From the NCBI GenBank assembly GCA_003818675.1, contig RPPD01000183.1:1-5453 (forward strand): 5,453 bases of DNA, read 5' to 3'. Position 1 is the stretch's first letter. The number at the start of each line of letters is the position of its first letter. Of the stretch, positions 1-5,453 are shown piece by piece. The position numbers were made by a program, and so were the translations under genes. The notes under the pieces are model-generated. The model was not told where the DNA came from, searched no databases, and saw only the letters and a program-made list of their open reading frames with translations. This DNA is from Spirochaetaceae bacterium (GTDB taxonomy: Bacteria > Spirochaetota > Spirochaetia > SZUA-6 > RPPD01).

Positions 1-2
1 AT

Positions 3-536
3 GGCATGGCCAGAATCACCTACAAGATTCCAACGCGCGGGCTTCTGGGTTTCCGCAGCGAGTTCATGACCGAAAGCCGTGGCATGGGCACCATGAATTA
101 CGTTTTCCTTGAATATGACAAGTTCGCGGGAGAGATCAAGAACCGCAAGAACGGAGTGCTTGTCTGCATGGAGGAATGCACGACGGTTCCATACGCGCTC
201 TTTTCCCTGCAAGATCGCGGCCAGCTCTTCATGGGTCCGCAGAAGCGGGTCTACGAGGGCCAGATCATAGGCGAGCACGCCCGCGACAATGACCTTGTGG
301 TAAACCCGGGCAGAACAAAGAAGCTCACCAACATCCGCGCCGCGGGCTGCGATGAAAACGTGATCCTGACGCCCTATCGCGACATGTCCCTTGAGGACTG
401 CATTGCCTTCATCAATGACGACGAGCTTGTGGAAATCACTCCCGAGGAGATCCGGTTGCGCAAGGTTGTACTGTCTGAGTCAAAGCGCAAGGGCGCCCGC
501 AATGAGGCAAAAAGAGCCGCGGCAAGCGTGGCATAA
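3..536 (+). CDS. typA: TypA/BipA ribosome-associated GTPase, C-terminal part (5' end outside window)
   Basis: This is the last ~177 codons of TypA/BipA, a translational GTPase related to EF-G and LepA that binds the ribosome; in studied bacteria it helps 50S assembly and growth under cold or stress. The GTPase domains lie upstream of the window. The visible part has the domain-V signature IPTRGLLGFRSEFM, then LQDRG and VYEGQIIGEHARDNDLVVN. These lead into the BipA-specific C-terminal domain with KKLTNIRAAGCDENV and the family ending DDELVEITPEEIRLRK. The frame is open to base 3, and the ATG at 6 falls inside the conserved domain, so it is not the start. The tail after LRK is short, basic and Ala-rich, as is usual. 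Codon use is visibly more GC-rich than everything downstream. No convincing terminator follows the stop. Confidence 0.96.
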   Translation, partial: GMARITYKIPTRGLLGFRSEFMTESRGMGTMNYVFLEYDKFAGEIKNRKNGVLVCMEECTTVPYALFSLQDRGQLFMGPQKRVYEGQIIGEHARDNDLVVNPGRTKKLTNIRAAGCDENVILTPYRDMSLEDCIAFINDDELVEITPEEIRLRKVVLSESKRKGARNEAKRAAASVA

Positions 537-569
537 CCTCAAAAGATTCTTCGATCGTACGGCAAGGAG

Positions 570-598
570 TTGTTTTTCTGTGGCGTTTGGGTTATGAT
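570..598 (+). promoter_or_regulatory. Predicted sigma70-type promoter for the first MNT-HEPN operon
   Basis: A TTGTTT -35 box (570-575) and a TATGAT -10 box (593-598) are separated by 17 bp. The predicted transcript starts near 605, about 18 nt before the ATG at 623. The -10 box fits well; the -35 matches only its TTG core. The promoter lies between the typA stop and the toxin-antitoxin pair, so the pair need not depend on typA transcription. Confidence 0.55.
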
Positions 599-622
599 AT
601 TTTGCAGGCAGGGAATCATACT

Positions 623-925
623 ATGGAAGCAGCAGTAAAAAAAATCCTCAACTTAATACTTGAAAACAAACAATTGCTGAAAGCACAGGGAGTTGAAAAA
701 ATAGGAATATTCGGCTCATATGCACGTGGAGATTTTACAAGTGACAGTGATCTTGATATTGTTGTGGTGTTCTTGAAAGGCCGTAAAACAATGAAGTCGT
801 ACATGGATGTATATGACATCATCGAGACTACTACTGGTAAAAAGGTTGATCTTCTTACGATAGAAGCTATAAGTCCGTTTATAAAACCATATATTGAAAA
901 AGAAATAGTATATGAAAAGCTTTAA
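623..925 (+). CDS. mntA: MNT-domain nucleotidyltransferase, MntA-type antitoxin (pair 1)
   Basis: A 100-aa minimal nucleotidyltransferase of the pol-beta fold. The family motif GSX10DXD is complete: G31-S32 in GSYARG, then D43 and D45 in DSDLD, and a third acidic residue, D76, in KKVDLLT. In characterised MntA/HepT systems this enzyme AMPylates the Tyr of the partner HEPN toxin and silences it; that role is assumed here from family and context. The ATG at 623 is preferred: AGGGA at 610-614 sits 8 nt upstream. A longer frame opens at a TTG at 587, but that codon lies inside the predicted promoter and has no ribosome binding site. The gene overlaps the next one by 14 nt, so the two are probably translationally coupled. 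AT-rich compared with typA. Confidence 0.9.
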   Translation: MEAAVKKILNLILENKQLLKAQGVEKIGIFGSYARGDFTSDSDLDIVVVFLKGRKTMKSYMDVYDIIETTTGKKVDLLTIEAISPFIKPYIEKEIVYEKL

Positions 926-1241
926 GGAATATGCCAGGCATATACAGGAAGAAACAGCTCTGGTTATTAACCAATGCCATGGTTTGTCATTTGCTGATTT
1001 CCTTGGTGATGAGATTTTGAAAAGAGCGGTTGTGCGCAGTCTTGAAATAATTGGCGAAGCAGTTAAAAACATTCCATTGGAGATAAAGCAAAATTATTCT
1101 GGGACTGACTGGAAGAATATAGCCCGGCTCCGCGACAGATTGATACATCATTACTTCAGCATTGATTATGAAATTGTCTGGAATATTGTGGAAAAGCATC
1201 TGCCATCGTTGAAAAGCGATATAGAAAAAATGATAGAATAG
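912..1241 (+). CDS. hepT: HEPN-domain ribonuclease toxin, HepT-type (pair 1)
   Basis: A 109-aa all-helical HEPN protein of the DUF86/HepT type. The catalytic motif RX4HXY is intact: R74, H79 and Y81 in RDRLIHHYF. It is followed by the usual FSIDYEIVWNIVEKHLPSL, which forms the last helix. An upstream helix carries AVVRSLEIIGEAVKNIP, typical of the family. Characterised relatives are RNases that act on tRNA; the motif Tyr is the residue AMPylated by MntA. The target in this organism is unknown. The start codon lies within the end of mntA (14-nt overlap). The order antitoxin then toxin is standard for this family. Length and motifs suggest a functional copy, unlike the second HEPN gene in the window. 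Confidence 0.9.
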   Translation: MKSFKEYARHIQEETALVINQCHGLSFADFLGDEILKRAVVRSLEIIGEAVKNIPLEIKQNYSGTDWKNIARLRDRLIHHYFSIDYEIVWNIVEKHLPSLKSDIEKMIE

Positions 1242-1310
1242 TACCAAAAAGCACATGGCATTATCATGCATTCCCCTGCTATCATTTTCAGCATAAAGGG
1301 AGGCAGAAGC

Positions 1311-1766
1311 ATGAAAAATACTTTATCAGCTTTTGGCATTTTTCTTTTTATTGCTGCCGCAATTGTAATGCTGTTTTCAGGATGCGAAGCGCCTGTAGAA
1401 CAACCATCCGCCATCAACTGGATAAACGTGGGCAGTTCCGGTGCCCCGGTGTTCCAGAACGGCTGGGCCAACTACAACCCAACCATGCAGGGCCTGGCAT
1501 TTGGCATTGACAGCCAGGGTTTTCTGCACATTGTTGGAAGCATTACTGATTTAAACACGGTCTCCACAACCACCCAGGCAGTATTCTCGCTGCCCGAGGA
1601 ATACCGGCCTGCCATCTCACAGTACACCGCTGTCACGGGATATTCGAGCACGCTTGCCTACATCGACATTACGGTTTCGATCCTGTCCACCGGCAATTTC
1701 ATCATTGCTTCAAGCGCAGGCCCGTACATTGTGTACGTGGGGCATTTGATAGTCAAACTGGACTGA
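1311..1766 (+). CDS. Small lipoprotein with a phage tail-fibre-like C-terminal domain
   Basis: A 151-aa predicted lipoprotein. Residues 1-24 form a type II signal peptide (Lys near the N-terminus, a hydrophobic stretch, lipobox LFSGC), with lipidation predicted at C25 and Glu at +2. After a short linker, residues 36-151 look like one beta-rich domain. FQNGWANY, GFLHIVGSI and especially VFSLPEEYRPAI resemble the C-terminal receptor-binding domain of phage tail-fibre and baseplate proteins, where an LPxxYRP motif recurs. The protein ends VYVGHLIVKLD. The ATG at 1311 has AGGGAGG at 1297-1303, 7 nt upstream; an in-frame ATG at 1266 has no ribosome binding site and would spoil the signal peptide. 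The gene follows hepT by 69 nt. A weak TTGAAA/TAGAAT pair with a long 19-bp spacer (1209-1239) could be its promoter. Function unknown; the fold relation is inferred from motifs. Confidence 0.82.
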   Translation: MKNTLSAFGIFLFIAAAIVMLFSGCEAPVEQPSAINWINVGSSGAPVFQNGWANYNPTMQGLAFGIDSQGFLHIVGSITDLNTVSTTTQAVFSLPEEYRPAISQYTAVTGYSSTLAYIDITVSILSTGNFIIASSAGPYIVYVGHLIVKLD

Positions 1767-1822
1767 CAGGTCTGTTGTAAACAAGGGCATTCAAAAACAG
1801 AACTGAAAACGCATAGACTTAA

Positions 1823-3016
1823 TCACGGCAGCATTTTCAGAAAGTTGTTGAATTCCGCGGAAACAGTACTTTCATCAAGCGGAACGGTTTTTTTGGCCAA
1901 AGAAACCAGGATGAGATTTCCGCTGACTTTGCCCGGGAATAATTCAGAAAAGCGCGACAATCCCGCCGTATCCGCCATTTTAGGCGTACCGGTCAATTTG
2001 ATTTCAACCGGCAACAGACTGTTTATGTCATTTTCTATGACAAGATCAATTTCCAGCTGGTTGTTGGTACGGAAATAAAATATTGGCGGTTGTTTCCCCT
2101 TGTGAATGAAATGCTTTATTGTTTCCTGGACAACGAAGTTCTCAAACAGTTTCCCGGCCATTGTTCCATTTGTCACATGATCAGGTGTTGTCAACCCGGC
2201 AAGATAGCAGACAAATCCGGTATCAAGAAAATATATTTTTGGCGCTTTTGTTATCCGTTTCCCGAGGTTGTTGTACCAGGGCATTAACGCATAAATAATC
2301 CTGCTTGCTTCAAGGACAGAAAGCCAGGATTTCAGGGTTGGAACAGATATGCCGAGATCGCGTCCAAAGTTGCTCAAGTTAAGCACCTCACCGCATCGTG
2401 CGGCAAGGAGCCTGAGGAACTGCTGGAATTCCCGCAGATTTCCGATGTTGTAAATCAATCGAACATCACGTTCAAGATAAGTCTGATAATATGAGCCGTA
2501 CCAGGTGTCACGGTTGATTGCATGATTTATGACAACTTCGGGATATGAGCCACGCAAACAGGCGCTTATATACTGTCTTTTTCTACCAGGCTGACTGCCT
2601 GCCTCTGGCATTTCCGTAACAGAGAAGGGCAGTAATTCCAGAATCGCAATGCGACCCGCAAGGGAATCCCCAATATTTTTCATAAGGGAAAATTGCTGTG
2701 ATCCTGTCAATACAAATCTTCCGTATTCGCCGCGGTTTTCATCAATACGGATTTTAATATACGATAGCAGTTCCGGAACATACTGAATCTCGTCGATTAT
2801 TATTTTATCTCCCATCTGTTCAAGAAACAGGTTGGGATCCGCAGCAGCCCGCTCCCGCTCAAGTGGATCATCGAATGTTATATATGAATAATCGGGTAAC
2901 AGGTTTTTTAAAAGGGTTGTTTTTCCAGATTGTCTGGGACCGGTAATCACTACAGCAGGAAAAGTGGAAATGGCATTCAGGGCCTGTTTTTCAAGATCAC
3001 GGTGAATATACTTCAT
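1823..3016 (-). CDS. AAA-family ATPase with C-terminal DUF4143 domain
   Basis: A full-length 397-aa protein of the AAA_14/DUF4143 family. The N-terminal ATPase has Walker A GPRQSGKTT (residues 26-34), Walker B KIIIDEIQ (71-78, with D75 and E76) and a sensor-like LTGSQQF (103-109). The DUF4143 part starts near LERDVRLIYNI (181-191) and includes YFLDTGFVCYLAG. Near the C-terminus, ExD in LEIDLVI (322-327) and VEIK (337-340), with FENFVVQE (291-298) before them, look like the acidic/Lys core of a PD-(D/E)XK nuclease. This is seen in many family members, but activity is unproven. These genes are common, usually single, often in variable regions; their cellular role is not established. The ATG at 3016 has no Shine-Dalgarno sequence and lies just downstream of the predicted promoter. 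Its stop is 56 nt from the lipoprotein stop on the other strand. Confidence 0.93.
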   Translation of the reverse strand: MKYIHRDLEKQALNAISTFPAVVITGPRQSGKTTLLKNLLPDYSYITFDDPLERERAAADPNLFLEQMGDKIIIDEIQYVPELLSYIKIRIDENRGEYGRFVLTGSQQFSLMKNIGDSLAGRIAILELLPFSVTEMPEAGSQPGRKRQYISACLRGSYPEVVINHAINRDTWYGSYYQTYLERDVRLIYNIGNLREFQQFLRLLAARCGEVLNLSNFGRDLGISVPTLKSWLSVLEASRIIYALMPWYNNLGKRITKAPKIYFLDTGFVCYLAGLTTPDHVTNGTMAGKLFENFVVQETIKHFIHKGKQPPIFYFRTNNQLEIDLVIENDINSLLPVEIKLTGTPKMADTAGLSRFSELFPGKVSGNLILVSLAKKTVPLDESTVSAEFNNFLKMLP

Positions 3017-3022
3017 ATTTTA

Positions 3023-3052
3023 ATTGTATGCAAAAATGGGGGAAAAGGTCAA
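3023..3052 (-). promoter_or_regulatory. Predicted promoter of the ATPase gene, giving a leaderless mRNA
   Basis: Read on the minus strand, TTGACC (3052-3047) and TACAAT (3028-3023) are separated by 18 bp. Only 6 nt lie between the -10 box and the ATG at 3016, so transcription should start at or within a base or two of the start codon. This matches the lack of a ribosome binding site. The -35 box is overlapped by the outer arm of the inverted repeat at 3049-3087. Confidence 0.6.
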
Positions 3053-3087
3053 TACATATTTAAAGTATCACTTTAAATATGTATTGA
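3049..3087. repeat. Perfect 17-bp inverted repeat, 5-nt loop; possible operator
   Basis: The arms at 3049-3065 and 3071-3087 are exact reverse complements (core CAATACATATTTAAAG / CTTTAAATATGTATTG) around the loop TATCA. It is AT-rich with no T-tract after it on either strand, so it is not a normal terminator. The left arm covers part of the predicted -35 box of the ATPase gene, which suits an operator or autoregulatory site. A decayed mobile-element end is another option. Confidence 0.85.
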
Positions 3088-3114
3088 GGCTATTAAGGCA
3101 ACGCCGTATATACA

Positions 3115-3153
3115 TTAGAACCCATGAATGAGGCGGGAAGGTAACATGCAGGT
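3115..3153 (+). repeat. 39-bp direct repeat, copy R1
   Basis: Matches 3600-3638 with a single G/A difference. Inside it GGGAAGG (3135-3141) lies 4 nt before ATG (3146), like a ribosome binding site and start codon, but the frame closes after MQVGKS. It may be the 5' relic of the gene whose 3' relic follows. It is separated from that relic by the 22-bp array. Confidence 0.9.
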
Positions 3154-3170
3154 TGGAAAAAGCTGATTTT

Positions 3171-3302
3171 TCGATTACAATCAGAGCAAGAATCGATTGT
3201 ACTTGGCGTAAATATCGATTTCACTCAAGGCAAATGTAGCTTAGACTTGCAGTAAATGTCGATTAGACCAGGGCTAAGTATCGATTACACAATGGTTTTC
3301 CA
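3171..3302 (+). repeat. Array of six degenerate 22-bp tandem repeats
   Basis: TCGATT occurs at 3171, 3193, 3215, 3259 and 3281, with TAGCTT at the expected place 3237, so the period is exactly 22 bp. Units share a longer pattern: TCGATT, two free bases, AC(T), four free bases, G, then YAARWR before the next TCGATT. The first unit reads AAT and the last loses the tail. 22 bp is not a multiple of three, so this is not coding. It is about two DNA turns, so bound protein would sit on one face. It could be a minisatellite or a multi-site operator or iteron-like array; no replication gene is nearby. Confidence 0.8.
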
Positions 3303-3327
3303 TACGCGAGAAAAATGGTTTCTGTAA

Positions 3328-3357
3328 GCGATAAAATCGCAAATATTCTATCGATAG
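3328..3357. repeat. Two small perfect palindromes
   Basis: GCGAT-AAA-ATCGC (3328-3340) is a 5-bp hairpin with a 3-nt loop, and CTATCGATAG (3348-3357) is a 10-bp palindrome. Both lie between the 22-bp array and relic A. The second shares TCGAT with the array units but is out of phase with them. Either could arise by chance. Confidence 0.4.
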
Positions 3358-3370
3358 TTTACTTCAGGAG

Positions 3371-3457
3371 AGAATAACTGGACGCCCTGTCAGATTTGCC
3401 ATTGTCGGGGTGAGCCTTACAGTTGCATATGTGGGGTATCTGGTGGTGAAGCTGGAT
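3371..3457 (+). pseudogene. Relic A: 3' end of a lipoprotein-like gene
   Basis: In one frame this reads RFAIVGVSLTVAYVGYLVVKLD, matching the last residues of the intact lipoprotein at 1311-1766 (FIIASSAGPYIVYVGHLIVKLD). The stop after KLD is gone, and the frame runs on through a decayed terminator to a TGA at 3524. Upstream the frame is closed at 3332 and has no start. DNA matches relic B (from 3678) closely for about 60 bases. Confidence 0.75.
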
Positions 3458-3462
3458 AAAAA

Positions 3463-3494
3463 AGCGCTGATCTGGTTGAGAAAGTGCGTTTTAT
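3463..3494 (+). other. Decayed terminator hairpin following relic A
   Basis: AGCGCTGATCTGGTTGAG followed by AAAGTGCGTTTTAT keeps the layout of the intact hairpin at 4670-4697 (AGCGCC arm, TTGTTG loop, GGCGCT arm) but the arms no longer pair well. The same decayed element recurs at 4503-4534, so these are homologous terminator remains. Confidence 0.5.
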
Positions 3495-3496
3495 AC

Positions 3497-3572
3497 TATC
3501 CTGTTTATCTTGTTAATCCTGTCTGAATTCACGTGGAAGAAATAGAATTTTGACAGGATCAACAGGATTGAC
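3497..3572. repeat. ATCCTGTT-type repeat in inverted arrangement
   Basis: TATCCTGTTTATCTTGTT continuing into AATCCTGTC (3497-3523) faces its near reverse complement, GACAGGATCAACAGGATTGAC (3552-3572 less the last base). The inner arms (GAATTC/GAATTT) extend the pairing. A related single copy lies at 4536-4553. Such ATCCTGTT-rich intergenic repeats occur in many unrelated genomes; no function is assigned. Confidence 0.7.
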
Positions 3573-3599
3573 TTAATTCCAAAAAAGCATATCTGGTCC

Positions 3600-3638
3600 T
3601 TAGAACCCATGAATGAGGCGAGAAGGTAACATGCAGGT
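3600..3638 (+). repeat. 39-bp direct repeat, copy R2
   Basis: Second copy of the repeat at 3115-3153, with A in place of G at the one differing position. Here it is followed within ~25 bases by relic B without the 22-bp array, which shows that R and the relic belong to one unit. The ATG at its end opens only MQVVKWW before a stop. Confidence 0.9.
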
Positions 3639-3662
3639 AGTAAAATGGTGGTAATTTCTTTT

Positions 3663-3755
3663 ATGACTATTACGCTTTAGAAAATAACTGTACGCCCTGC
3701 CAGATTTGCCATCAGCGGTGCGAGCCTGACAGTTGCATATGTGGGGCAACTTGCA
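3663..3755 (+). pseudogene. Relic B: 3' end of a lipoprotein-like gene, truncated
   Basis: The frame reads MTITL, stop, then KITVRPARFAISGASLTVAYVGQL, similar to DITVSIL and the C-terminus of the intact lipoprotein and to relics A and C. It breaks off after VGQL, just before the VVKLD ending, and the promoter of the second MNT-HEPN pair follows. The missing end appears to lie on the other side of that pair, at 4482-4534. Confidence 0.7.
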
Positions 3756-3791
3756 GCCCGGTGGTGTGATTTTTATTATTGCCCGTTCTGT

Positions 3792-3820
3792 TTGACAATA
3801 TAGATTCCTTGTATTAAAAT
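3792..3820 (+). promoter_or_regulatory. Strong predicted sigma70 promoter of the second MNT-HEPN operon
   Basis: A perfect TTGACA -35 (3792-3797), a 17-bp spacer and TAAAAT -10 (3815-3820). The start of transcription should fall near 3827, leaving a leader of about 14 nt with AAGGA at its very 5' end. This is the best-matching promoter in the window. Confidence 0.8.
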
Positions 3821-3840
3821 AATTTCAAGGAATGTCCGGA

Positions 3841-4140
3841 ATGTTTGATGTCAGAGATTACAGGGATCAAATAAAACAAATATGCCTCAAGTATGGTGTC
3901 AAAACCCTCGAAATATTTGGTTCCGTATTGCGTGATGATTTTTTGGATGCGAGTGATATCGACTTGTTTTATAAATTTATCGGTTCAAATGATCTCTTTG
4001 CCAGATATTATGGCTTGAAAGATGATCTGGAATCACTTTTTAAAAGAAAGGTTGATCTGATAAAAGAGGAAAACATAATCAATCCTTATATCCGAATGGC
4101 AATCAATGTTTCTCCCAGGATTATGGTATATGCAGCATGA
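3841..4140 (+). CDS. mntA: MNT-domain nucleotidyltransferase, MntA-type antitoxin (pair 2)
   Basis: A 99-aa minimal nucleotidyltransferase. GSX10DXD is complete: G27-S28 in IFGSVLRDD, D39 and D41 in ASDIDLF, and a third acidic residue, D72, in KKVDLI. The C-terminus NPYIRMAINVSPRIMVYAA is typical of antitoxins paired with DUF86 HEPN proteins. By family it should AMPylate and neutralise the HEPN partner. The start at 3841 is chosen because AAGGA (3827-3831) lies 9 nt upstream; an ATG at 3832 touches that site and would be nearly leaderless. It overlaps the next gene by 11 nt. It is clearly diverged from the first MNT gene, so this is not a recent local duplication. It looks intact and sits between two pieces of a decayed lipoprotein gene end. 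Confidence 0.9.
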   Translation: MFDVRDYRDQIKQICLKYGVKTLEIFGSVLRDDFLDASDIDLFYKFIGSNDLFARYYGLKDDLESLFKRKVDLIKEENIINPYIRMAINVSPRIMVYAA

Positions 4141-4441
4141 TTCAAAGGCATATCTTTCGGATATACAGGCTGCATCCGCAAGAATTCTTGATTTTGCCGC
4201 AAACCGTAGCATGGAAGAATTAAAGATGGATATTTTATTCAAATCAGCAGTAGAGCGACAATTTGAAATTGCCGGTGAGGCACTGAATCGGCTGGACAGG
4301 TATTTTCCAGAAATCGCCGGGGAAATTACCAATGTCAGGAAAATTGTGGATTTCAGAAACCTCCTGACCCATGGATATGATATTATTGGCCGCAGCAAAA
4401 CGATTGTCAAACTGGTCCTGCACAGTCAAGGAATTTACTGA
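4130..4441 (+). pseudogene. hepT: HEPN-domain toxin, HepT-type (pair 2), with frameshifted C-terminus
   Basis: The frame from ATG 4130 (AGGA at 4117-4120) gives 103 aa. It starts MQHDSKAYLSDI, carries AVERQFEIAGEALNRL and the catalytic motif RX4HXY (R76, H81, Y83 in FRNLLTHGYDI), all typical of DUF86 HEPN RNases. After TIV (91-93) the expected VW helix is missing and the frame ends in KLVLHSQGIY. Shifting by one base at the AAA run 4409-4411 gives NWSCTVKEFTELLEEKCP, which fits the last helix (compare IVWNIVEKHLPSL in the first HEPN gene) and runs open to a TAG at 4521-4523. So there is probably a single-base insertion, real or a sequencing error. The catalytic motif precedes the break, so some activity may remain. 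The antitoxin gene is intact. Confidence 0.75.
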
Positions 4442-4481
4442 ATTGCTTGAGGAAAAATGCCCCTGGTGTATTATGCTGGCA

Positions 4482-4534
4482 GGCGGATTGGAAAGAAAAT
4501 ATGCGCCAGCTTGGTCGAGATAGTACGTTTTATT
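4482..4534 (+). pseudogene. Fragment D: last codon region and decayed terminator of a lipoprotein-like gene
   Basis: GGCGGATTGGAAAGAAAATA and the following GCGCCAGCTTG match the end of relic C and its terminator (GCTGGATTAGGAGAAAAAG, then GCGCCAGCCTTG), with few differences. Further on, CGAGATAGTACGTTTTAT parallels the decayed terminator behind relic A. No coding part before the final codon is left here, and relic B, upstream of the MNT-HEPN pair, lacks just this end. Confidence 0.55.
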
Positions 4535-4535
4535 C

Positions 4536-4553
4536 TATCCTGTTAATCCTGTC
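4536..4553 (+). repeat. ATCCTGTT-type repeat, single copy
   Basis: TATCCTGTTAATCCTGTC repeats the sequence at 3497-3523 minus a 9-base internal segment. In both places it directly follows a decayed terminator with CGTTTTAT, so it is part of the duplicated unit. Confidence 0.7.
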
Positions 4554-4564
4554 AAAAATACCCT

Positions 4565-4659
4565 ATGACTATTACGCTTAAGAAAAACACATATTTACAA
4601 TCGGCAGTGCGAGCTTGACAGTTGCATATGTGGCACATCTTGTAGTGAAGCTGGATTAG
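4565..4659 (+). pseudogene. Relic C: 3' end of a lipoprotein-like gene with stop and terminator
   Basis: Begins with ATGACTATTACGCTT, shared with relic B, then shifts frame after a ~10-base deletion. It reads FTIGSASLTVAYVAHLVVKLD before a TAG at 4657-4659. It keeps the ancestral stop codon and is followed 11 nt later by the hairpin. The frame is closed at 4579 upstream, so no protein is expected. Confidence 0.72.
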
Positions 4660-4669
4660 GAGAAAAAGA

Positions 4670-4697
4670 AAGCGCCAGCCTTGTTGGGCTGGCGCTT
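4670..4697 (-). terminator. Rho-independent terminator of the minus-strand gene
   Basis: An 11-bp perfect GC-rich stem (AGCGCCAGCC / GGCTGGCGCT plus one A-T pair) with loop TTGTTG. On the minus strand it is followed by TTCTTTTTC, a good U-tract, and it lies 25 nt past the stop of the gene at 4723. On the plus strand it follows relic C, but no T-run comes after, so plus-strand termination would be weak. Confidence 0.85.
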
Positions 4698-4722
4698 GTA
4701 AAAAACAGATTTAGGGATACTA

Positions 4723-5453
4723 CTAAAAGGCTTCAAGGATCAATTTCCCTGCAAGGGCGCGATGTATGGATCCAGAAGAACGGGCGTAAATGGGGATTTC
4801 CACAATGCTTGTGTTATTGAATTCAGAAAGATAAATTTTATTTTCCTGTCCATCAGCAGAATAATCCCATTCATTATCACCTGAGTCCCAGATATAATTA
4901 TCCCAGCCAAAAGATAATGACAAATATGCTTTTTCTAGTGCATAACCGTCATTAAAAAAAGTGAGAAAACCAATATCAACCTCTTTTTCATCATGATATC
5001 CTGGATTTATTATAGAAAACTGTGGAAATGATTGCTGGCTAGCAACGCCGTAATCGTCATATCCGCGAAGTAAACTTACATTACCATTTATAGAATTTGG
5101 AGTAGAATTTGATCCCCACGGTTCACAGATATTGTAATTATATACAAGTTTTGAAATTCTGACGCGGCAATACTTAGGATATACTACTGGTGCATCCTCA
5201 CCTACAACAACACGTTTATAGTACTCTGTTGCAAGGACCACTTTTGCCGTTGTTCTGTCCTTGAGATATGTCAGAGTATAGGATAATGGAACAACTTCGG
5301 CAAATCCAATTCCGGAAGTTTTGCATCCGGTTATCCAGTCAAAGAATCCATCTGATGTAAAAATTAAGCTGGCACCCCCATATGAGCCGCCAAATACCTG
5401 TACAGATATTTCAATTTCTGAAAGAACCTGTTGTTGCTCTGCTGTAATTGACC
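4723..5453 (-). CDS. Hypothetical protein, C-terminal 242 residues (5' end outside window)
   Basis: The frame is open from the stop at 4723 to the right edge with no stop. It has no ATG; a GTG at 5241 is internal because 70 further sense codons precede it. I do not recognise the family. The visible part is rich in Gly, Ser, Tyr, Asn and Asp, with alternating hydrophobic residues that suggest beta strands (for example IEISVQVFGGSYGGASLIF and VDIGFLTFF). It also has a Trp/Asp-rich stretch, FGWDNYIWDSGDNEWDY. There is no membrane segment or catalytic motif in this part. A secreted or surface beta-rich protein is possible but unproven. It ends with a good terminator. It is convergent with the second MNT-HEPN pair and AT-rich like its neighbours. 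Confidence 0.75.
   Translation of the reverse strand, partial: SITAEQQQVLSEIEISVQVFGGSYGGASLIFTSDGFFDWITGCKTSGIGFAEVVPLSYTLTYLKDRTTAKVVLATEYYKRVVVGEDAPVVYPKYCRVRISKLVYNYNICEPWGSNSTPNSINGNVSLLRGYDDYGVASQQSFPQFSIINPGYHDEKEVDIGFLTFFNDGYALEKAYLSLSFGWDNYIWDSGDNEWDYSADGQENKIYLSEFNNTSIVEIPIYARSSGSIHRALAGKLILEAF

Follow-up and report, generated by a model that had tools for sequence, protein, structure and literature searches.

The window, i.e., the whole stretch of 5,453 nucleotides analysed here, begins with the C-terminus of a BipA gene, recognized by 83% identity to a locus of a Spirochaetales genome (L001, the best of 134 confirmed stretches, of which 80 were kept), which makes the host an uncultured spirochaete. 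The BipA end is followed by a first MntA-HepT pair (pair 1, 587-1241), an intact lipoprotein gene on the plus strand (1311-1766), a minus-strand gene for an AAA_14/DUF4143 ATPase (1823-3016), a region of gene relics belonging to the lipoprotein family (3115-4698), and a partial right-hand gene on the minus strand (4723-5451). Within the relic region, a second MntA-HepT pair (pair 2, 3832-4441) lies between relic B and a piece referred to as fragment D. The best PADLOC models for the two pairs differed, and at another locus (L098) an MNT1-like pair was located directly before an MNT2-like gene. The AAA_14/DUF4143 gene is immediately preceded, on its upstream side, by an 18-base inverted repeat that has no mismatches and a loop of 3 bases (3049-3087), a possible operator; relatives of the gene were present in 47 of 61 genomes, and its family is listed by PADLOC as PDC-S01. 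A single contig of another genome (G005:C94, L118) also carried kin of the lipoprotein and kin of the right-hand gene, separated by approximately 9 kb.

Relics A, B, and C all read on the plus strand. Relic A comprises a start piece (3115..3165), a tail with a complete end (3369..3457; repeat families D1 and D2) reading up to VAYVGYLVVKLD, and a post-tail stretch with a decayed hairpin (3458..3495). In relic B, a start piece (3600..3650), recognized by its likeness to that of A (46 of 51 bases identical), precedes a truncated lipoprotein-gene tail (3662..3751). Relic C consists of a tail (4564..4656), which has 22 of 23 bases in common with B (4564-4586 compared to the stretch from 3662), and an intact hairpin 3′ of it (4670..4697, no strand assigned). 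A and B are without their middles and C is without a start piece; that the start pieces were part of the lipoprotein gene is suggested by their position only. The tails were clearly related to one another, with scores reached by 0 of 300 shuffles for each of the pairs A-B, C-B, and C-A, and with 62 of 73 identical bases between B and A (3679-3751 compared to 3369-3441). Translated in the expected frame, the A tail matched residues 140 to 151, the last 12 of the 151-residue intact lipoprotein, and the C tail matched its last 17 residues (0/1000 shuffles for both). B alone gave no alignment to the lipoprotein end; since B lacks the last residues, its best match was found elsewhere, at residues 107 to 118 (3/1000 shuffles), and it was thus identified by how closely it resembles A and C. 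We also considered whether the intact gene was the direct parent of the relics. At the DNA level, it resembled A marginally (1/300 shuffles), and its likeness to B (195/300) or to D plus C (34/300) did not exceed chance. It is more likely that the relics descend from a relative of the intact gene than from that gene itself. The interval between the start piece and the tail of relic A contained a 22-base unit, built around TCGATT, in six degenerate copies (3163-3295), with an iteron-like look and an autocorrelation of 0.57 at 22 (0/1000 shuffles as good); Tandem Repeats Finder listed a two-copy 22-base array at 3291-3336 only, and not this one.

Fragment D (4485..4533, plus strand) is a decayed stretch of the kind that follows the tail in the other relics. 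In narrow windows, none of 1000 shuffles equalled its similarity to the post-tail of A or to that of C, whichever of three scorings was used, so that the homology of D to the end of relic C, on which the preliminary description of this DNA had made its case depend, was borne out, as was a homology to A. In wider windows, the similarity to A still stood at 0/300 and 0/1000 shuffles, and that to C was weaker, with 2/300 and 14/1000 shuffles as good. D and A were identical at 37 of 44 bases, and at 19 of 22 once a dispersed palindromic repeat, here called the CCTGT repeat, had been removed. The explanation that this likeness was merely due to the dispersed repeat was rejected: the 35 bases to the left of 16 exact repeat copies (in L010, L088, L089, L114, and L124-L135, taking the best of five offsets for each) matched D at 9 to 14 positions and A at 8 to 15, whereas A and D share 24.

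The hairpins of the three post-tail stretches differed in their state of preservation. The C hairpin was intact (−24.4 kcal/mol on the plus and −22.1 kcal/mol on the minus strand, 0/200 shuffles as good on each), the A hairpin was weaker (−11.2 kcal/mol, 5/200), and the D hairpin was decayed, as previously described (−6.7 kcal/mol, 135/200 shuffles folding as well). On the minus strand, a T-run comes after the C hairpin, which is terminator-like there and situated directly downstream of the minus-strand gene 4723-5451; a role as the terminator of that gene would be a likely reason for its being the only copy to survive.

Pair 2, of a kind that is small and common in bacteria, consists of mntA-2 (3832..4140, plus strand), encoding 102 residues from the first ATG with an MNT domain (Pfam PF01909/PF18765), and hepT-2 (4130..4441, plus strand; 103 residues, PF01934). 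Before mntA-2 there is a promoter-like site, TTGACA-17-TAAAAT (3792..3820, plus strand), which is so called from an 11 of 12 consensus match only and whose second hexamer ends 12 bases 5′ of the first ATG. MntA adenylylates HepT, and the motifs GSX10DXD in MntA and RX4HXY in HepT define the system, according to PMC7641770. Pair 2 resembles the Class I type VII MntA-HepT systems in having neighbouring genes of PF01909 and PF01934, GSX10DXD at residue 30 of mntA-2, and RX4HXY at residue 76 of hepT-2. It differs from them by scores below the NCBIfam equivalog cut-off of 60 bits (33.1 and 20.5; pair 1 was also below, with 46.2 and 45.5) and by the C-terminal part of hepT-2, which is out of frame. 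The family-profile match of hepT-2 stopped at residue 88 of 103, short of full length. For comparison, 114 of 119 listed homologs passed a filter of 95 to 125 residues, with a median length of 114 and a range of 97 to 123, and 2 of these 114 length-filtered homologs were shorter than 104 residues. The rest of the last helix is seemingly encoded in another frame (judged by eye, the profile not having detected it); the hepT-2 frame stops at 4441, and this other frame continues into D, to 4523. The right joint therefore lies in or near the former end of hepT, and, given a family match only to residue 88, pair 2 looks worn and its right joint is not clean. Without the C-terminal part of the family in frame, pair 2 may be half dead. 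It was considered whether the joints and the loss of frame in hepT arose from a chimeric assembly or a sequencing error. The window appears to be one entire metagenome contig of 5453 bases, which is compatible with such an artefact; against it, the cluster of the 103-residue hepT product at 90% identity was counted on two contigs, including that of the window, although the second is perhaps not an independent assembly. We regard an artefact as quite improbable.

Having stated that B stops without a continuation and that D begins about where B stops, the preliminary description made of B plus D a complete tail as in C. The first of these points was confirmed. The sequence to the right of B (3752-3831) matched neither the post-tail of A (equalled by 306, 330, and 54 of 1000 shuffles in narrow windows, one figure for each of three scorings, and by 139/1000 in a wider one) nor that of C (861, 658, and 969 of 1000; 993/1000 in the wider window). 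Conversely, the sequence to the left of D (4442-4489) did not match the tails of A, B, or C, with 280 to 763 of 1000 shuffles as good under the three scorings. The similarity of B ended at 3746 when compared to A, or at 3756 when compared to C, corresponding to 3436-3446 in A coordinates, and D started near 4485, corresponding to 3454 in A. The end of B and the start of D are thus complementary within the repeat unit except for 7 to 17 bases. In one alignment, the start of D was pulled back to 4464, where it would overlap with B, and this extension was rejected, not being significant by itself; the right boundary is thus uncertain between 4464 and 4485, which counts against a clean insertion. 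Taken together, the two pieces do complement each other as had been claimed, but the unit that they form is 7 to 17 bases short, and the best match of D is A rather than C.

We infer the splitting of one unit from the way in which B and D complement each other as parts of a single repeat unit. The best explanation, which we hold to be somewhat more probable than all others combined, is that a single decayed relic unit (B plus D) was split by the insertion of MntA-HepT pair 2. B and D have also diverged from A to about the same degree (62/73 and 37/44), as would be expected for the halves of one copy. Alternatively, two different decayed copies could flank an older pair, with separate deletions having removed the end of B and the front of D, and the two never having been joined. 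Several damaged copies are already present in the region (A and B without their middles, C without its start piece), and the 3′ part of hepT is itself worn beside D. Moreover, when breakpoints were placed at random in the 126-base unit (uniform model), they fell within 7 bases of each other in 0.12 and within 17 bases in 0.26 of cases; the observed closeness of B and D favours a single insertion but falls short of proof. Two flanking copies would nevertheless require two independent events meeting at a nearly identical position of the unit, and B and D are about equally distant from A; we consider this alternative rather unlikely. The splitting of one unit by pair 2, i.e., the entry of a promoter-mntA-hepT module into an existing gene end as proposed in the preliminary description, is the simplest reading and agrees with the homology of D to C and A, but breakpoints this close would still arise by chance at the frequencies given above.

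Less could be retained of the proposal that the locus bears a datable insertion scar. The suggested worn target duplication, TGCCCGTTCTGT (3780) and TGCCCCTGGTGT (4458, and not 4459 as had been stated), agrees at 9 of 12 bases, and 494 of 1000 shuffled flank pairs reached 9. It was rejected as being at chance level, short of the target-site duplication demanded of a transposon-borne insertion. No transposase was found among the eight open reading frames checked against Pfam, and no inverted pair of at least 14 nt was present at the joints of pair 2. Approximately 30 to 40 bases on either flank of the pair could be attributed to neither the pair nor the relic, which we count against an insertion. 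Given also the worn end of hepT at the joint and the frequency at which random breakpoints come this close, the locus bears no scar that could be dated. Since neither a transposase nor terminal repeats nor a target duplication above chance level was seen, the joining was probably by illegitimate recombination, with the loss of a few target bases. The course of events would then have begun with the copying and decay of a lipoprotein gene end, as is seen in relics A, B, and C; one unit, B plus D, would later have been interrupted by a type VII MntA-HepT pair that had been acquired horizontally and had its own promoter-like site. By analogy to known MntA-HepT systems, the MntA of pair 2 would adenylylate its HepT, an RNase, at the RX4HXY tyrosine, and the relic would have been a harmless landing place only, without a function of its own.

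A full copy of the CCTGT palindrome (3496..3576, plus strand; −28 kcal/mol, 0/200 shuffles) lies between relics A and B, and a half copy (4534..4557, plus strand; repeat family I1) follows fragment D. Their arms are inverted relative to each other (3548-3576 and 4529-4557, with 952 nt in between). Recombination between the CCTGT palindromes, or between the relic repeats, could on this basis have imported pair 2 together with D from elsewhere in the genome, all the more as several copies of this repeat are present in some of the spirochaete genomes. The joints between B and the pair and between the pair and D are, however, both outside the palindrome, and such an event seems improbable. Palindromes with ATCCTGTTAATCCTGTC-like arms were also observed in unrelated bacteria, at a Desulfobacteraceae locus (L010) and in several spirochaetes (among the loci, L088-L090, L114, and L124-L135). 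Among 198 genomes of the phylum, four had exact copies of a 17-mer of the repeat (11, 9, 1, and 1 copies), and the reversed control gave none; a text search with 16 letters of it led to no paper.

A search of relatives, genomes of the phylum, and BipA loci returned no genome with this locus, either with or without the pair, and hence no empty site, which we count against the insertion. In the closest BipA relative (L001), the contig ends with BipA, and there was thus no downstream DNA to compare. When the window proteins were compared by tblastn to 90 loci, including 80 BipA loci, the BipA loci gave no match for the lipoprotein, for HepT, for AAA_14, or for the right-hand gene, and one MNT1-like stretch was detected (L016). 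For the DNA itself, the interval 3100-3800 gave three matches in 61 relatives, all in one genome and all within the CCTGT repeat, and of 392 genomes sampled from the phylum, just one matched 3600-3756, once and over 26 bases (E 9.2e-4). Searches of plasmids with 3000-4720 and of phages with 3600-4720 gave no match, two sequence patterns had 0 matches in viral contigs, and none of 18 pattern matches to mntA-2 in viral contigs was a relative. The antitoxin family was patchily distributed, being present in 33 of 61 relatives and in neither G001 nor G005, which speaks for an insertion of pair 2. Distant kin of the lipoprotein were found in 4 of 61 relative genomes (best identity 45%), the same four being positive among 26 genomes of the order. 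A protein search of 5.8 billion proteins, which reaches only relatives with short exact words in common, gave, among 67 candidates for the lipoprotein, two records, itself and one at 62%. We rejected the idea that the pair travels with the lipoprotein family: by tblastn with both MNTs and both HepTs (E up to 0.01), no MNT or HepT was detected at seven of seven lipoprotein places in relatives (L081-L087, approximately 3 kb each; 19 to 20 kb for five places, L118 and L120-L123).

In our judgement, the movement of toxin-antitoxin pairs without a transposase is poorly understood. A duplicated target, such as relic A here, can act as an internal control that shows the state before breakage, and is one way of reading joints when no sister genome is at hand. 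One worn case, with joints as fuzzy as these, does not settle how toxin-antitoxin pairs move. It could be speculated that MntA-HepT pairs move without a transposase and prefer repeat-rich gene ends, with a terminator hairpin and a CCTGT palindrome, and that relic arrays record their arrivals; we think this generalization very unlikely to hold. MNT-HEPN pairs recently inserted or lost between related genomes have been described for Deinococcus and for the lysine operon of Thermus in a 2009 paper (PMC2701414). As in these cases, pair 2 would lie inside an otherwise continuous locus; they differ in comparing related genomes, whereas the present case was deduced from repeats in one contig, with a relic as the target. 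The insertion of pair 2, if correctly read, is a further, worn example of an already known kind. Judged by titles and the openings of abstracts, no paper was found on insertion of a toxin-antitoxin pair into a pseudogene with target site duplication.

Finally, the intact lipoprotein itself carries a lipoprotein-type signal, as recognized by eye. Its predicted structure (pLDDT 85.7, pTM 0.71, from 7 sequences) resembled the heads of phage receptor-binding proteins, with gp15 of Listeria phage PSA as the best PDB match (E 9.3e-5, TM 0.53). Furthermore, 65 viral models matched at E up to 0.001, and several among the 50 listed were named phage tail proteins. Judging from these models, the lipoprotein is possibly a domesticated phage fibre head.
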